Part shown: positions 1 through 57,647 of the stretch, piece after piece | Layout of the letters: each line of letters opens with the position of its first letter | Numbering within the stretch: the stretch's first letter is position 1 | Source: Ignavibacterium sp. | GTDB taxonomy: Bacteria; Bacteroidota; Ignavibacteria; Ignavibacteriales; Ignavibacteriaceae | Length of the DNA stretch: 57,647 nt | Assembly: GCA_020354005.1 (NCBI GenBank) | Contig: CP070637.1 | Location: 2,182,633 to 2,240,279 of the forward strand | Direction: 5' to 3' | Notes under the pieces: generated by a model | Told to the model about the DNA's origin: nothing | The model's input: the letters and a program-made list of their open reading frames with translations, nothing else | Database searches by the model: none | Made by a program: the position numbers and the translations under genes

Positions 1-151
1 TATAAGCAAGGGGTGCAAACAATGTATAGCCATTAAAGGAGGCAGAATCGTTCAGAAATAAACCAACTGTTCTATCCTGGGCTCTTACAGGGATTAGCAG
101 TGTCAGAAGAATTAATGGAAGAGCAGCATTTAATAATTTGTTATTATTCAT
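1..151 (-). CDS. Secreted arylsulfotransferase-family protein, N-terminal fragment
   Basis: The gene reads leftwards from an ATG at 151-149 and runs off the window edge after 50 codons. The first 25 or so residues form a signal peptide: an Asn/Lys start, a hydrophobic stretch ALPLILLTLLI, then VRAQ as a likely cleavage site. The mature start reads TVGLFLNDSASFNGYTLFAP. From memory, this opening is typical of type IX-secreted aryl-sulfate sulfotransferase-like propeller proteins of Ignavibacteria; the catalytic part lies outside the window. The family assignment is therefore an inference from a short stretch, while the secreted nature is directly visible. Confidence 0.55.
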   Translation of the reverse strand, partial: MNNNKLLNAALPLILLTLLIPVRAQDRTVGLFLNDSASFNGYTLFAPLAY

Positions 152-605
152 TCAAATTTTCCAGTTAAAAGCAAGTTAAAAATTAAATTTCATCTGAGTT
201 ATATATCGTATTAAATTAAGTAAATATAAGATTATATAACAGGCACAATTTTTTTGTGTTCAAAAAATTACAGACCCGAAGAGTGCAGAAATATTATCCT
301 CTCGCGAGCCCGAATTCATTATTTTTTAAAAAAGATCTATTTAACGCAAATTAATTCTTGATGCAATTTCAATTATTCGAATCCAAATTAAAAATCCATA
401 GCAAGTCATAATTCCCTTTTCTTTTTTCTTTCCCATTGTAATATCTTTATTTCTAATCAATAATGTTTGAAAAGGTGAGAAAAGAATCATTTGTGAAACT
501 GCGCATAATATTTGAAGTATAAAATATGGCATGATTCAAAATAAACTTTTTTTGTAATCAAATTATTTTAATTTGATGCTAGCTTTTTAAATAATTTTGG
601 ATATA
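152..605. other. Intergenic stretch, no supported gene
   Basis: This AT-rich spacer separates the leftward arylsulfotransferase-like gene from the rightward DUF2203 gene, so it should hold both promoters. Visible are a small hairpin CACAA-T5-TTGTG at 244-258, a CTCGCGAG palindrome at 301-308 region and TTTTTTAAAAAA at 322-333. A leftward reading frame at 341-532 has no recognisable domain and an unconvincing composition, so it was not called. Confidence 0.5.
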
Positions 606-992
606 ATGACAACCGAGACAAAATATTTCACACGTGAAGAGGCGAGAAAAACTCTTCCTCTTGTAAATAAAATTGTTAAAGATATTTTAAGCACCACAAG
701 AGAGATGCGTTTACTGGCTGAAGAAATTGGACCGCATGCTGAAGAGAACGAAGATATAAAAAAAATGGCAGCTGACGTTGAAGGATTTTTGGCAGAGCTT
801 GAAGAGATAGGGTGTTTTTTTAAGGATTGGAATTTCACAATAGGATTGGTGGATTTCCCTGCTATGGTTGATGGTAAGGAAGTATATTTGTGCTGGAAGA
901 GTGATGAGGAAGACATTGAATATTATCATGGGATGGATGAAGGATTTGCGGGAAGAAAACCGATACCTGATGTTGAGAATGATGAGGAATAG
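606..992 (+). CDS. DUF2203 family protein
   Basis: A small soluble acidic protein of 128 residues. It opens with a helical region of the type KYFTREEARKTLPLVNKIV and ends with the family signature GLVDFPAMVDGKEVYLCWK followed by a segment resembling YYHGMDEGFAGRKPI. These two blocks define DUF2203; its biochemical role is unknown. The ATG at 606 is chosen over an in-frame TTG at 597 that would add only three residues; neither has a clear ribosome-binding site. It converges on the lipoprotein gene with a gap of three bases. Confidence 0.85.
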   Translation: MTTETKYFTREEARKTLPLVNKIVKDILSTTREMRLLAEEIGPHAEENEDIKKMAADVEGFLAELEEIGCFFKDWNFTIGLVDFPAMVDGKEVYLCWKSDEEDIEYYHGMDEGFAGRKPIPDVENDEE

Positions 993-995
993 TTA

Positions 996-1418
996 TTAGT
1001 CTGCTAGTTCAAATTCAACAGTAGTGGTTATATTATTTTTAGAAAAATCATCGGTGATGTGAATTATAATCTGGTACCTTCCTAACGAATAAGTCGAATC
1101 AAGCTCAAACTGCACCTCTAAGGGGATATCCAAAATTTCTTCGTGATGGGTAACATTTATTGTATCAGCAAATATCCTCTCCACAAGGGCTCCATCTGTT
1201 GCTTTAAGATCTGCTGAAAGAATTATTGATGCTTCAATATTTTTATATTCTGCGTTTTCCCTTTGTTCAAATCCTCTAACATTTACCATCGCGTTTACTT
1301 CCCATTTATCACCCAGGTCATATGCAAATGCTTCAGGACTAAATGTTTCAAGTTTTATATCATCTTTCGAACAGGCAACCACTAATAATATAAATGACAA
1401 GAAAAATAGTTTATTCAT
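996..1418 (-). CDS. Small lipoprotein of unknown function
   Basis: A 140-residue protein whose first 16 residues (MNKLFFLSFILLVVAC) form a lipoprotein signal with Cys16 as the lipidated residue, followed by SKDD. An Asp after the lipidated region is common in surface or periplasmic lipoproteins of this phylum. The rest is predicted to be beta-rich, with alternating hydrophobic strands (EASIILSADL, YQIIIHITDD, TTTVEFELAD), as in an Ig-like or jelly-roll fold. No named family was recognised. It lies downstream of serC on the same strand but a strong terminator-like hairpin separates the two. Confidence 0.7.
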   Translation of the reverse strand: MNKLFFLSFILLVVACSKDDIKLETFSPEAFAYDLGDKWEVNAMVNVRGFEQRENAEYKNIEASIILSADLKATDGALVERIFADTINVTHHEEILDIPLEVQFELDSTYSLGRYQIIIHITDDFSKNNITTTVEFELAD

Positions 1419-1438
1419 TTTGGTTTAGCTTATATTAA

Positions 1439-1517
1439 AAGAGGTTGACTCAATTCTCTTATATATTGAGGATTAGTTGTTTTGCGGGTCAGCAACAACT
1501 TAAAGAGTCAACCTCTT
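1439..1517 (-). terminator. Nested hairpin terminator behind serC
   Basis: Arms AAGAGGTTGACTC (1439-1451) and GAGTCAACCTCTT (1505-1517) are a perfect 13-bp inverted repeat. Read leftwards, the second arm is followed by TTTTAATAT, the U-run expected of an intrinsic terminator for serC. The 53-base loop holds a second hairpin, AGTTGTT (1475-1481) with AACAACT (1494-1500). The stem is visible; termination is inferred. Confidence 0.6.
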
Positions 1518-1523
1518 AGAATA

Positions 1524-2612
1524 TTAATTGTTTTTAGATTGAAAATCCCTCATAAAATCAACCAATTCTTCTACACCTTTTGTCGGGAAAGCATTATAAA
1601 TAGATGCTCTTAAACCACCTACTGAGCGGTGCCCTTTTAATCCGTTAAATCCGGCTTCAGTAGCTTCAGCAATTAACTTCTTCTCCAGCTCTTCGGTTGA
1701 AAGATTAAAGGTAACATTCATCAGCGATCTACTCTTTTTTTCAGAATGTCCCTTATAAAATCCGTTACTGTTATCAATGCAATCATACAACAAGTTGGCT
1801 TTGTGAGTATTAACTTCGTACATCTTATCGAGTCCGCCGTTATTTTTGAGCCACTTTGTTACTAATCCAATAATATAAACACCAAAAGTATTAGGAGTAT
1901 TATAAAGTGAATTTCCGTCGACATGAGTTTTATAATTTAACATAGAATGTAGATCATCCGTACTTCTTTCAAGAAGTTCATTTCTGGATATTACCATGGT
2001 AACACCCGAAGGCCCCATATTTTTTTGTGCACCGGCATAGATAATTCCGTATTTATTCACATCAATTTTTTTATGGAAAATATCTGATGATGCATCACAA
2101 ACAAGCGGTACATTGCCTACTTCCGGCTCACTCTTCCACTGTGTTCCATAAATAGTGTTGTTTGATGTGAAATGAACGTAAGAAGCATCCGCTTTCAATT
2201 TTAATTCTTCCTGCTTCGGGATCCTGTTGAATGTTGTATCTTCCGTTGTAGCAGCAATGTTAACTGTACCAACTCTCTTAGCTTCCTTCACTGCTTTCTT
2301 AGACCAGCTTCCCGTTACAATGTAGTCCGCCTTATTTTTAGGAGGCATTATATTTATAGGAACCATTGAGAATTGAAGACTTGCACCACCCTGAAGAAAC
2401 AGGATTGAGTAATCATCACTAATATCCAGTAGCTCTTTTACATCGGCTCTTGTTTGATTAATAATATTATCAAATGTTTTTGAACGGTGACTGATTTCAA
2501 GGACTGACATTCCAACACCAGGCAAACTTAATAAATGTTCCTTCGCCTCTTCCAATACTTCAACGGGTAATACTGCCGGACCGGCACTGAAATTATGTAT
2601 CCTTTTTTCCAT
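1524..2612 (-). CDS. serC: Phosphoserine aminotransferase
   Basis: SerC is a PLP enzyme that transfers the amino group of glutamate to 3-phosphohydroxypyruvate, giving O-phosphoserine in serine (and pyridoxal phosphate) synthesis. The protein has the family start HNFSAGPAVLP, the phosphate-binding segment FLQGGASLQF near residue 75-81, and the PLP lysine in YAGAQKNMGPSG at about residue 197. At 362 residues it has the usual length and ends with the GHRSVGGLRASIYNA block. The ATG at 2612 is preferred over one at 2636 because GAGG lies about ten bases upstream of it and because homologues begin near this point. No serA lies nearby; DUF1015 is the upstream neighbour. Confidence 0.96.
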   Translation of the reverse strand: MEKRIHNFSAGPAVLPVEVLEEAKEHLLSLPGVGMSVLEISHRSKTFDNIINQTRADVKELLDISDDYSILFLQGGASLQFSMVPINIMPPKNKADYIVTGSWSKKAVKEAKRVGTVNIAATTEDTTFNRIPKQEELKLKADASYVHFTSNNTIYGTQWKSEPEVGNVPLVCDASSDIFHKKIDVNKYGIIYAGAQKNMGPSGVTMVISRNELLERSTDDLHSMLNYKTHVDGNSLYNTPNTFGVYIIGLVTKWLKNNGGLDKMYEVNTHKANLLYDCIDNSNGFYKGHSEKKSRSLMNVTFNLSTEELEKKLIAEATEAGFNGLKGHRSVGGLRASIYNAFPTKGVEELVDFMRDFQSKNN

Positions 2613-2681
2613 AATTTTTTCCTCTGTTGCTCCCATAATTTATTATTATTCCTTTCTTATGTTATGTTAAACTTAATTTTA

Positions 2682-2712
2682 CAAATCTAATTGTCTATAG
2701 TTTTCACTTAAA
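2682..2712 (-). promoter_or_regulatory. Bacteroidota-type promoter candidate for serC
   Basis: Read leftwards, TTTA (2712-2709) is followed after 19 bases by TAGATTTG (2689-2682). This resembles the TTTG-N19-TAnnTTTG promoter described for Bacteroidota. It lies 69 bases upstream of the chosen serC start and overlaps the end of the DUF1015 gene. Inferred from sequence only. Confidence 0.4.
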
Positions 2713-3955
2713 TCATATGAGTTAATAATCCATCTCTAAGCTTCGGTTCAAACCATGTTGATTTTGGCGGCATTACTTCTCCCGCATCCGATATATTCAT
2801 CAAATCGCTAACAGACACTGGATACATGGAAAACGCAACAGCTGCCTTTCCAGAATCAACAAGTTTTTCAAGCTCTTGTGTACCACGAATACCACCAATA
2901 AAATCTATCCTATCGTTTGTACGTGGATCATCTATCTCGAGGATCGGATTGAGCAAAAAGTTTTGAAGTATGCTAACATCAAACTTATCACCAACAGAAG
3001 CTGAAAGAGAGTTGCTTGCGAGAATAGAATCTCTTGCATTGAGCCGATACCATTCTCCATCCAGGTACATTCCAAACGATGTAATACCATCCGGTTCCTT
3101 TGCTTCAGATAACTGCACTTCAAACTTTTCACTTACTTTATTTAAGAAGTCTTCCTTGCTGTTGTTATTAAGATCACGAACCGTTCTATTATAAGGAAGA
3201 ATATTCAACTGTTCTGCAGGGAAAATAACCGAGATAAAATAGTTGTACTCTTCATCACCGGTATGATTTTGATTGGCTTTACGCATCTCCTCCCTTGCCC
3301 TGCTTGCACTCTTTGCTCTATGGTGTCCGTCCGCAACATAAACCTTATCAATCTTAGCAAACTCTTTTATCAAAAAATCATTAAACTTATCCGGTATCAT
3401 CCAAACTGTATGCTGTATTCCATCTGGCGAAGTGAAATCATACAGCGGATCTGTTTCATCGGTAGTTTTGTTTACCACATCATTAATTTCAACCACACCC
3501 CTGTAAGTTAAAAACACAATTCCGGTTTGTGTTTCAGATGTAACTATATGATTTGTCCTGTCATCTTCTTTTACCTTACGCGTTTTTTCATGCTTTAAAA
3601 TCACATCATTATCATAATCATCAACTGCGAACGTGGCTGCGAGGCCCCTCTGTGCGTTCCCATCCATAATTAGTCTATAGATATAAAAGTGGGGATCATC
3701 ATCAACAAGTAAGGGTGCTTTAGCTTTAAGTGTTTCGATATTTTCTTTTGCTTTTTCGTATACATTTTTTGAGTAAGGATCATTTTCATCCGGTAAATCG
3801 ATCTCTGCCCGTGTAACTCTGAGAAAACTTAGATCATTATCTTTAGCCAAGTTTTTTGCTTCTTGGCGGTTTACAACATCATAAGGAACGCTTGCAACAA
3901 GGTGTGCATTTTTTTTGTCTGGTCTGAGTGCTTTGAAAGGTCTTATCACTGCCAT
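2708..3955 (-). CDS. DUF1015 family protein, ParB-like motif
   Basis: A 415-residue soluble protein that starts MAVIRPFKALRP and matches DUF1015 over its full length: PYDVV near residue 24, an HEKT motif at 122-125, and DGHHRAKSA at 209-217. The family has no agreed function; some members are annotated as ParB-like, and the DGHHR block resembles the ParB/sulfiredoxin core seen in free-serine kinases such as archaeal SerK and SbnI. The adjacent serC supports a link to serine or phosphoserine, which is inference. GGAG lies about 12 bases upstream of the ATG. It is divergent from the esterase gene. Confidence 0.88.
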   Translation of the reverse strand: MAVIRPFKALRPDKKNAHLVASVPYDVVNRQEAKNLAKDNDLSFLRVTRAEIDLPDENDPYSKNVYEKAKENIETLKAKAPLLVDDDPHFYIYRLIMDGNAQRGLAATFAVDDYDNDVILKHEKTRKVKEDDRTNHIVTSETQTGIVFLTYRGVVEINDVVNKTTDETDPLYDFTSPDGIQHTVWMIPDKFNDFLIKEFAKIDKVYVADGHHRAKSASRAREEMRKANQNHTGDEEYNYFISVIFPAEQLNILPYNRTVRDLNNNSKEDFLNKVSEKFEVQLSEAKEPDGITSFGMYLDGEWYRLNARDSILASNSLSASVGDKFDVSILQNFLLNPILEIDDPRTNDRIDFIGGIRGTQELEKLVDSGKAAVAFSMYPVSVSDLMNISDAGEVMPPKSTWFEPKLRDGLLTHMI

Positions 3956-4190
3956 TGTTTGAATTCTCTCCAGTAAAAGAAATGAAAAAATAGTCCTTTA
4001 AAAATCCACAAAATAATTACAATAATCCATTTCTATGCAAGAAAAAGTTCAACTCCGAATTAATGATCAACTAAATATTTGCTGCGAATTATCATGCCGC
4101 GTCAATTTTTTATTTCTTTGACAGTATAGTTATTTTTGCTTCAATAATTCAATATTCTTGTTAAAACGCGGAATTATTTTGCACCAAGTT

Positions 4191-4997
4191 ATGAATGAAA
4201 TAAGCAAGAAGGTAAAACACCGGAAGAAAAAACATAGCCATGGTAGAGATGAAATTGTGGGGACTGCCAGATTTCATAAAAATATGTACTCGCATAATTT
4301 AGATGGTAAAAGAAGTGTGATTGTTTGGTTACCGCCCGGATACAAAAGACTTAGAAATGCTCATAAAGCATACCCCGTGCTTTATATGCACGATGGTCAG
4401 AATATAATTGATCCAAAAACATCCTTTGCAGGGAAGGATTGGAGAGTAGATGAAACCGTATCAAAGCTTGCCAAATCCAGAAAGATGAAGGAAATAATTG
4501 TTGTTGGAATTTACAACACACCGGCCCGGCTTGAGGAGTATAGTGATTCTGAAAAAGGAGAAAAGTACTTGAAATTTATTGTTAGTGAGCTTAAACCATT
4601 TATTGATTCCAATTATAGAACGATGCCGCAGAGAGAACATACAGCAATAATGGGCTCTTCTATGGGAGGGTTGATATCCTTTATAGCTGGTTGGAGATAT
4701 TCTGAAGTTTTTTCAATGGCCGGATGTATGTCAAGTTCCTTTTACCATGATGGAGAGAAAATATTTGATATGATTAGAGAAAATAACGGACCGAAGAAAA
4801 GAGTTAAGTTTTACATTGATCATGGTGAAGATGGATTAATAAGAGGGCAGAAGATGTACGTTAAACTTACTGAATTAGGTTATGTTATTGGAAAAGATAT
4901 GGATTATTTTTATGCACCAAAAGCAGAGCATACAGAGTCTGCGTGGGCCGATCGGTTGGAGCGCCCACTATTATTCTTCTTTGGTAATAAAAGATGA
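4191..4997 (+). CDS. Esterase-family alpha/beta hydrolase
   Basis: A 268-residue protein of the esterase D/enterochelin-esterase-like family (PF00756). After a Lys/His-rich start it shows VIVWLPPGY, YPVLYMHDGQN at 62-71, the nucleophile elbow GSSMGG at 155-160 (Ser157), a probable acid Asp at 210 or 214, and His247 in AEHTESAW. No signal peptide is visible, so a cytoplasmic ester hydrolase is most likely; the substrate cannot be told. The ATG at 4191 is chosen over a TTG at 4158. Its stop overlaps the next start as ATGA, so the two genes are probably translationally coupled. Confidence 0.85.
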   Translation: MNEISKKVKHRKKKHSHGRDEIVGTARFHKNMYSHNLDGKRSVIVWLPPGYKRLRNAHKAYPVLYMHDGQNIIDPKTSFAGKDWRVDETVSKLAKSRKMKEIIVVGIYNTPARLEEYSDSEKGEKYLKFIVSELKPFIDSNYRTMPQREHTAIMGSSMGGLISFIAGWRYSEVFSMAGCMSSSFYHDGEKIFDMIRENNGPKKRVKFYIDHGEDGLIRGQKMYVKLTELGYVIGKDMDYFYAPKAEHTESAWADRLERPLLFFFGNKR

Positions 4998-5644
4998 CTA
5001 GAAAATTATCAATCACTTTTATTTCACTCCTTGCTTTAATAATATTTATTGGTTGTAACGATACACCGGAGAATTTAACTACTGCCCGCCAGCTCATTAA
5101 AGATTATTATGAATCCGGCAAGTTTGAAGAGGAACTAATTTCGGTTATAATGAATGCAGAAGAAGAATTTGAAAGTGCTGATATAAAAGAGAATTCAGTT
5201 GTGCTGTTTGATGTGGATGAAACTGCACTGGATAACTATGAGCTGGCCGAATCGATGGGCTTTGGATACGTTTACAAGATGAACAAGGAATGGAATGCTG
5301 AAATGAAATCCCCTGCAATCACTCAGGTTAAAGAGCTATACGACTTTTTAATTAGTAAAGGAGCACGAATTATTTTTCTTACAGGAAGAAATATTCCCGA
5401 GTATGAAGTTACCTACGGAAACCTTATAAAAGAAGGCTACACCATATTTGATACGTTGATTACCCAAAGAGAACATGAGTATAAAATGAAAGCACAAGAG
5501 TTTAAAAGTTCTAAGCGAATAGAGTTAGTTGAAAAGGGTTATGATATTATTGGAACAGTGGGAGACCAGTGGAGTGACCTTGAAGGCCCATACCACGGCA
5601 TACAGGTTAAGATACCAAATTATTTGTACCTGATTGAAGATTGA
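4994..5644 (+). CDS. HAD-type acid phosphatase lipoprotein
   Basis: A 216-residue member of the class B/OmpP4-like acid phosphatases (HAD superfamily, PF03767). It has a lipoprotein signal ending IIFIGC (Cys21), the nucleophile motif LFDVDETALDN with Asp73 and Asp75, IIFLTGRN as motif II, and GDQWSDL as the Mg-binding motif. The enzyme should be anchored in the cell envelope and remove phosphate from nucleotides or other small molecules. It is coupled to the esterase gene by a four-base overlap, suggesting joint expression. Confidence 0.88.
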   Translation: MTRKLSITFISLLALIIFIGCNDTPENLTTARQLIKDYYESGKFEEELISVIMNAEEEFESADIKENSVVLFDVDETALDNYELAESMGFGYVYKMNKEWNAEMKSPAITQVKELYDFLISKGARIIFLTGRNIPEYEVTYGNLIKEGYTIFDTLITQREHEYKMKAQEFKSSKRIELVEKGYDIIGTVGDQWSDLEGPYHGIQVKIPNYLYLIED

Positions 5645-5691
5645 TCAATTCGGTACAAACTAATCGTTAAATCCAACTACCGAAATTTCAC

Positions 5692-5699
5692 TATATTTG
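5692..5699 (+). promoter_or_regulatory. TATATTTG -7-like box upstream of valS
   Basis: TATATTTG fits the Bacteroidota -7 consensus TAnnTTTG and lies 31 bases before the valS ATG. No good TTTG was found at the expected -33 distance (TTAA is the closest), so this is a one-sided match. Confidence 0.35.
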
Positions 5700-5730
5700 C
5701 ACTTAATTATTATTACACCTAGAAAGATTT

Positions 5731-8352
5731 ATGTCAGACAGAAAGCCATCAGACATTCCTAAAGCATATGACCCTTTAGCTGTTGAAGATAAGTGGTATC
5801 AATATTGGCAGGATAACGAAATATTCCGCTCCGAAATTGATGAGTCAAAAACACCATATGTGATACCGATTCCGCCACCCAATATTACCGGCATGCTTAC
5901 TATGGGACATATTCTGAATAATACAATTCAGGATATACTTATACGTACAAAAAGAATGCAGGGATTTAATGCTTGCTGGGTACCAGGCACCGACCATGCG
6001 TCTATTGCAACTGAAACGAAGGTAACGCAATTTCTAGAAGAAAAGGGAATTAACAAATATGAAATCGGGAGGGATGAATTTCTAAATTATTGTTGGGAGT
6101 GGAAAGATGAGTATGGCGGAATTATAATTCAGCAGTTGAAAAAGCTTGGTGTTAGTTGCGATTGGAGTCGTGAACGATTTACAATGGATGATGATTACTA
6201 TCGTGAGGTTCTTCAGTCATTTGTTGATCTTTATAATGATGGAAAGATATATCGTGGTTACAGGATGGTTAACTGGGATCCTGCATCACGTTCAGCAATT
6301 TCTGATGAAGAGGTTATATATAAAAATGTTAATGGTAAACTATGGTACTTACGATATCCGGTTGTTGGTAGTGATAAATACCTGGTAGTTGCTACAACGC
6401 GGCCGGAAACTATGTTGGGTGATACAGGTGTTGCAGTAAATCCAAATGATAAACGATATAAAAATGTAATTGGAAAAAAAGTTAATCTTCCAATAACCGA
6501 AAGGGAAATCCCGGTATTTGCAGATGACTATGTTGATATGGAGTTTGGAACAGGTACGGTTAAGGTTACTCCTGCTCATGATATTAACGACTATGCTATG
6601 GGTGAAAGGCATAATCTTGAAGTGATAAATATTTTTGACGATGATGCGAGCACAAATGATAACGTGCCAAAAGAGTTCCAGCGATTGGATAGACTTGAAG
6701 CCCGAAAAAAAGTTATTGCAAGGTTTGAAGAATTAGATCTGTTAGAGAAAACGGAAGATTATAAGCATAAAGTTGGTTATTCGGATAGGGGTGGAGTGCC
6801 CATTGAACCATATATTTCAGAGCAATGGTTTATGAGCATGGATGCACTAGCGAAGCCGGCAATAGATATCATAAAGGGGGATAAAATAAATTTCTATCCT
6901 GAACATTGGAAGAAAACATATTTACACTGGATGGAGAATATAAAAGATTGGTGTATATCACGACAGCTCTGGTGGGGTCATCGCATTCCGGTTTGGTATC
7001 ACAAAAAGACAGGCGAGGTATATTGCGATATTAAACCGCCGGAAGATATAGAGAACTGGAAGCAGGATGAAGATGTGCTTGATACGTGGGCATCTAGCTG
7101 GCTGTGGGCGCATGCTATCTTTAGGACAAAAGAAGAACAGGATTATTACTATCCTACCACAACACTTGTAACGGCACCGGATATAATTTTTTTCTGGGTT
7201 GCAAGAATGATAATGGCAGGTATGTATTTTAAAAATGATATTCCTTTTAGTGATGTATACTTTACAAGTATCATCCGTGATATACAGGGAAGGAAGATGA
7301 GCAAATCACTTGGCAACTCACCGGATCCACTCGATGTGATAAAAGAATACGGGGCTGATGCTCTGAGATTTACAGTAATTTATCTGGCTCCTTTAGGTCA
7401 GGATGTTCTTTTTAGTACTGATAAATGTGATATAGGAAGAAACTTTGCAAACAAAATCTGGAATGCGGGAAGATTTTTACTTATGAATTCAGAAAGCATT
7501 CCAATTAATGAAGATTTAGTAGACAAACATATCGATTTTGCAGATGAGTGGGTAATCTCTCATTTCCATCTTACGCTTGTACTTCTGAATGATGCAATGG
7601 AAAGTTTTGAGATAAACAATTCCACAAAAATATTATATTCATTTGTATGGAATGACTTCTGCAGCTGGTATTTAGAGATGATAAAGACACGACTTTATAC
7701 GGATAATGATGAGGTTAAATCAGCCACTTTAACAAGAGCGTTAAACCTGTTTGAGGATGTACTAAAAATTGTTCATCCATTTATGCCTTATATAACAGAA
7801 GAACTATGGCAGTTAGTCAAACAAAGAGAAACAGGAGAAAGTATTTCAACCTCTGCATACCCCGAATTAAATAATGAACTAATTAAACCTTCTGCAGAAT
7901 CTGAAATGGAAAAGGTTCAAGGCATCGTTTATGCAATACGAAATATCCGTGGGGAGATGAATATTCCGCCGTCGAAAAAATTAGATGCTGTAATAAAATC
8001 AAACGCAGTAAAAGATTATCAGATTGACTACATCAAAAAGCTTGCATTAGTTGAAAACATAACCGTTGGTGATAACTTAGAGAAACCACATGCGTCTGCT
8101 TCAGCTGTGTTTAAGAATTCGGAAATATATGTGCCGCTGGAAGGAATAATAGATCTTGATGTTGAAAGGAAGAGAATGGATAAAGAGTTAAAGCGGCTTG
8201 AAGGACTATTAACAGGATTGGATAAAAAACTTTCTAATGAGAAGTTCATTAATAATGCTCCTGCTGAGGTTGTTGAGAAGGAGAAAGCAAAGAGAAAAGA
8301 CTGGCAGGAAAATCATGAAAAGATAAAAGAGTTTTTAGAAAATTTGAATTAA
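5731..8352 (+). CDS. valS: Valyl-tRNA synthetase
   Basis: A class I aminoacyl-tRNA synthetase of 873 residues that charges tRNA-Val. The PPPNITG block precedes the HIGH-type motif, here TMGH (57-60), and KMSKS is at 522-526 in GRKMSKSLGNSPDPLD. The editing (CP1) domain lies between, with the signature ATTRPETMLGDTGVAV, and the C-terminal arm has the expected Lys/Glu-rich coiled coil (about 805-870). The tryptophan-rich active-site segment CISRQLWWGHRIPVWY is intact. The first His of HIGH is a Thr, which is tolerated in some class I enzymes. The gene stands alone, with its own upstream -7-like box and a downstream terminator. Confidence 0.97.
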   Translation: MSDRKPSDIPKAYDPLAVEDKWYQYWQDNEIFRSEIDESKTPYVIPIPPPNITGMLTMGHILNNTIQDILIRTKRMQGFNACWVPGTDHASIATETKVTQFLEEKGINKYEIGRDEFLNYCWEWKDEYGGIIIQQLKKLGVSCDWSRERFTMDDDYYREVLQSFVDLYNDGKIYRGYRMVNWDPASRSAISDEEVIYKNVNGKLWYLRYPVVGSDKYLVVATTRPETMLGDTGVAVNPNDKRYKNVIGKKVNLPITEREIPVFADDYVDMEFGTGTVKVTPAHDINDYAMGERHNLEVINIFDDDASTNDNVPKEFQRLDRLEARKKVIARFEELDLLEKTEDYKHKVGYSDRGGVPIEPYISEQWFMSMDALAKPAIDIIKGDKINFYPEHWKKTYLHWMENIKDWCISRQLWWGHRIPVWYHKKTGEVYCDIKPPEDIENWKQDEDVLDTWASSWLWAHAIFRTKEEQDYYYPTTTLVTAPDIIFFWVARMIMAGMYFKNDIPFSDVYFTSIIRDIQGRKMSKSLGNSPDPLDVIKEYGADALRFTVIYLAPLGQDVLFSTDKCDIGRNFANKIWNAGRFLLMNSESIPINEDLVDKHIDFADEWVISHFHLTLVLLNDAMESFEINNSTKILYSFVWNDFCSWYLEMIKTRLYTDNDEVKSATLTRALNLFEDVLKIVHPFMPYITEELWQLVKQRETGESISTSAYPELNNELIKPSAESEMEKVQGIVYAIRNIRGEMNIPPSKKLDAVIKSNAVKDYQIDYIKKLALVENITVGDNLEKPHASASAVFKNSEIYVPLEGIIDLDVERKRMDKELKRLEGLLTGLDKKLSNEKFINNAPAEVVEKEKAKRKDWQENHEKIKEFLENLN

Positions 8353-8355
8353 TCT

Positions 8356-8392
8356 GAATAGCCTAAATCGTTTGGGCTTATTCACATTTTTT
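8356..8392 (+). terminator. Probable intrinsic terminator of valS
   Basis: GAATAGCCTAAA and TTTGGGCTTATTC form an imperfect stem around TCG just behind the valS stop, followed by CACATTTTTTG. The stem has one mismatch and one bulge. Position and T-run support termination. Confidence 0.5.
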
Positions 8393-8481
8393 GTTGTTTT
8401 TCTTTTCTCCGACCTGCTCGTCTTGTTTCGCTAGCCGCAGCAAGGAGGTTGGGAATATTAAATTTAATTAAAGGTGAATTT

Positions 8482-8982
8482 ATGTATCGCAAACTATCAG
8501 ACTTTATAGATGATTGGAAATACGAATCCGAAGCAACGGTAAAAGTTATACGCAATCTTAGCGATGATTCGCTAACCGTAAAATTTAACAAAGAAATTCG
8601 AACACCCGGAAGACTTGCCTGGCATATTGTTCAAACAGTTGGAGAAATGGCTCATCGCACGGGGTTATCATTTAAAACAGTGAATGACGATTCACCCATT
8701 CCCGCTACTGTAAAAGAAATTGGTGATGAATACAAACGAACATCTGACAATGTGATAAAAGAAATTGAAGATAAATGGAATGATGAAACACTTTTGCAGG
8801 AGGATAATATGTATGGCCAAATGTGGACGCGGGCAAAAACTTTAAAAGTCTTGATTACACATCAGATTCATCATCGTGCACAATTAACAGTAGTAATGCG
8901 AATGGCTGGATTAAAAGTACCGGGTGTCTATGGTCCTGCTAAAGAAGAGTGGGCAAAGATGGGAATGCTGCCGCAGGAGTAA
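8482..8982 (+). CDS. DinB-family putative metalloenzyme
   Basis: A 166-residue DinB/YfiT-like four-helix bundle protein. The likely metal triad is His48 in LAWHIVQ, His127 in ITHQIHHRAQ and His131 four residues later. The family includes thiol-dependent transferases (bacillithiol, mycothiol) and the N-terminal domain of EgtB; the substrate here is unknown. AGGTGA lies about seven bases before the ATG at 8482, which decides the start over a TTG at 8449. The gene converges on egtD with a gap of two bases, and egtB itself contains the same fold, which may be coincidence. Confidence 0.82.
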   Translation: MYRKLSDFIDDWKYESEATVKVIRNLSDDSLTVKFNKEIRTPGRLAWHIVQTVGEMAHRTGLSFKTVNDDSPIPATVKEIGDEYKRTSDNVIKEIEDKWNDETLLQEDNMYGQMWTRAKTLKVLITHQIHHRAQLTVVMRMAGLKVPGVYGPAKEEWAKMGMLPQE

Positions 8983-8984
8983 GC

Positions 8985-9932
8985 TTACAAAGCTCTTAAA
9001 AATTGCACACTGAATAATTTTCTTTTATCAACCCAGATCTTTTCAATATTATATATTCCTGCCACAATTTCAGCAAAATCATCCAGGCTGTATTTATAAG
9101 AATATTCAGTTAAAATGGTCTCCTCTTTTTTCAAATAAGATTTATATCCATTTATACTTACACATTGATCTTTTTTACTAATGAGAAGCATCTCTATTCT
9201 TCCAAACTCTTCATTATAAAAAGCGTGATGAGTGAAACTCTTCACATCGAAATCAGCATCAATTCGATTATTTATATGCTTAAGAATATTAAGGTTAAAC
9301 TCAGCAGTTACACCTTTGCTATCATTATAAGCAGCATTTAAAATTTCAGTATCTTTTTTTAGATCAACACCAATTAATAATCCGCTGTTTTTACCGCACG
9401 TTTTCACTATTCTTTTTAAGAAGTCCCCGGCTTCTTTAGGTGTAAAGTTTCCTATTGTTGAACCTGGATAAAAAGCATCGATTGTTTTATATGATTCAGA
9501 AATAGCCGGGAGTTTAAAATATTTTGTATAATCTGCATTCAGTGGATAGACAACTAAATCAGGATGATCAGACTTTAAGTCTTCGGTGGAATTTATCAAA
9601 TGGTCGGAGGATATGTCTACAGGGATGTATGCTGCAAGAGTGGGGAGGTGGTCAATCAGTAATCGAATCTTAACGCTACTGCCACTTCCAAGTTCAACCA
9701 GTACGCATTCGTCACCAATATGTGAAGCAATTTCTTCAATGTTATCTTCCATTATTTTTGTTTCAGTTTGGGTCGGATAGTATTCATCAAGTTTGCAAAT
9801 CTCATCAAATAGTCTTGATCCTCTCTCATCGTAAAACAATTTACTGGGAAGTGATTTTTGAGGTTTACTTAATCCCTTAATTACCTCGGATAAAATATTT
9901 TCCTGTTGAGCTTCCTCGGTGGTGGAGTTCAT
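8985..9932 (-). CDS. egtD: L-histidine N-alpha-methyltransferase
   Basis: EgtD trimethylates the amino group of histidine with SAM, giving hercynine, the first step of ergothioneine synthesis. The 315-residue protein shows the family motifs YYPTQTE (51-57), the SAM-binding ELGSGSSVK (80-88) and PGSTIGNF (155-162). Its length is normal for EgtD. It starts one base after the egtB stop, so the two genes form an operon in the order egtB-egtD. No ribosome-binding site is obvious, which fits translational coupling. Confidence 0.94.
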   Translation of the reverse strand: MNSTTEEAQQENILSEVIKGLSKPQKSLPSKLFYDERGSRLFDEICKLDEYYPTQTETKIMEDNIEEIASHIGDECVLVELGSGSSVKIRLLIDHLPTLAAYIPVDISSDHLINSTEDLKSDHPDLVVYPLNADYTKYFKLPAISESYKTIDAFYPGSTIGNFTPKEAGDFLKRIVKTCGKNSGLLIGVDLKKDTEILNAAYNDSKGVTAEFNLNILKHINNRIDADFDVKSFTHHAFYNEEFGRIEMLLISKKDQCVSINGYKSYLKKEETILTEYSYKYSLDDFAEIVAGIYNIEKIWVDKRKLFSVQFLRAL

Positions 9933-9933
9933 A

Positions 9934-11244
9934 TTACTGCTTTATGTCTGCCGCCAATCTTAAACCTGTGAATTGCCACCTGGAGTGCGATGGAAAGAAA
10001 TTGCGGTAGGTATTTCTTATATGAGTTTGCGAAGTTGCACAGGATCCACCACGCAATACTATTTGATTGTTCATAAACTTTCCATTGTATTCTCCCAGTG
10101 CACCAGGTAAAGGTTTGTAACCCGGGTAAGGTGTATATGGACTCTGTGTCCATTCCCAAACATCACCATACATTTGGCTTAATCCATTTATGTTTTTTCC
10201 CACAGGAACTGTGTGATGATTTTCATTCTCAACAAAGTTTCCTTCATAAGGTAAAAGTCCAGCTGCAACTTCCCACTCAGCTTCGGTTGGTAAACGACAA
10301 CCTTTCCATTGTGCAAATGCATCAGCCTCATAGTGAGTAAGATGACAGACCGGCTCATCGGGATTAACTTTTCTAAATCCATTTAATGTAAAGTTCCACC
10401 ATTCACCGTCTTTTAACTCCCAGTAATAGGGGGCTTTCCACCCTTCACTCTCAACAGTTGCCCAGCCGTCTGATAACCAGAGCGTTGCAGTCTTGTATCC
10501 GCTGGCTTCAATAAACTCAATGAATTCTTTATTGGTAATTAACCTGTTTGCAAGTTTAAATGGGTATAAAAATACTTTGTGTGCAGGTGTTTCATTGTCG
10601 AAGTTAAACCCACTTCCATCGCTGCCAATCTCAACCACACCGCCTTTAAAGTCTATCCATTGAAGTTCGGGCGCTATGTTTGAAGGATTTATTTTTCTAT
10701 CTGAGTAAACGGGATTTAGAGGATTGATTGATAATACATTTTTTATATCGGTAAGCAATAATTCCTGGTGCTGCTGTTCATGATTTAGCCCAATTTCAAA
10801 AATTGGTGCAAACTCGTTGTACACCCTTTCATCTGAAGTTTCTATTAAGTCAATGATATTACTATTAATATAATTTCGATATTCGAATATTTCTTTAACT
10901 GTTGGTCGCGATAACAATCCACGAGTTGGTCTGTACCATCTTTCACCTACCTGAATGTAATATGAATTAAATAAATAATTGTAAAGCGGATGAAAGGGCT
11001 TATAATCTGTAATGGCCTTTTCTAAAATAAAGGTTTCAAAAAACCAGCTTGTATGCCCGAGATGCCATTTTGTAGGACTAACATCCGGCATCGATTGAAT
11101 TACGTAATCTTCAATTTCCAGTGGTGTGCAGAGTTTTTCGCTGAATGATCTTACGGAGTTAAATTTACTTAATAGCTCTGAGCGATCGCCGATATCAGAC
11201 TCCGAACCAACAGTTGTTTTCTTCTCTAATATTGAATTATCCAA
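9934..11244 (-). CDS. egtB: Ergothioneine sulfoxide synthase EgtB
   Basis: EgtB is a non-haem iron enzyme that joins hercynine to a cysteine-type thiol and oxidises the sulfur. The 436-residue protein has an N-terminal DinB domain with probable iron ligands His64 (WHLGHTSWFFE), His155 and His159 (HEQQHQEL), the RGLLSRPT block near 108-115, and a C-terminal formylglycine-enzyme-like domain ending RWQFTGLRLA. Neither an EgtC amidohydrolase nor an EgtE lyase is next to it, so the sulfur donor (gamma-glutamylcysteine, cysteine or another) cannot be decided from context. It is the first gene of the egtBD operon. Confidence 0.94.
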   Translation of the reverse strand: MDNSILEKKTTVGSESDIGDRSELLSKFNSVRSFSEKLCTPLEIEDYVIQSMPDVSPTKWHLGHTSWFFETFILEKAITDYKPFHPLYNYLFNSYYIQVGERWYRPTRGLLSRPTVKEIFEYRNYINSNIIDLIETSDERVYNEFAPIFEIGLNHEQQHQELLLTDIKNVLSINPLNPVYSDRKINPSNIAPELQWIDFKGGVVEIGSDGSGFNFDNETPAHKVFLYPFKLANRLITNKEFIEFIEASGYKTATLWLSDGWATVESEGWKAPYYWELKDGEWWNFTLNGFRKVNPDEPVCHLTHYEADAFAQWKGCRLPTEAEWEVAAGLLPYEGNFVENENHHTVPVGKNINGLSQMYGDVWEWTQSPYTPYPGYKPLPGALGEYNGKFMNNQIVLRGGSCATSQTHIRNTYRNFFPSHSRWQFTGLRLAADIKQ

Positions 11245-11265
11245 TTTAATCTCGATTTGTTATTA

Positions 11266-11273
11266 CAAATGTA
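11266..11273 (-). promoter_or_regulatory. TACATTTG -7-like box upstream of egtB
   Basis: Read leftwards, TACATTTG matches the Bacteroidota -7 consensus TAnnTTTG and lies 21 bases before the egtB ATG. A T-rich TTTT tract lies about 23 bases further upstream. This would start the egtBD transcript with a leader of roughly 15 bases. Confidence 0.4.
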
Positions 11274-11422
11274 TAGTTAAGCATATTAACGGATAGAAAA
11301 TATAACAATTATATTCGACTTAAATCTGGAAGTGAGCAAACAAATAACTCGGAAATTCTGGGTTTACTTTTGAGAACGAATAACTTATACTCTCTTTCCA
11401 ATCAATAAATTAGGACGCCAAT

Positions 11423-13213
11423 ATGAGATCAATTGTCTTCTTATTTACATTCTTGCTATCTAATAATTCCATTTTTGGTGCAGATAGTTTGGAAGTAATA
11501 AGTGTATTACCCACTCCCCAGGCAATTTCAACTGAACCGGGAGAAATTATCCAGGTTAATTTTAATATGAGAGTTGATCCACTTTCATTTAACGATTCAA
11601 CCTTTATGGTTTGGGGTAGATGGTCGGGAGTCCATAAAGGTATAATTGATTTTAACTCCATTGGAACAACAGCTTTCTTTATTCTTGAAAAGAACTTCTT
11701 TTATGGAGAGATGGTAACTGTTTCGCTATCGAAAGGAATTAAGGATGAAACCGGTAAAAATATGAAACATGGCTTCACGTGGAATTATTGGGTAAAGGTT
11801 AACAAAGGGGCTCTTGATTTGACTAAATCCGAAACAATTCAAGTTAGAGAACCCGGTGAAGGCTGGATTCAAACTTATGGTACCTATGCAGGCGATCTGG
11901 ATGCAGACGGCTGGAGCGATTTTCTTGTACCTAATGAAAGACCTAATGACGTTCGTGTATTTATGAATGATGGCGCAGGTAGTTACAGCGACTTCTCGAT
12001 TTATCGGATTAATGGAGGAGGAAGACCGAGTCCAAATGAAGGAATGGATTTTAATCTTGATGGCCATATTGATGTTGCAGTCGGTAATAGTGTAAACGAT
12101 AAATTAACAATCTTTCTTGGAGACGGCACAGGGAGCTTTTCAAGCATTCAGAATTATGTTGCTGATGATGGGGTGAGGGGTGTGGCAATTGCTGATGTTA
12201 ACGGGAACGGTTTTATGGATGTCATCACAACCAACCGGCTCGCCAGCAACGTCTCAATTTTGTTGAATAATGGAGATGGTACATTTGCATCACCTATGAT
12301 CTTCGAAGGGAATGGTGCCGGAGAAACAGGCTGCGCAACTACAGATGTTAACGGTGATGGAATACTGGATCTATTCATCGTTGCACACGGTAGTGATGAA
12401 CTGATTCTTTTTTTAGGAACAGGAGAGGGCGGATTTAGCTTCTCTGCAAAGGTTATAGTGGGGAAAGATCCATGGATGGTTGCAACCGGAGATATAAACC
12501 TGGATGGAGTGCCTGATGTGGTATCTGCAAATTCAGGTGCCTCAAACTTTTCTGTTGTGTTAGCAAATGAAGATGGAAGTTTATCTAATCCGGTAAATTA
12601 TCCAACAGGGATTTTCCCGCTAGCAATTGATCTTGGAGACATTGATGGAGATGGTGACTTAGAAGTAGTTACAAGTAATTTTGTAACTGCAGACTTTACT
12701 TTATATGAAAACGATGGCAAGGGGGGTTTTATTAATAGAAGAAATTTTGAAGCTGATTCTGCAGGAAGCTGTACCGTGCTGCACGATCGGGATAATGATG
12801 GAGATATGGATATGACTGGAATTGATGAAATGGATGATCTACTAATTCTTTTCACAAATGATAATTTTGTTAATGTGGAAGATGAAGTAAAATCACCGGA
12901 GAACTTTGTCCTTCATCAGAATTATCCGAATCCGTTTAATCCAACTACAAAAATTAAGTTTACAATTCCCACGCAAAAAAATCCCCTCCTGGGAGGGGAT
13001 TACAGGGGTGGGTTAGTAACTTTACGGGTGTTCGATATTTTGGGAACTGAAATTGCAATTCTGGTTAAAGAAGTTTTGCCCGATGGTGATTATGAAATTG
13101 AATTTGATGCGAGGGCGACCCACCCAATCGCCCTTACAAGCGGGATATATTTTTATCAGTTAAAAGCCGGTGAATCATTTATTGATGTTAAAAAAATGAT
13201 TTTGATGAAATAA
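11423..13213 (+). CDS. Type IX-secreted FG-GAP beta-propeller protein
   Basis: A 596-residue exported protein. After a signal peptide (residues 1-20) comes an Ig-like Big_5 domain (about 24-130), then seven FG-GAP/VCBS-type repeats with Ca-binding loops such as DLDADGWSD, DVNGDGILD and DIDGDGDLE (about 150-485), which would close as a seven-bladed propeller. The C-terminal sorting domain starts near residue 494 (QNYPNPFNPTTKIKFTIP) and ends SGIYFYQLKAG..KKMILMK, the type IX secretion signal. Two palindromic repeats sit in frame inside this sorting domain (12981-13000 and 13112-13134). Function is likely surface attached or released binding; the ligand is unknown. Confidence 0.9.
   Translation: MRSIVFLFTFLLSNNSIFGADSLEVISVLPTPQAISTEPGEIIQVNFNMRVDPLSFNDSTFMVWGRWSGVHKGIIDFNSIGTTAFFILEKNFFYGEMVTVSLSKGIKDETGKNMKHGFTWNYWVKVNKGALDLTKSETIQVREPGEGWIQTYGTYAGDLDADGWSDFLVPNERPNDVRVFMNDGAGSYSDFSIYRINGGGRPSPNEGMDFNLDGHIDVAVGNSVNDKLTIFLGDGTGSFSSIQNYVADDGVRGVAIADVNGNGFMDVITTNRLASNVSILLNNGDGTFASPMIFEGNGAGETGCATTDVNGDGILDLFIVAHGSDELILFLGTGEGGFSFSAKVIVGKDPWMVATGDINLDGVPDVVSANSGASNFSVVLANEDGSLSNPVNYPTGIFPLAIDLGDIDGDGDLEVVTSNFVTADFTLYENDGKGGFINRRNFEADSAGSCTVLHDRDNDGDMDMTGIDEMDDLLILFTNDNFVNVEDEVKSPENFVLHQNYPNPFNPTTKIKFTIPTQKNPLLGGDYRGGLVTLRVFDILGTEIAILVKEVLPDGDYEIEFDARATHPIALTSGIYFYQLKAGESFIDVKKMILMK
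12981..13000. repeat. Palindromic repeat inside a coding sequence (sorting domain, first loop)
   Basis: ATCCCCTCCTGGGAGGGGAT has perfect 9-bp arms around TG and is followed by TACAGGGGTGGG. It reads through in frame as NPLLGGDYRGGL between TIPTQK and VTLRVFDILG, where sorting domains usually have only a few residues. It resembles the CTCCCCTT-N3-AAGGGGAG hairpin at 42773-42793, so it looks like an inserted repeat that was kept in frame. Confidence 0.7.
13112..13134. repeat. Second palindromic repeat inside the same sorting domain
   Basis: AGGGCGA (13112-13118) and TCGCCCT (13128-13134) are 7-bp arms around CCCACCCAA. The stretch reads in frame as RATHPIAL between EFDA and TSGIYFYQLKAG, again at a loop that is normally short. 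The GGGCGACCCACC type of palindrome is a familiar dispersed repeat in many genomes (from memory). Confidence 0.65.
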
Positions 13214-13219
13214 TAATTA

Positions 13220-14137
13220 TCATCCTTGTACGTATTGCTCTTTCCTACCAAGATCGATCGCATCCTCAATTGCCTCACAGTCACCACCAGATAGTTCATT
13301 GTAATGCATTAACGGTGAATGCTCTGGATCAATATAGGGATACATGATATCAAATTCGTTTTTGCTGTGTCCTAATCCAAAAGCGTGACCAAGTTCGTGA
13401 ATGATTGTAGCTTTAATTTCACCATCGGATACAATCTCGTCATCAAACTTTGTTAAGCTTATCTGAATTTTTGAGTAATCAATTATTTTACTTCTATCAA
13501 TATTATATTCAGTAAGTCCTATATAATCTTCATTGTACTTATCTCCCAGATCCTCAATGAAAATAACAGAAATATCTGCTGTGCTTTTGGAATTAACAAA
13601 AGAATAATTAATTCTACTATCTGCAATCTTCCAAACATTTAATGCATAGTTTACGTAAGCTTTATATAAAGTTTTATAATAGGGTGAAGAAGATTCTTTA
13701 ACAAAAATCTTTAACGGGAATGATGATAAATTCCAGTGTTTTCCATCCCAGAGTGTTCTTCCTGATCTATCAATATGAAAATAATTGTCCGTTATTTTCT
13801 TTTTGTTTGAATTTTTAGTTTCTCTTTGATTATTGCGTGTTTTCTTTTTAAAACTGCCTTTATGGTTATTATAGAAATCGGTTTTTCTATTGTTTCTGTT
13901 GCGGTTGTTTATTTCTTTATTAAGATTTTCCCTATCTCTAATTTGTTCAAATCCAATTTTTGAGGCATCACTAAATGAAGATTCACTTGAACGGTCGTTT
14001 ACATTATGTTTTCGTGTACTTGTTGATTCCGGCTTTTTATGAATCGAACGATTTTGAGCGAAAATGAGGTTAGAGATAGTAATGGTCTGAAAAGAGATTA
14101 GAAAAGTGATGTATAGAATTGTCTTGAATTTTATCAT
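13220..14137 (-). CDS. Secreted matrixin-like zinc metalloprotease
   Basis: A 305-residue exported protein with a signal peptide ending near LIFAQN (residue 29). Residues 60-117 are a Asn/Lys/Arg-rich linker without clear fold. The catalytic part (about 120-290) carries HELGHAFGLGH at 247-257, the HExxHxxGxxH zinc site of metzincins, and a Met-turn DIMYP with Met265, matching M10/matrixin-type proteases. No type IX sorting domain is present, so it may stay in the periplasm or be exported otherwise. It converges on the FG-GAP gene with a gap of six bases. Confidence 0.85.
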   Translation of the reverse strand: MIKFKTILYITFLISFQTITISNLIFAQNRSIHKKPESTSTRKHNVNDRSSESSFSDASKIGFEQIRDRENLNKEINNRNRNNRKTDFYNNHKGSFKKKTRNNQRETKNSNKKKITDNYFHIDRSGRTLWDGKHWNLSSFPLKIFVKESSSPYYKTLYKAYVNYALNVWKIADSRINYSFVNSKSTADISVIFIEDLGDKYNEDYIGLTEYNIDRSKIIDYSKIQISLTKFDDEIVSDGEIKATIIHELGHAFGLGHSKNEFDIMYPYIDPEHSPLMHYNELSGGDCEAIEDAIDLGRKEQYVQG

Positions 14138-14406
14138 TTACTGGCTTTCTCTGTTATTAATTAATTTTTTGCAGAAATATTATAATTACTATTAATGAAC
14201 CAGTTTATGTTCTCAAATACTATTCCTCCAAATTTTGTTCGAATTCTTGCAAAAAACGTAACATTTTCTAATATATTTGAGTTGTTAATTCAACAACAGT
14301 GTACAGGATGCTGTGCAGTTATGATGGCTAAGTGCTGAATCCTGGATCCAACATTATGGAGGGACTTTCTTGTAAAAATCCTAAGAAGGCTGGAAAAATT
14401 GAAGCT

Positions 14407-15753
14407 TTAAGAATAGTCTAAATTACTGCCACCAATGAATTCACGAAGAACAGAACTTAAGGGCACAGATGAATCATCTGCAACCGGTGTAACCGATTTC
14501 AATACCCTGTGAAGCCTTGATGATCTTTCATAAGCATCTGCTTTTAGTGGATCACCCTTATATTTTTTCTCCCACTCAGCGAAGTTGTTTAATAACCTGT
14601 GAGAATAAAGAGGTAGCTCGTAAGGCATACCGCTGCTGATAATAAAATCTGCAGAACTGCAATAAGGAATTATGTTTCTCATTTCACTTGAACGAACATA
14701 ATGCCAGTGTTCAAGCGTTTGCTGTGGATTGTATGCACGGTGGACTGAATCCCTGAGCATTCTTCTTATCAACCTCAAGTCGGTCCATTTTATGTACTCT
14801 CCGTCTTCTCCTTTCATTTGAAGTAAGGGTTCAAGATAGAGCTTAAACTTTTTATCAATTGGAATATCCATACTGAAATCAGGATAGAGACCGTGTAAAC
14901 TATCAATCAATAATAACTCATCATTTTCCAGTTTAAAGGGTGTTACATTAAGTGTTCGTTTGCCTGATTTGAAATCGTAAGATGGAATAACTACTTCTTT
15001 ACCCTTACTAAGTTCCGACAGATGCTCATTGATTAGCTGAAGGTCCAATGCTTGGGGAGTTTCAAAATCATAATCTCCAAATTCGTCCTTAGGATGAAGT
15101 TCAAGATCGAAGAAGTAATGATCCACATTTAGCGCTTTGAATTTATACCCTTTCTTAACAAGTTTTTGCTCAAGTTTTATGGTGGTTGTAGTTTTACCGG
15201 ATGATGAAGGACCACTAATCATAACCATTCTCAAACTGTCTAACCTCTCAATTATTAATTCTGCTGCAAGTGAAACATCATCTTCATATAAATTTTCAGA
15301 CTCGTGAACGATGTGTGAAAATTCACCAATCGCAATTCTTTGGTTTAATGCATCTACCGTATGAAGATTGTGCGATACTGCCCAATCGAGGTTCCGCCAA
15401 ACCTTGGCCCATGGTATATTCTCATTAAGATTTGAATAATCCCGGGCTTCAACCTCCCTACGTTTGGATGCCTCATCCCTGTAAAGAATATACTCCTTTG
15501 CCACTTTGGCGTGCCCTTTTTCAATTAACACCTTTTCAACAATATCCTGTACGTCTTCAATATGAGGGATACTTTCCGCATTAAATTTGTCGTTAAGGAT
15601 TTTTACAACCTGATCAGCAAGTTCCCCGGCTTTTTCTTTATCCCGCCCCCCGGTTGCAACCACAGCACGATAGATTGCATTTGCAATTCGTTCCTGGTTA
15701 AATGGAACAATAGCTCCGCTTCTTTTTATTACCCGACTTATTTTGCTTGACAT
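14407..15753 (-). CDS. ATP-cone domain fused to a uridine-kinase-like P-loop kinase
   Basis: A 448-residue cytoplasmic protein. Residues 4-94 form an ATP-cone (VIKRSGAIVPFNQERIANAI), the nucleotide-sensing module best known from ribonucleotide reductase and NrdR. Residues 170-440 resemble uridine kinase/phosphoribulokinase enzymes, with Walker A GPSSSGKT at 181-188 and ALNVDHYFFD downstream. The likely activity is ATP-dependent phosphorylation of a nucleoside or sugar phosphate, possibly tuned by nucleotide levels; the substrate is unknown. The ATG at 15753 is chosen because GGAG precedes it by seven or so bases; an upstream in-frame start at 15837 would add 28 unlikely residues. Confidence 0.85.
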   Translation of the reverse strand: MSSKISRVIKRSGAIVPFNQERIANAIYRAVVATGGRDKEKAGELADQVVKILNDKFNAESIPHIEDVQDIVEKVLIEKGHAKVAKEYILYRDEASKRREVEARDYSNLNENIPWAKVWRNLDWAVSHNLHTVDALNQRIAIGEFSHIVHESENLYEDDVSLAAELIIERLDSLRMVMISGPSSSGKTTTTIKLEQKLVKKGYKFKALNVDHYFFDLELHPKDEFGDYDFETPQALDLQLINEHLSELSKGKEVVIPSYDFKSGKRTLNVTPFKLENDELLLIDSLHGLYPDFSMDIPIDKKFKLYLEPLLQMKGEDGEYIKWTDLRLIRRMLRDSVHRAYNPQQTLEHWHYVRSSEMRNIIPYCSSADFIISSGMPYELPLYSHRLLNNFAEWEKKYKGDPLKADAYERSSRLHRVLKSVTPVADDSSVPLSSVLREFIGGSNLDYS

Positions 15754-15895
15754 TCCATCTCCGGTGGATAACTGAAAATTAAGAACCAATAATTTATTGA
15801 ATTCATTTGAGATATTCGAATAATTTAACTTAGGCAAAAGTAGATAGTAATGGGAAATATGATTTAACGAATCATCCGGAGAAACGAAATCGCAA

Positions 15896-16174
15896 TTAAT
15901 CTATTACCAGATCGTTGAACTCTTCGTTGCGGGATAAGAACGTTTGCACATAAGAACAGGCAGGTTCCACTTTTAGATTATTTTCTCTTGCATAATTAAA
16001 AACATACTCTACAATTGTTTCTGCAATTCCTCTGCCTCGTAAATGATGGGGTGTGAATGTTGAGTAGAGTTTTATTATATCATCGTGTAATGAATATGAA
16101 GCATAAGCTTCATATCCCTCTACTTCAGCTACAAATCGTTCCCTCTTTTTATCGTGTATAACCTCTATTTTCAT
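15896..16174 (-). CDS. Small GNAT-like acetyltransferase (YjdJ type)
   Basis: A 92-residue protein matching the short GCN5-related family PF14542. The acetyl-CoA-binding segment is PHHLRGRGIAETIVEYVF (about 43-60), with a following CSYVQTFLSRN block that is typical of the family. The acceptor is unknown. It lies 12 bases downstream of the NRDE gene on the same strand, so the two are probably transcribed together. Confidence 0.85.
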   Translation of the reverse strand: MKIEVIHDKKRERFVAEVEGYEAYASYSLHDDIIKLYSTFTPHHLRGRGIAETIVEYVFNYARENNLKVEPACSYVQTFLSRNEEFNDLVID

Positions 16175-16186
16175 GCTAGGATAATT

Positions 16187-16957
16187 TTAATTTTCTTCTA
16201 TAGTAAAATTATAATCTTTGTTGGAAAAAGCACCCTGGTTACCAAAGAAAGTTTTTTCTGCAAACCTCACATTATTATTATTATCTATAAGTACTGCTGT
16301 TGAACAGCGTGTGCCGTAATTTGGAGATTGAATAAAAACGGATGATAATACTTTTTCCCATTCAATCCCCACACCCGTATCAGGTAAATCTTTTTCCTTG
16401 GCTTTTCTCGTATCACTTAATAAACTTAGTAACTCCCAGGCGTGAAGTTCCTCGTGTTGCATTAATTTTAAGAAATGTTTTTTACTTTTTTCTACTTTTG
16501 GCCAGGGGGTATCTAAAACTGCATTGCTAAGTCCGTGTACACCGGTGTTTATTTTTCTAAGTCCATCTGCGTGAGTGGAAAAGAAGTAGAGATTATTTAA
16601 ATCACCCAGAATAAGATTGAAGCCATTGTAATCTGATAAGTCCTTTTTTAATGAATCATAGTAATCTTCAGAACTTTGGTCACCAAGCAAATAGTCTGTA
16701 ACTAACAATCCCCTTGTTGGTGCGTCTTCTTTGATGTTGTATAAATCGCGATAATTGGTAATTGCTGCAAACTTACCGGCTTTAGTTATTCCCATCCACG
16801 TTCCACCCCCCTTTAAATCTTTACCCGCCAACAGGTCGGGCCTATCTTTCCAAAAATCGGCTTGTTCGGTTGGACGATCGTAAAACTCATCTCTGTTTGC
16901 AGCAAAGATGAATTTATAATTTGGGTGCGAATTATGTGCAAAGACTACTAAACACAT
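16187..16957 (-). CDS. NRDE (TANGO2) family protein
   Basis: A 256-residue protein with the family hallmarks MCLVVFAHN, FAANRDEFYDRPT and GGGTWMGITKAGKFAAITNYRD. The Asn-Arg-Asp-Glu motif at about 21-24 names the family. Cys2 recalls Ntn-type hydrolases, but activity has not been shown for bacterial members that I know of; eukaryotic TANGO2 is linked to haem and lipid handling. It precedes the small GNAT gene. Confidence 0.9.
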   Translation of the reverse strand: MCLVVFAHNSHPNYKFIFAANRDEFYDRPTEQADFWKDRPDLLAGKDLKGGGTWMGITKAGKFAAITNYRDLYNIKEDAPTRGLLVTDYLLGDQSSEDYYDSLKKDLSDYNGFNLILGDLNNLYFFSTHADGLRKINTGVHGLSNAVLDTPWPKVEKSKKHFLKLMQHEELHAWELLSLLSDTRKAKEKDLPDTGVGIEWEKVLSSVFIQSPNYGTRCSTAVLIDNNNNVRFAEKTFFGNQGAFSNKDYNFTIEEN

Positions 16958-17041
16958 TTTATTGTTTAACTGAATCTATCAGCATCGAATTTAATCATTT
17001 ATCTCTTTCCAGACACTTTGTTAAGAAAATATAGGGAATGT

Positions 17042-17659
17042 TTAAGTAATTATATTCCTGGAATTTAGATCATCTATAAGGGTTGAATAATCTGTAAAAT
17101 GAATTCCATCCCATCCTAAATTCTTTGCTGCATCAACATACTTCTCAATATCATCAATAAAAATGTGTTCTTCTGAGGGAACTCCTGAAGCTGTTTCAAC
17201 TGCGCGGTATATTTCTTCTTCAGGTTTCACAGCACCGGCTTCGTGTGAGAGTATCAGCTTGTCAAAATGTTGTAAAAAATCGTAATGTTCCCAGCCGTGT
17301 TTTGTATGGATTGGATCTGTATTCGAAAGCATTATCAATTTATAATTATCTTTTAACTTCGGAAGAAGTCCGGCAACATCCTCATTTACTTCGAAGATAT
17401 TTGCATAATAATTACAGAAGGTATCACTGTCAATCTTGTGATTTAGTATTTTCAGCATTCTTCCGATAAACTTTTCTTCACTTATCTTTCCCCGTTCAAA
17501 ATCCCTGTGGAATTCATAATTAGAATAGTAAACTTCTTCAAAGTGTTCTCCCAGACCGCTCTCAATTTTCTCAAGCTTTGATAATAATTTATTATAATCG
17601 AATGGCAGAAGCACATTGCCGAGGTCAAATACTATAACAGAGATATTTCTTTTTCGCAT
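17042..17659 (-). CDS. HAD superfamily hydrolase (subfamily IA)
   Basis: A 205-residue HAD phosphatase. The nucleophile motif is VIVFDLGNVLLPFD near residues 9-22, where the second acidic residue is replaced by Asn as in YihX-like enzymes; motif II is IMLSNTDP, the conserved Lys is in AGAVKPEEEIY, and motif IV is IFIDDIEKYVDAA. It probably removes phosphate from a sugar phosphate or nucleotide. Its start shares one base with the preceding stop (TAATG), so it is coupled to the LolA-like gene. Confidence 0.87.
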   Translation of the reverse strand: MRKRNISVIVFDLGNVLLPFDYNKLLSKLEKIESGLGEHFEEVYYSNYEFHRDFERGKISEEKFIGRMLKILNHKIDSDTFCNYYANIFEVNEDVAGLLPKLKDNYKLIMLSNTDPIHTKHGWEHYDFLQHFDKLILSHEAGAVKPEEEIYRAVETASGVPSEEHIFIDDIEKYVDAAKNLGWDGIHFTDYSTLIDDLNSRNIIT

Positions 17660-18435
17660 TATTCGGGAATCTCAAAAAGATCGTCTTTTAATCCTGTATT
17701 AATTTCAATCTTCTCGATATTTAGTTTGATAGTCTGTACTCCTAATGTTTGTGTTATTTTAAATGGATATTTGAATTCCCCGACCTCGCGGTAATCTTCA
17801 TACAAAGATTCTTGCTCAAAGATTCCCTGTGGAGTTTTAACACCTTTTATTTCTTTAATTTTCAATCCGGTCTTAACCTCATAATACTGGTTCCAATTTG
17901 TACTGTCGTTCATGTTCATACTAATGTTATAACACCGCACACTATCAATAATTTCCATTCCAATTAATTCAGGCCGTACTCCATATAACTCCGGATTGAG
18001 GAGAAAATTCATCTGTGCTTCAATCTTTAACTTATCGAGCTCGTTCCCTCCTAATTCAGATTTTTGTTCCCCCATAATCATTACACCTTGTTCGCCATCA
18101 AAGATAATAGTTTGCTTAATTGTTTCAGCAGTAATTTCCTGTCTTAGCTTACTCGGCGCTTTTTGTTTAACAACAATGCTCAGTTTTTTACCCATTGTTG
18201 TACCGCTCATACTTGTACTACGGTCTTCTATGGTTTCAATCTGTTCCCTTCCTCCAATTGCTTTTAAATATTTTTCAATAACATCATCAGCACTTAATTC
18301 AATTTTGGTTGAATCTTCAACAATATTTTCATTGGCATAACTTTTAACCCTGTCGCTATCCATTGGGAATGATGAGCACAAGTATATTGTGCAGACAAAA
18401 ATCATTTTTATTTGGTAAGTATTAATGCCTATCAA
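17659..18435 (-). CDS. LolA-like exported protein
   Basis: A protein of up to 258 residues with a hydrophobic N-terminal export segment and a LolA/LolB-type fold pattern: VIEKYLKAIGGREQIETIEDR near residue 50, then alternating beta strands ending IEINTGLKDDLFEIPE. Such proteins bind lipid or lipoprotein acyl chains in the periplasm; this one is only loosely related to LolA. The start is uncertain. A TTG at 18435 has AGAGA about eight bases upstream and supplies a Lys before the hydrophobic segment; an ATG at 18405 would give a shorter n-region. It is followed by the HAD gene with a TAATG overlap. Confidence 0.65.
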   Translation of the reverse strand: MIGINTYQIKMIFVCTIYLCSSFPMDSDRVKSYANENIVEDSTKIELSADDVIEKYLKAIGGREQIETIEDRSTSMSGTTMGKKLSIVVKQKAPSKLRQEITAETIKQTIIFDGEQGVMIMGEQKSELGGNELDKLKIEAQMNFLLNPELYGVRPELIGMEIIDSVRCYNISMNMNDSTNWNQYYEVKTGLKIKEIKGVKTPQGIFEQESLYEDYREVGEFKYPFKITQTLGVQTIKLNIEKIEINTGLKDDLFEIPE

Positions 18436-18622
18436 GTGATAATCTCTTTGCCAATCTGTTATTTTTACTTATTTATTTTCTTCAAAAATAACAATTATTG
18501 TACTCTGATTAAATTTTAGCTAAGAGCAATGATGGCAAAATATTTGTGAAGTTTGATTGTTAAATAAATATTCTTTTAGTTTTGAACTCATTTATACAGA
18601 ATTTGGGTATCTTCCTGACTAG

Positions 18623-19957
18623 ATGAAGAAAGTATTGGTTCTTGGCGCCGGCAGAACAGCCACTTCTTTAATATCCTACCTTTCAAAACAAGCTGAAAAG
18701 CAAAACTGGCAGATTACTGTTGCAGATCAATCCCTGGAACTAGCACAACAGAAAACGGCAGGACTTCCAAGGGCAAATGCTATTAGTTTTGATGTTTTTG
18801 ATGTCTACCAGCGGGGCAAGGAAATTTCAAAAGCTGATGTTGTTGTCTCACTCCTCCCGGAAGATCTCCATTTTCATCTTGTAGAAGACTGTTTAGAAAA
18901 TAAAGTACATCTGGTAACAGCCTCTTATGTATCCGATGAAATGAGAAGTTATCATGAAAGCGCCATAGAATCACATGTTATTCTTCTAAATGAAATGGGC
19001 CTTGATCCTGGCATCGACCATATGGAAACAATGAGGCTAATTACAAGGATAAAAGACAAAGGCGGAAAGATTCTTTCATTAAGATCGTTTGGTGGTGGAC
19101 TGATAACTCCCGAAAGTGATGATAATCCCTGGGGTTATAAAATAACATGGAATCCGATGAACGTTGTAATTGCCGGAATGGCGAGTGCAAGGTACGTTAA
19201 AGACGGCAAATTGAAAATTGTTCCTTATAACAGGTTATTTCTGGATACTGAAATTGTGGACGTCGAGGGTGTAGGAAAGTATGAAGCTTATCCTAACAGA
19301 GATTCTATAAAGTACAGAAAAATTTATCACTTACCGAAACTTCCGAATGTTTACAGGGGTTCCCTTCGAAAAAAAGGTTTCTGTAAAGCCTGGAATGCAT
19401 TGGTTAAAATCGGACTTACAGATAATAGATATATAGTTCCTGAGTCTCAGGGTTTGACATATGAAGATTGGTTATCAATATATCTTACTCATAGAAATGG
19501 TGAGACAACTAAAGAGGCATTAAAGGATTTCCTAAATGTGAGTAATAATAGTGATATAATACAAAAGATTGAATGGCTTGGTTTATTTAGTAATAAGAGG
19601 GTAAGGTTAAAGAATGCAACACCTGCAGATATACTATTGGATCTCCTTAAGCAGAAATGGGTGTTTAAAAAGACTGACCGCGATATGGTTATCCTCCAGA
19701 CCGAGATTGAGTATCAGCTAAACGGTCAAAAGGAAAAGATTATTTCATCTTTTGTACTAAAAGGTGAAGATTCGGAACATACAGCAATGTCAAAAACTGT
19801 CGGTCTTCCGCTCGGTATTGCTGCCAATTTAATTTTGAATAATCATATTAAGGAACGGGGAGTCATAATCCCAATACATCGCGATATATTCAGACCGGCA
19901 TTAAAGGAACTATCAAATCTTGGTATAACACCTACGGAGAGAGTTACAGAAATTTAA
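18623..19957 (+). CDS. Saccharopine dehydrogenase (glutamate-forming type)
   Basis: A 444-residue NAD(P)-dependent enzyme equivalent to the C-terminal half of eukaryotic AASS (and yeast Lys9). It has a Rossmann start VLGAGRTATSLISYLS, the segment VVSLLPEDLHFHLVEDCL, and the family blocks NEMGLDPGIDHM and YEAYPNRDSIKY. It would cleave saccharopine to glutamate and 2-aminoadipate semialdehyde. The reverse-oriented neighbour at 19975-21333 matches the other half of AASS, which makes a saccharopine route of lysine breakdown likely. A reductive, synthetic direction cannot be excluded from sequence alone. Confidence 0.88.
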   Translation: MKKVLVLGAGRTATSLISYLSKQAEKQNWQITVADQSLELAQQKTAGLPRANAISFDVFDVYQRGKEISKADVVVSLLPEDLHFHLVEDCLENKVHLVTASYVSDEMRSYHESAIESHVILLNEMGLDPGIDHMETMRLITRIKDKGGKILSLRSFGGGLITPESDDNPWGYKITWNPMNVVIAGMASARYVKDGKLKIVPYNRLFLDTEIVDVEGVGKYEAYPNRDSIKYRKIYHLPKLPNVYRGSLRKKGFCKAWNALVKIGLTDNRYIVPESQGLTYEDWLSIYLTHRNGETTKEALKDFLNVSNNSDIIQKIEWLGLFSNKRVRLKNATPADILLDLLKQKWVFKKTDRDMVILQTEIEYQLNGQKEKIISSFVLKGEDSEHTAMSKTVGLPLGIAANLILNNHIKERGVIIPIHRDIFRPALKELSNLGITPTERVTEI

Positions 19958-19974
19958 GAACTGCTGTTTTTTAA

Positions 19975-21333
19975 CTATCCAGCAACAAATTTCTGCATAT
20001 AATCATACTCTTTCGCAAATCTTCCCTTCCACAAAATTACAGCGCGTTTAATTTCAGGTGCCAGTTTAGATTTGCTTAATGGTCTCTTATAATTGGCAGT
20101 TATTATACTTTGTAAGAATGGATACAGGTCGCTGCTGAATTGCTCAGAAGCATCAGCTGAGAATTCGCACGGTAAATTTGTAACTGCCATCACTGCAATT
20201 CCACTGCCTTCAAAGCCATCCTTTATTTTACCGTTTGCCGGATTATACATAAATACAGGATTATTAATCCAGGTTTCTTTTGAAAATTCTATTGAGCCAT
20301 TCGGATCACAAGTAATATCGCCAATAACTTTTAATGTTTTATGTTTTTCATAAATCTTTTTCATCAATGCCGTTGTTATTGTTCTCGGGTATTCAGGTGA
20401 CCACGTTATGCAGTTCATCACGACGGCAATGTAAGGAAGAATAACGTCGAGGTTAGATTCAATAAATTTCGGATTTTGAGCGTAGTAGTTTCGTACCTCT
20501 GCTGAATTGAAAGTTGCAAACTCTTCATCGGATATCGTTGCATTCTTATTTAATTTATAAATATCTTTTCTGCCAATATTAAATGCATATAACTTATTCC
20601 TGCTGCCGTTGTCATAGACTTCCTTAAGCTGGTCAATCGTAATATCTTCGTGAGGCATTATATCAAACATTTCGCGTGCGCCCTTTGCGGTTTTTCCTGT
20701 ACCTAAAAAACATACAATTATCGGCGGCAGTTTTTTAGGAGTTCCTTTTGATCTTATCCTTGCAGCAACATGTTCGAGTTTTCTTTTTGCTTTTTTTAGC
20801 TGCTCCTCTTCAATTGATTGTGTGATGGATTCAAATGGATTGTGAATGCCTTTTATTTTTAATCTTTTCCCAAGGGTCCATAAAGTATCAACCATTCCGG
20901 CATAACCGGCATTATAAGTAAATGCCGTTATCAATCGGCTATTCTCATCATTGCAAATAAGTTCATAATCTATAACTGTTGAATGGTTTTCAGCAAAAGT
21001 TTTTAACATTTTCTTGTTTTTAATTTGCCCCTTGTGAGTGTGCGAAAAAAGGTAGTATGCTTTATGTGGTAAAATTCTGCTTGAATGAATTTCCTTTAAT
21101 CCGAATATAACATCTGCTGAGGATAAATCCTCACTAATTTCAACTCCGGCCCGTCTATATGCAATATCCGGAAAGATTCTTTTTACTTCACCATTTTTTG
21201 GATTAACTGCTGGTTGAATGATTAATTTATGACCCCATTGTACAATCTGCTTTGCATATTTGGGAGTAATTGCAACACGTTTCTCACCCGGCTTACTTAA
21301 TCCTTCACGCATTATTCCAATAATATTATGCAT
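19975..21333 (-). CDS. Lysine-ketoglutarate reductase-like (saccharopine-forming) enzyme
   Basis: A 452-residue protein of the alanine dehydrogenase/PNT-like group that matches the N-terminal LKR half of AASS. Visible blocks are GIMREGLSKPGEKRVAITPK at the start, AYYLFSHTHKGQ around 110-121, IDYELICNDENSRLITAF, and PIIVCFLGTGKTAKGAREMF as the nucleotide-binding loop. It would condense lysine and 2-oxoglutarate to saccharopine. Length fits the LKR half (about 450 residues). It converges on the saccharopine dehydrogenase gene with a 17-base gap, so the two steps are encoded by separate, oppositely transcribed genes. Confidence 0.82.
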   Translation of the reverse strand: MHNIIGIMREGLSKPGEKRVAITPKYAKQIVQWGHKLIIQPAVNPKNGEVKRIFPDIAYRRAGVEISEDLSSADVIFGLKEIHSSRILPHKAYYLFSHTHKGQIKNKKMLKTFAENHSTVIDYELICNDENSRLITAFTYNAGYAGMVDTLWTLGKRLKIKGIHNPFESITQSIEEEQLKKAKRKLEHVAARIRSKGTPKKLPPIIVCFLGTGKTAKGAREMFDIMPHEDITIDQLKEVYDNGSRNKLYAFNIGRKDIYKLNKNATISDEEFATFNSAEVRNYYAQNPKFIESNLDVILPYIAVVMNCITWSPEYPRTITTALMKKIYEKHKTLKVIGDITCDPNGSIEFSKETWINNPVFMYNPANGKIKDGFEGSGIAVMAVTNLPCEFSADASEQFSSDLYPFLQSIITANYKRPLSKSKLAPEIKRAVILWKGRFAKEYDYMQKFVAG

Positions 21334-21523
21334 AGGTTACTTGCGGGATATTTATTCTGTATGGAAGACTATTTGTTGATTCAATCTTGCCCTCAAATTT
21401 TCAATATAATCGATTTGGTTTTTTAGAGTATGTATCTAATAACTGAATCCTTGTTTAAAGTGGTTCCTATCATTAAGAATTTCATTATAATTGTACCAGT
21501 TACTCAAATTTATTAACTCATCT

Positions 21524-23935
21524 ATGCTAAAATTCGCAGGCGCTCTCTTTTTCATTATTTTCTGCACAAGTTTGTCTGCCCAGCAATATTCTATTAAGGG
21601 GACTGTCAAAGATAAGGAAACGTACAAAAATTTGGGTTATGCAAATATCAGGGTTGCCGGTACAACCATGGGCACTGCAGCAAACCTTCAGGGGAGTTAT
21701 GAACTAATACTCGATGCTGGATCTCACACTATTATTGTTTCCTATATAGGATATTATTCTGACACTGCTTATGTTGATCTGAAAAGTGACATTACCAACC
21801 TCAATTTTATGTTAGAGCAAACAGAGGTAATCTTGCCTGAGGTAGTTGTGCTTCCGGGAGAAAACCCGGTGCTGGAGATTATCCGCAAAGCCATAGAACG
21901 GAAGCACGTCAGAAATACAAATCTTAACAGCTACGAATTTGATGCTTACACGAAGGGAATCGTTAGAACCGAAGAGGAATTAGTTGGAAAGGGCGGACGT
22001 GTATCAACCGGTATTGGCAGTACCGATACAACGGGATTAAAGATAACCGGCATACTTGAAAACCAGAGTAAGGGCTACTACAAAAAACCTAACGATTTTA
22101 AGGAGATAATAATTGCACAAAAACAGAGTGCAAACTTTCCTCCAACACTAAATGTATTAACGGGCGGCAGGATTATTCAGAATTTTTATGAGGATGATGT
22201 AAGATTTTTGGGCGGAGATCTGCCCGGACCAATTCAGGATGATGCGCTCGATTACTATCATTATTACTTAGAGCAAACATCCGGCAGGGATGATGAGAAA
22301 ATCTTCAAAATATATATGTACCCAAAAAGTCCCCAAGATCCCGGATTTGTTGGAAGTATTTATATTACCGACAGCACCTATAATCTTGTTAAAGTAGATT
22401 TACGAATTAACAGGGCGGCAAACGTTGGAGGCATATTCGATACAATAAATATCGTACAGCAATTTTCAGATTATAATGATTTTTTTATGCCTGTAGATTA
22501 CCACCTTCTTGTAAAGGCCAATGTACTTGGTTTAGTACGTATTGGATTTGAACTGAACTCGGTGCTATATGATTATAAAATTAATCCGGAAATTGATTCC
22601 GATCAGTTTAGTAAGGCGATAGTAACAGTGCTGCCTGCTGCTGATAAGAAGGATTCGTTATATTGGGCAAGCACGATTACCATTCCAAACACGCAAGAGG
22701 AAGATGTTGCATATAGAAGAATTGACAGTGTTAGCAGTATTCCACTTACGTTCTGGGATAATTTTTCCTGGTTAAATACGCGTACTTATATAAATGATCA
22801 ATTTGCCGTAAGCGGACCGTTAACAATTTACCGCCATAACAGGATAGAAGGCAGCGCACTTGATTTTACATTCTATTTAGATGAAGCTTATGATAGAAGA
22901 CTAAATTCATATCTTGATTTGTCTTATGGTTTTTCAGATGAAAAATTTAAAGCAGATTTTTGGGGCGAGTATCTTCTTGGCAATTACCGCACGTACGGAA
23001 TAACTGTAAGAGCATTTGACAAATTGAAAATCCTATTCGGGGAGTCTGATAGTTACGGCGAGCTTACAGCCACCATACTTGCATTGTTTTTTAAAGAGGA
23101 TTTTAGAGATTATTATTATACAAAGGGATTTGATATTACAATTGAGGGCGAGATAGCACCGGTACTTGGAATGAGTCTTGGTTTTACCAATCATACAGAT
23201 AATAGCGCAACTACAAATACTGACTTCTCAGTTTTTAATAAGAGCAGAACCTTTAGACCAAATCCACCCGTGTTTGAAGGAAAAATAAACGCACTTACCG
23301 CCGGATTTAGTTTAGACTTTAGAGATTATATTGAAGACGGTTACTTTAGAAGAAGAACATCACAGGGCGGCTCCTTTTTTTTATTCTCAGGCGATGTAAC
23401 ATTTTCAAATGCAGATTTGCTTGACAGCAAGTTGGATTATACAACTTATAAACTTCACAGCGACGGATTCATCCGAACATTTCGGTCAGCAAGTTTAAAC
23501 TTTCGGTTCTTTGGGATGCTAAACGAGGGTCCTCTTCCATACCAGGACTTATATTCGCTGCCAGGCAATATTGATTATCTTTCAAAACACGGCACATTTA
23601 GAACCTTACAAATAAATGAAGTACTGGGAGAAAAGGTTATAACATTAAACTTAGAGCATCAATTCAGGGATGAGCTTTTCAGAATGCTAAACATTCCGGG
23701 ATTAAAAAACTGGGAAGTTACGTTAAACCTGTTCTTAAATATTGCTTTATCCCAAGTTGAAGAAGAACTGGAAGCAAAATATCCCGTTCCTATCAAACAA
23801 TTCCCTCATCCGTTTTATGAAATTGGTTTTGGATTGGGGCAGGGCATAATACCAATGCAGCTGGAATTTGCCTGGAAGCTCAATTACAGGGATGGAAATA
23901 ATTTTAGGGTAAGTTTGAATGCGTTTGTTTTTTAG
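21524..23935 (+). CDS. DUF5686 outer-membrane protein with carboxypeptidase-like domain
   Basis: An 803-residue envelope protein. A signal peptide (MLKFAGALFFIIFCTSLSA) precedes a carboxypeptidase-regulatory-like domain (IKGTVKDKETYKNLGYANI, about 24-105), then the DUF5686 body with VLEIIRKAIERKH near 122-134 and a long C-terminal region rich in alternating aromatic strands ending in VSLNAFVF, which indicates an outer-membrane barrel with a terminal Phe. The family is widespread in Bacteroidota; its function is unknown. The ATG at 21524 is preferred over a TTG at 21491 because it begins the signal peptide cleanly. Confidence 0.85.
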   Translation: MLKFAGALFFIIFCTSLSAQQYSIKGTVKDKETYKNLGYANIRVAGTTMGTAANLQGSYELILDAGSHTIIVSYIGYYSDTAYVDLKSDITNLNFMLEQTEVILPEVVVLPGENPVLEIIRKAIERKHVRNTNLNSYEFDAYTKGIVRTEEELVGKGGRVSTGIGSTDTTGLKITGILENQSKGYYKKPNDFKEIIIAQKQSANFPPTLNVLTGGRIIQNFYEDDVRFLGGDLPGPIQDDALDYYHYYLEQTSGRDDEKIFKIYMYPKSPQDPGFVGSIYITDSTYNLVKVDLRINRAANVGGIFDTINIVQQFSDYNDFFMPVDYHLLVKANVLGLVRIGFELNSVLYDYKINPEIDSDQFSKAIVTVLPAADKKDSLYWASTITIPNTQEEDVAYRRIDSVSSIPLTFWDNFSWLNTRTYINDQFAVSGPLTIYRHNRIEGSALDFTFYLDEAYDRRLNSYLDLSYGFSDEKFKADFWGEYLLGNYRTYGITVRAFDKLKILFGESDSYGELTATILALFFKEDFRDYYYTKGFDITIEGEIAPVLGMSLGFTNHTDNSATTNTDFSVFNKSRTFRPNPPVFEGKINALTAGFSLDFRDYIEDGYFRRRTSQGGSFFLFSGDVTFSNADLLDSKLDYTTYKLHSDGFIRTFRSASLNFRFFGMLNEGPLPYQDLYSLPGNIDYLSKHGTFRTLQINEVLGEKVITLNLEHQFRDELFRMLNIPGLKNWEVTLNLFLNIALSQVEEELEAKYPVPIKQFPHPFYEIGFGLGQGIIPMQLEFAWKLNYRDGNNFRVSLNAFVF

Positions 23936-23948
23936 TGTTTATAATTAG

Positions 23949-23968
23949 CACCTGACTTAAGTCAGGTG
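23949..23968. repeat. Perfect 20-bp palindrome, GACTTAAGTC core
   Basis: CACCTGACTTAAGTCAGGTG is perfectly self-complementary and lies between the convergent DUF5686 and PP2C genes. It is followed by TTAGCAGTTTTTC, so it could end transcription from the left. It shares the core GACTTAAGTC and flanking TTAGC/GTTA with the palindrome at 53020-53039, so it belongs to a dispersed repeat family. Confidence 0.75.
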
Positions 23969-23979
23969 TTAGCAGTTTT

Positions 23980-26352
23980 TCACTTCACCTTCATCACAAC
24001 AAAAGTAATATCATCCTGCTGGTGTGTTCCGGCTTGCCAATCATCTGCTGCATTACATAACTCATCAATTATTTTTTTAGAAGGTTGAGTTGCAGCATTT
24101 CCAAATATCTCTTTTGCTCTTTCATAGTCCAGTATTTCTTTCTGCTTGTTAAAAAGTTCAGGAAAGCCATCTGACATTAACAGTAAAGTATCTCCAGTCG
24201 AGAGGGTGGTCTCTTTTTCTGCATACTCAAAATCTTTAATTCCGCCAAGCGGCATTGCCTGCAATCTTAGTTCTTCTACATATCCCTTTTTCTCTCTGTA
24301 AATAAATACTGGGGGCATTCCTGCAGAGGAGAAGATAAGTTTGCTATCTTCAATCTTTGCTAAAAGCATTGCCATATAAAGATTACCGAGATTCATATCT
24401 CTTATGATAGAATTACACTTATTAAAGAAGGGAACGATATTGGTCTCCGCTGCCTCCGCACTAAATAAACCCTTTATTGTTGCAACCATAGTACCTGCTT
24501 TCATACCGTGCCCGGTTGCATCTCCAACTGCCACGGTAAGTGTTCCATTGCTGTTGTACTTGAAATCATAATAATCTCCGCCAACTTCCGTTGCTGGTTT
24601 CATATATGCTGCTATATCTAAATTTTTAACCGTAGGGACTTCACTTGGAAGCATTGATAGCTGAAGCTTTCGTGCTTCTTCAAGCTCTTTTGTTTTTCTT
24701 TCGTTGTCCGCCTCTAATAGTTTTCGTGCAAGTTCTTCATCCTTTGCTTTTCTTTCCTGTTCAATAGTTTTTTGCGAAAGCTCTTTAACCTGAACTAATT
24801 GTTTTTCAAGATCTTTATTGGTATCAGATACCTTCTTTGAAAGGTTAATTGAAACTGTAATGGCAAGGAAAACTAAACCGTAAACGTACACAAGAAAAAT
24901 CCCAAACAGTGGACGTACAACCTCTGTGATTATAAGAATCTGGTAAGTGAAGAAAAATAATGCAACTATAAACCCGACTCCTATCATCCAACCCCATCCC
25001 CATGCTTCTTTTCTAATCAACGATCTGATTACTACCCTGAGAATTTCTAATGAAAGTATTATTGCATATATGTAAAAAGCATATTGTATATACTCATTTC
25101 TACCAATAGGTAAGATAATAGTATGTAATACAAATAGTGTAGAAACGGTGATAAAAATAAGTGAGTACCGGGGTATTTTAAAATAAGTACTTGCATATAC
25201 TGTGAGCAATCCGAAAAGGATTGCCGTCTGAACGGCAATAGAATTTATAATTGCAATATCAATGGCCGTTAGTATTGAATGAACAAAATTACCTTGTCTA
25301 TCCGTATAAATACCAATTGCAAATGAGAGCATTGAGATTGAATAGAGTAAATTTTCTTTTGCTTTTGGATAGAAGACAAAGAGCAGCAGATGCATTATCG
25401 CAAATGCCAATAAAAATGCACTGAATGCCATCTGGATAATAGATGCCCGGCGTACGTATTCGATGCGGGAAGAAATAAACATATCAAGTTTCCCGATAAC
25501 AGCGAAGAATCCAACCGGAACATCGTATCTAACTATCTCCTCAGCAACAAAATTTGAATAACGAACTGCAATTACATGTGTTCCGTTTTCTTTAAATACA
25601 ATATGTCTTGGAGTTCTACCCAGGTAGGTAACTTCGGATTCTTTTGAATCGCCCACCTTTCCGTATTTATATAATAGCTTTCCATCTAAATAGATTTCAG
25701 CAGCACCAGTGCAAGAAAAGACAAAGCCAAATGGCTGGCCCCATAGGGAAGAGTCAACTAAAATATAATTTCTGAACCAGATGTTCCCAGTCCAGTCAAG
25801 CTTTTCGAAATCTTCTTTATTTAGAAAGGGATTAATCATTTCCCAATTGCTGTCATCAAAAGAGGGAGCAGCCCATGCAGTATCATCTCCAATTTTGTAT
25901 TTCCAATCTTCATAAAGATCAATTTGTCCGGCTTTATTCTTTAACCTTTCGGGGGAGAGAACTATTTTTCGTTTAACCAGACCCCGCCAACCGGGTAAAG
26001 AGTATTCGAGTGTTGCATCTTCTGTTACGACGTGCACAAAGTTTGGGTATTCCATTCCGGCTGAATCAACAGCTTCTGTCATCCAGCCCCCTAGCGTAAA
26101 TTTGAATTCCAGAGTGTCTCCAGTTTCTGCTGTTGTCTCAAAGCTCCATCGATGGTCTGTTAACTTTTCCATTGGTAACATCTCATTCCAGTTCCCCAGG
26201 TGGTCTGTATTGCCGGCTATATAAACCTGTGAGTCATCAGGAAGCGTTTTAGCTTCTGCAATTATCAAGATGGTTTTTGATTGAGCGGAAATTATGGTTG
26301 ATGTAAAAAGGAATAAGAGAAGAATAATTAAATGATTTAATTTTAATTTCAT
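23980..26352 (-). CDS. CBM20-7TM-PP2C (SpoIIE-type) phosphatase
   Basis: A 790-residue membrane signalling protein. After a signal peptide (1-23) comes a starch-binding CBM20-like domain (about 26-115, VYIAGNTDHLGNWNEMLPM), a galactose-binding-like jelly roll (about 145-275), seven transmembrane helices (about 305-510), a Glu/Lys-rich coiled coil (about 512-565) and a SpoIIE-type PP2C domain (about 575-790). The phosphatase has the metal-binding EVGGDYYDF and VAVGDATGHGMKAG segments and ends with QQDDITFVVMKVK. It should sense an extracytoplasmic ligand and dephosphorylate a partner protein, often an anti-sigma antagonist; no such partner is adjacent. Confidence 0.87.
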   Translation of the reverse strand: MKLKLNHLIILLLFLFTSTIISAQSKTILIIAEAKTLPDDSQVYIAGNTDHLGNWNEMLPMEKLTDHRWSFETTAETGDTLEFKFTLGGWMTEAVDSAGMEYPNFVHVVTEDATLEYSLPGWRGLVKRKIVLSPERLKNKAGQIDLYEDWKYKIGDDTAWAAPSFDDSNWEMINPFLNKEDFEKLDWTGNIWFRNYILVDSSLWGQPFGFVFSCTGAAEIYLDGKLLYKYGKVGDSKESEVTYLGRTPRHIVFKENGTHVIAVRYSNFVAEEIVRYDVPVGFFAVIGKLDMFISSRIEYVRRASIIQMAFSAFLLAFAIMHLLLFVFYPKAKENLLYSISMLSFAIGIYTDRQGNFVHSILTAIDIAIINSIAVQTAILFGLLTVYASTYFKIPRYSLIFITVSTLFVLHTIILPIGRNEYIQYAFYIYAIILSLEILRVVIRSLIRKEAWGWGWMIGVGFIVALFFFTYQILIITEVVRPLFGIFLVYVYGLVFLAITVSINLSKKVSDTNKDLEKQLVQVKELSQKTIEQERKAKDEELARKLLEADNERKTKELEEARKLQLSMLPSEVPTVKNLDIAAYMKPATEVGGDYYDFKYNSNGTLTVAVGDATGHGMKAGTMVATIKGLFSAEAAETNIVPFFNKCNSIIRDMNLGNLYMAMLLAKIEDSKLIFSSAGMPPVFIYREKKGYVEELRLQAMPLGGIKDFEYAEKETTLSTGDTLLLMSDGFPELFNKQKEILDYERAKEIFGNAATQPSKKIIDELCNAADDWQAGTHQQDDITFVVMKVK

Positions 26353-26460
26353 ACTAAACTCCAGCGCTGTATAAATCTATACACAATCTCTATAATATTA
26401 ACACTTAAAAATAAAGAAGGTATCAAGTTATAAGAAAAGTAATTTTTATTATGTTATCAG

Positions 26461-27810
26461 CTACTTCATCAGCAGATTTATTGACGATGAAATATCATCG
26501 ACCGGCTTAATTGAAATTGTATGTTTTTGTTTAGATTCTTTTACATTTCCGGAAGGGATCAATATTTGCTTGAATCCCAACTTCTCCGCTTCAAGGATTC
26601 GTTTTTCGATGCTGTTTACGTTTCTTATCTCACCACCCAGCCCAACTTCTCCAACTACAACGACGGAATTATCAATCACTTTGTCAAATAAGCTTGATGC
26701 TATACTGCAGCATACTGCAAGATCAACAGCGGGTTCGTTTATCCGAACTCCTCCAGCCATGTTAACAAAGATGTTATTTGCAGATACTCTTAACTTTGCT
26801 CTTTTCTCCAGCACTGCCAGCAGAATTGAAAGGCGCCTCTGATCAAATCCGGTTGATACTCTCTGCGGATAACCATAATTGGATGGTGTTACCAATGCTT
26901 GCACTTCGAGAAGTATCGAGCGAGTTCCTTCAATACTTGAGGTGACAACAGAGCCCGGCGCTTTTCTTTCGCTGCCGTCTAAAAATAATTCGCTTGGATT
27001 TTTTACTTCGTGTAAACCATCTTCGCGCATATCAAATATTCCGATTTCATTCGTACTGCCGAACCTGTTTTTTTGTGCTCTTAACATTCTAAAGGAATGA
27101 TTTGGTTCTCCCTCGAATTGAATTACTGTATCAACAATATGTTCCAGAATTTTAGGCCCGGCAATCATTCCCTCTTTTGTTACGTGCCCGATAATAATAA
27201 TGCAAAAATGTCTCTTCTTTGCTTCCTCCATTAACAAGGAAGTGCATTCCCTTATTTGAGTTATTGTGCCGGGTGCATTCTCAAGTTCAGTGCGATACAT
27301 TGTTTGGATTGAATCGATTACAATTACTGCCGGAGACACTTTGTTGATTGAGGCAAGTATGTGTCCCATATCGGTTTCGGGAAAAACAAAAAAGTCATCC
27401 GATTTTAATTTTAACCTGGCAGCACGCAGCTTTATCTGTTTATCGGATTCCTCTCCGGTAACATAAAGAACCTTTTGGTTTATCTTTGATGCAACTTGCA
27501 TTGCAAGAGTGGATTTTCCGATCCCCGGATCGCCGCCGAGTAAAATGACAGAACCTGGCATTAATCCTCCACCCAATACTCTATCGAATTCTATTATCCC
27601 TGTTTTTATTCTTTCCTTTTCATCCGCAGATATCTCATCAATCTTTGATACTACAACCTTAGTTTTTGCTGTAGTAACTTTTCTTTTAGATGACTCAATT
27701 ATCTCTTCAGTAAAAGTGTTCCAGCTATCGCATTCAGAGCACCTGCCAAGCCATCTGAGCGATTCATAACCACAATTTGAGCATATATATTTTATTCTTG
27801 TTTTACTCAT
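26461..27810 (-). CDS. radA: DNA repair protein RadA (Sms)
   Basis: RadA is a RecA-like ATPase that drives branch migration of recombination intermediates. The 449-residue protein has a four-Cys zinc finger (Cys10, 13, 24, 27), Walker A GGDPGIGKST (92-101), the RadA-specific KNRFG motif (247-251) and a C-terminal Lon-like domain with NIFVNMAGGVRINEPAVDLA. All features are intact and the length is normal. It is a single gene, separated from alaS by two palindromic repeats. Confidence 0.96.
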   Translation of the reverse strand: MSKTRIKYICSNCGYESLRWLGRCSECDSWNTFTEEIIESSKRKVTTAKTKVVVSKIDEISADEKERIKTGIIEFDRVLGGGLMPGSVILLGGDPGIGKSTLAMQVASKINQKVLYVTGEESDKQIKLRAARLKLKSDDFFVFPETDMGHILASINKVSPAVIVIDSIQTMYRTELENAPGTITQIRECTSLLMEEAKKRHFCIIIIGHVTKEGMIAGPKILEHIVDTVIQFEGEPNHSFRMLRAQKNRFGSTNEIGIFDMREDGLHEVKNPSELFLDGSERKAPGSVVTSSIEGTRSILLEVQALVTPSNYGYPQRVSTGFDQRRLSILLAVLEKRAKLRVSANNIFVNMAGGVRINEPAVDLAVCCSIASSLFDKVIDNSVVVVGEVGLGGEIRNVNSIEKRILEAEKLGFKQILIPSGNVKESKQKHTISIKPVDDISSSINLLMK

Positions 27811-27818
27811 AGCTCTTC

Positions 27819-27850
27819 ACCCTGTCCGCCGTGGCGGATTGTTTCAGGGT
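27819..27850. repeat. Two-layer palindromic repeat
   Basis: ACCCTG (27819-27824) pairs with CAGGGT (27845-27850), and inside it CCGCC-GT-GGCGG (27826-27837) forms a second stem. The element begins nine bases upstream of the radA start and is much more GC-rich than its surroundings. The pattern is typical of dispersed intergenic repeats. Confidence 0.6.
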
Positions 27851-27969
27851 CTTAGGTAAAATCTTGTTAACAAATCATCTTATATAATAATTACAAGGTC
27901 AATGAATTCATGTCTATAATATGACTAAACATTTTTTTATCTAATAGTAATATCAGATTCTGAAACAAG

Positions 27970-27990
27970 CCTGCCTGACGGTCAGGCAGG
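27970..27990. repeat. Perfect palindrome nested in an older repeat
   Basis: CCTGCCTGAC, G, GTCAGGCAGG form a 10-bp stem with a single-base loop. The flanks read TTCTGAAACAAG on the left and TTCAAAATGAC on the right, which join as a typical TGAAACAAGTTCA-type repeat. This suggests one repeat inserted into another. It lies 26 bases beyond the alaS stop and may also act as a transcription end. Confidence 0.65.
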
Positions 27991-28016
27991 TTCAAAATGA
28001 CTAACAATAAGGAAAT

Positions 28017-30608
28017 CTACAAGAAACTACCAACAACCTCTTCAACCTTTACAATAACAGTAGAAATCTTTGATAAATCTTTTCCACCAGCAGCCGCAAG
28101 ATGTGGTTTGCCCCCACCGCCGCCTCCAACTATTTTAGCAAGCTCCCCGACAATCTTTCCGGCACTAAGTTTTTTGTTTTTTATCAAGTCATCTGACACA
28201 ACAGCGACTATACCCGCTTTATCTTCAACCTGCGCCACAAGCACGCCAACACCACTTTTTATTTTATTTCTTATTTCGTCGCCAAAAGATTTTAATTCAT
28301 CCATATTATCAGCAATGACTTTCCCTTTATAAATTTCTACCCCCATTACTTCTGATGATAAAGCTAAAATATGATCGAGCTGACCTAGCTTGTCTTTAAG
28401 GCTGAACCTTGCAATATCTCTTTCAAGCTTCTTTTTTGTATCGAGCAATTCTTCTATCCGCTGATTGTTTTGTTTTATAACCGCAAGCTGGTCGTTAATG
28501 TATTTTTCAACACCGGTTCCAGTGACAGCTTCAATTCTTCTAACACCACTTGCAATCGAAGATTCACTTACAATCTTGAATAATCCAATTTCCGATGAAT
28601 TTTTAAGGTGAGTACCTCCGCAAAACTCTATTGTAAAATCACCAAACTGAACCACGTTCACATGATCGCCATATTTATCGCCAAAGAACATAAGAGCACC
28701 CATTTTTTTTGCCTCATCGAATGGAATATTTCTATGATGCTGGAGCGGATAATTTTCTCTCAGCTCATTGTTAACCAGTGATTCAATGTCGTTTAACTCT
28801 TCCGGTGATAATTTTGAATAATGTGTAAAATCAAACCTGAGATGATCCGGACCAACATACGAACCTGCTTGCTGAACGTGAGTGCCGAGTATTTTTCTTA
28901 GTGCAGAATGTAAAAAATGTGTTGCTGTATGATTACGCATAATATCCCAGCGGCGCAGCCTATCAACTTCCGCCAAAACAGTTTTGTTTTCAGAAATGAT
29001 ATCCTCTTCCTCACTCTGAACCACGTGAACAATGTTATCTTCAACCTTTGTTAAATCAACAACGTTAAAATCTTGATTTTCAATTATCAGGGAACCGGTA
29101 TCATCAATCTGTCCGCCTGCTTCTACGTAAAATGGTGTACGGTTTAATATTATAAGATCAGTGTCTTGTTCTTTTTTATGCCCGATAATTTTTGATTCGG
29201 TTTTTATTTCATCATAACCCGTAAACTCTGATACCTGTTCTGAGGTAATGTTGAAAGAAGAAAGATCATCGTTTGAAATGTTTACTGTAGCTATTTTTTC
29301 TTTCAGCGCATCACGTGCTCTTTCCTTCTGTTCGTTCATCAACTCATTAAAACCAGATTCATCAATTGTAAAACCGATTTCCCTCGCCATGATATTTGTA
29401 AGATCAGCAGGGAAGCCAAAAGTATCATACAGCTTAAAAACTTCATTACCGGGTATTTCTTTTTTCCCTTCCTTATTTAATTGTTTTACAATTTCATCAA
29501 ATAATTCAATGCCTCTGTCTAATGTAATATTAAAACTTTCCTCTTCGGCTTTAATAATCTTTTTTACAAATTCTCTCTTTTTGACTATCTCTGGAAATAC
29601 TTCACCCATAGTTTCAACGAGAGAATCAACAAGTTCATAGAGGAATGGTTCATTCAGGTTCAGTTTTCTGCCATATCTTGCTGCCCTTCTTAATATTCTT
29701 CTTAGCACATATCCTCTTCCTTCATTGCCGGGCACGGCACCATCGGTAATAGCGAAAGTAAGCGCACGAACATGATCTGCAATAACTCTCATCGGAATCT
29801 TATCTTTTTCCAATTTATTTTTTATGCTGGATAACTCAACAACCTTCTCAATAAGCGGAGCAAAAATATCAGTCTCGTAATTCGATTTTTTATTTTGGAG
29901 TACTGCACACATTCTTTCAAAGCCCATTCCGGTGTCTATGTGCTTTTGTGGGAGCTCCTGGAAATTTCCTTCTTCGTCTTTGTTATATTGAATAAATACT
30001 AAATTCCAAATTTCGATACATTCAGGATCATTGGCGTTAACGCATTTAGGATTATTAAAATCGTCTCCTGTATTTATGTGGATTTCTGAACTAGGCCCGC
30101 AGGGACCTGTTTCTCCCATCTCCCAAAAATTATCTTTTTCACCGAAGCGTAAAATGTGTTTAGCATCAATGTCAGTTTCTTTTTTCCACAAATTAAATGC
30201 GTCGTAATCTTCCTCGTAAACAGTTGCCCAAAGTCTTTCCTTCGGCAGCTTCCAAACCTCAGTAAGTAACTCCCATGCCCAAACTATAGCTTCCCTCTTA
30301 TAGTAGTCACCGAATGACCAATTGCCTAACATTTCAAAGAATGTATGATGGTATGTATCATAACCCACTTCTTCCAGGTCGTTATGCTTGCCGCTTACAC
30401 GAATACACTTTTGTGTATCTGCTGCACGCGAATAATCTCGTTTGCCGCTTCCAAGAAAGACATCTTTAAACTGGTTCATTCCTGCATTTGTGAACAATAG
30501 TGTTGGGTCATCAAAAGGAACAACAGGTGAGCCGGATACAATTTTATGCTCTTTTTCCTTAAAAAAGCCCAGGAATTGGTCTCTTATTTCCTTAGAAGTT
30601 ATTTGCAT
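28017..30608 (-). CDS. alaS: Alanyl-tRNA synthetase
   Basis: A class II synthetase of 863 residues that charges tRNA-Ala. The catalytic domain starts with IRDQFLGFFKEKEH and includes LLFTNAGMNQFKDVFLG; the editing domain has NHTATHFLHSALR (HxxxH zinc site) and CGGTHLKNSSEIG; the C-terminal DHHA1 domain ends with a glycine-rich GGGGGGKPHLAAAGG. All parts are present. The gene appears monocistronic. Confidence 0.97.
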   Translation of the reverse strand: MQITSKEIRDQFLGFFKEKEHKIVSGSPVVPFDDPTLLFTNAGMNQFKDVFLGSGKRDYSRAADTQKCIRVSGKHNDLEEVGYDTYHHTFFEMLGNWSFGDYYKREAIVWAWELLTEVWKLPKERLWATVYEEDYDAFNLWKKETDIDAKHILRFGEKDNFWEMGETGPCGPSSEIHINTGDDFNNPKCVNANDPECIEIWNLVFIQYNKDEEGNFQELPQKHIDTGMGFERMCAVLQNKKSNYETDIFAPLIEKVVELSSIKNKLEKDKIPMRVIADHVRALTFAITDGAVPGNEGRGYVLRRILRRAARYGRKLNLNEPFLYELVDSLVETMGEVFPEIVKKREFVKKIIKAEEESFNITLDRGIELFDEIVKQLNKEGKKEIPGNEVFKLYDTFGFPADLTNIMAREIGFTIDESGFNELMNEQKERARDALKEKIATVNISNDDLSSFNITSEQVSEFTGYDEIKTESKIIGHKKEQDTDLIILNRTPFYVEAGGQIDDTGSLIIENQDFNVVDLTKVEDNIVHVVQSEEEDIISENKTVLAEVDRLRRWDIMRNHTATHFLHSALRKILGTHVQQAGSYVGPDHLRFDFTHYSKLSPEELNDIESLVNNELRENYPLQHHRNIPFDEAKKMGALMFFGDKYGDHVNVVQFGDFTIEFCGGTHLKNSSEIGLFKIVSESSIASGVRRIEAVTGTGVEKYINDQLAVIKQNNQRIEELLDTKKKLERDIARFSLKDKLGQLDHILALSSEVMGVEIYKGKVIADNMDELKSFGDEIRNKIKSGVGVLVAQVEDKAGIVAVVSDDLIKNKKLSAGKIVGELAKIVGGGGGGKPHLAAAGGKDLSKISTVIVKVEEVVGSFL

Positions 30609-30753
30609 TAAAAATTTCTTTTATCATTATATAAAGATAATAAATTAAGGTTTAACCTTGAATAAAGGTATTAACGTAGATATAATTAGTAACAATAAAC
30701 TTAATCTTAATTGAGAATAACAACTCATCCAATTGATTTTATTGAGTGGTAAA

Positions 30754-30770
30754 TGTACCTTTATTGTACA
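30754..30770 (+). promoter_or_regulatory. TGTAC-N7-GTACA palindrome upstream of the sigma factor
   Basis: A 17-base site with 5-bp arms lies 30 bases before the ECF sigma start, within the expected promoter. It could be an operator or part of a self-recognised promoter. Such short palindromes also occur by chance, so support is weak. Confidence 0.3.
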
Positions 30771-30800
30771 ATTATAGAGTATTAATCAGAACCTTATTAA

Positions 30801-31379
30801 ATGGAAGACACACAAACTCACCCCGAAATTCAGACAATACAGAAAATTATTGATTCAGATGCAGCAGCATTTGAAGAACTTTATGATCGTTACTCGCAGA
30901 TCTTATATACTTTAGTAAAGAAGATAGTAGAAGATAAAACAATTGCTGAGGAAATATTAGTTGATGTTTTTTTAATTGTTTGGAAGAAGGGAAAAAGATT
31001 TGATCAATCTACTAACAATTTATACACCTGGTTAGTTAGACTCGCATATAATAAAGCAGTTGACAGAAAAAAAAGAGAACTCTCACCGGAAAGTTTACCG
31101 GAATATACAGGTGAATACGAGGATAGGTTTATAATACCAATACTTGCAAAGACAATTGAAGCGAAGGATCTGGAAAGTGCTATGGCGGTGAGGCCAAAAT
31201 TTGAAGACGCGATGAATAAATTAACAGAGACACAAAAATATGTTATCAATCTTGCCTATTACGAAGGTAAAACTCAAAGTGATATTGCCAATCAATTGAA
31301 CATACCCTTGCCGACTGTTAAATCAAAAATTCAGGTGGCAATGTCAAATCTTAAACACAACTTTGGCAGTGGGAAATAA
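30801..31379 (+). CDS. ECF-type RNA polymerase sigma factor
   Basis: A 192-residue sigma-70 family protein. Region 2 (about 20-92) reads FEELYDRYSQILYTLVKKI and NLYTWLVRLAYNKAVDRKKR; region 4 (about 128-185) reads LTETQKYVINLAYYEGKTQSDIAN in two blocks with a helix-turn-helix. There is no region 1 or 3, as in extracytoplasmic-function sigmas. The next gene, three bases downstream, encodes a single-pass membrane protein with an acidic N-terminal part, which fits the usual sigma/anti-sigma pair. Confidence 0.9.
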   Translation: MEDTQTHPEIQTIQKIIDSDAAAFEELYDRYSQILYTLVKKIVEDKTIAEEILVDVFLIVWKKGKRFDQSTNNLYTWLVRLAYNKAVDRKKRELSPESLPEYTGEYEDRFIIPILAKTIEAKDLESAMAVRPKFEDAMNKLTETQKYVINLAYYEGKTQSDIANQLNIPLPTVKSKIQVAMSNLKHNFGSGK

Positions 31380-31382
31380 ACT

Positions 31383-32180
31383 ATGGATGAAATTCGAACA
31401 AAAGAATTATTACCAGCAAAAGCATTAGGTTGTTTAGATACTGAAGAGAACGAGAACTTTTTGAAACTGATGGAAGAGGATAGTGAATTCCCATGGCAGG
31501 AGTTTGGTCAATATCAAAACCTTGTTGCACAAATGCCAACATTGCTTGAGTTTGAGATGCCGGATCCGGAAGTAAAAAACAAAATTGTAAATGAAATTCA
31601 GGCACAAGTTGAGGAAGTTCAAGTAGAAGAAGAAGTTGAAACGGGAACTGAACAGGACTTGACGGAAACCGCACAAGATTTAAACGATGCAGTTGAGGTG
31701 ATTGAAGATGAGGACCTAATAATTGAAGAAGAAGAGATTATTCCTCAAGAAATTGAACAAGAACAAGATTTTGAGATTGATGAAGGAAAAACAGTAGTCC
31801 CTAGTGGGATATCGATTAAAGAACCTGAAAAACCAGATTTTGATCTTAACGAACTGCAGAAAGTAAAATCTAAGTTAACAAAAGAACAAAAAGAAAAAGT
31901 ACAAAAGAAAGAAGTCAAAAAAGAAGTTCGTGACAAACCAACTAAAAATTATGTTTCAAAGTTTCTGAAAGAAGAAAAAGCTGGCAGAGTTGGAAGTAAT
32001 AAACTTTTAACAATTGCGGCTAGTGTTATAGTAATTATCCTTGTAATATTATTGGTTATGTACCTGGGGCTATCTTCTGAAATTGATGATAACAAACAAG
32101 AAATTCAAAAATTAAAGCAACGCATTGGTATAGCCTTAATTCACGAAAAATCATCTCCAGTAGAGTCTAAGATAGTCTGA
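31383..32180 (+). CDS. Putative membrane anti-sigma factor
   Basis: A 265-residue protein whose N-terminal 70 residues (LLPAKALGCLDTEENENFLKLM) resemble the cytoplasmic anti-sigma region of other Bacteroidota pairs but lack the HxxxCxxC zinc motif. Residues 74-134 are extremely acidic (repeated Glu/Asp), residues 160-200 are strongly basic, and one transmembrane helix lies at 208-230. The short outer tail (231-265) is predicted helical. The role is inferred from its place three bases behind the sigma gene. It may be cleaved by a site-2 protease such as RseP at 45011-46366. Confidence 0.65.
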   Translation: MDEIRTKELLPAKALGCLDTEENENFLKLMEEDSEFPWQEFGQYQNLVAQMPTLLEFEMPDPEVKNKIVNEIQAQVEEVQVEEEVETGTEQDLTETAQDLNDAVEVIEDEDLIIEEEEIIPQEIEQEQDFEIDEGKTVVPSGISIKEPEKPDFDLNELQKVKSKLTKEQKEKVQKKEVKKEVRDKPTKNYVSKFLKEEKAGRVGSNKLLTIAASVIVIILVILLVMYLGLSSEIDDNKQEIQKLKQRIGIALIHEKSSPVESKIV

Positions 32181-32215
32181 CAACACTCCACTGGTTTCTG
32201 ATTAAGAGGAATAAT

Positions 32216-32731
32216 TCATTTTGATTTTTCTTTAGCATTTCTATTTACCAACACCACCACGAAAAATAAAATAATCATTACCGGCCAGTATATTCTGGTA
32301 ATTAGCAACGTGTTCTCGAAATAATCATCAATTCCGGTCGTTGATACCAGTACCATTGCTCCAATTCCTGCTGTAAATAATATTAAAGTCAAATAAAACA
32401 TGATTTTTTGGGAAGTATCCGATAAGTACACCATAAAGAGACCGATTGAAAAAATAAAAAGTGATGCGGGGATTAGCAGCTGTTCGATATTCCACAAATC
32501 AAAGTTTCCAATTAAAAAGAACACCACACCGCTTAAAAAAATTCCGGAACCTATAAACAGCATTAGTTTTTTTCTTTGGATAAAAGATGTGTAAAATATG
32601 CTTAAGCCGTATATCATCAAACCATATCCAATTAATTCACTATCTGAAACATTAATAAACCCAAGTGTTCTAAGGAAAATTAGTGCTGCCAGGAATGTAA
32701 TCAGGTAGACAATTAATAGATTGTTGAACAT
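32216..32731 (-). CDS. Six-helix integral membrane protein, unknown
   Basis: A 171-residue very hydrophobic protein with about six transmembrane helices, starting MFNNLLIVYLITFLAALIFL and ending in a charged tail NRNAKEKSK. No catalytic motif or family was recognised. Its start shares a base with the arginase stop (TAATG), so it is translationally coupled to arginase; a transport or membrane-adaptor role is possible but not shown. Confidence 0.65.
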   Translation of the reverse strand: MFNNLLIVYLITFLAALIFLRTLGFINVSDSELIGYGLMIYGLSIFYTSFIQRKKLMLFIGSGIFLSGVVFFLIGNFDLWNIEQLLIPASLFIFSIGLFMVYLSDTSQKIMFYLTLILFTAGIGAMVLVSTTGIDDYFENTLLITRIYWPVMIILFFVVVLVNRNAKEKSK

Positions 32732-33654
32732 TAAAGAATTCTCTGCCCCATACTTGATGCAATAAGGTCTGTGGTAAAAATAGCAGTTTTATTTTCGCTG
32801 TCGAGAATTGGATTAACTTCTGTGATTTCAAGAGAAGACATACAACCGCATTCAGCAATTGATTCCATTACCAGGTGTGCCTCCCGGTAACTTAATCCTC
32901 CAGGAACAGGTGTGCCGACCCCGGATGCTACAACGGGATCTACACTATCAACATCAAAACTTATGTGAATGTGATCTACGCTTTCTCTAAAATGTTTAAG
33001 AACTTTTACCATTATTCTATAAATTCCTGTTTTATCAATATCTGCCATTGTTGAAATCGGAATTTTCAATTTTCTTATAATTTTTTTCTCATCATCATCA
33101 ATTGAACGAATCCCAATTAAAGCGCAATTGTGTGGATCCAGTTTCGGTGAGAATCCATAAAGATTAGCGAGTTTATCATTTCCGAGTCCCAAAGACGCAG
33201 CAAGCGGCATGCCATGAATATTGCCTGAAGGTGTAGTTTCCTCGGTGTTCATATCAGTGTGAGCATCAATCCATATTACGCCCAGTTTTAACCTCCTTTT
33301 TCTGCAGTAAGAAGATATTCCAGCTATTGTACCAAGAGCCATTGAGTGATCGCCTCCAATGACGAGAGGAAACTCGTTTCTCTCAAGCACCTTTTCTACC
33401 TTTGAAGCAAGTAGTTTTGATGTTTTCAGAATTTCATTCAAATATTTAAGCTTTGAATTTTGGACTCTTTGCCTTTCCATAATTTCGATTTTGATATCTC
33501 CGGTGTCATTAACTTCATAGCCTAAGTTTTCAAGTTTCAATTGCAATCCGGCTATTCTCAATGCTGAAGGTCCCATATCTACTCCTCTTCTACCAGCTCC
33601 TAAATCCATTGGAAAACCGATTATTGAAACTTTCTCTCTTTTTAATTCTTTCAT
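32731..33654 (-). CDS. rocF: Arginase
   Basis: Arginase hydrolyses arginine to ornithine and urea with a two-manganese centre. The 307-residue protein shows all ligand motifs: GGDHSMALG (His103), WIDAHTDMN (Asp130, His132, Asp134) and SFDVDSVDP (Asp234, Asp236), plus the substrate loop SGNIHGMPLA. GVGTPVPGGLSYREA is also typical of arginase rather than agmatinase. It is followed by a coupled membrane protein gene. No urease gene is in the window. Confidence 0.93.
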   Translation of the reverse strand: MKELKREKVSIIGFPMDLGAGRRGVDMGPSALRIAGLQLKLENLGYEVNDTGDIKIEIMERQRVQNSKLKYLNEILKTSKLLASKVEKVLERNEFPLVIGGDHSMALGTIAGISSYCRKRRLKLGVIWIDAHTDMNTEETTPSGNIHGMPLAASLGLGNDKLANLYGFSPKLDPHNCALIGIRSIDDDEKKIIRKLKIPISTMADIDKTGIYRIMVKVLKHFRESVDHIHISFDVDSVDPVVASGVGTPVPGGLSYREAHLVMESIAECGCMSSLEITEVNPILDSENKTAIFTTDLIASSMGQRIL

Positions 33655-33702
33655 GTGTACTAGATTATGATAATATGTAAATGTTCGTTTGAAGTTAAAT
33701 AG

Positions 33703-33722
33703 AATAGTATAAAGATACTATT
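33703..33722. promoter_or_regulatory. AATAGTAT-AAAG-ATACTATT palindrome, possible operator
   Basis: A 20-base palindrome with perfect 8-bp arms lies in the divergent spacer between arginase and the SpoIID operon, 49 bases before the arginase start. Its position and symmetry fit a dimeric regulator site, possibly for arginase. The AT-rich composition lowers the weight of this evidence. Confidence 0.35.
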
Positions 33723-33825
33723 TGGACGGTTTACTTAAAACATTAAAGACCCTGTTTACGTATATTTCATTACTAATTCATAATGAAATAGTTTATTCTT
33801 CATTTTCTAGTTTATACACTTAATA

Positions 33826-35169
33826 ATGTTTACTGAAGAACCTCTTATAAATGTTGGAATAATAACCGATAAGAAGATAAGCTTTGAATTGTATGGCGAA
33901 TTCAAGGTAACAGGATCGAAAGACACTTACAGCGGATTGTTTAATGCAGAAGTAACAGATGACCGTATTGTATGCAGCAGTAACACATCTTCATATGAAT
34001 TTAGCGATGAGGTTTTTTTTGAACCTGGGGATTTATTTTCCGATTCGTTTTTAGTAAAAGATGTTATAATTGGTGTGGGATTTCACTGGCAAAGAAAAGA
34101 ATCGCAACAATTTAATCACTCGTTAAAGTTAGTTAGGTATAAAGATAATTTAATAGCTATAAACATCCTGCCATTGGAAGACTACCTAACATCAGTAATC
34201 TCTTCTGAAATGAATGCTAAATCTTTCCTTCAATCTCTTAAAGCACAAGCAGTTGTTTCAAGGAGCTGGGTACTAGCACAGTTGGAAAAATCAGAATTAG
34301 TGAATACAGATGAATCACTAGCTGATGAGAATCAGGCTCAAGATGAACACATTCGATGGTATAGCAGAGAGCAGCATACAAACTTTGATGTTTGCGCTGA
34401 CGATCACTGTCAGAGATTTCAGGGTATAACAAAAATTACTACAGATATAGCTCGTAAAGCAGTATTTGAAACCAGAGGAATAGTATTGATGTACGATGGT
34501 AATATATGTGATACAAGATATTCTAAGTCTTGCGGTGGCATAACGGAAAATAGTAAAAATGTATGGGAGCCGATTGATAGGCCTTATCTAAAATCTGTAA
34601 TTGATTATAAACATGAGCCGGATGATTTTAATCTGAACTTTACTAAGGAAGTGAATGCAAGTAAGTGGATAAACGATTATCCGCCAGCTTACTGCAACAC
34701 AGATGATGAAACTATTCTTTCACAAATTCTTGTGGATTTTGATCAGGAGACAAAAGATTTTTTTCGATGGAAACTGGAATACAGCCAGGAAGAATTATCT
34801 GCTATTATAAAGGAAAAGAGTGGATTTGATTTTGGAAATATAATAGATTTAGTACCTGTTGAACGTGGGCAATCGGCACGACTAACAAAGTTGAAAATTG
34901 TAGGAAGTAAAAAAACTCTTGTAGTTGGTAAAGAGCTGGAAATAAGAAGGATACTTTCGAAAACACATTTATACAGCTCTGCATTTGTGATTGAAAAAGA
35001 ATTTAATGATGCAGATATACCGGTTAAGTTTATTTTGTCCGGTGCCGGATGGGGACACGGTGTTGGATTATGTCAAATCGGTTGCGCTGTTATGGCGGAG
35101 AAAGGTCATGAGTTTGATGAAATTCTGCTCCATTATTTTTCAAACGCGGCGATAAAAAAGATTTACTGA
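33826..35169 (+). CDS. SpoIID/LytB-domain protein without signal peptide
   Basis: A 447-residue protein of the SpoIID/LytB family, whose founding member is a peptidoglycan lytic transglycosylase. The catalytic region has ISSEMNAKSFLQSLKAQAVV with the likely catalytic Glu128, VCADDHCQRFQG (189-200), YSKSCGGITENSKNVW (232-247) and GAGWGHGVGLCQIG (406-419). Unlike classical SpoIID it starts directly with MFTEEPLINVGIITDKKISF and has neither signal peptide nor membrane anchor. From memory, a similar signal-less subfamily occurs in Bacteroidales. It begins a four-gene operon; the next gene starts five bases downstream. Confidence 0.88.
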   Translation: MFTEEPLINVGIITDKKISFELYGEFKVTGSKDTYSGLFNAEVTDDRIVCSSNTSSYEFSDEVFFEPGDLFSDSFLVKDVIIGVGFHWQRKESQQFNHSLKLVRYKDNLIAINILPLEDYLTSVISSEMNAKSFLQSLKAQAVVSRSWVLAQLEKSELVNTDESLADENQAQDEHIRWYSREQHTNFDVCADDHCQRFQGITKITTDIARKAVFETRGIVLMYDGNICDTRYSKSCGGITENSKNVWEPIDRPYLKSVIDYKHEPDDFNLNFTKEVNASKWINDYPPAYCNTDDETILSQILVDFDQETKDFFRWKLEYSQEELSAIIKEKSGFDFGNIIDLVPVERGQSARLTKLKIVGSKKTLVVGKELEIRRILSKTHLYSSAFVIEKEFNDADIPVKFILSGAGWGHGVGLCQIGCAVMAEKGHEFDEILLHYFSNAAIKKIY

Positions 35170-35174
35170 GCAGT

Positions 35175-36308
35175 ATGAAAATTCTTTATTCCTGTTTATC
35201 TAAAAGCTGGGGTGGAATGGAAATGGTTACTATTAATACAATCAAACGGCTTTTGGATAAAGGTATTACAGGTGAATTATTGTGTACAACAGAAAGTAGA
35301 ATTCATATTGAAGCAAATAATTTTGGTATGATGATTTATCCTGTTAAAGCCCCCGGTTACTTTCATCCCCTGGCAACCATTCGTGTAGCATTAACAATTA
35401 AGAAAAGGAATTATGACTTAATTCATACGCATGCGTCCAAGGACCTGTGGCTACTTGTCCCTGCACTGAAAATAGTAGGTAGCAGAGCACCTCTGCTGTT
35501 AACAAAACACGTAGGTTCCTTTATAAGCAAAAAGGATGTAATGCATAACTGGCTTTACAGTAGAGTAGATTATGCAATTGCTATAAGCAATGTTATCCGG
35601 CAAAACCTTCTTAATACAACAAGCCTTGCAGAAGATAAGATACTTTTGCATTACAATGGTGTTGATTGTACTAAGTTTGACCCTGCAAAACATGATCGCA
35701 ACAAAGTAAGAAATGAGTTAAATATTGCCGACGGCGATATCTTGATTGGAATGGTAGGCAGGTTTAGTGTGGGAAAGGGCCATGAAGAATTTATTACGGC
35801 AGCAAAAACATTGAATGAGTCACATTCGAATTTAAAGTTTATTATTACCGGAGAAGCAAGCAGGGGTGAAGATTCATATGAAGCACAAATTAAAAAATTA
35901 GCCAATGATATGGATCTGAAGAATATCATCTTCACCGGATTTAGAGATGATATCCCAAATGTAATTGCAGCGATGGATATTTTTGTTATTCCATCACACT
36001 CGGAAGCTTTCGGTGTGGCATTAGTAGAGGCGATGGCAATGGGTAAGCCATCTGTTTGCTCAAACTCTGATGGGATATTGGATATAGCAGTAGATGGTGA
36101 AACAGGTTACCTGTTTGAGAAAAAGGATGCAGATGATTTAATCGACAAAATAGAAATGTTAATTAACTCACCTGTGAAACGTGAAGAATATGGAAGAGCA
36201 GCACGAAAGAGGGTGGTAGAGCATTTTGAATTTAATAAACTGATAGATGAACTTGTAAATACCTACAAGCAGATAATTTATCAAAACAATCAAATCAAGG
36301 ATTTCTAA
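35175..36308 (+). CDS. GT4-family glycosyltransferase
   Basis: A 377-residue GT-B fold enzyme. The N-terminal acceptor domain shows SKSWGGMEMVTINTIKRLLD and DLIHTHASKDLW; the C-terminal donor domain shows IGMVGRFSVGKGHEEFITAA, IIFTGFRDDIPNVIAAMD and the EX7E block EAFGVALVEAMAMGKP. It should transfer a sugar from an activated nucleotide donor, usually with retention. No membrane segment is evident. It lies five bases after the SpoIID gene. Confidence 0.92.
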   Translation: MKILYSCLSKSWGGMEMVTINTIKRLLDKGITGELLCTTESRIHIEANNFGMMIYPVKAPGYFHPLATIRVALTIKKRNYDLIHTHASKDLWLLVPALKIVGSRAPLLLTKHVGSFISKKDVMHNWLYSRVDYAIAISNVIRQNLLNTTSLAEDKILLHYNGVDCTKFDPAKHDRNKVRNELNIADGDILIGMVGRFSVGKGHEEFITAAKTLNESHSNLKFIITGEASRGEDSYEAQIKKLANDMDLKNIIFTGFRDDIPNVIAAMDIFVIPSHSEAFGVALVEAMAMGKPSVCSNSDGILDIAVDGETGYLFEKKDADDLIDKIEMLINSPVKREEYGRAARKRVVEHFEFNKLIDELVNTYKQIIYQNNQIKDF

Positions 36309-36320
36309 ACGTAGTTAAGG

Positions 36321-37793
36321 ATGAATAGATCAATAACAGCATTTATATTGTGTACAAATAAGGATGTTGCAGTAAAGAATGCAGAGAAATTCAAGTCTGC
36401 TGAATCTGTGAAAGACACTATTATTGTAACAGATATTTCAGCTTCGGAATATTTACCACATTATAATTATCTTCAGTCTGATTCGATTACTAACACTACT
36501 GTTTTTAAAAATATATATTCTGAATGCAATACTGAATTTTTCCTGCTGATTATTGGTGACATAGAAATTAATATAGATAAAAAAGCACTATCCATATTTA
36601 CTGAAGTTGCGAAATCAAGTTCAGCAGGATTAGTTTACTCAGACTATTACGAAAGACTGGATAATACTACTACCGAACACCCAACAATAGATTATAAAAA
36701 AGGCAGCATCAGGGATGATTTTGAATTTGGTCCGATTATGTTTTTTAAAAAAGACTCTGTTAAGAAATTCTTCGAGCAAAAAATTAACTACAACTTTGCT
36801 GGATTATATAGTTTAAGGTTATCCGTATCAGAGAATTATTCGGTTATTCGGATTTCGGAGTACCTTTATAGTGCAAGCAAACATGATTTGAGAAAATCAG
36901 GCGAAAAGCTTTTTGATTATGTAGACCCACATAATCGTGATGTGCAAATTGAAATGGAGAAAGCTGCTACTTTTCATCTGAAACAAATTGGCGCTTATCT
37001 CCTGCCAGTTGAAAGGGATACGAACCTCGATGCTGAAAAATTTGAATATGAAACTTCTGTAATTATACCTGTTAAGAATAGAGAGAAAACAATTGAAGAT
37101 GCAGTACATTCAGCACTAAATCAACACACTGATTTTTCTTTTAATGTACTTGTAGTTGATAATCACTCCAGCGTTTCAACAACTCAAATACTCAGCGACT
37201 TAGAAAAGAAAGAAGAAAAGCTTGTTCATATCATACCAGAAAGAACAGATCTGGGAATAGGCGGCTGCTGGAATGAAGCTATACTTAATTCACAATGTGG
37301 AAAGTTTGCTGTTCAGCTAGATAGTGATGATCTTTACTTGAATGAGCATACACTTCAAATAATTGCAGATAAATTTTATCAGGATAGATGTGCAATGGTT
37401 ATCGGCAGTTACAAATTAACTGATTTTAATCTTAAAGAAATTCCACCGGGTGTAATTGATCATAAAGAATGGACCGATGAGAATGGACACAATAATGCAT
37501 TGAGGATAAATGGTTTGGGGGCTCCGCGAGCGTTTTATACTCCTGTTATCAGAGAAATAAAATTTCCAAATGTTAGTTATGGAGAAGACTATGCGGCAGC
37601 TTTGGCAATATTGAGAGAGTATAAAATTGGTCGAATATATGAGCCGCTTTACATTTGCAGAAGATGGGAGGGCAATACAGATGCTGACCTTAGCATTGAA
37701 CAACAAAATGCAAACAATTATTACAAAGACAGCATCCGTACAACTGAAATATTAGAAAGACAAAAGAAGAATAAATATAAATCTGTACAATAA
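36321..37793 (+). CDS. GT2-type glycosyltransferase with extended N-terminus
   Basis: A 490-residue protein with a GT-A domain in its C-terminal half (about 245-480): [40 protein letters not shown] and the nucleotide-sugar motif [10 protein letters not shown]. The N-terminal 230 residues look like a second, degenerate GT-A-like module ([34 protein letters not shown]) with no clear DxD. It may therefore be a two-module transferase with one active site. Gap to GT4 is 12 bases. Confidence 0.82.
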
Positions 37794-37813
37794 CATTGAG
37801 TGAATAACCGCAA

Positions 37814-38836
37814 TTGACTTACCCGAAACTATCCGATAACAAAAAAGTTTTAGCTGAAATTGAAGATAAGGATTACGCAAGTGCAGCTAAACAGTTATTA
37901 ATTTCTCAACTAAACGATTGGGAAGAGCTTGCCGAAGGATATAAAAGATTAAACAATGTAAAAGTTAAATCTTTTTTGATTGATGATTTTCACATTAAGC
38001 TGCAATTAAATCCCAGCAGAATGAAATCTACTTCTGCAAAAGTAGGTGAGAAAGAAATTAAAAAACGCAGTTGTTTTCTTTGTTCTGAAAACCTTCCATA
38101 TGACCAGAGAGGAATAAAGTTGATTGATGATTATGTTTTATTATGTAATCCTTATCCAATTTTTCCCAATCACTTTACAATAGCTTCAATTAGTCACGAA
38201 CCACAAGAGATAAAATCTTCATTTAATGATTTTATATCACTTAGCAGGATGCTATCGGATAAATACACGCTTATTTATAACGGACCAAGGTGTGGTGCAT
38301 CAGCTCCCGATCACTTACACTTTCAAGCTGGAACAAAACAGTATATGCCAATTGAGAATGAATTTCATACTCTTATAAAAAATCACGGCAATGAAATTCT
38401 AAACAATAAAAATATTGCTATTAATGTTGTGGATGATGGTCTAAGAAGATTTATTAGTTTCGAATCCGGAGACGTAAATGTTCTTCTCGAATCCTTTGAT
38501 CGGTTCTATCATTTATACCCTAATATAAAATCTGAAAATGAGCCAATGATGAATATCATTTGCAACTACGCGAAAGAATATGGATGGAGAGCAGTTATTT
38601 TTTTAAGACACAAACATCGATCATCACATTATTATTTGGAGGGTAATGAGAAAATTACTATTAGTCCGGCCGCAATAGATATTGGAGGTGTTTGTATAAT
38701 CCCTGTTGAAAAAGATTTTAAAAGAATAGATGAAGAAACACTTACTGAGGTATTTGAAGAAGTCTCGCTTCAAAGAAATGATTTTGAAAAACTTATTATG
38801 CTATTGAAAGAGGAGTACAACTACAGATCACTTTAA
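37814..38836 (+). CDS. DUF4922 protein with HIT/GalT-like HxHxQ motif
   Basis: A 340-residue cytoplasmic protein matching DUF4922. It has CFLCSENLPYDQRGI (Cys87, Cys90), VLLCNPYPIFPNHFTIAS and NGPRCGASAPDHLHFQAG, where His167, His169 and Gln171 form the HxHxQ pattern of GalT-like and GDP-sugar phosphorylase nucleotidyltransferases. A role in making or recycling an activated sugar for the adjacent glycosyltransferases is plausible but unproven. A TTG at 37814 is the start: an in-frame stop lies just upstream and no early ATG exists. The gene is last in the operon and overlaps the opposing DUF885 gene by nine bases. Confidence 0.85.
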   Translation: MTYPKLSDNKKVLAEIEDKDYASAAKQLLISQLNDWEELAEGYKRLNNVKVKSFLIDDFHIKLQLNPSRMKSTSAKVGEKEIKKRSCFLCSENLPYDQRGIKLIDDYVLLCNPYPIFPNHFTIASISHEPQEIKSSFNDFISLSRMLSDKYTLIYNGPRCGASAPDHLHFQAGTKQYMPIENEFHTLIKNHGNEILNNKNIAINVVDDGLRRFISFESGDVNVLLESFDRFYHLYPNIKSENEPMMNIICNYAKEYGWRAVIFLRHKHRSSHYYLEGNEKITISPAAIDIGGVCIIPVEKDFKRIDEETLTEVFEEVSLQRNDFEKLIMLLKEEYNYRSL

Positions 38837-40156
38837 ATCAGAGGGCGTTTTAGGGCTTGATAACAGCTGCTCAAATATTCGCCACCTTCTTCCCGTATAA
38901 TCTGCAGTGCCACCATTTCTTTCAACATACTTTCTAACTAAATCCTCTCCATAGTTGTAGTTAATAACGTAACTCCGGTACTTTTCATAAAAATCTATTT
39001 TCTTTTCTGCTTTATCAATTGAAGAGAAGGTATATTTTTGAAGATATTCAACCGTTTCTTCCCTTGTCCATTTTTCATCCAAATAATTTCTTGCTGCTTC
39101 ATTTCCTGCATAGGTTAGATCTTCTGTTAATTGTATTATTTCGTGATGAAGATCTGCCTCTTCAGCGTTAAGTCCCGCAAGTGGGAAAAGAACTTCTTTC
39201 TCAAATTCCACTTGCTCATTTCCGGGAAAGGCAACATCTATACCATAATTTGCTGTACCTTCGGCAATAAGAGAAATAGGACTGAAGAGTGGGTAAACAG
39301 AAAACTCAACCCATCCCTTTTTGTTAACCAGATTATTTTCCAATAGTGCATTAAAGACATGATGCCCCGGGTAACCTTCATGTGCAGCCAAATCAATTGC
39401 TCTGTCTATGTAGATTGGAAGATCAGTGTTCACCTGGATTAAACTATAATTGTTGCCCTTATACCAGTTATATGCTCCCCACGGTTGATTATTTACATAT
39501 TCAACTTTAAAATTTTCATTTTCCGGTAGCTGCAAATGTTGCAACGATCTTTTCCTGCATTCATTTATCGCAGCAATAAACACGGTATCAAGCTTGTCTG
39601 CAGGAATAATAAACTGATCTCTAAACTCATTCATTCTTTCAGAAACATTACCGTTACCGGGTAGCAGGCTATCAAGCTTATGGATAATATTATCGAAGTG
39701 ATCACCAGCGAATACAGGTGGCTCTGCATCGTATATAATCTTTGCTTCCTGATCGAATTGGAATTGGCCACCAGAAATCTGGAATATAGTTCCTTTAACA
39801 GATAGCAATTGTTTTGAAAGAAAACGAAAGCGTGATGCTTCAATTTCTGTTGCCTGGTAATCTTTAAGCGCTTCCAGATCATTAAGTAATTCATCAGTTT
39901 CATTATTCAGTGAACTAATCAGTACAGAATCAATTTCCTGCTTGTCAGATGTTTTTGGCTTCCATTCATCCGGACCATAATAAGCATCAATATAATCAGC
40001 CTTGTAAAGATCTATCTTCAATACAAGCTTTACATATTTTTCAGCAATTTCATTCATCGTTAATTCCAATTCATTTGACGGTTGTTGTTTTCTCTCAGCG
40101 CAAGTTGTTTGAAGAACAATTGAAAGTATAATAAAAATTATTCTTTTAGATTTCAT
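38828..40156 (-). CDS. DUF885 family envelope protein, putative metallopeptidase
   Basis: A 442-residue protein with a hydrophobic N-terminal segment and a weak lipobox around Cys19 (VLQTTCAERK). The DUF885 signature is LAAHEGYPGHHVFNALL, with SLIAEGTANYG supplying a likely third ligand about 40 residues later. This arrangement resembles a zinc peptidase of the gluzincin kind, but activity is not established for most members. Length is shorter than many DUF885 proteins (about 550-600). It converges on the DUF4922 gene. Confidence 0.82.
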   Translation of the reverse strand: MKSKRIIFIILSIVLQTTCAERKQQPSNELELTMNEIAEKYVKLVLKIDLYKADYIDAYYGPDEWKPKTSDKQEIDSVLISSLNNETDELLNDLEALKDYQATEIEASRFRFLSKQLLSVKGTIFQISGGQFQFDQEAKIIYDAEPPVFAGDHFDNIIHKLDSLLPGNGNVSERMNEFRDQFIIPADKLDTVFIAAINECRKRSLQHLQLPENENFKVEYVNNQPWGAYNWYKGNNYSLIQVNTDLPIYIDRAIDLAAHEGYPGHHVFNALLENNLVNKKGWVEFSVYPLFSPISLIAEGTANYGIDVAFPGNEQVEFEKEVLFPLAGLNAEEADLHHEIIQLTEDLTYAGNEAARNYLDEKWTREETVEYLQKYTFSSIDKAEKKIDFYEKYRSYVINYNYGEDLVRKYVERNGGTADYTGRRWRIFEQLLSSPKTPSDLK

Positions 40157-40210
40157 AACATTAATGATAAACGAATAAAATATTAATTACATTTTAAACG
40201 GATGACAATA

Positions 40211-40236
40211 AAAAAGCCCCGATAATACCGGGGCTT
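40211..40236 (-). terminator. Intrinsic terminator of the HU gene
   Basis: AAGCCCCG (40214-40221) and CGGGGCTT (40229-40236) pair around a seven-base loop. Read leftwards the stem is followed by TTTTTTATTG, a strong rho-independent terminator 24 bases behind the HU stop. Confidence 0.85.
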
Positions 40237-40259
40237 CAAAATTAATCTTATACTTAAGA

Positions 40260-40574
40260 TTATCTTTTTCTTTTCCTAGTTGTTTTTGCTGGTGGATACA
40301 CAGCATCCTTTGCTTGCTTTGAAATTTTAAACTTCAAAACTTTCTTAGCAGGGATAACCATTGTTTCACCGGTAGCAGGATTTCTACCAATTCTTTTTTT
40401 CCTGCTAGCAACTGTTAATTTACCCAGTCCTGGAATAGTGAAATCTTTCTTAGCTTCCTTGTATGAAAGAGTAACTAACTCATCCAAAAACTGATTAGCA
40501 GCTTTCTTTGTTGTCCCGACTTTTTTGGACAGATGATCAACGATCTGACCTTTGGTCATTGGTTTGGTTGCCAT
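40260..40574 (-). CDS. HU-family DNA-binding protein
   Basis: A 104-residue nucleoid protein of the HU/IHF family. It starts MTKGQIVDHLSKKVGTTKKA, carries FTIPGLGKLTVASRKKRIG and the arm segment RNPATGETMVIPAKKVLKFK, and ends in a basic tail TTRKRKR longer than in classic HU. It binds and bends DNA as a dimer. AAGGAG lies eight bases before the ATG, one of the clearest ribosome-binding sites in the window. The downstream terminator makes it monocistronic. Confidence 0.95.
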   Translation of the reverse strand: MATKPMTKGQIVDHLSKKVGTTKKAANQFLDELVTLSYKEAKKDFTIPGLGKLTVASRKKRIGRNPATGETMVIPAKKVLKFKISKQAKDAVYPPAKTTRKRKR

Positions 40575-40787
40575 ATCTTCACTCCTTGTTAAATTATTAT
40601 TTATGGTGGTACGGAAAATATAAATTATTTTTATTAATCAAAATATTTTTTAAAAATAAATTCTCTCAAACCCCTGTCAATAGGGGAGTTCAGATGTCGA
40701 TAGATTTCGAGCAGCCTTCTTTGTGGCTTAGTCCATTAATAACTATTTTTTATCTTATAAATACGAGCATTCTAATTCATGTAACTG

Positions 40788-42746
40788 ATGATAAAATCTC
40801 TTCCAATATTATTATTGCTGATCTTTCAGAGCGCGTATTCACAGTCATCTGACACACTATACAACCAAACTGACAGCCTAAAAGTTGATACTACGCTTGT
40901 AAACGCAGAATATGATTCCACTTCTGTTGACGATTCAACCGCTGTAGTAATGAAAGCTGTTGCACCTGATTCTTTGATATCATTGCAGGAATACCCCTTA
41001 GCACAGCAATCCCGAGCGATTAATAAGAGTGAATTTTACTTCTATAACTACTGGTACACTGGTGATTTTCTCAGAATATTCTCGTTGAATTTTATAAAAG
41101 ACCAGGCATTTTTAGGTCAGCCCAATGAAACATTTATTTATGGCACAGGGTTTGGCGGCATAAGTTTTTTGGAAGACGGTGTACTATGGAATGATCGGTA
41201 TAATAATGCTCTCGATTTAAACCAGGTTCAAAGTGAAGAAGTGGACTCCATAGAAATCGTTCCCTCTCCAAGAGGTTTCCTTTACGGAGCGTATAACAAT
41301 CCAGTAACTGTAAATTTTATTATGAAGGATTTTATTACAGCACAGCCCTACTCAAGGATTAGGTACTACGAAGGACCATTTGGCGAAGCAATGATTGATG
41401 GTATGTTCAGCGCAAAAATTTATAAGAGATGGAAATTATCATTTCAAATAACAAATCGAAGTTCCGATGACCGTTATATAAACAGTGCATTCAGTTCATG
41501 GCAGGTAAACGGAAAGTTGAAATATTATTTATCAAACTCATTTAACCTCACGGCGCTTTATAGTTATGTTGATTCGGATGTCGGATTGAACGGCGGTGTT
41601 GATGTGGACAGCATATCTAATTTAACTGAAGATATCAACTCAATATTGTATGATAATATTATCGCCCCGGTACTTTATCCAAACAGAATACAAAGCGTTC
41701 TGAACCATAATTTGGGGTTGCGGCTGCAGGCCCTGCCTTTTAGGGATGCACGATTAGGTTTTACATTATATTACAGGGATTACAAAGATGAAATCAATGA
41801 TGAAGACACCGTTGGAATAAAAAATACAAACAACACAGAAACTTATGGAGCAACATTAAATTATAATCATCGTTTCAATATGGTTTCATTCCAGGTGTTA
41901 GGAACTTACGAGAACAATAAAACAATTAATAATAATGAAGGGGACAAATTTTACAATCAAACTTATGATTATAATTATCTTTCGCTGAGCGGCATATTAT
42001 CATTTCACATTCTTAATGATCGGTTAACACCAGCCGTATTTTATAATTATTCATCAAAAGAAATAAGTGATAGCAATTCTTCTAACTCTATGAACCGCTC
42101 AGGTTTAGGTATCGATCTGCAATTATCTTTACAAAAGAATTTTGCTGTCTATCTTGGTTACTCAAGTTTTGAACAGACTGATTCTCATAATCCAACAACA
42201 GTTGAATTTGGGGGAAGGTATTCCAATCAAAATCTAAAAGTAGATATAAAAATATTTTCCAGAAATGATTTTGTCCCATATCAGATTCAGGAGCACAATG
42301 TTCAAATTCCTCCATCTGTTTCGGCAACAGAAGATGTAACGGGATTAGGAATTGTATTTAACTACCAGTATTGGAAGCTATTGCTTGAAACCAATACCAC
42401 CTACTATGTTAATATTGACGGAAACGATATATCCAACCTTCCCGATCTGCAAATTACCGGAGGTCTTTTTGTGAACGATATGTTTTTTGATAACAACCTG
42501 TATCTAAAAGCTGGTCTAATTTATTACTATACGGGAAACATAAAAGCGCTTGCTGAAAATGTTGGTATAGTAGATGTGGAACCGTCACACAAGCTTGATT
42601 TTTCTGCTGCGGGTGAAATCAGGGGAGTAGCAATAGTTTACTTTGCCTGGGAGAACTTGTTTAATAACCAGTATTATGTTACACCATTCTATCCAATGCG
42701 TGAGAGAAATATAAGATTTGGACTTGCGTGGGAGCTTTTCGACTAA
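40788..42746 (+). CDS. Outer-membrane protein with TonB-plug-like N-terminus
   Basis: A 652-residue exported protein with a signal peptide (MIKSLPILLLLIFQSAYSQ). Residues 20-90 are Ser/Thr/Asp-rich. The segment around 115-180 (ISFLEDGVLWNDRYNNALDL, VDSIEIVPSPRGFLYGAYNN) follows the pattern of a TonB-dependent receptor plug, and the rest consists of alternating aromatic beta strands ending GLAWELFD, as in a barrel. No clear TonB box was found, so it is called receptor-like only. The cargo is unknown. It has no operon partner. Confidence 0.72.
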   Translation: MIKSLPILLLLIFQSAYSQSSDTLYNQTDSLKVDTTLVNAEYDSTSVDDSTAVVMKAVAPDSLISLQEYPLAQQSRAINKSEFYFYNYWYTGDFLRIFSLNFIKDQAFLGQPNETFIYGTGFGGISFLEDGVLWNDRYNNALDLNQVQSEEVDSIEIVPSPRGFLYGAYNNPVTVNFIMKDFITAQPYSRIRYYEGPFGEAMIDGMFSAKIYKRWKLSFQITNRSSDDRYINSAFSSWQVNGKLKYYLSNSFNLTALYSYVDSDVGLNGGVDVDSISNLTEDINSILYDNIIAPVLYPNRIQSVLNHNLGLRLQALPFRDARLGFTLYYRDYKDEINDEDTVGIKNTNNTETYGATLNYNHRFNMVSFQVLGTYENNKTINNNEGDKFYNQTYDYNYLSLSGILSFHILNDRLTPAVFYNYSSKEISDSNSSNSMNRSGLGIDLQLSLQKNFAVYLGYSSFEQTDSHNPTTVEFGGRYSNQNLKVDIKIFSRNDFVPYQIQEHNVQIPPSVSATEDVTGLGIVFNYQYWKLLLETNTTYYVNIDGNDISNLPDLQITGGLFVNDMFFDNNLYLKAGLIYYYTGNIKALAENVGIVDVEPSHKLDFSAAGEIRGVAIVYFAWENLFNNQYYVTPFYPMRERNIRFGLAWELFD

Positions 42747-42772
42747 CTGAATCCCTCTATCACTGCGTGACA

Positions 42773-42793
42773 TCTCCCCTTGGTAAGGGGAGA
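42773..42793. repeat. Hairpin repeat, possible bidirectional terminator
   Basis: TCTCCCCTT (42773-42781) and AAGGGGAGA (42785-42793) pair around GGT. It sits between the convergent outer-membrane protein gene and the LytTR gene, followed by AAATTTATT. Its sequence type recurs in the palindrome at 12981-13000, so it is both a repeat and a plausible terminator. Confidence 0.6.
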
Positions 42794-42819
42794 AAATTTA
42801 TTAGAAAGTTGTGCTCAGA

Positions 42820-43539
42820 TTATAAGCTCAACATATCCTTGAATTTGATTGCCTGTCTTCTGGAGACCTCAATTTTTTGGCCATCCTTAAGTTTTACTAG
42901 CAATCCACCGTTTAGCCACGGCTCAATGTTTGCAATCCACTTTAAGTTAACTATATGTTTTCTGTTTGCTCTGAAGAATGTTTTATCATCAAGTCTTTCA
43001 TCAAGGTAATTTAAGGTGCGCAGGATAAGAGGTTTGTGATCTTCGAAATATATCCGCACGTAGTTTCCTTCTGACTCAAAAACTCGTACGCTTTCTAATT
43101 TTACAAACCAGCATCTTTCGCCATCTTTTACAAATACCTGGTCACTTTCTGAAAGTATTTCTTTGTCCAAATCACTAACGGTTTTCTTCCTTTTCTTTTC
43201 AACCAGCTTATTTACGGTTTCTTCCAATCTCTTTGGCTCGATTGGCTTAAGAAGATAATCCAGCGCATTATATTCAAATGCTTTCAGTGCATATTCATCA
43301 TAAGCAGTTGTGAAAATAACTGTCGGCACGCTATCAAGTTCTTCGAGCATCTCAAAGCCGGTTTTGCCCGGCATTTGTATATCCAAAAAGAGCAGTTCAG
43401 GTTTTAGCTGCTGTATCTTTTCGAGCGCATCATCTGCGTTTACAGCTTCACCTACTACTTTAATATCCTTAAATGGATTTAGTAATCTTTTTAATTCTGT
43501 TCTGGCTAGTCTCTCATCATCTACTATTAACGCTTTCAT
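42820..43539 (-). CDS. LytTR-type response regulator
   Basis: A 239-residue two-component regulator. The receiver domain (1-115) starts MKALIVDDERLARTELKRLL, has the phosphoacceptor Asp in LLFLDIQMPGKTGFEML, the Thr in VIFTTAYDEYALKAF and the Lys in DYLLKPI. The C-terminal LytTR DNA-binding domain (about 140-238) shows VRVFESEGNYVRIYF and FFRANRKHIVNLKWI. It acts with the histidine kinase encoded just upstream; their gap is 17 bases. Confidence 0.93.
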   Translation of the reverse strand: MKALIVDDERLARTELKRLLNPFKDIKVVGEAVNADDALEKIQQLKPELLFLDIQMPGKTGFEMLEELDSVPTVIFTTAYDEYALKAFEYNALDYLLKPIEPKRLEETVNKLVEKKRKKTVSDLDKEILSESDQVFVKDGERCWFVKLESVRVFESEGNYVRIYFEDHKPLILRTLNYLDERLDDKTFFRANRKHIVNLKWIANIEPWLNGGLLVKLKDGQKIEVSRRQAIKFKDMLSL

Positions 43540-43556
43540 TAGTTTATCCCTCCTAT

Positions 43557-44687
43557 CTATCCAGCCCCGTTTTTATCGAGGCTTATTGGAATTTTTAATT
43601 TGGCCAATACCTTTCCCCCATTTTCATTTGTGAGGGAAAAGGATGCTGCTTCACCGAACAGTAAATTTAAACGATGTTTGGTGTTACTGATTCCAAAGCC
43701 CTTGGAATTCTTTAGAGCATCATCTTCAAGATGTCCATTATTTCTTATCTCAATATACAAAAGAGAGTTTTCAACTTTTGAATTAATATTTATTTCTCCA
43801 CCCGTTGTAATTTTCGATATACCGTGTTTAATTCCGTTCTCTACCAACGTTTGAACCATCATCGGCGGTATTTCAACAAAGGATGCTGATTTGCCTATAT
43901 TTAATTCATACTTTAACCTTTCTTCAAACCTCATCTTTTCGAGGTCAAGATAATCTTTTACTGTTTCTATTTCCTCTCCAAGCGGAACGCTTTCTGCTCT
44001 TTCCATTTTAAGCGAGTACCTTAAAATATTAGAAAGTTTTGTCAATGCAATTTTTGCACTCTCCGGATCTTCACCGATTAAGGCACGTATGCTGTTCATG
44101 GCATTGAACATAAAATGGGGATTTAACTGTGACTTTAATGTTTTCAATTCGTAGTCTTTTACTGCAGCTTCCCATATCAGCGATTCGATTTCAGTCTTCT
44201 TATAATTTTGAAGATAGTGTATTGAAAAATAGATGAGTGCCCATACCAAAGAAATTCCAGTAGTATTTATTATGCCAACAGCTGGTTTTATTGCAGTATA
44301 ATCTTCCTTAGCTATCGTGCCTGAAAAGAAGCTAATACTGTATACCACTAAGTATATTGCTAAACCAAGTAAAATACTTGAGATAATAACTCTCGGAATT
44401 ATCTTGTTAAGAGGAAGTTCCAGCCAATTTAATTTTTTAATTAATTTTCTGAAAATGTGCGTAAAGCCTATTCCCGCCAGCATAAAATATATTCCCATAA
44501 ATATCCGTTCCGGCTGTAATGATTCGAATGATGAAATTATTAGCAGGTTAAGTAAAGTGAAAAAGCCCCAGCCTGATATCTGGCAGAGCCAATAAAGTGA
44601 ATTATGACTGATATTTAACTTTCGCACAGGAATCCTCTTTGCATCGGTTATCGGAGGAATATAGTTTATGTTCTTAATTGCTTGCAT
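43557..44687 (-). CDS. LytS-like sensor histidine kinase
   Basis: A 376-residue membrane histidine kinase. Four transmembrane helices occupy about 40-165 (GFFTLLNLLIISSF, GIYFMLAGIGFTHIF and two more). The phosphoacceptor region is LKSQLNPHFMFNAMNSIRAL (PF06580 type), followed by an ATPase domain with MMVQTLVENGIKHGISK (N-box) and GFGISNTKHRLNLLFG (G-box). The ATG at 44687 is chosen over a start at 44750 that would add 21 weakly supported residues. No separate input domain is visible, so it may sense the membrane itself. Confidence 0.9.
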   Translation of the reverse strand: MQAIKNINYIPPITDAKRIPVRKLNISHNSLYWLCQISGWGFFTLLNLLIISSFESLQPERIFMGIYFMLAGIGFTHIFRKLIKKLNWLELPLNKIIPRVIISSILLGLAIYLVVYSISFFSGTIAKEDYTAIKPAVGIINTTGISLVWALIYFSIHYLQNYKKTEIESLIWEAAVKDYELKTLKSQLNPHFMFNAMNSIRALIGEDPESAKIALTKLSNILRYSLKMERAESVPLGEEIETVKDYLDLEKMRFEERLKYELNIGKSASFVEIPPMMVQTLVENGIKHGISKITTGGEININSKVENSLLYIEIRNNGHLEDDALKNSKGFGISNTKHRLNLLFGEAASFSLTNENGGKVLAKLKIPISLDKNGAG

Positions 44688-45010
44688 TAAATATAATTGT
44701 AGCTTTAGTAAAACGAAACCTGTGTTTTGAAAAATTAGAAGCTCTTGCAAAAACCCTTTATGATTGCTTCGTGCCTCAGATTATTAGTGGCGATTTATTT
44801 TTTGCCACGAAGACACCAAGGCTAAAAGATTCTCTAAGTACAATGGAGACAATCGCTGCTAATTTTCAGATGTGAAAAATACTTTGCACCAGTGAGATGA
44901 GGTTAATAATTTTTATCTATGGTTATATAATGTGATATGTGGGATTAACAGTTGGAATTATTTGAACTGTGAAACTCACTAAAGGGTAAGCCTCACATCA
45001 ACAACGTCTC
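44688..45010. other. Intergenic stretch with a decayed repeat
   Basis: No gene was found between rseP and lytS. GTGGC (44787-44791) and GCCAC (44804-44808) form a hairpin, and TGCCACGAAGACACCAAGGC (44803-44822) resembles the GCCACGAAGACAC-type repeat common in many bacterial genomes. An outer match CTTCGTG (44767-44773) with CACGAAG (44807-44813) extends the fold. The rest should hold the lytS promoter and the end of the rseP transcript. Confidence 0.45.
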
Positions 45011-46366
45011 TTACAACGATAGGATATCATTATAAATTATGAATGCCATAAGGAGTAGTAAAATTACAAGCCCGGTATTCTGTATTGCAATTTTAATCCT
45101 GATGGGTATCTCTCTCTTAGCAATTCCTTCAATAATAATTATTAAAAGATGACCACCATCTAGAACTGGAAATGGCATTATGTTTATGATGGCTAAACTC
45201 AGGCTTAATAGTGCAAGGAAATATAAAAAGCTGGAAATACCAATGTCTGCAGTTTTTGCGGCATATTGTGCTATCTTAACAGGACCGCCAAAAGCTTTAC
45301 CAAACTCAACTTTACCTGTAAATACTTTACCAAGCATATTGAATGTAAGGTCAGTATATTTAACAATATCTGTCAAGCCTTTGTATATCGATTCAAAAAA
45401 TCCATATGAAGTATACTTAACATCGCCTTTAAACTGAGTTGCTATTGAAATACCTATCATACCATCTTTACCCGGAGTTACAGCCATTGTAAGTGTATCG
45501 ACATCCCTTACGACAGTAATTGGAATTTCGGTTTGCGGATTGCTCTTTATTATCTTTGTTACTTGATGGCGTGATAATACCGGAATGTTTTTAATAGATA
45601 GAAATATATCACCTGCTTGTAATCCTGCAGTCATTGCAGGAGCATCTTCCAAAACTTCACCAATTGAAGTTACTGTGCCCTCAGGCAGCAGGAAATCCCC
45701 TTGTGTTTCATAGTCCGGTATATTTGAACGGGTTACGAGCAGAGTTTTCGCAACACCGTTTCTTTCAATCAATACATTAACATCTTCACCCAGAGAGTTT
45801 ATAAATAGTTTTGCAACCAAATCTTCCCAATCACTTACGTTCTCACCATTAACTGCAAGAATTTTATCATTTGTTTCAAAACCTGCCGAGTTTGCTGCAC
45901 TGCCGGTTACAACTATCCCAATTGTGGTTGTGTTGAATACTGCTCTTTCCTCGAAGAAGTTGCCGCCCCAGAATATTATCCAGGCAAGCATAAAGTTCAT
46001 AAATACACCAGCGGTAATAACAAATATTTTTTGCCACATTGGTTTAGAACGGAATTCATATGGCTGTGCTTCTGTGCTCGCAAATTTTGTATCGAAGCTT
46101 TCATCTACCATACCCGCAATCTTAACATAACCACCTAGTGGCAGCATAGATATCCTGTAATCGGTATTTCCCTCTCCATCAAAATCCTTATCCAGGTCTC
46201 CAAATGTAAATCCGGTTTTCTTATTCCAGCCGAACAATCTTCTGCCGAATCCAATTGCAAAAACATCTACTCTCATACCACTCAATTTTGCTGCAGCAAA
46301 GTGACCGAATTCATGAATGAAGACCAGAATACCAATTGTAAGTGCAAAAAATATGATATAATCCAT
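45011..46366 (-). CDS. rseP: Site-2 metalloprotease RseP
   Basis: A 451-residue intramembrane zinc protease that cleaves anti-sigma factors or other membrane substrates. The active site is HEFGHFAAAKL (18-28) in the first helix and MPFPVLDGGHLL near the C-terminal end; two PDZ domains lie between (around 140-220 and 225-310, GSAANSAGFETNDKILAVNG and VLEDAPAMTAGLQAGDIFLS). Dxr is encoded 16 bases upstream on the same strand, the common dxr-rseP arrangement. The anti-sigma protein at 31383-32180 is a possible but unproven substrate. Confidence 0.94.
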   Translation of the reverse strand: MDYIIFFALTIGILVFIHEFGHFAAAKLSGMRVDVFAIGFGRRLFGWNKKTGFTFGDLDKDFDGEGNTDYRISMLPLGGYVKIAGMVDESFDTKFASTEAQPYEFRSKPMWQKIFVITAGVFMNFMLAWIIFWGGNFFEERAVFNTTTIGIVVTGSAANSAGFETNDKILAVNGENVSDWEDLVAKLFINSLGEDVNVLIERNGVAKTLLVTRSNIPDYETQGDFLLPEGTVTSIGEVLEDAPAMTAGLQAGDIFLSIKNIPVLSRHQVTKIIKSNPQTEIPITVVRDVDTLTMAVTPGKDGMIGISIATQFKGDVKYTSYGFFESIYKGLTDIVKYTDLTFNMLGKVFTGKVEFGKAFGGPVKIAQYAAKTADIGISSFLYFLALLSLSLAIINIMPFPVLDGGHLLIIIIEGIAKREIPIRIKIAIQNTGLVILLLLMAFIIYNDILSL

Positions 46367-46382
46367 TTAGGAGTTTTCCTTG

Positions 46383-47525
46383 TTAGTTTAAGTTTTTAAC
46401 AAATTTCCGGGTTTCCCTATCACAATCAAAAATCGTGTCAATATCCGACGACTTGTTATTTTCAATTTTCTCAAGTGCACTGCCTATAAGAGCAGGAATA
46501 CGTGAAAATTTGATCTCGCGATTTAAGAATCTTTCTACTGCAATTTCATTTGCAGCATTAATTACACATGGAGCATTACCTCCAATTTCCAGTGCATCAA
46601 ATGCTAATTTAAGGCATTCAAATTTATTCAGGTTTGGTTCAAAAAATTCCAACGTTCCAATATCCGGCAGATTGGTTCTTTCAAAATCATTCTCAAATCT
46701 TTCCGGGTAGGTTAGAGCATATTGAATAGGCAGCTTCATATCTGGTAAACCCATCTGTGCTTTAATCGAGCCATCAATAAACTGAACCATTGAGTGGATA
46801 ATCGATTGCGGATGAACAACCACTTCAATTTTATCCGTTGGAAGACCAAATAACCAATGTGCTTCGATTACTTCAAGTCCTTTATTCATCATCGTTGCGG
46901 AGTCAATTGAAATCTTATTACCCATTTCCCAGTTAGGATGATTAAGAGCTTCATCTACCGTTGCATTCTCAAAAGATGATTTATCCTTATTTAAAAATGG
47001 CCCACCTGAAGCAGTAAGTATAAGCTTTTCCACTTCGTTAATGCCTTCACCAACCATACACTGGAAAATCGCACTATGCTCGGAATCAACAGGAATTATT
47101 TGTGCACCGCTTTCTGCACAGTATTTATTTACAACCTCACCTGCAACTACAAGAGTTTCCTTATTTGCTAGTGCTATTCTTTTTCCCCGTTTAATTGCTT
47201 CCACGGTTGGTGCAAGTCCAGCGAACCCAACCAGAGCACCAACAAAAATATCGTACTCTGCTTCAATTGCAGCTGTAATCAAGCCGTCGTTTCCGGTTAA
47301 TAACCTACAGCCCGAAGGCAGATGCTCTTTAATTTTATTTGCTGGTTCTTCTTCTTTAACAACAACAAATTTGGGATTAAACTCGTTGATTTGCTTGAGC
47401 AGAAGATCCGAATTAGAATTTACGGTAAGTGCAGAAACAGCAAATTTATCAGAAAAGTTTCTTAATACATTAAGTGTATTTACACCAATCGAACCAGTAG
47501 AGCCTAAAATAAATATCTTTTTCAT
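46383..47525 (-). CDS. dxr: 1-deoxy-D-xylulose 5-phosphate reductoisomerase
   Basis: Dxr (IspC) makes 2-C-methyl-D-erythritol 4-phosphate, the first committed step of the MEP isoprenoid pathway. The 380-residue protein has the NADPH-binding start FILGSTGSIGVNTLNVL, LANKETLVVAG, VDSEHSAIFQC, the metal-site region LTASGGPFLN and NKGLEVIEAHWLF. The ATG at 47525 is used because homologues begin with this KKIFILGSTGSIG block and AAGGAT lies just upstream; an earlier start at 47576 adds 17 unsupported residues. Confidence 0.96.
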   Translation of the reverse strand: MKKIFILGSTGSIGVNTLNVLRNFSDKFAVSALTVNSNSDLLLKQINEFNPKFVVVKEEEPANKIKEHLPSGCRLLTGNDGLITAAIEAEYDIFVGALVGFAGLAPTVEAIKRGKRIALANKETLVVAGEVVNKYCAESGAQIIPVDSEHSAIFQCMVGEGINEVEKLILTASGGPFLNKDKSSFENATVDEALNHPNWEMGNKISIDSATMMNKGLEVIEAHWLFGLPTDKIEVVVHPQSIIHSMVQFIDGSIKAQMGLPDMKLPIQYALTYPERFENDFERTNLPDIGTLEFFEPNLNKFECLKLAFDALEIGGNAPCVINAANEIAVERFLNREIKFSRIPALIGSALEKIENNKSSDIDTIFDCDRETRKFVKNLN

Positions 47526-47694
47526 AATCCTTGAGATATAAACCTGTAACCTATTAAAGAATAGTTTTTTTATCAATGTAATAGCATTTGGAGCGCTATA
47601 GTTCTATTCTTTATATGGGAATAATATATTCAAAACAAATTCTACATCGTTATAATTCCCTTGAAACCTCGGCCATAATTACTATTTTTATAGT

Positions 47695-49539
47695 ATGTTA
47701 ATGCGATTATTACTTATATCAATTTTCGCCTCTATGCTGGTTTATGGCCAGAATACCAACCAGATGATGATGAAACTCTCACTGGCAGAAAGCTATGAGC
47801 GGGCAGGCGATTTGGCGAATGCAGCAAAGATTTATGAGGAACTTTATCAGCTTGAACCTAAAAACAACCTCTATTTTGAATCATTAAACCGTGTTTTTAT
47901 TGCGTTAAAGAATTATGCGGCATCTATAAGTTTAATCGAGACAGAAATAAAGAGCAGACCGAATGATATAAACCTCTATGGCCTGCTTGGCTCCACCTAT
48001 TATTTGCAAGGTAATGAAGAAAAAGCTTACGAGGTGTGGGATAAGCCATTTACTTTCTTGGAGCCAAACCCGGTTTTTTACAGGGTAATTGCAAACTATG
48101 CAGTGGAAAGACGTGCATTTGAAAAAGCAATTGATGTTTACAGCAAAGGAAAAGAAATTGCTGAGGATAAAACCATCTTTTCATATGATCTTGCTTTGCT
48201 CTATTCAATAACGATGCAGTTTGAAAAGGCAGCAGAGGAATACTGTTTTATTCTTATACTTAATCCGACACAGCTTGAGACTGTTGAAACAAAATTAGTC
48301 GCAACCACAAATAATCCAAATGCAATAAAACCGGCTATTAATGTTGTTGAGAAATATGCCAACGAAGATAATATTAGCGTTATTTACTTGTTAGCAAGAT
48401 TGTACATAGAAAACAAGGATTTTGAAAAAGCTTATGAGTTGTATCTTGAACTTGATAAAAATCAAAATAAACAAGGAATGGAACTTTATGGCTATGCAGA
48501 TTTTCTATACAGGGAAAATGAGTATAAACTATCCGGACAGGTTTATGAAAAGGTAATTGAACTGTATCCAAATACGCAGCTAATACCATCAGCAAAGTTG
48601 GGTTATGCAAAATCAATTGAAGCGATATTAATGGAGGAATATTCAAAAGAGCTGCCGGTTTGGAAACCTTATTTTGCATTAGAACCTTTTGAATCCGGTG
48701 ACGTTGATGTTGTAATAGAGGCGTTTACTGAAGTTGCCGAGCTGTACAATCATACAGAAGCTGCTTATGAAGCTTTGCTAAGAATAGGACTGTTAAAATT
48801 CTATCTGCAAAATAAACAGGAAGAAGCGAAAGATTACTTTAATAAAATAATTAATGAAGCATCACTATCAAAAAGTACTGTTTATGCATATACTGAACTG
48901 GGTGAGATAGCATTATTTAATGGGAACCTTATAGAAGCGGAAAGAAACTTTACTCAGATAACAGTTCTTGCAAAGGTAAGTGTTAATCAGGCAAACGATG
49001 CCAAATATAATTTGGCCCGAATAAAACTTTACCTTGGGGAACTCGCGCAGGCAAATGAATTACTCACGGAAGTAACGAAAGATTTGAAAGACAATAATGC
49101 AAATGATGCACTTGAATTCTCATTAATACTTAACGCAGCAAAGTTTGATTCGGCCAGTCTGATGATATTTGCTGAGGGTGAATTTTTAGCCGATCAGAAA
49201 AAGTTTGGTGAAGCGTCAGAAAAGTATGCTTTAATTGCAAATAATCAACAGGCATTTCTACTTCATTCCTTGGCATCTATCAAAATGGCAGAAATGGAAC
49301 TTGCGCAGGATAATTACACACAGGCTATTCAGTTGTTTGATGCGGTGGTTGAAGAGGGGGAAAAAAACATCTATGCTGACAAAGCCTTATATTTGTTGGG
49401 TAAAATTTACCAATATGGTGTGGGCGATAACACAAAAGCAGTAGAAATCTACGAAAAGCTTCTTGCTAAATTTCCGGCATCAATTTATCTTGATGAAGCC
49501 AGAAGCGAAATTATTAAATTAAGAGAAAAAGTTATTTAG
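47695..49539 (+). CDS. Exported tetratricopeptide-repeat protein
   Basis: A 614-residue protein with a signal peptide (MLMRLLLISIFASMLVYGQ) followed almost entirely by helical TPR-type repeats, for example SYERAGDLANAAKIYEELY and YADFLYRENEYKLSGQVYEK. Periplasmic TPR proteins act as scaffolds; no enzymatic motif is present. It lies ten bases upstream of clpX and is probably co-transcribed with it, an arrangement without an obvious functional reason. Confidence 0.85.
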   Translation: MLMRLLLISIFASMLVYGQNTNQMMMKLSLAESYERAGDLANAAKIYEELYQLEPKNNLYFESLNRVFIALKNYAASISLIETEIKSRPNDINLYGLLGSTYYLQGNEEKAYEVWDKPFTFLEPNPVFYRVIANYAVERRAFEKAIDVYSKGKEIAEDKTIFSYDLALLYSITMQFEKAAEEYCFILILNPTQLETVETKLVATTNNPNAIKPAINVVEKYANEDNISVIYLLARLYIENKDFEKAYELYLELDKNQNKQGMELYGYADFLYRENEYKLSGQVYEKVIELYPNTQLIPSAKLGYAKSIEAILMEEYSKELPVWKPYFALEPFESGDVDVVIEAFTEVAELYNHTEAAYEALLRIGLLKFYLQNKQEEAKDYFNKIINEASLSKSTVYAYTELGEIALFNGNLIEAERNFTQITVLAKVSVNQANDAKYNLARIKLYLGELAQANELLTEVTKDLKDNNANDALEFSLILNAAKFDSASLMIFAEGEFLADQKKFGEASEKYALIANNQQAFLLHSLASIKMAEMELAQDNYTQAIQLFDAVVEEGEKNIYADKALYLLGKIYQYGVGDNTKAVEIYEKLLAKFPASIYLDEARSEIIKLREKVI

Positions 49540-49549
49540 GTAAGAAACA

Positions 49550-50800
49550 ATGGCAAAGAAACAGAATCAGAAAATAGTTAAATGTTCTTTTTGCGGCAGG
49601 GATGGTAATGAAGTTGGTAGTATGATTGCCGGCCCCGATGTGTATATTTGTGATATTTGTATTTCAAGCAGTGTTGATATCTTAAAAAATAATCTTGCGG
49701 CTTATAATAATAAAAAGTCGATTGAGAAAACAAAGCACACACCCCACTCTTTAAAGATATCACTCGATGAATATGTGATTGGACAGGAAAGAGCAAAGAA
49801 GGTTCTTTCAGTTGCAGTGTATAATCATTATAAGAGAATAAACTCACGCTCCACATTTTTTGAATTGGATGATGTGGAAATTGAAAAAAGTAATATTCTT
49901 TTAATGGGGCCTACTGGTGTGGGAAAGACTCTTCTTGCACAGACTTTGGCAAAAATTCTTGATGTACCCTTTGCTATTGCTGATGCTACCACTCTTACCG
50001 AAGCAGGTTATGTTGGCGATGATGTTGAAACAGTATTGGTTCATCTGCTGCAGGCAGCAGACTATAATCTTGAAAGAGCACAAAAAGGAATAGTATATAT
50101 AGATGAAATTGATAAGATATCCCGTAAAAGTGAAAGCACCTCCATTACAAGGGATGTTTCAGGTGAAGGTGTTCAGCAGGCACTGCTAAAAATTCTTGAA
50201 GGAACAATTGCCGGCATTCCACCAAAAGGTGGAAGGAAACATCCTGAACAGAGTCTTATAAATCTTAATACAAAAAACATCTTGTTCATACTCGGTGGTG
50301 CCTTTTCCGGTATTGATAAAATAATTGCAACGAGAATTAATAAGAATAAGATGGGCTTCACATCCGATTTAAAAAAGCAGCAAACCGATGATGAATTGCT
50401 GAAGTTTATCCAGCCCGAAGACCTATTAAAATACGGCCTCATCCCGGAGTTGATTGGAAGAATACCCATAGTTGCACCGCTCCAATCACTTTCTGAAGAA
50501 GCAATGAAAAATATTCTTACCGAACCAAAGAATGCCATCTTAAAGCAATATAAAAAACTGTATATGATGGAAGGCATAGAACTCGAATTCGATCCGTTTG
50601 CTGTGGATGCAATAGTTAAAAGAGCAATGGAAAGAAAAACAGGTGCAAGAGCTCTCCGCTCAATTGTAGAAGATTTTATGCTGGATATTATGTACGATCT
50701 GCCGGAAAAAAAGAATATTCAGAAGTGTATAATTACAAAAGATGTTGTTGAGAAAGGGAAAGACCCATTGTTTGTTAAAGTTGACAAAAAATCCGCATAG
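49550..50800 (+). CDS. clpX: ATP-dependent Clp protease ATPase subunit ClpX
   Basis: ClpX unfolds proteins and feeds them to ClpP. The 416-residue protein has the N-terminal zinc-binding domain (Cys12, 15, 34, 37), Walker A GPTGVGKT (120-127), Walker [11 protein letters not shown] (182-191), the pore loop in [11 protein letters not shown] and the C-terminal sensor segment [14 protein letters not shown]. All are intact. The ClpP subunit is not encoded in this window. Confidence 0.97.
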
Positions 50801-50834
50801 CAATTCCCCCACAAGTTATAAGCATTATTAACAA

Positions 50835-52103
50835 TTGATTTATTCAATTCTTCGAAATATTATTATCACCATCTGTTTGTTTTCCTCATTGGTATTTTCG
50901 CAATCCAAAATATTAATTTATATGGATCACAATCAGACTGACCATCTGAAAGCATACGGTATTACTTTTAATGCGTTGGTTAGCGGGATTAAAGCAGATT
51001 GGTTATTAAACTACCGTGGAGGCTCGTTCCTGCTTGATTATAATGATAAAATAGCTGCAGAGTGCAGGCTTGAAGGTGTTGCGTTTAACGAAGTATCATT
51101 TTCTGAGACAGCAGAAATATATGCGTTTGTGCAGAGTGATGAAAACAATATGGATGTAATAAGGTTAGAAAAGGCACCCAAGATTGCAGTGTACGTTCCT
51201 CCAAACTTTCAGCCGTGGGATGATGCAGTTACGCTTGCTCTTGAATATGCGCAGGTTCCTTATGATAAAATTTGGAATGATGAACTGCTCCGCGGTGAAC
51301 TGGATAACTACGACTGGCTTCATCTTCATCACGAAGATTTTACAGGGCAATACGGTAAGTTTTATGCAAGCTTCAGCAACGCACAATGGTATATTGATCA
51401 GCAAATACAATATGAACAGAATGCAAAGAATAACGGTTACTCGAAAGTAGCAGATATGATGAAGGATGTTGCCATTACTATTAAAAATTACGTTGGGCAG
51501 GGTGGCTTTTTATTTGCAATGTGTTCAGCAACTGACAGCTATGATATTGCGCTTGCGGCACACAACGTTGATATAGCTGCACAAATGTACGATGGCGATG
51601 CTGCTGACCAGGATGCAAAAGACAGATTAGATTACAATAACACGCTTGCATTTACAGATTTTGTATTAGAGATGAATCCGTATGTTTATGAATACAGCGA
51701 TATAGACATTCAACCCGTAGAGATCGGGAATTTTAATAACGACTACTTTACCTTGTTTGAGTTCTCTGCAAAGTACGATCCGGTACCAACAATGCTAACA
51801 CAGGATCACGTAAGTGTTGTGCGTGGATTTATGGGACAGACAACAATGTTTAGAAGAAACAGGATAAAGAATTCTGTTATAATACTGGCTGAAAGGGAAG
51901 GTACCGACCAGATAAAATATATCCACGGAAATTTTGGAAGGGGAACTTTTACATTTTATGCGGGTCACGATCCTGAAGATTATCAGCACGCTGTTGGTGA
52001 TCCTCCAACTGATTTGACACTTTACAAAAACTCACCGGGTTACCGCTTAATACTTAACAACATTCTATTCCCCGCAGCCACAAAGAAAAAGCAGAAGACC
52101 TGA
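50835..52103 (+). CDS. Exported protein of the 'asparagine synthetase B-like' family
   Basis: A 422-residue protein with a signal peptide (IIITICLFSSLVFSQS) and the opening KILIYMDHNQTDHLKAYGIT followed by LLNYRGGSFLLDY. From memory, related Bacteroidota proteins are often labelled asparagine synthetase B, but no Ntn glutaminase or PP-loop synthetase motif is seen, so that name is doubtful. A class-I-amidotransferase-like region (GGFLFAMCSATDSYDIALAA) is visible. The start is a TTG at 50835: a stop lies two codons upstream and the first ATG would remove the signal peptide. It lies 34 bases behind clpX. Confidence 0.75.
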   Translation: MIYSILRNIIITICLFSSLVFSQSKILIYMDHNQTDHLKAYGITFNALVSGIKADWLLNYRGGSFLLDYNDKIAAECRLEGVAFNEVSFSETAEIYAFVQSDENNMDVIRLEKAPKIAVYVPPNFQPWDDAVTLALEYAQVPYDKIWNDELLRGELDNYDWLHLHHEDFTGQYGKFYASFSNAQWYIDQQIQYEQNAKNNGYSKVADMMKDVAITIKNYVGQGGFLFAMCSATDSYDIALAAHNVDIAAQMYDGDAADQDAKDRLDYNNTLAFTDFVLEMNPYVYEYSDIDIQPVEIGNFNNDYFTLFEFSAKYDPVPTMLTQDHVSVVRGFMGQTTMFRRNRIKNSVIILAEREGTDQIKYIHGNFGRGTFTFYAGHDPEDYQHAVGDPPTDLTLYKNSPGYRLILNNILFPAATKKKQKT

Positions 52104-52120
52104 TCATTAATTCACTGCTC

Positions 52121-52138
52121 TCACGAACCACTTCGTGA
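52121..52138. repeat. TCACGAA-CCAC-TTCGTGA hairpin
   Basis: A hairpin with 7-bp arms and a four-base loop lies 17 bases behind the AsnB-like gene and is followed by CGGAGGACAAG, which is not T-rich. It looks like a small dispersed repeat more than a classical terminator. Confidence 0.5.
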
Positions 52139-52207
52139 CGGAGGACAAGATTTAAGGATTTATCAGTAACTTTATTTCAAAAAAATAATAGTTAGCACAT
52201 CTAAAGA

Positions 52208-52864
52208 ATGAAATTAATTAAAATCAAAAACAGCAATAAAGAAATAACCATTGGCAAAATAGTTTGTGTTGGTAGAAACTATGCAGAGCACACTATTGAG
52301 TTAGGTAATGAAATACCTGAAAAACCGGTAGTATTTATAAAACCAGCATCGGCAGTTATTTACTCAGGAGATACAATTAAATATCCAACATTTTCGGATG
52401 AGATGCATCACGAGGTTGAGTTAGTTTTACTGATTGGTGAAAATGTTAAAGATGTATCAGAATCGGTAGCAGAGAAATCTATTATTGGTTATGGTGTTGG
52501 GCTTGATATGACTTTGAGAGATATTCAATCAACATTAAAAAGCAAAGGGCATCCCTGGACTATTGCCAAATGCTTTGATACTTCTGCTGTATTATCAGAC
52601 TTTATAATGAAAGATGATATTAATCTCTCACTAGATGAAGAGATATATTTGAATGTTAATGATGAAGTTAGACAAAAAGATAAATTGAATAAGATGATAT
52701 TAAAACCAGTAGAATTAGTTCAGTATCTTTCTTCTTTAATGACGTTGGAGAAAGGAGATTTGGTTTTTACAGGTACACCAAAGGGAGTGGGAAAAGTAAA
52801 TAAGGGAGATGTGATTAATGCAGGATTTGAAGGAATAGGTGAGATAATGGTTAATGTTGAATGA
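52208..52864 (+). CDS. Fumarylacetoacetate hydrolase-family protein
   Basis: A 218-residue FAH-family enzyme. It shows IVCVGRNYAEHTIELGN, PVVFIKPASAVI, the metal ligands in HHEVELVLLIG and GYGVGLDMTLRD, and the loop KGHPWTIAKCFD. Family members act as acylpyruvases, oxaloacetate decarboxylases or hydratases of aromatic breakdown; short forms like this are mostly acylpyruvate hydrolases or oxaloacetate decarboxylases. No aromatic-degradation genes are nearby, so a housekeeping clean-up role is likely. Confidence 0.9.
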   Translation: MKLIKIKNSNKEITIGKIVCVGRNYAEHTIELGNEIPEKPVVFIKPASAVIYSGDTIKYPTFSDEMHHEVELVLLIGENVKDVSESVAEKSIIGYGVGLDMTLRDIQSTLKSKGHPWTIAKCFDTSAVLSDFIMKDDINLSLDEEIYLNVNDEVRQKDKLNKMILKPVELVQYLSSLMTLEKGDLVFTGTPKGVGKVNKGDVINAGFEGIGEIMVNVE

Positions 52865-52975
52865 GGAAATAACAATTTCCAAAATACAAATAACAAATAA
52901 TATTCAATTTCCAATTAATTAAAACTCTTTTATTTTAAAACTCATGTTGACTGTTTAGTTACTCGGTTATTAAAA

Positions 52976-53080
52976 AACCATTGAAACGGTTACTAAAATA
53001 AAGTTTCCTGTATTATTAGCCCACGACTTAAGTCGTGGGTTAATAAGAAAAAATAAAGAATGGCAACCGTTTTAACGGTT
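52976..53080. repeat. Composite three-hairpin repeat element
   Basis: Three structured units lie in line. AACCATTGAAACGGTT (52976-52991) and AACCGTTTTAACGGTT (53065-53080) are near copies of one 16-base unit; the second has 7-bp arms around TT. Between them the palindrome CCCACGACTTAAGTCGTGGG (53020-53039) is extended outwards to 53013-53046 with only one G-T mismatch. The whole resembles a REPIN-type element. It fills the convergent 313-base spacer between the FAH gene and ruvA. Confidence 0.8.
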
Positions 53081-53177
53081 TACAAAAGTAAGCGGGCAAC
53101 TTGAGTTTAAAAGTTATTGTTTAAACAGTTTGAGAATTGTGATTTGAGATTTACTTGAAATTTGTGATTTTAAAAAC

Positions 53178-53759
53178 CTATTTATTCAACTCGCTCAAAG
53201 CGTGTTTAATAACTTCTTCCAACGTTCGGTTATTGTTTGATGAAAGCACCTGTCTGACTACTTTTTCTGCGGTTGCGTGATTGTACCCCAGAGTGGTAAG
53301 TGCTGCAACAGCTTCCTGCTTTATCCCACGATGAACAAATGGTTCACCAACTGTTATTACATCTGCTACCTTAGATTTTAACTCCAGTATTAATCTCTCG
53401 GCGGTTTTTCTTCCAATGCCCGGGATGGAAACAATTCTTGAAACATCTCCAATTTCAATTGCTTCTTTTAAGTCGGATGTTTCAATACCGGAGAGCAAAC
53501 TAAGTGCTAATTTAGGTCCAATGCCGCTGATTGAAATTAAAAGTTCAAACATTTCTTTTTCGGCTTCGCTGTAAAAACCGTATAACGATATCGAATCATC
53601 TTTTACATTCGTATGAATATAAAGATTTACAGTGTCTTTCTCAGCAATTTTTTCAAACGTGTTTATAGATATATTTATATTATAACCAACACCGTTTACA
53701 TCCAATAGCAATTGTGTTGGCTTGGAAGAAATTATTTTACCGCTTAAATATCCTATCAT
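53178..53759 (-). CDS. ruvA: Holliday junction branch-migration protein RuvA
   Basis: RuvA binds the four-way junction and loads RuvB. The 193-residue protein starts MIGYLSGKIISSKPTQLLLD, has the OB-fold, two helix-hairpin-helix motifs (LLISISGIGPKLALSLLSG and VSIPGIGRKTAERLILEL) and the C-terminal RuvB-binding domain (QEAVAALTTLGYNHATAEKV). RuvB is not in the window. It is the last gene of the recJ-yebC-ruvC-ruvA run, 12 bases behind ruvC. Confidence 0.95.
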   Translation of the reverse strand: MIGYLSGKIISSKPTQLLLDVNGVGYNINISINTFEKIAEKDTVNLYIHTNVKDDSISLYGFYSEAEKEMFELLISISGIGPKLALSLLSGIETSDLKEAIEIGDVSRIVSIPGIGRKTAERLILELKSKVADVITVGEPFVHRGIKQEAVAALTTLGYNHATAEKVVRQVLSSNNNRTLEEVIKHALSELNK

Positions 53760-53771
53760 ATTTTAATTGGT

Positions 53772-54311
53772 TTATTCACTAATTACTCTTTCGGGAAATT
53801 CATCTGCAAACTGTTTCCAGTTTATGCTTTTCTTAGTTGGCGTTTTCATTCTGAATGCGTGACAAAGCGCGATTGCCAGAGCGTCAGTTTCATCGATTTT
53901 CATTTTTTCGTTATCAATAACCAGTAATGTTCTTATCATATAGCTCACCTGTTCTTTCGTAGCCGAACCTCTTCCAACAACAGACTTTTTTACTTCTCTT
54001 GGCGAATACTCACTTGTAGGAATATTATTATGACCCGCAGCCAATATTGAAACTCCTCTTGCGTATCCAATCTTCATAGCAGACTGGACATTCTTTCCGT
54101 AGAATGCTGTTTCAATAGCAAACTCATCCGGTTTATACGTTTTAATTAATTTATCCAAACTATCATAGATGATTCTGAGTCTTACGGGAATAGGACTTGA
54201 GGAAGAGAGATTGATTATACCACTGGCAATTTTTGTAAAGGCGTTGTTCTGATATTTTATTATCCCATAACCTGTTGCTCTGGTTCCGGGATCAATACCA
54301 AGTATAATCAT
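53772..54311 (-). CDS. ruvC: Crossover junction endodeoxyribonuclease RuvC
   Basis: RuvC resolves Holliday junctions. The 179-residue protein has all four acidic residues: Asp7 (LGIDPGTRATGYG), Glu67 (FAIETAFYGKN), Asp140 and Asp143 (KIDETDALAIALCHA). The C-terminus is slightly longer than in E. coli. It lies between yebC and ruvA, a very common order. Confidence 0.95.
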   Translation of the reverse strand: MIILGIDPGTRATGYGIIKYQNNAFTKIASGIINLSSSSPIPVRLRIIYDSLDKLIKTYKPDEFAIETAFYGKNVQSAMKIGYARGVSILAAGHNNIPTSEYSPREVKKSVVGRGSATKEQVSYMIRTLLVIDNEKMKIDETDALAIALCHAFRMKTPTKKSINWKQFADEFPERVISE

Positions 54312-54338
54312 AATAATAAACCGGGAAAGTAACTACAT

Positions 54339-55085
54339 CTATGATTGTTGTTTAATCATATCTTCATCAAAATCAGCATTAGAAAATACGTTTTGCACAT
54401 CATCGCTTTCTTCGAGTGCCTCAATTAGCTTCATAACTTTTTCTGCTTCATCACCGCCAACGTTTACATTATTCTTTGCAATCCATTGTAAAGAAGCATT
54501 TTCAATTTCTAAATTTTCAGCCACCAAGGCTTTTCTTACCGGCTCAAATGTTTCAAGAGATGTTTGAACTTCAAAAAAATCCTCTTCTGCTTGTAGATCC
54601 TCCGCGCCTGTTTCTAGTACGATATCCATGATATCATCTTCAGTTTTATTCTGGATTGGCATAGTGATAATGCCTTTCCTGTCAAACATCCATGCAACCG
54701 ATCCATTCTCGCCCATTCTGCCGCCATACTTTGTAAAAAGATGTCTAACGGCTGCAACCGTTCTATTTTTATTATCAGTTGCAACTTCAACAAGCACAGC
54801 AACCCCGCCGGGACCGTAACCTTCATACGTGAGTTCGTAATACGTTACTCCTGCCAAATCACCGGTAGCTTTTTTTATTGCCCTTTCTATATTATCTGCA
54901 GGCATATTTGCAGACTTAGCATTATCTACCGCAAGACGCAATCTTGGGTTTACTGCAGGATCTCCAGCACCTTCTCTTGCAGAGATGGTAATTTCTTTAA
55001 TCAGCTTAGTAAATATCTTTCCTCTTTTTGCATCTGCAGCACCCTTTTTTCTTTTAATTGTTGACCATTTTGAATGACCTGACAT
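54339..55085 (-). CDS. YebC/PmpR-family protein
   Basis: A 248-residue member of the YebC/TACO1 family, starting MSGHSKWSTIKRKKGAADAK with the downstream block LTYEGYGPGGVAVLVEVATD. Members have been described as transcription regulators and, more recently, as translation factors that relieve ribosome stalling. The protein is complete. Its start shares a base with the recJ stop (TAATG), so translation is coupled. Confidence 0.94.
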   Translation of the reverse strand: MSGHSKWSTIKRKKGAADAKRGKIFTKLIKEITISAREGAGDPAVNPRLRLAVDNAKSANMPADNIERAIKKATGDLAGVTYYELTYEGYGPGGVAVLVEVATDNKNRTVAAVRHLFTKYGGRMGENGSVAWMFDRKGIITMPIQNKTEDDIMDIVLETGAEDLQAEEDFFEVQTSLETFEPVRKALVAENLEIENASLQWIAKNNVNVGGDEAEKVMKLIEALEESDDVQNVFSNADFDEDMIKQQS

Positions 55086-56815
55086 TACTTACTCTCCTGT
55101 AGCGATTCTTTTGATCTAATATCTTTTAATCTGAATTGTGGATATGTTCTTTCATCTCTGACTACTTTATCAATTGTATATACGATGTTCAAATTTCCAT
55201 TTGGATTTGTTAAAGTATCATAAAATCCACCCATATTAAATCCAATACAGTCAAAAACTTTTTCAGATCCTTCTTGTTTTAAACTGCATAACAGATGATT
55301 ATTGCCAACTATCCTTGGTGTGTTTGAAACCGTTACATTTTCCGAAACGAAGACGGGTCTCATATTTCCGGGTCCGAATGGTGCAAACTGATCGAGTACT
55401 CTTAAAAATTTCGGTGTTATTTCGGGAAAACTAAGTGAAGCATCAATAGATATTTCGGGTAACAAGTCTTCATCAGTAACGGATGAACGAACTATTTCGT
55501 TAAACTTTGTTTTGAATTCAGGTAAGTTTTCAATTTCGATCGCAACGCCTGCCGCTGCCTTATGACCTCCAAAGTGAATGATGCAGTCTTCACATTTCTG
55601 TAAAGCCTCATAGATATCAAGATTCGAAATACTTCTTGCCGAACCTTTGGCCACCCCATCAATTGTTGTTAACAAAATTGTTGGACGATAGTATCTCTCG
55701 ACTAATCTCGAGGCTACAATCCCAATTACACCCGGATGCCATTCTTCCTGATGAAGTACAATTGCCAGCTCATTATTTAAATCCAGAGTTTCTTCTACTA
55801 ATTGAATAGCAGATTCAAAAGTATCAACATCAATTTTCCTGCGTTCATAATTTTCATTTTCCAAAACCTGTGCAAGTTCCAAGGCTTCATTTTTATCATC
55901 GGTAATTAAAAGTTCAACAGCACGCTCGGCATCGCCTAATCTGCCCACAGCATTTATTCTTGGTGCTATAGTAAATACAATTTGGCCGGAATTTAAGTCT
56001 CCACGATGAAGACGACTAACTTCCATCAGTGCATCCAACGATGGCCGTGGTGATTCGTTAATTAGGTTCAGACCTTCGTTAACAATAATTCTATTTTCAT
56101 CTGTTAGCGGAACAATATCAGCGGCACCAGCCAAAGCTGCCAGATCGAGATATTTTTTCGGCATATCTCTTTTGCCTATTCGCTCTGCAAGACCTTGTGC
56201 AAGCTTAAATGCAATGCCTGCACCTGATAAATATTTAAACGGATAATTGCAAGAAGGCTTAAGCGGATCCAGCACAGCAACAGCATCCGGTATTATTTCC
56301 TTTGGTTTATGATGATCGCAAATGATAACATCCATACCGAGTTTGTTAGCGTAAGCTGTTTCCTCAATGGCGGTAATCCCGCAATCAACACTAATTAAAA
56401 GTGATGTGTCTCTACTTTTAATATGCTCTATTGCCTGTGATGAAATACCATATCCTTCAGTTAATCTTTTGGGAATGTAAAATTCAACGTTGGCATCAAG
56501 CTCCTTAAGAAACAGGTAAAGGATCGAAGTAGCACACGTACCATCAACATCGTAGTCACCGTAGATTGTTATAAGTTGATTTTCGGTAAGAGCTTGAATG
56601 AGTCTGTAAGTAGCAGCTTCCATTCCATCCATCAGGAACGGATCGTACAAAGAATCAGTGGTGGGCCTAAAAAACTTTTTTGCCTGGTTGAATGTTTTGA
56701 CATCTCTTTCTACTAAAAGGCGGGCTAAAACTTTAGATATGTTTAGTGAGTCTGCAAGATCTTCAACTGCTAATTCATCTTTTACTTCCTTAATGTTCCA
56801 AATTTTTTCCAGCAT
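55085..56815 (-). CDS. recJ: Single-stranded-DNA exonuclease RecJ
   Basis: RecJ degrades single-stranded DNA 5' to 3' in recombination and mismatch repair. The 576-residue protein has the DHH-family motifs YGDYDVDGTCATSI, LLISVDCGI and VIICDHHKPKE, and the DHHA1 motif FGGHKAAAGVAIE. The ATG at 56815 is chosen because the frame further upstream (to 56893) reads into the RNase P RNA gene. Its stop overlaps the yebC start. Confidence 0.94.
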   Translation of the reverse strand: MLEKIWNIKEVKDELAVEDLADSLNISKVLARLLVERDVKTFNQAKKFFRPTTDSLYDPFLMDGMEAATYRLIQALTENQLITIYGDYDVDGTCATSILYLFLKELDANVEFYIPKRLTEGYGISSQAIEHIKSRDTSLLISVDCGITAIEETAYANKLGMDVIICDHHKPKEIIPDAVAVLDPLKPSCNYPFKYLSGAGIAFKLAQGLAERIGKRDMPKKYLDLAALAGAADIVPLTDENRIIVNEGLNLINESPRPSLDALMEVSRLHRGDLNSGQIVFTIAPRINAVGRLGDAERAVELLITDDKNEALELAQVLENENYERRKIDVDTFESAIQLVEETLDLNNELAIVLHQEEWHPGVIGIVASRLVERYYRPTILLTTIDGVAKGSARSISNLDIYEALQKCEDCIIHFGGHKAAAGVAIEIENLPEFKTKFNEIVRSSVTDEDLLPEISIDASLSFPEITPKFLRVLDQFAPFGPGNMRPVFVSENVTVSNTPRIVGNNHLLCSLKQEGSEKVFDCIGFNMGGFYDTLTNPNGNLNIVYTIDKVVRDERTYPQFRLKDIRSKESLQESK

Positions 56816-56856
56816 TCTCAAAAACGTTAAATATGTGAAGAACAAATAAAATAGAG

Positions 56857-57301
56857 CAGCCCTGTAAGCCGAATTCTGTCCTACTTCGTTCAACGAAAGT
56901 TGAGCTTCATAGGATCGGTTATACAGAATAACCAGTCCTGCGAAGTGTTAGCGAAGCAGCGGCAATTATTTATCTTAATCCAATATTACTATTGGGCTTT
57001 AGCGGTCTACCCGAAGATTATCAGAGCGAACAACCCTGTTTTCCGGCAATGCCGGAAAGAATCTTCCTATTTGACCTTGCTTCGGGTGTGGTTTACCTTG
57101 CCTTTGATGTTACCATCAAAGCGGTGGGCTCTTACCCCGCCTTTTCACCTTTACCCGTCATAAACCGGGAAGTTTATTTTCTGTGGCACTTGCAGTGATA
57201 TTAAAATTTCTCCTAATATCCCCGGGTGTTACCCGGCACCCTGTTCTATAAAGTTCGGACTTTCCTCCTCTCACAAAAGTGGGAAGCAATTGCCCGGACT
57301 G
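56857..57301 (-). ncRNA. rnpB: RNase P RNA, bacterial type A
   Basis: Read leftwards, the segment has the universal parts of type A RNase P RNA: GAGGAAAGTCCGAAC (CR-I, P4 5' strand), AACAGGGTGCCGGGTAACACC, GTGCCACAGAAAATAAAC, GGTGAAAAGGCGGGGTAAGA, AGCAAGGTCAAATAGG and ACAGAATTCGGCTTA (CR-V, P4 3' strand). P4 pairs as AAGTCCGAA with TTCGGCTT. The ends are set by P1, CAGTCC (57301-57296) with GGGCTG (56862-56857), and P2, TTGCTTC with GAAGTAG. The catalytic RNA matures tRNA 5' ends. Exact ends may differ by a few bases. Confidence 0.95.
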
Positions 57302-57405
57302 ACCTATTATATTATTCTTTAAATTATAAATTGAGCACCGATATGCTCGATGACCAATTTTGCCAATTACAATTGAATGAAAAACGAGACGATTTCAGGT
57401 TGAAG

Positions 57406-57413
57406 CAAATATA
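57406..57413 (-). promoter_or_regulatory. TATATTTG -7-like box upstream of rnpB
   Basis: Read leftwards, TATATTTG fits TAnnTTTG and lies in the spacer between the zinc-ribbon gene and rnpB. It would give a leader of about 95 bases before the RNA body, which also holds a GAGCA-N6-TGCTC hairpin at 57333-57348. No good -33 partner at the usual distance was found. Confidence 0.35.
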
Positions 57414-57461
57414 CTAATTTACCCCACATAATTCAGCAGTAAATTTATGGAAGAGTATAAG

Positions 57462-57647
57462 TTAAACCTGTACAGCCTCTGAAATTTCGGTAGAAACTAA
57501 TATTCTGCCGCAATATTCACAAAAGAATAATTTGTTATTCTGTCGAATTTCAAGCTGGCGTTGAGAAGGCACAATGTTATGGCACCCGGAACAAGCAGAC
57601 CTTTTAATCGTTGCTACAGCCTTGCCTTTCTTTGCTTTTCTTATTCT
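57462..57647 (-). CDS. C4-type zinc-ribbon protein, C-terminal fragment
   Basis: The last 61 codons of a leftward gene whose start lies beyond the window edge. The visible part is the C-terminal zinc ribbon: RSACSGCHNIVPSQRQLEIR followed by CEYCGRILV, with four Cys. This matches the PF02591-type C4 zinc-ribbon family, which normally has a long coiled coil in front of the ribbon. The family is thought to bind nucleic acid; function is not settled. It lies directly upstream of rnpB, an arrangement I recall from related genomes. Confidence 0.88.
   Translation of the reverse strand, partial: RIRKAKKGKAVATIKRSACSGCHNIVPSQRQLEIRQNNKLFFCEYCGRILVSTEISEAVQV

Follow-up and report, generated by a model that had tools for sequence, protein, structure and literature searches.

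Several unrelated kinds of palindromic repeat appear to have landed repeatedly, and in frame, in the same few loops of C-terminal sorting domains (CTDs) of the type IX secretion system (T9SS) in an Ignavibacterium genome and its relatives, and thereby to have turned repeat DNA into protein. The window (the whole stretch of DNA analysed, 57,647 nucleotides) covers positions 2182633-2240279 of a single-contig genome of 2.80 Mb that is 80% complete. Two segments of one sorting domain in it are, very probably, copies of two unrelated dispersed palindromic repeats that were inserted at two of three length-tolerant loops. This explanation rests on close intergenic matches, fixed loop positions, an open frame, and different palindromes in the same loop of orthologues. 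An earlier note on this DNA had proposed mobile palindromes that were inserted and then kept by tolerant loops, and the analysis speaks for this reading—whereby mobility is deduced from the distribution of the copies.

The host gene encodes a Big_5 domain and FG-GAP repeats ahead of a CTD of type A (Table 1). Against TIGR04183, the CTD scores 23.7 bits and lies above the cut-off of 23; against Pfam Por_Secre_tail, it scores 21.7 bits and lies below the cut-off of 27, a score that is probably lowered by the loop inserts. Its sequence profile matches the T9SS CTD 8glj_D (E 1.1e-4). An AlphaFold model with a mean pLDDT of 81.3 shows six strands of 8-11 residues each (20-27, 41-49, 55-65, 67-74, 86-94, and 98-106), as befits the type A fold—a beta-sandwich of about six to seven strands. 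Foldseek with this model gave no match at E < 0.001; the T9SS substrate 8glk and PorU 6za2 are among its matches (E 0.0089 and 0.018). Both inserts sit between strands of the model, in loops that are taken to be L-beta2-beta3 (loop 1) and L-beta5-beta6 (loop 2) when mapped by strand order on the numbering in the accessible part of PMC11285876.

Table 1 Features of the window; positions count from its first nucleotide.
Feature	Position	Strand	Basis or remark
ORF, 596 aa: Big_5, FG-GAP repeats, C-terminal sorting domain	11423..13213	+	ORF list, Pfam
Type A T9SS C-terminal sorting domain (CTD)	12917..13210	+	TIGR04183, HMM of 30 constant-length CTDs, AlphaFold model
Loop 1, between strands 20-27 and 41-49, widened by insert	12968..13006	+	model
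Two-tier C/T-rich palindrome, class A, 42-bp run	12979..13020	+	identical in CTD L062
Class A hairpin AATCCCCTCC-TG-GGAGGGGATT	12980-13001	+	perfect 10-bp arms
Class A 3' outer arm AGGGGTGGGTT	13004-13014	+	
Loop 2, between strands 67-74 and 86-94, widened by insert	13109..13141	+	model
Palindrome AGGGCGACCCACCCAATCGCCCT (AGGGCGA-N9-TCGCCCT)	13112..13134	+	reads RATHPIAL
Intergenic C/T-rich hairpin TCTCCCC TTGGTAA GGGGAGA	42773..42793	.	

Two palindromes had been claimed within the coding sequence, and both are present in the 596-aa ORF. The first, in loop 1, translates in frame as NPLLGGDYRGGL. A second CTD of this genome (L062, at 251896) is identical to the window over the entire 42-bp run, and an intergenic copy at 1477349 (L032) differs by eye at a few bases over ~36 bp. 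The proposed likeness to the intergenic hairpin at 42773-42793 holds for composition, as both are C/T-rich; that hairpin was rejected as the source of the loop-1 palindrome, being no copy of it and a poorer match than L062 and L032.

The second palindrome, in loop 2, is read from its sequence as a decayed GTAG-type repeat. Forms of the type GTAGGG(G)CGACC..GGTCGCCCTAC are intergenic in genomes of the same genus, and GTAG..CTAC forms lie between genes in two of them (G003 and G002). The GTAG end is missing in the window copy (GCGAGGG) and present in three of five related intergenic copies, and clear GTAG forms occupy loops of further CTDs (L039, L056, L133, L139, L142, and L150). GTAG REPs are described as palindromes of 20-40 bp with a GTAG end that often lie near RAYT genes (Di Nocera et al. 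2013, PMC3733652, as far as its accessible part goes). Most likely, the loop-2 repeat would be such a REP of the kind linked to RAYT (Y1) transposases. This genome holds three PF01797 (RAYT) matches and 23 of 25 genomes are positive; at the flanks of 22 RAYT loci the CTD palindromes were not seen. Elsewhere, a GGGCGTA..TACGCCC palindrome lies in frame in a gene (L096:1274-1819, minus strand) with a weak Y1 transposase match (E 0.0012). Two palindromes outside the listed ORFs of the window (53013-53046 and 23946-23971) have the common core GACTTAAGTC, and CTTAAG-centred palindromes also flank the RAYT gene L255.

To place the inserts, the sorting domains were surveyed. A TIGR04183 profile search of this genome gave 68 matches; 67 other CTD places were read, of which a motif search extracted 56 and missed 11. 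Among those extracted, 30 are of one exact length, 24 are longer, and two are truncated. The 30 of one length provide a clean baseline for inserts, and they agree with the earlier claim that a few residues are normal at these loops. An 82-position HMM built from them was run on the CTDs of this genome, of relatives, and of named loci. It gave 181 unique CTDs covering at least 70 HMM positions: 57 of this genome, 18 of relatives, and 106 of named loci, the latter two sets being enriched and biased because they were found with insert-bearing queries, and this genome's set being unbiased. Of 99 inserts of at least 3 aa, 98 fall at three loops (44 at HMM positions 18-24, 42 at 54-58, and 12 at 68-71) and one falls elsewhere. 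This genome's 57 CTDs account for 22 such inserts, and at least 35 of them have none. Many loop inserts show no perfect palindrome. Still, the alignment of sorting domains that had been suggested as a check finds palindromes at the same loops in CTDs of the genome and its relatives. At the third loop (HMM positions 70-71), L119 and L142 bear the inserts PESSSGQG and NPSTSSGQ, and the L119 insert overlaps a palindrome.

Why these loops and not others can be appreciated from work on the CTDs of known T9SS substrates, here from the accessible part of PMC11285876. In P. gingivalis, L-beta3-beta4 and the C-terminus are needed for secretion; at the turn corresponding to L-beta3-beta4, no insert of at least 3 aa occurs in the 181 CTDs. 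In RgpB, three residues of L-beta5-beta6 were swapped for eleven, with export, cleavage, and anchoring unchanged (PMC11285876). Tolerance at loop 2 is thereby backed by experiment; at loop 1, it is backed by natural length variation only. Published CTD loop insertions—a hairpin in L-beta5-beta6 of PorU and PorZ, and extra residues in L-beta2-beta3 of mirolase—share the loops that carry extra residues with the present CTDs, and the accessible part of PMC11285876 makes no link to DNA repeats.

Within this genome, loop 1 holds, by eye, CCCCTCC palindromes in the window and L062, CCTGCC in L018, CCCCCTTT in L069 (L058 looks decayed), CCCTCTCC with one mismatch in L063, and GTAGGGGCGTA in L039 (L055 looks decayed). 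Loop 2 holds, likewise by eye, GGGCGA in the window, GTAGGGGTTTGAT in L056, and CCGCCTCAGGCGG in L042; L029 and L049 resemble decayed forms. Hence, several unrelated kinds of palindrome use the same two loops in one genome. The open frame of the L069 CTD ends soon after the loop-1 palindrome; here, an insertion may have broken the frame. Orthologues of the window protein in the same genus (L115 and L116, at 68% and 67% identity) vary in the same manner. L115 has CCCTCTCCTTACCAAGGAGAGGG (CCCTCTCC..GGAGAGGG) in loop 1 and keeps the window's palindrome in loop 2. L116—absent from the inserts listed in the 181-CTD survey and thus adding nothing to those counts—has a CTGCC palindrome and CCCCTCCTTACCAAGGAGGGG (CCCCTCC) in loop 1 and another GC-rich segment in loop 2. 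A further orthologue (L117), which showed no CTD, aligns over residues 1-340 only. A peptide conserved without its palindrome had been named as evidence against insertion; such conservation is not seen, since the orthologues hold different palindromes in loop 1.

A high-copy repeat within this genome was rejected on low pattern counts: there are seven CCCCTCC palindromes, one CCGCCT (in a CTD), CCTGCC at nine separate places, and three CCCCTT, and GGGCG palindromes number five versus three for the reversed-pattern control. These patterns were designed from CTD inserts, so the CTD share among their copies is biased, and the unbiased comparison is a 400-kb density sample given below.

In the six genomes of the genus, the two C/T-rich classes, A and B, amount to 109 copies, 28 of which lie in CTD loop 1. 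Class B is the CCCTCTCC palindrome, whose whole two-tier element reads ACCTCACCCT..CCCTCTCC..GGAGAGGG..AGGGnGAGGT; it is found in 57 of 80 genomes of the family, and the reversed control once each in four. Its 44 copies in the six genomes divide into 12 in CTD loop 1 (or 11, the difference being the partial CTD L275), five in frames that run for 150 aa or more from stop to stop, and 27 labelled intergenic. The CTD share differs by genome: 3/3 in this one, 3/3 in G004, 2/3 in G001, 3/26 in G002, 1/8 in G005, and 0/1 in G003. The three class B CTDs of this genome stand in short open frames (52-123 aa) and look partial or broken. In both arms, most class B copies in CTDs match those between genes; the three from G002 are without the left outer arm. 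For class A (CCCCTCC), 16 of 65 copies lie in CTD loop 1 by peptide reading, which leaves out L351, L352, L360, and the second copy of L324; they divide into 13 of 23 in G003, two of seven in this genome, and one of six in G001. In G003, the CTD copy L335 equals the intergenic copy L326 over 39 bp by eye. A comparison of CTD inserts with intergenic repeats had also been called for, and several do match base by base.

C/T-rich palindromes are also read in frame outside CTDs. One (TRETPLSFIRRGAGGE) lies in the PHP domain of DnaE, the DNA polymerase III alpha subunit (L282:3-1052, minus strand). Three secreted proteins (L338, L346, and L347, with the CTD identified by Pfam in the first two and by reading in the third) have such palindromes at a single position, GFEIQR^WENIGFV, within a domain that precedes the CTD. 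This site is perhaps a further permissive loop in T9SS cargo.

The concentration in loops is also visible in hairpin density. GC-rich hairpins in this genome's 57 CTDs number seven in 2,772 bp of loops 1 and 2 and zero in 10,446 bp of core; for all 181 CTDs, the corresponding figures are 30 in 9,258 bp and two in 33,363 bp, with three in 3,531 bp of loop 3. Upstream gene bodies in the same frame, for the whole CTD set, have 46 in 188,504 bp (0.244 per kb). The CTD loops of this genome reach 2.5 per kb, ten times the upstream gene bodies and more than 20 times other coding DNA of this genome. Under one hairpin criterion, an evenly spaced 400 kb of this genome plus the window give 1.88 hairpins per kb in CTDs, compared with 0.572 between genes, 0.115 in the remaining coding DNA, and 0.074 once ORFs are codon-shuffled; the CTD value comes from five hairpins in 2.66 kb—small numbers, with two from the window, and without it three in ~2.4 kb (~1.3 per kb). 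As the CTD density exceeds the intergenic one, on few events, loop tolerance alone is insufficient to account for it. Target preference or copying from CTD to CTD is probably also at work.

Copies might thus arrive either through insertion akin to transposition or through the copying of short tracts from other CTDs, and the survivors would be those events that keep the frame and add no stop codon. In-frame events would survive because the loops take extra residues and because the CTD is only a sorting signal. At the inserts, no target-site duplication was recognised. Open frames were counted in the copies: among 107 (labelled by locus, leaving out those near contig ends or identical), none of the 26 labelled CTD is without any open frame, versus five of the 81 others. 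Class A copies in CTDs have 5.2 of six frames open versus 3.0 for the others, whereby the G003 copies are interrelated; for class B the contrast is small (2.7 versus 2.2). Of the 12 class B copies in CTDs, 11 have TTACCAA as their hairpin loop when read on the coding strand. This form is open in the frame used, and TTGGTAA, TTAATAA, or TTACTAA would yield TAA.

The main alternative is gene conversion: each genome would have received one founding insertion or a few, and most of the spread would be due to recombination between CTDs rather than to repeated insertion of mobile repeats. Junctions common to many CTDs favour it: ATTCC|nACCTC in G001 and G004, a junction that lacks the left outer arm in three G002 CTDs, and the right flank GCAGCTTGTAAAACTCGTTG, with small differences, in several G003 CTDs. 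The common orientation of TTACCAA and a CTD hairpin density above the intergenic one fit as well. However, the stop filter also predicts that orientation, and several unrelated palindromes sit in the same loops of one genome, two kinds of them in the window gene itself. Divergence adds a further constraint. Between the window and L062, none of 37 insert bases differs, versus 16 of 30 adjacent codons for the same amino acid; class B inserts of six CTDs differ at 5.6% of bases versus 44% of such flank codons. For class A in G003 (13 CTDs), the contrast is weaker, 14.1% versus 38.9%, with an insert figure that takes in bases beyond the element. The comparison, which left out L275 and L277 as the upstream motif is absent, is rough, since inserts are counted per base and flanks per codon. 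Inserts that vary less than their flanks either postdate the divergence of the CTDs or were copied by themselves, and conversion tracts would therefore need to end near the insert. Taken together, spread mainly by conversion is an unlikely though serious account, and repeated insertion of dispersed palindromes is preferred.

It is quite improbable that selection keeps the hairpins as RNA or DNA structures close to where T9SS genes end—serving, for example, mRNA stability—and that their coding is incidental. The 3'-terminal 300 bp of these genes do hold recurrent stem-loops; yet 35 or more of this genome's 57 CTDs manage without an insert of at least 3 aa, orthologues differ in sequence and loop, and the inserts of L055, L059, and L049 look decayed and unpaired by eye. 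Chance hairpins from GC-rich coding of Pro/Gly/Arg-rich loops, which do arise in codon-shuffled ORFs at 0.074 per kb, can practically be dismissed given 2.5 per kb in the loops versus 0.244 in upstream gene bodies and 0.115 in other coding DNA, and given CTD copies that match repeats elsewhere, intergenic ones included, over ~39-55 bp.

What moves the repeats might be indicated by their neighbours. RAYT as the mover of the C/T-rich class was rejected, as the RAYT flanks give no support. Another family stands out: DUF559 (PF04480), which has a Vsr-like nuclease fold. All three DUF559 genes of this genome adjoin palindromes, at 156365, 1939045, 2678182, and 2678613. Flanks were compared for DUF559 loci (24 of 30 had them in full), RAYT loci (22 of 30), and 30 CTD genes. 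Among the 24 DUF559 loci, a hairpin lies within 130 bp of the 5' side in 17 and of the 3' side in 13; 11 have one on each side and five have none. That 13 of 24 lack two-sided flanking, and that five lack any hairpin, speaks against the proposed origin of the repeats. For RAYT loci, the 5', 3', and both-side counts are eight, five, and three, with palindromes other than the CTD ones; for CTD genes, they are two, four, and one. Random 320-bp spans of this genome have a hairpin on one side in 1.9% and on both in 0.1%. Read from the list, a C/T-rich palindrome stands on at least one side in 18 of 24 DUF559 loci, and 15 of the 109 class A and B copies lie within 300 bp of a DUF559 domain; the same palindrome class is thereby found at DUF559 flanks and in CTD loop 1.

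In L368, L370, and L381, a DUF559 domain lies in frame inside MetH, between two B12-binding domains; L368 and L381 have a hairpin at each edge of it, and L370 has one at the 5' edge. By reading, L294 is a further case of DUF559 between the B12-binding domains of MetH with palindromes at one or both edges, and the MetH cases span genomes of three families. In L366:1041-2942, DUF559 stands in the same reading frame as the R subunit of a type I restriction system, with palindromes at both edges.

Most likely, DUF559 nuclease elements end in the two-tier C/T-rich palindrome that loop 1 carries, and the DUF559 enzyme may be what moves it. As a tentative and rather speculative picture, DUF559 would form a mobile element with C/T-rich palindromic termini—a counterpart of REP-RAYT—that can settle whole and in frame in housekeeping proteins such as MetH, and whose solo palindromes settle in CTD loops, where they are translated, decay, and are replaced. 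Both systems place a palindrome class beside the gene of a small DNA enzyme; in REP-RAYT pairs this is a Y1 transposase, whereas DUF559 stands beside the C/T-rich palindromes here.

Palindromes in coding DNA are known from the Rickettsia palindromic elements (RPEs), reportedly described by Ogata et al. in 2000 and 2002. Like RPEs, the present palindromes are read in frame in unrelated genes, namely those of CTDs, the DnaE PHP domain, and a cargo domain. RPEs are about 150 bp long and are found in frame and translated in unrelated genes, with others outside genes (accessible part of PMC10969869). Set against that description, the present units differ: they measure 23-55 bp, belong to several families, and crowd fixed loops of one repeated domain rather than being scattered over unrelated genes. 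Intragenic REPs have been reported as well, with flexible linkers or loops suggested as tolerant places and with two Xanthomonas species that have copies at nearly the same site of recB (PMC3733652). In the accessible part of that source, sorting domains, a C/T-rich two-tier class, and the repeated filling of fixed loops were not found described. The open-access literature gave nothing, among the matches listed, that links T9SS or DUF559 to palindromic repeats. Hence, coding palindromes as such are known, and the repeated filling of fixed loops by several families, together with the DUF559 link, looks new, a novelty that is provisional.

For sorting domains, palindrome inserts may explain why some of them, like the window CTD in Pfam, score below the family cut-off. 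The analysis also raises the possibility that DUF559, an uncharacterised nuclease family, partners a class of palindromes; if this is true, the palindromes of DUF559 elements supply new peptide sequence to an export signal. More generally, the sorting domains would offer a path by which repeat DNA becomes protein sequence, and one that comes with its own replicates: the dozens of CTD copies per genome are parallel targets, which makes insertion, frame selection, decay, and turnover measurable.

Follow-up and report, generated by a model that had tools for sequence, protein, structure and literature searches.

Organization of the locus

The window analyzed here is a 57,647-nucleotide stretch of an Ignavibacterium sp. 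genome (contig CP070637.1). It contains a locus of four ORFs on the plus strand, separated by spacers of 5, 12, and 20 bp; the ORF coordinates bear out the layout described in the first-pass annotation. The ORFs and their key motifs are as follows.

33826..35169, plus strand: predicted cytosolic SpoIID-type lytic transglycosylase, zinc-type, no signal peptide, 447 aa (PF08486, 1.4e-22; TIGR02669, 1e-53)
34207..34209, plus strand: codon of Glu128, which corresponds to the catalytic residue E101 of C. difficile SpoIID in an alignment with 5i1t/4rwr
34375..34410, plus strand: Zn-site motif H184..C190..H194-C195, aligned counterpart of C. difficile H134/C140/H145/C146
35175..36308, plus strand: GT4 glycosyltransferase, 377 aa, a local Ignavibacteria neighbor (PF00534, Glycos_transf_1, 3e-43)
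36321..37793, plus strand: GT2-family glycosyltransferase with tandem GT-A folds, 490 aa (PF00535, Glycos_transf_2, 3.8e-20, confined to residues 246-376)
37320..37331, plus strand: DSDD, a DxD-type nucleotide-sugar/metal motif in the C-terminal GT-A domain (D334, D336, and D337 in 70/70 sequences)
37814..38836, plus strand: DUF4922 nucleotidyl-transferase/phosphorylase-like protein, 340 aa, TTG start (PF16269, 3.5e-57; Ap4A_phos_N, 2.5e-6)
38072..38083, plus strand: C87-F-L-C90, probable Zn-binding CxxC of DUF4922 (C87 in 68/69, C90 in 67/69)
38312..38326, plus strand: H167-L-H169-F-Q171, HxHxQ nucleotidyl-transfer motif (H167 and H169 in 69/69, Q171 in 67/69)

In sister genomes, relatives of SpoIID and DUF4922 (55-67% identity) lie on one strand, the same few kb apart, and genome G004 keeps the complete order SpoIID-GT4-GT2-DUF4922. 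Given this spacing and the order in G004, the arrangement is far above chance. Matches in a scan for sigma-70 promoters and terminators were no more frequent than in shuffled sequence.

A predicted cytosolic SpoIID-domain protein

The SpoIID ORF carries all the family motifs that had been listed for it, namely Glu128, VCADDHCQRFQG, SCGG, and GHGVGLCQIG, and the fold of its family matches the SpoIID structures 5i1t and 4rwr. Glu128 is invariant in 120 of 120 sequences; the role of the equivalent E101 has been described for C. difficile SpoIID (PMC6221140). All four Zn-site residues, corresponding to the Zn ligands of the C. difficile enzyme (PMC6221140), are also kept in 120/120 sequences. The same genome encodes a separate exported, lipoprotein-type SpoIID (C1:103.6 kb), in which the Zn-site motif is absent. 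Against the sporulation equivalog TIGR02870, the window ORF scores 141 bits, below the curated cut-off of 234.75.

Classical SpoIID is a lytic transglycosylase that acts outside the cytoplasm. Upstream of the ATG of the window ORF, the open frame extends by only 5 codons (452 aa in all), which excludes a hidden signal peptide reached through a longer start. Across the family, the open frame upstream spans at most 25 codons in 97 of 132 members, no longer start exposes an export signal, and no N-terminal hydropathy reaches that of the exported paralogues (maximum 2.11 versus 2.15-2.91). The first-pass claim that the protein lacks a signal peptide or anchor thus holds for the window ORF and for its family. 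As export signal and anchor are absent, the protein is better described as a SpoIID-domain protein than as a classical SpoIID.

The GT2 and DUF4922 proteins

The predicted structure of the GT2 protein consists of tandem GT-A folds (AF2 pLDDT 89). Its closest structural matches include chondroitin polymerase 2z86 (Foldseek E 1e-20) and heparosan synthase 8vh8. The motif of the N-terminal GT-A domain is less strict than the C-terminal DSDD, with D108 present in 64/70 sequences.

The DUF4922 protein shows a profile match to Apa2 (4i5t, 1.1e-5), and its family fold matches Apa2 (1e-9) and GalT (1hxq, 8e-4). We take the CxxC to be a GalT-like Zn site and the HxHxQ to be the motif of GalT and Ap4A phosphorylase. 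DUF4922 is thus a predicted nucleotidyl-transfer enzyme of the GalT/Ap4A-phosphorylase kind, its CxxC/His/HxHxQ site being GalT-like, and it may therefore consume nucleotide sugars as readily as make them. This corrects the earlier proposal that it activates a sugar. A literature search for DUF4922 found only work on plant GDP-L-galactose phosphorylase.

A three-gene module across Bacteroidota

SpoIID, GT2, and DUF4922 form one functional unit across Bacteroidota, being adjacent, fused in pairs, or joined in a single polypeptide. Triple fusions of 1251-1297 aa occur in six Prevotella-type loci, and one more is cut by a contig end. Pairwise fusions comprise six GT2-DUF4922 and six DUF4922-SpoIID proteins. 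The domains of the fused proteins were confirmed. Among the same 296 genomes, SpoIID is found in 40, GT2 in 40, and DUF4922 in 41, and 39 genomes hold all three; the Fisher tests applied ignore shared ancestry. The module is common in gut and mouth Bacteroidales and in Ignavibacteria.

Strong GT4 relatives lie near SpoIID only in the Ignavibacteria-type loci L073, L074, L077, L079, and L083. GT4 is probably accessory to the module, and a general four-gene unit including it was rejected. Of the four-product system first suggested, the SpoIID, GT2, and DUF4922 unit therefore remains. The genes are loosely linked in part of Ignavibacteriales, but closely linked or fused in Bacteroidales and families f4, f5, and f10. 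In family f45, GT2-DUF4922 is followed by a signal-less NagZ-type GH3 enzyme, and cytosolic SpoIID is missing (4/4 genomes).

Association with AmpG and peptidoglycan recycling

Of 79 loci, 42 have an AmpG gene as the immediate 3' neighbor of SpoIID, and 51 have one no more than 10 kb away. AmpG-like permeases are present in 41/41 module genomes, compared with 7/39 controls. NamZ, MurK, MurQ, amidase, and GH3 genes also surround the module in Bacteroidales and families f4, f5, and f10, but are not adjacent to it in the window. AmpG is located away from the module (~73 kb) in the window genome and other Ignavibacteriales.

AnmK is found in 17/41 module genomes and in 190/255 other genomes. The window's assembly has no match to AnmK or MurQ, and neither does the near-complete sister genome G004. 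Genomes G107 and G285 possess AmpG and the trio without GH3 or AnmK; in the former, SpoIID and AmpG are separated by an Amidase_3 gene. Because AnmK occurs in 17/41 and GH3 enzymes in most module genomes, the module is no simple one-for-one substitute, and a strict replacement of AnmK was rejected. MurQ was likewise rejected as a marker, as 9/41 module genomes lack it.

Proposed role of the module

We propose, with a probability of about three in four, that SpoIID, GT2, and DUF4922 constitute a cytosolic module of AmpG-dependent peptidoglycan recycling that handles the sugar part of the recycled material. Its genomic support comprises the missing export signal, the single unit with its fusions, the intact active sites, the tie to AmpG by adjacency and co-occurrence, the recycling neighbors, and the NagZ-type replacement in f45. 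The lower share of AnmK carriers among module genomes, and the gene content of G107 and G285, also speak for it. The earlier idea of intracellular recycling of a muropeptide-like substrate is thereby strongly supported. Since the three enzymes travel with an importer of wall fragments, they probably perform an undescribed step of wall-sugar recycling.

In the proposed pathway, periplasmic amidases would strip the peptides from wall fragments, and AmpG would import peptide-free GlcNAc-anhMurNAc and GlcNAc-MurNAc. The module would process these disaccharides ahead of MurK/MurQ or other routes. The zinc-type lytic-transglycosylase site of SpoIID may recognize denuded GlcNAc-MurNAc and act at the MurNAc C1 (anhydro/glycosidic) end; C. 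difficile SpoIID requires denuded glycans (PMC6221140). GT2 and DUF4922 would jointly transfer a sugar, GlcNAc being the likeliest, between the muro-sugar and either a nucleotide sugar or a sugar-1-phosphate.

The exact substrate, direction, and products of the reaction are inferred, and the catabolic chemistry that we prefer is itself doubtful. GT2 would run backwards and, together with phosphorolysis by DUF4922, bring about a net phosphorolytic split of GlcNAc-MurNAc, while SpoIID would re-open or transfer the anhydro end. Such catabolism would stand in for cytosolic NagZ and AnmK. Tentatively, the module may represent a new cytosolic wall-sugar route, one that needs neither NagZ nor AnmK: GlcNAc would be salvaged as GlcNAc-1-phosphate, and anhydroMurNAc would be re-opened. 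The route would combine a lytic-transglycosylase fold acting on a small imported muro-disaccharide with a reverse glycosyltransferase and a nucleotide-sugar phosphorylase, in some gut bacteria as a single three-domain protein.

The disaccharide pool offers a lytic transglycosylase no obvious forward substrate, which speaks against the main reading; ring-opening or transfer is assumed. The distant position of AmpG in Ignavibacteriales, and the AnmK and GH3 enzymes that module genomes also carry, count against it as well.

Alternatively, DUF4922 could supply a nucleotide sugar from which GT2, using recycled sugars, builds a short cytosolic GlcNAc/MurNAc-type glycan for storage or as a tag, with SpoIID trimming it to anhydro-ended pieces. 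Polymers are the normal target of SpoIID, GT4 adjoins the module in Ignavibacteria, and the tandem GT-A fold most resembles polymerases of alternating sugars. We nevertheless regard such biosynthesis as unlikely, given the less strict N-terminal GT-A motif, the recurrence of AmpG, MurQ, MurK, and NamZ as neighbors, and the NagZ-type hydrolase replacing SpoIID in f45. Nothing directly supports the first-pass notion that the products build or trim an intracellular glycan, although it is compatible with the tandem GT-A fold.

The f45 replacement also argues against a non-catalytic SpoIID that would regulate GT2 and DUF4922 by sensing muropeptides or serving as a scaffold. The protein is cytosolic, where polymeric peptidoglycan does not exist, but invariance of the Glu and four Zn ligands is seldom seen in binding-only domains, making this role highly improbable. 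Non-classical export, which would let SpoIID work on the peptidoglycan of the wall and would suit the published lytB name 'amidase enhancer precursor', has the slimmest chance. Known SpoIID enzymes all work outside the cytoplasm, and Tannerella Tanf_08360 carries the "precursor" annotation. However, no family member has a signal or anchor, SpoIID is fused C-terminal to GT2-DUF4922 in Prevotella-type loci, and the lipoprotein-type SpoIID already serves the periplasm in the same genome.

Recycling of wall fragments shapes the release of immune-active muropeptides and responses to beta-lactams; a separate route in dominant commensals would therefore be consequential, and it is directly testable. 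The recycling module proposed here assigns a lytic-transglycosylase domain to the cytosol and offers a common role for three ampG-operon genes. A literature search for cytosolic or intracellular lytic transglycosylases found nothing evidently related.

Comparison with known systems

The ampG-murTKQ muropeptide-salvage operon of Tannerella forsythia (Tanf_08345-08385) is co-transcribed and annotated as xanthan lyase, gtf, gtf, lytB, ampG, ybbC, murT, murK, and murQ (PMC5388701). Matched by gene order and names, it has the same content as the module loci and, with lytB and two gtf genes, appears to contain the module. There, gtf/gtf/lytB are listed with no assigned function; DUF4922, the cytosolic location, and the fusions are not recognized. 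Tannerella AmpG imports mostly peptide-free disaccharides (PMC7670621). Because the organism grows on GlcNAc-anhMurNAc with no AnmK predicted (PMC7670621), the module may fill this published gap and is a concrete candidate for how Tannerella-type bacteria use the disaccharide.

Recycling of the E. coli NagZ-AmpD-AnmK-MurQ type likewise proceeds by AmpG import and cytosolic processing of GlcNAc-anhMurNAc. The module consists of different enzymes, however, AnmK and MurQ are often absent, and in the window's genus the GH3 enzymes examined beside AmpG begin with hydrophobic stretches that resemble export signals.

The SpoIID lytic transglycosylases of B. subtilis and C. difficile (5i1t, 4rwr) share with the present family the fold, the catalytic Glu, the Zn-type H/C/H/C, and the C-terminal GHGVG. 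The present family differs in lacking a signal or membrane anchor, in its coupling to GT2 and DUF4922, in some members by fusion, and in accompanying AmpG rather than SpoIIP/SpoIIM. The GT2 protein resembles chondroitin polymerase K4CP and heparosan synthase in its two GT-A domains and C-terminal DxD, but has ~14% identity, lies outside a capsule locus, and is coupled to SpoIID and DUF4922. DUF4922 has the fold, HxHxQ, and GalT-like CxxC of the superfamily of Apa2 (4i5t), GDP-L-galactose phosphorylase, and GalT, although its sequence similarity, as in the profile match to Apa2, is weak.

The locus and its conserved trio

The first-pass annotation described four closely spaced genes on one strand, and the ORF coordinates bear this out, with spacings of 5, 12, and 20 bp:

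33826-35169, + strand, SpoIID protein
35175-36308, + strand, GT4 protein
36321-37793, + strand, GT2 protein
37814-38836, + strand, DUF4922 protein

These families were assigned by Pfam and other profile matches. The Pfam match of GT2 covers only its C-terminal half, and the DUF4922 protein has an additional, weaker Ap4A-phosphorylase match. The run is flanked by opposite-strand genes, one for an arginase and the other for a protein that matches DUF885 below threshold.

The proposed four-gene unit holds for SpoIID, GT2, and DUF4922 (the trio), which are linked by fusions and co-occurrence, but not for GT4, which lies beside SpoIID only in Ignavibacteria-type loci. The Bacteroidales gene order is GT2-DUF4922-SpoIID. 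Six loci (L122, L124, L127, L134, L135, and L151) encode a triple fusion of 1251-1297 residues, and a contig end interrupts a further triple-type locus, L143. GT2-DUF4922 and DUF4922-SpoIID fusions occur in six loci each; the domains of L134 and L113 were confirmed by Pfam. SpoIID, GT2, and DUF4922 are present in 40, 40, and 41 of the same 296 phylum genomes, and all three in 39, by an E-value line drawn after inspection of the hit lists, where strong and weak hits are widely separated. Tight linkage in relatives applies to Bacteroidales, where the genes are adjacent or fused, but fails in part of Ignavibacteriales, where SpoIID lies on a different contig from GT2-DUF4922. One genome carries an extra GT2-DUF4922 copy (G045:C140:4457-8732) in which stop codons interrupt the frame and DUF4922 is split. 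This duplicate has apparently decayed; the intact pair is on contig C67.

A predicted cytosolic SpoIID family

The annotated lack of an export signal is not an artifact of start choice, as only five codons are open before the SpoIID ATG. Judged by hydropathy, none of 132 SpoIID homologues has such a signal. A second SpoIID, at 103.6 kb in the same assembly, lacks the Zn motif; its N-terminus is hydrophobic, and it has a lipobox-like LLISC. In a tree, a long branch separates cytosolic-type SpoIIDs from exported paralogues, with a node support of only 0.70. Every one of the 28 genomes sampled from the order has a relative with 45-66% identity, and relatives also occur in several families outside it. 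In a named scan, the family was found in Ignavibacteria-type MAGs, whose loci are nearest to the window organism, and was widespread in Bacteroidales (Bacteroides, Prevotella-type genera, Parabacteroides, Marinifilum, Dysgonomonas, and others).

Further copies were observed. G057 has two full-length cytosolic-type SpoIID genes (C3:355497-356822 and C15:463546-464883) as well as a divergent second DUF4922 (30% identity). In the window's own genome, a 157-residue frame near a contig start (L013, C1:1952-5263, match near 3.4 kb) repeats the C-terminal 113 residues of the exported paralogue (L002, C1:103.6 kb) with 96% identity, representing either a recent partial duplication or an assembly artifact.

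Predicted folds

The GT2 model contains two GT-A folds (pLDDT 89) and is closest to chondroitin polymerase. A model of L108, a natural DUF4922-SpoIID fusion from another genome (pLDDT 90), matches SpoIID crystal structures, yeast Apa2, and, weakly, GalT. DUF4922 conserves a CxxC, one His, and HxHxQ, a pattern resembling the zinc and nucleotidyl-His site of GalT.

Association with AmpG and recycling genes

Of 79 loci, 42 have the gene for AmpG, an importer of cell-wall fragments, directly 3' of SpoIID, and 51 have it within 10 kb. An AmpG-like permease is present in 41 of 41 module genomes versus 7 of 39 controls (Fisher p = 7e-16, ignoring phylogeny); the controls, like those for MurQ, were hand-picked from the listed genomes rather than random, and the line of E < 1e-20 was also drawn after inspection, across a wide strong-weak gap. 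In the window's assembly, about 73 kb separate AmpG (C1:2143232-2144410) from the trio. This AmpG has a BadF-type sugar kinase on one side and a beta-lactamase-family protein on the other, beyond which lies a GH3 with an export-like N-terminus. Other recurrent neighbors are NamZ, MurK, MurQ, and a golvesin-type protein of about 1020 residues. In G107 (L178:6739-13798) the order is SpoIID-amidase (AMIN+Amidase_3)-AmpG-GT2-DUF4922, placing a peptide-stripping amidase within the cluster.

A long AmpG variant of about 600-640 residues, with an insertion between the permease halves, recurs in module genomes:

L181:6383-8284, long AmpG variant
L110:11328-13118, long AmpG variant
L123:13806-15650, long AmpG variant

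The protein of about 1020 residues upstream of the Bacteroidales trio carries Golvesin_C (L090:2550-5636 and L123:4500-7553); a weak Amidase_3 match was seen in the L123 homologue only.

In Tannerella, xanthan lyase-gtf-gtf-lytB-ampG-ybbC-murT-murK-murQ are co-transcribed, and gtf/gtf/lytB were assigned no function (PMC5388701). Matched by gene order and names, this operon appears to be the trio cluster; the gene named 'xanthane lyase', at the place of the 1020-residue protein, may encode a peptidoglycan amidase. Peptide-free GlcNAc-anhMurNAc and GlcNAc-MurNAc make up most of what the AmpG of Tannerella imports; its authors point out that no ortholog of AnmK is predicted there, so that the strategy 'remains to be explored' (PMC7670621). 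In the genomes sampled here, AnmK is less frequent where the module is present (17 of 41) than in the others (190 of 255; Fisher p = 7e-5, ignoring phylogeny). Neither AnmK nor MurQ was found in nine module genomes, including the window's (rated 80% complete) and its near-complete sister G004 (rated 100%).

A possible role in muro-sugar processing

The genomes show a three-enzyme unit with intact active sites and no export signals that travels with AmpG. Every functional statement on the trio draws on genomics and models, from which we infer that it processes peptide-free GlcNAc-(anh)MurNAc. A biosynthetic role is possible. As a hypothesis, we prefer a chemistry in which GT2 would run in reverse with phosphorolysis by DUF4922 and SpoIID would act on the anhydro end. 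We chose it because it would explain both why a transferase is fused to a phosphorylase-like enzyme and why SpoIID can be displaced by a NagZ-type enzyme. Such a displacement is seen in family f45, with the order (NamZ-AmpG-)GT2-DUF4922-GH3. Here the GH3, on which no signal was found, gives a match of 1.4e-53 to the beta-N-acetylhexosaminidase model PRK05337, short of the model cut-off. Two of the four GH3 reads stop at a contig end. No cytosolic-type SpoIID was found in the four f45 genomes; in one, G330, NamZ and AmpG were not seen within the fetched stretch. G107 and G285 contain AmpG and the trio, with no GH3 or AnmK found.

No variation was seen across 120 SpoIID sequences at the catalytic Glu128, at the Zn-site residues H184, C190, H194, and C195, or at C236, H411, and C416. 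The catalytic residue of C. difficile SpoIID is E101, its Zn is bound by H134, C140, H145, and C146, and its substrate is denuded glycan produced by the amidase SpoIIP (PMC6221140).
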